A program made the translations under genes and the position numbers. From Candidatus Poribacteria bacterium (GTDB taxonomy: Bacteria; Poribacteria; DTPJ01; WJIO01), in contig WJIO01000301.1 of assembly GCA_014730235.1 (NCBI GenBank), forward strand, positions 1 to 7,290: DNA of 7,290 nucleotides, in the 5' to 3' direction. The notes beneath the pieces are model-generated. The model was not told the DNA's origin, ran no database searches, and saw nothing but the letters and a program-made list of their open reading frames with translations. Shown piece by piece: positions 1 through 7,290 of this stretch (position 1 is its first letter; each line of letters begins with the position of its first letter).

Positions 1-561
1 GTTATAAAGCTCCTGTATAGACCTGAAACTGCTTTTTATAATGTTTTTAAGGGGAATATAAGCTTTATCCACGCTTTCTTCCCGGATATTAAGAATAGAA
101 GTTTCTGCTTTATCAAGTAGGATTTCCACATCCTCAGAATCATTAAAAGACTCATTATAGATCTGTGCAGAGGCATATATCAAATTACGTCTTACGGCTT
201 CATCTTTAACCATCTTGGCGTAATAATCAACATTGGCTGCGGTAGGAACGCTGTCAATCATCTCATCCAGATAAGGAACACCGCCGGCGGCTTCCAAATC
301 ATCGGTTTTTTCAAGCTCCCTGGTAACAGTCAACAAATCAGCCGGTTCACCTCTATCAAAGAGATTAAGAATAGCTGCATATATTTTTTGATGCGCAGCC
401 CTGTAAAAGCAGCTATTGTTGGGATTATCACCAAGAATTTCAATAACCCTTGGTATCGCCTCTTTACCACCATCGGACAAAAGCATAGCCCCCAGAACAG
501 CCCTTTCGGCATCAATATTCTGTGGAGGAACTTTGTCAAGTTTGCCTGGATCCATACCCAT
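1..561 (-). CDS. dnaB: Replicative DNA helicase DnaB, N-terminal part (runs off the left edge)
   Basis: DnaB is the hexameric helicase that unwinds DNA at the replication fork and recruits primase through its N-terminal domain. The 187 codons present begin MGMDPGKLDKVPPQNIDAE and continue with the family signature ERAVLGAMLL (residues 19-28). They then follow the DnaB-N pattern: FYRAAHQKIYAAI (52-64), RGEPADLLTV (70-79), GGVPYLDEMIDSVPTAANVD (93-112), and EAVRRNLIYA (121-130). Residues after about 160 are the linker. The Walker A ATPase domain lies outside the window. I chose the ATG at 561 because GAAGG (571-575 complement) lies 9 nt upstream; the ATG at 555 would be 15 nt away. It is the last visible gene of the rpsF-ssb-rpsR-rplI-dnaB cluster. 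A hairpin separates it from rplI, so its expression may be partly uncoupled. No break is seen in the frame. Confidence 0.95.
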   Translation of the reverse strand, partial: MGMDPGKLDKVPPQNIDAERAVLGAMLLSDGGKEAIPRVIEILGDNPNNSCFYRAAHQKIYAAILNLFDRGEPADLLTVTRELEKTDDLEAAGGVPYLDEMIDSVPTAANVDYYAKMVKDEAVRRNLIYASAQIYNESFNDSEDVEILLDKAETSILNIREESVDKAYIPLKNIIKSSFRSIQELYN

Positions 562-590
562 AAATGAAAACCTTCGAAACGTTTTAACAG

Positions 591-622
591 AAAATCAGGA
601 GCATAAGATTTTATGCTCCTGA
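591..622 (-). terminator. Intrinsic terminator or attenuator between rplI and dnaB
   Basis: A perfect 12-bp inverted repeat (595-606 with 611-622, arm TCAGGAGCATAA, 4-nt loop) is followed on the minus strand by TTTT and then C. It sits in the 104-nt gap after rplI and before dnaB. The T-run is short, so partial readthrough is likely. The other strand has no T-run after the stem, so it should act only on leftward transcription. Confidence 0.6.
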
Positions 623-665
623 TAAAAAATTAACCATTATAAATTACAAATCGGACTAAATCATA

Positions 666-1109
666 TTAAGCTTTTACAACCCAGACTTTGATTTCGGCAA
701 CAATATCTGTATGTATTTTGGCTGGAACTGTAAAAACACCAAGCTCTTTTATTGGTTCATCAAGTATAATCTTACGTCTATCTATTGAAACACCCTGTTC
801 TTCCAGAGCTGCGGCTATATCCATGGATGTAACAGAACCAAAAAGCCTGTCATTTTCCCCGGCTTGCACGCTGATAGTACATGATAAATTGGAAATTTCG
901 TTGGCTAGCTGTTCTGCAACGCGTCTATCCCTGGCTTCGCGATTTGCCGCAACACGCTTTTCATGCTCAATAGCACGACGGTTTTTTTCTGTTGCCCGGA
1001 CAGCGAGATCTCTGGGAATGAGGAAGTTACGTGCATAACCATCGGCAACACTAACCACCTCACCCTCATTACCAAGTTTTTCTACATTTGTTTTTAAAAT
1101 AACGTCCAT
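666..1109 (-). CDS. rplI: 50S ribosomal protein L9
   Basis: L9 is an elongated two-domain protein of the large subunit that binds 23S rRNA near the base of the L1 stalk. The 147-residue product matches the family length of about 150. The N-terminal domain opens MDVILKTNVEKLGNEGEVV and carries the signature DGYARNFLIPRDLA (residues 23-36); the usual Gly before LA is Asp here. A charged linker helix rich in Arg, Glu and Ala spans about 40-75. The C-terminal domain has GENDRLFGSVTSMDIAAAL and IDRRKIILDEPIKELG. An in-frame GTG at 1121 would add four residues (MGFW), but it has no SD and L9 proteins start at the equivalent of the ATG at 1109, which has GGGG 6 nt upstream. It lies 22 nt after rpsR and is co-transcribed with it. 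Confidence 0.97.
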   Translation of the reverse strand: MDVILKTNVEKLGNEGEVVSVADGYARNFLIPRDLAVRATEKNRRAIEHEKRVAANREARDRRVAEQLANEISNLSCTISVQAGENDRLFGSVTSMDIAAALEEQGVSIDRRKIILDEPIKELGVFTVPAKIHTDIVAEIKVWVVKA

Positions 1110-1131
1110 CCAAAACCCCACTATTCTTAGT

Positions 1132-1374
1132 TTATTTTTTTATAAAGGGTAGTAATGCAATGTTGCGTGCCCTTTTAATTGCAACTGTAACCTGACGCTG
1201 ATGTTTAGCGCAGTTTCCAGAAATACGCCTGGGTATTATCTTGCCTCTTTCAGTAGTAAATGACCTTAGTAATTCAATATCTTTATAATCCACACGCTCT
1301 ACTTTATCTCCGCAGAGCCTGCACATTTTACGACGTTTTCTTCCGCCTGTATTTCCGTAATAATATCTTCCCAT
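1132..1374 (-). CDS. rpsR: 30S ribosomal protein S18 (zinc-binding form)
   Basis: S18 binds the platform of the 30S subunit as a heterodimer with S6. The 80-residue product has the expected length and contains [20 protein letters not shown] and the C-terminal rRNA-binding run [24 protein letters not shown] (residues 18-21) together with the CAKH segment near residue 55 gives three Cys and one His, the pattern of the zinc-carrying (C+) version of S18. The start at 1374 has GGAG 6 nt upstream. The gene is separated from ssb by an unusually long 167-nt gap that holds a possible S6:S18-binding RNA, suggesting local control of rpsR-rplI beyond the operon promoter. Confidence 0.97.
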
Positions 1375-1432
1375 TATTTACTCCATATTAATATAAGTGA
1401 TTTTCAATGATGATTTTGATGTTTTCAGTCGC

Positions 1433-1474
1433 GCTATAGATCCCTCTCGGTTCCTTATAAAGGGAGAAAGTAGC
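1433..1474 (-). promoter_or_regulatory. Candidate S6:S18-type ribosomal-protein leader RNA upstream of rpsR
   Basis: On the minus strand, CTTTCTC (1464-1470) pairs with GAGAGGG (1442-1448). Inside it a 4-bp hairpin CCTT/AAGG (1460-1463 with 1453-1456) closes a TAT loop, and AACC (1449-1452) is bulged directly before the G, giving CCG at the bulge/stem junction. An outer GCTA/TAGC pair (1471-1474 with 1433-1436) extends the stem past a 5-nt bulge. The known S6:S18 autoregulatory mRNA motif is a CCG bulge flanked by a stem and a hairpin. The fold is real on paper; the regulatory role is inference. A competing TCCCT/AGGGA pairing is also possible. Confidence 0.35.
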
Positions 1475-1541
1475 TTCGCCCATTAAGGGAAAAATTGAAT
1501 ATGTTTTCTGAAAATTACTTATATTTTATTAAAATATTTTA

Positions 1542-1943
1542 TTAAAAAGGAATATCGTCATCAGCAGCTTCTGTGTCATCCATTACTCCGACACTGGGTC
1601 CATCATCCGTTCTTCTTCCCCCCAGGAACTGAACCCTATTAGCAACTACTTCTAACTTACTTCTTTTTTGACCATCTTCAGTTTCCCATGAACGGTACTG
1701 CAAACGACCTTCAATAAAAACCGGTCTACCTTTACTCAAGTAATTTGCGCAGTTTTCGGCTGTTTTTGCCCATGTAACTATGTCTACAAAGCAAACGTCC
1801 TCATTACGTTCACCATCCTGAGTAGTATAAATTCGATTCACTGCGAGACCAAAAGTAGTAACGGCCGTTCCACTGGGAATATATCGAATTTCAGGATCAC
1901 GAGTCAGATTTCCCATAAGGAAAACTCTATTTAGACTAACCAT
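1542..1943 (-). CDS. ssb: Single-stranded DNA-binding protein SSB
   Basis: SSB coats single-stranded DNA at forks and repair sites and recruits partner proteins through its C-terminal tip. The 133-residue product has one OB fold at about residues 1-110: NRVFLMGNLTRDPEIRY, then TTFGLAVNR, then FVDIVTWAKTAENCANYLSK, then VFIEGRLQYRSWE. The linker is short and acidic and ends in DDDIPF, the conserved partner-docking tip. It is shorter than the 178 residues of E. coli SSB because the linker is brief. The ATG at 1943 has GAGGAG 6 nt upstream, 36 nt after the rpsF stop, so the two genes are probably co-translated. Its place between rpsF and rpsR is the classical arrangement. Confidence 0.97.
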   Translation of the reverse strand: MVSLNRVFLMGNLTRDPEIRYIPSGTAVTTFGLAVNRIYTTQDGERNEDVCFVDIVTWAKTAENCANYLSKGRPVFIEGRLQYRSWETEDGQKRSKLEVVANRVQFLGGRRTDDGPSVGVMDDTEAADDDIPF

Positions 1944-1979
1944 TTACATCTCCTCATATGAAGCAATTGTGGATACAAT

Positions 1980-2402
1980 TTACTCGTCGTCATCATCATC
2001 GTCGTCGTCATCATCATCGTCATTTTTGTCGTCATCATTATCATCATCATCGTCGTCATACGATCTTGTTTTTTTCTCGTTATTATCGTTTTCGGACAGC
2101 GAACTTCTCTCCAATAACTTCTCAGCTCTCAGGGTCATGCTTTTAATAATATCATCGGCTAGTCCATAATACCTGTAAAGTTGACTAACAAATTCGGGAT
2201 TTCCATCAAAGTTTATGATTACATAAAAACCGTCTCTGTTACCTTTAACTTCATACGCAAGACGGCGTTTACCCCATTGGTCTATTTTTTTAACCTCTCC
2301 CCCATTACCAGTAATTAGATTCTGGACTCCTTCAATTACTTTATCTATAGTTTCAGAATCGGCTGTTGGGGAAATAATAAAGACAGTTTCATATTTATTC
2401 AC
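1980..2402 (-). CDS. rpsF: 30S ribosomal protein S6 with an encoded poly-aspartate tail
   Basis: S6 pairs with S18 on the 30S platform. Residues 1 to about 95 are a normal S6 domain: MNKYETVFIISPTADSE, then GGEVKKIDQWGKRRLAYEVK, then DGFYVIINFDGNPEFVSQL, then RYYGLADDIIKSMTLRAE. After a linker (about 98-114, with NDNNEKKTRS) comes an extreme acidic tail at 116-140: D6-N-D3-K-N-D12-E, with 21 Asp in 25 residues. In E. coli the enzyme RimK adds a few Glu residues to the S6 C-terminus after translation; this tail is genetically encoded. The start is GTG at 2402, chosen because AGGGAGG lies 8 nt upstream and the family N-terminus fits exactly. It is the first gene of the leftward operon, with a leader of more than 400 nt. 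Confidence 0.97.
   Translation of the reverse strand: MNKYETVFIISPTADSETIDKVIEGVQNLITGNGGEVKKIDQWGKRRLAYEVKGNRDGFYVIINFDGNPEFVSQLYRYYGLADDIIKSMTLRAEKLLERSSLSENDNNEKKTRSYDDDDDDNDDDKNDDDDDDDDDDDDE
1983..2057 (-). repeat. GAY-codon simple-sequence tract encoding the S6 acidic tail
   Basis: Seventy-five bases consist almost only of GAT/GAC codons, broken by AAT, AAA and AAT. In the 12-Asp block (1986-2021) the synonymous codons come as alternating runs of three GAT and three GAC, so the DNA repeats with an 18-base period as well as a 3-base period. This suggests growth by duplication or slippage of a small unit. The tract is a likely place for length variation between strains. Confidence 0.85.
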
Positions 2403-2413
2403 GCAGTTATCCT

Positions 2414-2449
2414 CCCTGTGGGCAATAATGGATCCAAAATGGATCAGGG
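2414..2449 (-). promoter_or_regulatory. Possible SD-masking structure in the rpsF leader
   Basis: On the minus strand a 6-bp hairpin GATCCA-TTT-TGGATC (2431-2445) is preceded immediately by CCCT (2446-2449), which is complementary to AGGG (2414-2417) at the 5' edge of the rpsF SD AGGGAGG. Pairing would partly hide the SD. Only four outer base pairs with a 13-nt internal loop support it, so it is tentative. Confidence 0.25.
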
Positions 2450-2465
2450 GTGCTTTGTGATTTTT

Positions 2466-2479
2466 ATTCGTTAACGAAT
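2466..2479. promoter_or_regulatory. 14-bp perfect palindrome, possible operator
   Basis: ATTCGTTAACGAAT is a perfect gapless palindrome 64 bases upstream of the rpsF start and 3 bases outside the left target-site duplication of the transposable element. Its size and symmetry fit a dimeric repressor site. I do not recognise the factor, and it may be chance in AT-rich DNA. Confidence 0.25.
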
Positions 2480-2481
2480 TA

Positions 2482-2489
2482 ACATATAT
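2482..2489. repeat. Target-site duplication, left copy
   Basis: ACATATAT directly abuts the left end of the miniature element and is repeated exactly on its right side. Eight bases is the duplication length expected for ISL3-family transposition. Confidence 0.8.
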
Positions 2490-2631
2490 GATTCTTCCGG
2501 ATTTGGCATGATAATAGTTTGAAAATTCTCTCAGCTTGTCATTCCTGCGAACGCAGGAATGACAAGCAAAGTGAGTTTTTCCTGTATAATTTTTAATCTT
2601 TCTTCATTAGAATACCAAACCCGGAAGAACC
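2490..2631. mobile_element. 142-bp non-autonomous element (MITE), probably ISL3-related
   Basis: The ends are inverted repeats of 20 bases matching at 17: GATTCTTCCGGATTTGGCAT on the left (2490-2509) and GGTTCTTCCGGGTTTGGTAT on the right, read on the minus strand (2612-2631). Identical ACATATAT octamers flank it, so the element and its insertion are intact. There is no coding capacity; any movement would need a transposase supplied elsewhere. The GG.TCTTC-type end and 8-bp duplication match what is known of ISL3-family elements, but the family assignment is inference. It lies in the predicted untranslated leader of rpsF, between that operon's promoter and first gene, so a minus-strand transcript would carry its internal hairpin. 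Confidence 0.8.
2534..2567. repeat. Near-perfect palindromic repeat inside the MITE
   Basis: GCTTGTCATTCCTGCG (2534-2549) and its exact reverse complement (2552-2567) are separated by AA, giving at least a 15-bp stem with a GAAC loop. The core TGTCATTCCTGCG resembles a dispersed hairpin repeat (GTCATTCCYGCG type) seen in many unrelated bacterial genomes. Its axis (2550.5) is 10 bases off the axis of the terminal repeats (2560.5), so it may be a separate insertion. Confidence 0.7.
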
Positions 2632-2639
2632 ACATATAT
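2632..2639. repeat. Target-site duplication, right copy
   Basis: ACATATAT directly after the right end of the element, identical to the left copy. The match ends exactly at eight bases, since the next bases differ. Confidence 0.8.
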
Positions 2640-2736
2640 AAAAGTCAAGTAATCTATACCCGACAGTTATTTTTGGCAAAGCACAAAAAAACAGATATCA
2701 CATAATCGCTAAAAGTTGAATTTACCGGATTTCTAC

Positions 2737-2761
2737 CTCAAGCTTTTTTAAAAAGCTTGAG
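2737..2761. repeat. 12-bp-arm palindrome with HindIII-like AAGCTT arms
   Basis: CTCAAGCTTTTT and its reverse complement flank a single central T. Neither strand has a T-run after the stem, so it is not a classical terminator. It would form a strong hairpin in the rpsF leader if transcription starts near 2837. Confidence 0.5.
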
Positions 2762-2843
2762 CAAAAGGAATAAGAATTTCGCGGCAATGATAACTAAATG
2801 ATATTCATTTTTTAACGATTCATTATATAATTTTACAAGTAAA

Positions 2844-2872
2844 AGTATAACATATGAAAAAAGATTTTGCAA
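2844..2872 (-). promoter_or_regulatory. Predicted sigma-70-type promoter of the rpsF operon
   Basis: On the minus strand, TTGCAA (-35, 2867-2872) and TATACT (-10, 2844-2849) are 17 bases apart. The start would be near 2837, leaving a leader of about 435 nt that includes the MITE. The -10 matches consensus at 5 of 6 and the -35 at 4 of 6. Confidence 0.5.
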
Positions 2873-2903
2873 GTAACTTTATACCAAAAAAGTCTTTTCA
2901 CCC

Positions 2904-2932
2904 TTGACAAATTTAACTTTGTATGGTAACAT
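2904..2932 (+). promoter_or_regulatory. Predicted sigma-70-type promoter of the rplM-rpsI-purA operon
   Basis: A perfect TTGACA (2904-2909) and TAACAT (2927-2932) are separated by exactly 17 bases. The start would be near 2939, giving a leader of about 125 nt before rplM. It lies back to back with the leftward promoter, the two -35 boxes being about 31 bases apart. Confidence 0.65.
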
Positions 2933-2952
2933 TTTTCTTCGGCTTTTAGTGT

Positions 2953-3033
2953 GTTCTTATATTTATACTAATGAGAACAAATTTCTATTTATTATATTAT
3001 TATAAGCAAATTTTTCATATTGATAATTTGCTT
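2953..3033 (+). promoter_or_regulatory. Two-hairpin leader upstream of rplM
   Basis: Within the predicted transcript, GTTCTTAT/ATGAGAAC (2953-2960 with 2971-2978) forms 8 bp with one G-U pair, and AAGCAAATT/AATTTGCTT (3004-3012 with 3025-3033) forms 9 bp with a 12-nt loop. L13 leaders that control rplM-rpsI are known in several bacterial groups, but I cannot match this to a named one. The helices are AT-rich and could be chance. Confidence 0.3.
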
Positions 3034-3065
3034 GGTATTAAACCTCTGCCTTTAAAGAGAAAAAA

Positions 3066-3494
3066 ATGAAAACATATATCCCTAAAGCAGAATCTATAAA
3101 TAAAAAATGGTATGTCGTTGATGCAAAGGGAAAGACTCTGGGACGTTTGGCAACAAAAGTAGCTGCTATACTGCGCGGTAAGCATAAACCCGATTTTACC
3201 CCCCACATGGACGTGGGAGATTATGTTATAGTTGTTAATGCAGAAAAGGTACAACTAACCGGCAGAAAAAGCCAACAGAAAATGTATTATAACCATTCTG
3301 GTTATCCAGGTGGTATAAAAGAAATAAGTTATACAGAACTTTTAAACAGAAAACCAGAACAGGTAGTAACCATAGCGGTTAAAGGAATGTTGCCACATAA
3401 CAAACTGGGTCGAAAGATTACAAAACACCTGAAAGTTTACAGCGGTCCGGATCATCCTCATAACTCTCAAAAACCGGAACCTCTTCAGATTTAA
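3066..3494 (+). CDS. rplM: 50S ribosomal protein L13
   Basis: L13 is an early-assembling 23S rRNA-binding protein of the large subunit. The 142-residue product has the normal length. Family features in order are [19 protein letters not shown] (15-33), [20 protein letters not shown] (36-55), [10 protein letters not shown], the HSGYPGGIK loop, [13 protein letters not shown], and [11 protein letters not shown] near the end. The SD is weak (AAAGAG about 6 nt before ATG), unlike the strong sites of its neighbours, which fits control of translation at the leader. It begins the rightward operon and is followed after 11 nt by rpsI, the standard pair in bacteria. Confidence 0.97.
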
Positions 3495-3505
3495 GGAGAA
3501 TACCA

Positions 3506-5243
<1,738 letters not shown>

Positions 5244-5257
5244 AATGATATTTAGGG

Positions 5258-5286
5258 TTGACATAAATCCAAAAATCGTGTATATT
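5258..5286 (+). promoter_or_regulatory. Strong promoter for the tRNA-Lys/tRNA-Glu unit
   Basis: TTGACA (5258-5263), exactly 17 bases, then TATATT (5281-5286), near consensus throughout. Transcription would start near 5293, about 10 bases before the first tRNA, as expected for a stable-RNA gene. It begins right after the purA stop with no terminator between. Confidence 0.75.
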
Positions 5287-5302
5287 TTTCCTTCGGCAGT
5301 AC

Positions 5303-5375
5303 GGGCCGTTAGCTCAGTTGGTAGAGCACCTGACTTTTAATCAGGTTGTCATAGGTTCGATCCCTATACGGCTCA
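5303..5375 (+). tRNA. tRNA-Lys (anticodon UUU)
   Basis: Full cloverleaf of 73 nt: acceptor GGGCCGT/ACGGCTC with discriminator A, D-arm GCTC/GAGC, anticodon stem CCTGA/TCAGG around loop CTTTTAA (anticodon TTT), and T-arm ATAGG-TTCGATC-CCTAT. The 3' CCA is not encoded (ATTC follows). It is 9 nt from the next tRNA and shares its promoter. Confidence 0.97.
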
Positions 5376-5384
5376 TTCAATTAC

Positions 5385-5462
5385 GTCCCTATCGTCTAGC
5401 CTGGTCCAGGACACTGGCCTTTCAAGCCAGCGACACGGGTTCAAATCCCGTTAGGGACGCCA
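5385..5462 (+). tRNA. tRNA-Glu (anticodon UUC)
   Basis: Full cloverleaf: acceptor GTCCCTA/TAGGGAC with discriminator G, D-arm GTCT/GGAC with an enlarged loop (AGCCTGGTCCA), anticodon stem CTGGC/GCCAG around CTTTCAA (anticodon TTC), and T-arm ACGGG-TTCAAAT-CCCGT. Unlike its partner it encodes CCA at 5460-5462. Seven T residues follow at once (5463-5469) and may help end transcription, though no separate hairpin is present. Confidence 0.97.
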
Positions 5463-5545
5463 TTTTTTTGCCCACCCGTCCTCCCTTCATCATTTATTTC
5501 CCTTTTTTTACTAAAATTTTGATATGTTGCCTTTACATGTTATGT

Positions 5546-5656
5546 TATGACTTACCCGATTACCAGCGAGTGGGCTATATGTTAAGCGCCCTTTCAAATT
5601 ACACCTCAAACGATTATGGATTTCGATGCGTCCAGGATGTTGATACTCCTGAATAA
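5546..5656 (+). pseudogene. C-terminal remnant of a formylglycine-generating-enzyme (FGE/SUMF1-type) domain
   Basis: The last 36 codons of a plus-strand frame read YDLPDYQRVGYML, then SALSNYTSNDYGFRCVQD, then VDTPE and a stop. This resembles the end of FGE-sulfatase domains, where a segment like RvayR...p....ndiGFRcv is conserved; the SNDYGFRCV match is the strongest part. Upstream the frame runs back through both tRNA genes with no domain sequence, no SD and no start, so the rest of the gene is missing. I infer a decayed fragment left beside the tRNA genes. It could instead be chance similarity over a short stretch. Intact members use a conserved Cys or act in varied oxidative modifications; none of that part is present here. 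Confidence 0.45.
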
Positions 5657-5661
5657 TATTA

Positions 5662-6324
5662 TCAGGTAAATGCTTTATTGACCGCATCCAGTAAAGCCTT
5701 TCGCTTTTCGTTTATTGCTGCTTCATGCTGTTTCTGCACCCACTGTTTTACTCCTACTTTTTTAATTTCATTTAAGTTTTTCACCATCTCCTGCATTTTG
5801 GGTTTTTGCAGATGATCACATGTGTCTATGCTTGAACATTCGGCGCAGGTGAAATACCCTTTTTCCTTACAGCACCTGGCTATTTCACAAGGTGGAACAC
5901 AGTTATCACGACAGCCTTTTTTGGGAAATATTTTACTAACCAGTCGGTTAAACGATTCTAAATCCTTTTCAAAGTCTATACAGCATTGAGAAGCTATGTC
6001 CCGCATCAGGGGCCATCCCAGATGCTCTGCTTCATCACGAAAAGCGGCTACCTGCATTATATTATTTAATACTGCCAGATTTGTCTGTATATTAAGACCA
6101 CATATCCCACATTTTCCGCAGTAATTTCCACAGTAACCTACAAGCTCTTCGGGTTTAATCTTAACGTTCTGATATTGAATATCCCCGGATTCTCCTTTTC
6201 CCATATTTTCATCTCCTGATTTATAATTTCCAAACATATCCGACAATAGGGCTGTGGATAAACTTCCCAGCCCTATACAACCAATAAAGCATCTGCGAGA
6301 CATACTGCAATTATTATCGGCCAT
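5662..6324 (-). CDS. Cysteine-rich DUF3795-type protein with a twin-arginine leader
   Basis: The 220-residue protein has 17 Cys and matches the DUF3795 pattern: YCGNYCGKCGIC (64-75), a middle helical part, then Cys138, 142, 146, 151, 152, 160, 163 and 169 in GCRDNCVPPCEIARCCKEKG and CAEC...C. The tail (175-220) is charged and helical. Such spacing suggests metal or iron-sulfur binding, but the family function is unknown to me. Residues 8-28 (MSRRCFIG followed by a short hydrophobic run) resemble a Tat signal. The start at 6324 has AGGAGG 7 nt upstream; the ATG at 6330 would be only 1 nt from it. A second ATG at 6204 (Met41) also has AGGAG 8 nt upstream and would yield a leaderless 180-residue form. 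It lies 18 nt after the Fpg-like gene, in one operon. Confidence 0.8.
   Translation of the reverse strand: MADNNCSMSRRCFIGCIGLGSLSTALLSDMFGNYKSGDENMGKGESGDIQYQNVKIKPEELVGYCGNYCGKCGICGLNIQTNLAVLNNIMQVAAFRDEAEHLGWPLMRDIASQCCIDFEKDLESFNRLVSKIFPKKGCRDNCVPPCEIARCCKEKGYFTCAECSSIDTCDHLQKPKMQEMVKNLNEIKKVGVKQWVQKQHEAAINEKRKALLDAVNKAFT
6202..6217 (-). promoter_or_regulatory. Internal ribosome-binding site and ATG within the DUF3795 gene
   Basis: AGGAG (complement of 6213-6217) is followed after 8 nt by an in-frame ATG (6202-6204, Met41). Initiation here would drop the twin-arginine segment and keep every clustered Cys. Whether it is used cannot be told from sequence. Confidence 0.4.
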
Positions 6325-6342
6325 ATTCATTCCTCCTATTAT

Positions 6343-7176
6343 CTAAGCCTGACAACTTGGACAGAAATACGACGATCCGCCCATATACTGTATCTTTTCA
6401 ATAATTGTTCCACATTCCTGACATGGTTTGCCTTTGGTCTTGCTGTTGAGTATGCGACTGTATCCGCCTTTGTTATTATACAGATCTTTTTCCTCATCCT
6501 TGCCACCCAATTCTATTGCTTCTTTCATGGTTGTTTTGATGGCTTCATAAAGTCCTTTAATCTCGTCATCAGATATTTCAGCCACTACCCTCTTGGGGTG
6601 TATTTTAGCCCTGAATAGTATATCCTGCAAGTATCCGTTACCAATACCCGGCATTTTCTTTGGGCCTGTAATCATAAAGGCTTTTATGCTTTTCTTTTCC
6701 CTTTTTTCGTATGACTTAATAAGCTGATGGAAGTAATCAAAGGTAAAATCATGGCTTATAGGTGACAGAATTTTCTGGGTCGCATGACGATCTGTGGCTA
6801 CTTCCGATTTTTCCACAATTTTTATAAACCCCCATCCCTGGATAGAAACGGTTAGATATGTGTTATCCTCAAAATGCAGCATTAGATGATATTTATCCGG
6901 TATTGTTTCATCATTTTGATGAAACAATATTTTTCCACCCATATCACCCAGCAATAGAGCGTATCCGGGTTCCAGATTGGTTATTATCCATCCTGCGTTT
7001 CCTGATATTTCTCCTACAGTTTTACCCGGCAATATTCTTTCAAATTCTTCAGCATCCCGGTTATAAAAAGCCCATTTATGCTGACTGTTACCCCGGTTAC
7101 CTGATTTTATTGTTTTACCCTTAATTTCCTTATTCATCTGTTTAGCGATTGTCAAGACTTCCGGCAGTTCAATCAT
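6343..7176 (-). CDS. Fpg/Nei-family DNA glycosylase-like protein lacking the catalytic proline
   Basis: The 277-residue product has the full Fpg/Nei layout: a N-terminal beta-sandwich (about 1-120), a helix-two-turn-helix core with KKMPGIGNGYLQDILFRAKI (173-192), and a C-terminal zinc finger CQEC...CPSC (252, 255, 272, 275). In active Fpg and Nei, Pro2 is the nucleophile that forms a Schiff base with the lesion. Here the protein begins MIELPEVLT, so residue 2 is Ile, while Glu3 is kept. The Lys of the RRGKYL-type strand reads GNAGWIITNL (59-68), the DPRRFG-like loop reads SIQGWGFI, and the zinc-finger Arg is absent (GGSSYFCP). It therefore probably binds DNA but has altered or no standard glycosylase/lyase activity. 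The ATG at 7176 has AAGGAG 9 nt upstream. It is 30 nt after the upstream gene and 18 nt before the DUF3795 gene. Confidence 0.85.
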   Translation of the reverse strand: MIELPEVLTIAKQMNKEIKGKTIKSGNRGNSQHKWAFYNRDAEEFERILPGKTVGEISGNAGWIITNLEPGYALLLGDMGGKILFHQNDETIPDKYHLMLHFEDNTYLTVSIQGWGFIKIVEKSEVATDRHATQKILSPISHDFTFDYFHQLIKSYEKREKKSIKAFMITGPKKMPGIGNGYLQDILFRAKIHPKRVVAEISDDEIKGLYEAIKTTMKEAIELGGKDEEKDLYNNKGGYSRILNSKTKGKPCQECGTIIEKIQYMGGSSYFCPSCQA

Positions 7177-7206
7177 TTCGTTTATCTCCTTTTAATTAAA
7201 AAGACA

Positions 7207-7290
7207 TTATCTTTTCCTGACTGGTATCCACACTTCATTTTGAATATCGGGCATATCAGGTATTTCTCCATTCTTCAGCCAATTATCATA
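7207..7290 (-). CDS. C-terminal end of a probable GyrI-like small-molecule-binding protein (partial)
   Basis: Only the last 27 codons are in the window: YDNWLKNGEIPDMPDIQNEV, then WIPVRKR and a TAA stop. A W/L-rich helix, a loop and a final EVWIPV strand are typical of the end of the GyrI-like domain, which binds small molecules and occurs alone or behind AraC- or MerR-type DNA-binding domains. Which version this is cannot be told, as the rest is off the right edge. The stop is 30 nt before the Fpg-like ATG, on the same strand, so it is likely the preceding gene of that operon. The family call rests on a short match. Confidence 0.5.
   Translation of the reverse strand, partial: YDNWLKNGEIPDMPDIQNEVWIPVRKR

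Follow-up and report, generated by a model that had tools for sequence, protein, structure and literature searches.

Fpg/Nei enzymes are taught as enzymes of oxidative damage whose nucleophile is an N-terminal proline (or valine), and a gene on the minus strand of the window (the whole stretch of 7,290 nucleotides that was analysed) raises the question of what such a protein does when that residue is replaced, as its product begins Met-Ile-Glu. At stake are the mobility of the catalytic amine and the identity of the lesion that is repaired, in anaerobes, by the subfamily to which this protein belongs. The relevant features are as follows.

6343-7176, minus strand: Fpg/Nei-fold protein of 277 aa with a Met-Ile-Glu N-terminus (MIELPEV...), from the ORF list, Pfam, alignment and AlphaFold2
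7168-7176, minus strand: Met1-Ile2-Glu3, with Ile at the Pro2 position of Fpg, in a register that is the same in 110/110 distinct homologues
7186-7191, minus strand: Shine-Dalgarno AAGGAG 5' of the ATG (sequence reading)
7192-7194, minus strand: in-frame TAA (sequence reading)
6376-6423, minus strand: zinc finger to Gly-Gly turn (C252-x2-C255 ... G266-G267), with Gly267 for Fpg Arg259 (sequence, alignment)
6349-6363, minus strand: second CxxC of the zinc finger (C272, C275) (sequence, alignment)
6829-6840, minus strand: Q113-G114-W115-G116, at the place where Fpg has its Arg109/Phe111 wedge (DPRRFG) (sequence, alignment)

The gene and its departures from Fpg and Nei

The coding strand around the start reads TTT AAT TAA AAG GAG ATA AAC GAA ATG ATT GAA, with a stop in frame six codons 5' of the ATG and the Shine-Dalgarno motif at 9 nt; as there is no alternative start codon between the TAA and the ATG, Met-Ile-Glu is forced as the N-terminus. 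The first-pass annotation had allowed for an upstream start or a sequencing error that would restore Met-Pro-Glu, the former being ruled out by the TAA and the lack of another start and the latter by 110 distinct homologues without Pro2. An ordinary Fpg with an error of this kind might be suspected given that the source is a single metagenomic assembly, but the start is forced and finished isolate genomes carry a Met-bulky-Glu N-terminus too (for example L043 Anaerocolumna and L055 Oceanirhabdus), so this explanation is refuted with near certainty. A pseudogene is also ruled out; the ORF is intact and the catalytic acids are invariant across phyla, which agrees with the earlier description of an undecayed gene with a good Shine-Dalgarno and no breaks.

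The three Pfam domains Fapy_DNA_glyco, H2TH and zf-FPG_IleRS all score over cut-off, and Glu3 and the four cysteines are kept, in line with the fold markers that had been claimed. The best structure match of the AlphaFold2 model (pLDDT 95.8, pTM 0.91) is B. stearothermophilus MutM (1r2y; Z 29.9, rmsd 2.0 Å, 266 residues), and Ile2 superposes on MutM residue 2; this structural comparison, which had been suggested as a check, is joined by sequence alignments with E. coli Fpg and Nei that confirm the loss of Pro2. Domains and structure match together place the protein in the Fpg/Nei (H2TH) fold superfamily. No solved structure of any subfamily member was found, the nearest being that of L. lactis Fpg.

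Alignment with E. coli Fpg reveals changes of P2 to I2, K57 to G62, H71 to G, R109 to Q113, R110 to G114, F111 to W115 and R259 to G267, whilst E3, E6, M74 (M79), K155 (K165), N169 (N180) and the four cysteines are kept. The DPRRFG loop is IQGWG, and the earlier reading that Pro2, the lysine, this loop and the zinc-finger arginine are all replaced is therefore confirmed (Ile2, Gly62, IQGWG, Gly267). The 277-aa protein scores far under the cut-off of each NCBIfam equivalog model for Fpg and Nei. The Fpg models give 139 bits (cut-off 212) and 134 bits (cut-off 203) and the Nei (Endonuclease VIII) model 58.8 bits (cut-off 252), and in the alignment the protein also lacks the Pro2 and Lys53 of Nei. 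The protein shares with bacterial Fpg/MutM (TIGR00577, PRK01103) the fold (Z about 30 to 1r2y, 27% identity), Glu3, Glu6, Lys155, Asn169, the H2TH and the four-Cys zinc finger. In contrast the subfamily lacks Pro2, Lys57, His71, Arg109 and Arg259, has Tyr/Trp for Phe111, a shorter lesion loop and a predicted mature N-terminus one residue longer, and lies under all equivalog cut-offs; it is thus set apart from Fpg/MutM proper by Pro2 (Ile2 here, and proline in 0/110 members), Arg109 (Gln113), Arg259 (Gly267) and equivalog score.

In Fpg, Arg259 binds a DNA phosphate. Arg109 makes the contact to the cytosine opposite 8-oxoG (PMC5422863). Given the absence of both arginines and a shortened lesion-recognition loop, the protein probably acts on some lesion other than 8-oxoG:C that anaerobes meet, and the changed substrate proposed by the first-pass annotation would seem likely.

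A widespread branch and its sister clade

A scan of genome contigs with the single sequence gave no match, whereas an alignment-based scan found at least 517 candidate relatives among genomes taken one per species. The 80 that were kept come from Chloroflexota, Bacillota, Bacteroidota, Spirochaetota, Planctomycetota, Aminicenantes, KSB1, WOR-3, Bipolaricaulota, Atribacterota and methanogenic archaea, that is from many phyla of largely anaerobic hosts. Occurrence in the sampled genomes is patchy (Clostridia 8/148, Chloroflexota 2/151, Bacteroidota 2/198), and only two of 58 relatives within the source organism's own phylum have the gene. Members form a clade separate from the Pro2/Ala2 types (SH-aLRT 100), which supplies the phylogeny of MIELPEV-type homologues that had been called for, and all 110 members compared are without Pro2; the protein almost certainly belongs to a distinct subfamily, as first suggested, and this is apparently a widespread, unstudied branch of Fpg/Nei. 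E3, E6, K165, N180, G116, G225 and G237 are invariant in 110/110 distinct members. The group probably matches CDD cd08975 (BaFpgNei_N_3), a bacterial Fpg/Nei subgroup that is uncharacterised and in which a hydrophobic residue takes the place of Pro; among the papers searched, none named the family or mentioned cd08975.

A strong canonical Fpg is also encoded in 9/30 host genomes and was not found in the other 21, so the subfamily cannot be seen simply as a substitute for MutM, nor as a degenerate version of it. The source genome (5.5 Mb, 92% complete) has a single Fpg/Nei protein, the one described here, and three HhH-GPD proteins, one of which is an Nth over cut-off; the other two fall below cut-off, with monofunctional glycosylase and 3-methyladenine-glycosylase as best models, and none of the three reaches the cut-off for MutY or Ogg. 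Taken as a whole, a subfamily of anaerobes and methanogens that is often the sole Fpg/Nei protein found in a genome breaks the nucleophile rule consistently.

The sister clade (n=13: L123, L125, L126, L134, L135, L147, L151-L154 and L220-L222, the last three from archaeal genomes) has the motifs MPELPEI or MAELPEI, FWWFG and GST-S. It resembles the subfamily in having lost Arg109 (Trp in 13/13) and Arg259 (Thr in 12/13) and in having Gln/His and Asp at E. coli positions 173/174 after the H2TH Asn, but differs in that Pro2 (Ala2 in Clostridia), Lys57 and Met74 are kept. As the classical register and Lys57 persist in all 13, the N-terminal change is a single event that came after the loss of R109 and R259, and the tree places one single change of register between the Pro2/Ala2 types and the subfamily. 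Three clostridial sister proteins (L134, L135, L147) start Met-Ala-Glu, a predicted N-terminal Ala there replacing the Pro nucleophile in the classical register.

One Clostridia-class genome (G171; loci L133, L143, L145, L147, L148) carries several subfamily copies and an Ala2 sister-clade copy. H2TH glycosylases are also present in archaeal genomes (L047 and L083, from named methanogens, and L220-L222), contradicting a review in which they are missing from Archaea (PMC8307549). A phage gene was considered and rejected: members occur on two human-gut 'Bacteriophage sp.' contigs (L010, L011), which are unverified and probably bacterial DNA, and two IMG/VR scans gave no match.

The N-terminal register and the candidate nucleophile

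The N-termini of 110 distinct members were compared. Met-bulky-Glu is found in 105, with residue 2 being Ile in 55, Leu in 26, Phe in 16, Met in 4, Tyr in 2, Lys in 1 and Val in 1, and the other five have Met-(Ala/Gly)-bulky-Glu; in alignment register, residue 2 across the family is thus Ile, Leu, Phe, Met, Tyr, Trp or Lys, once Val and never Pro (0/110). No N-terminal extension occurs among the 110, no other in-frame start is possible in 71 and an SD-like motif precedes 98. The Ala/Gly five (L020, both L028 copies, L246 and L247) are all from WOR-3, mostly with a clear Shine-Dalgarno, and form one clade (SH-aLRT 96) in which the extra residue is present and Lys57 still remains (5/5); in the Met-type group Lys57 is mostly Gly, Ser or Ala (Lys 7/105, Arg 16/105) and the Met74 position is often deleted. 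The two L028 genes lie in tandem at 802-2500 of a WOR-3 contig, both with Met-Ala-bulky-Glu.

Methionine aminopeptidase takes off Met only where the next residue is small and uncharged (PMC3154147), so with a bulky residue 2 family-wide Met1 is very probably retained in the Met-bulky-Glu members, and the N-terminal Ile alpha-amine envisaged earlier is probably wrong. Val is rare at this position, making up 1/56 of Ile+Val where other Ile-rich columns have 25%, but this depletion can do no more than hint that Met is retained, the test being weak because column 4 is also without Val. In the WOR-3 clade, removal of Met should expose Ala/Gly exactly at the Met1 position and give the same mature length. 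The reactive N-terminus should therefore lie a residue beyond its place in all enzymes of the fold studied so far. NEIL3 is alike in having a non-proline N-terminal residue and an N-terminal primary amine; its Val2 is, however, exposed by Met removal and its sequence similarity to the subfamily is very weak, whilst residue 2 in alignment register, being bulky in all but one of the 110, is predicted not to be exposed in this way.

Catalysis in the Fpg/Nei fold combines protonation of O4' by Glu3 with an attack on C1' by the N-terminal amine, and in hNEIL1 P2G it is the Gly2 primary amine that bonds to C1', with Glu3 near O4' (PMC10164570). With its bulky neighbour at residue 2, Met1 would be deformylated yet not removed, leaving a free alpha-amine one residue outside the Pro2 position. 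As the least certain step, and with Glu3 protonating O4', the Met1 amine (in the WOR-3 clade that of Ala or Gly) might then attack C1' of the flipped nucleotide, so that a Schiff base forms and AP-lyase cleavage follows. The constant mature length suggests that the N-terminal amine matters, and together with invariant Glu3/Glu6 it favours a shifted nucleophile, with a monofunctional enzyme a close rival.

In the monofunctional case Glu3/Glu6 would activate water, the amine would not be the nucleophile, the AP site would go to an AP endonuclease and the N-terminus would be short only because it is buried. M. smegmatis Nei2 P2A retains full 5-hydroxyuracil glycosylase but no lyase, and E3A abolishes glycosylase (PMC11323726); Pro2 is similarly lost in the subfamily while Glu3/Glu6 are invariant, and an XthA-like nuclease gene is nearby in two loci. 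However, K51A of Nei2 abolishes both activities (PMC11323726) and the equivalent Lys is gone from most Met-type members, whilst even the Ala/Gly clade holds to the register. We regard this as a serious possibility that falls somewhat short of an even chance. The shifted amine has points against it too, since NEIL3 is inactivated by unprocessed Met (PMC11323726), and by analogy with the essential Lys of Nei2 the loss of Lys57 in most Met-type members would also count against Met1, whose amine we can name as nucleophile only tentatively.

Whichever the nucleophile, the subfamily protein would quite probably be enzymatically active, an enzyme being favoured by invariant Glu3/Glu6 and the need for Glu3 in excision by Nei2. 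A DNA-binding-only or sensor protein, recognising lesions without chemistry, would fit a protein that lacks Pro2, Lys57, Arg109 and Arg259 yet keeps the DNA-contact residues Lys165 and Asn180, but is improbable because Glu3 and Glu6, which act in chemistry alone, are invariant in 110/110 across phyla. An AP-site shield, in which the Met1 amine forms a long-lived AP-site adduct in the manner of HMCES/YedK without glycosylase, would be compatible with an N-terminal amine that is free and has a conserved Glu close by; it is more improbable still, as there is no Cys2 for a thiazolidine, the loci hold no pointer to it and the Fpg-like base pocket is kept. Of the roles put forward by the first-pass annotation, the distinct subfamily therefore stands, a changed substrate is likely and a different nucleophile plausible, whereas an N-terminal Ile and DNA binding alone are disfavoured.

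The account we prefer, a little below evens as a whole, is of an active DNA glycosylase with its amine shifted out, Met1 the likeliest nucleophile and a substrate other than 8-oxoG. These might possibly, if rather doubtfully, be the first DNA glycosylases to use a retained initiator Met alpha-amine as Schiff-base nucleophile, having a single origin among Pro2-type ancestors whose N-terminal register shifted by one residue, perhaps by an Ala/Gly-first intermediate as in the WOR-3 clade, in anaerobes and for a non-8-oxoG lesion. As far as is known the register shift, the predicted retention of Met1 and the stepwise origin are new here, whilst the sequence group itself is probably known.

Gene neighbourhood and the rest of the window

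The gene had been credited with a tidy operon place, a claim that now looks weak: a DUF3795-like gene begins 12 bp downstream but is not conserved beside homologues, and a conserved operon can be rejected as no synteny is universal among the homologue loci. A defence system was similarly rejected, with no PADLOC match. The gene is accompanied in a few Lachnospiraceae loci by a WYL regulator and a Zn_ribbon_2 protein, to which a radical SAM protein or an XthA-like nuclease is sometimes added; in one Lachnospiraceae locus, L040, its companions are a WYL regulator, a radical SAM gene and a nuclease of the Exo_endo_phos (XthA-like) type. These neighbours would fit DNA repair but are not universal.

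The downstream neighbour in the window (5662-6330, minus strand) encodes a Cys-rich DUF3795-like protein, under the Pfam cut-off, with a twin-arginine-like N-terminus. At 2538-2561 lies the palindromic GTCATTCCTGCGAACGCAGGAATG, a REP-like repeat with more than 200 near-copies dispersed in the source genome (227 forward matches at no more than 2 mismatches, against 0 for the reversed control). Finally, the gene at 1980-2402 (minus strand) encodes ribosomal protein S6 (bS6), whose C-terminal tail consists almost entirely of Asp (DDDDDDNDDDKNDDD...).
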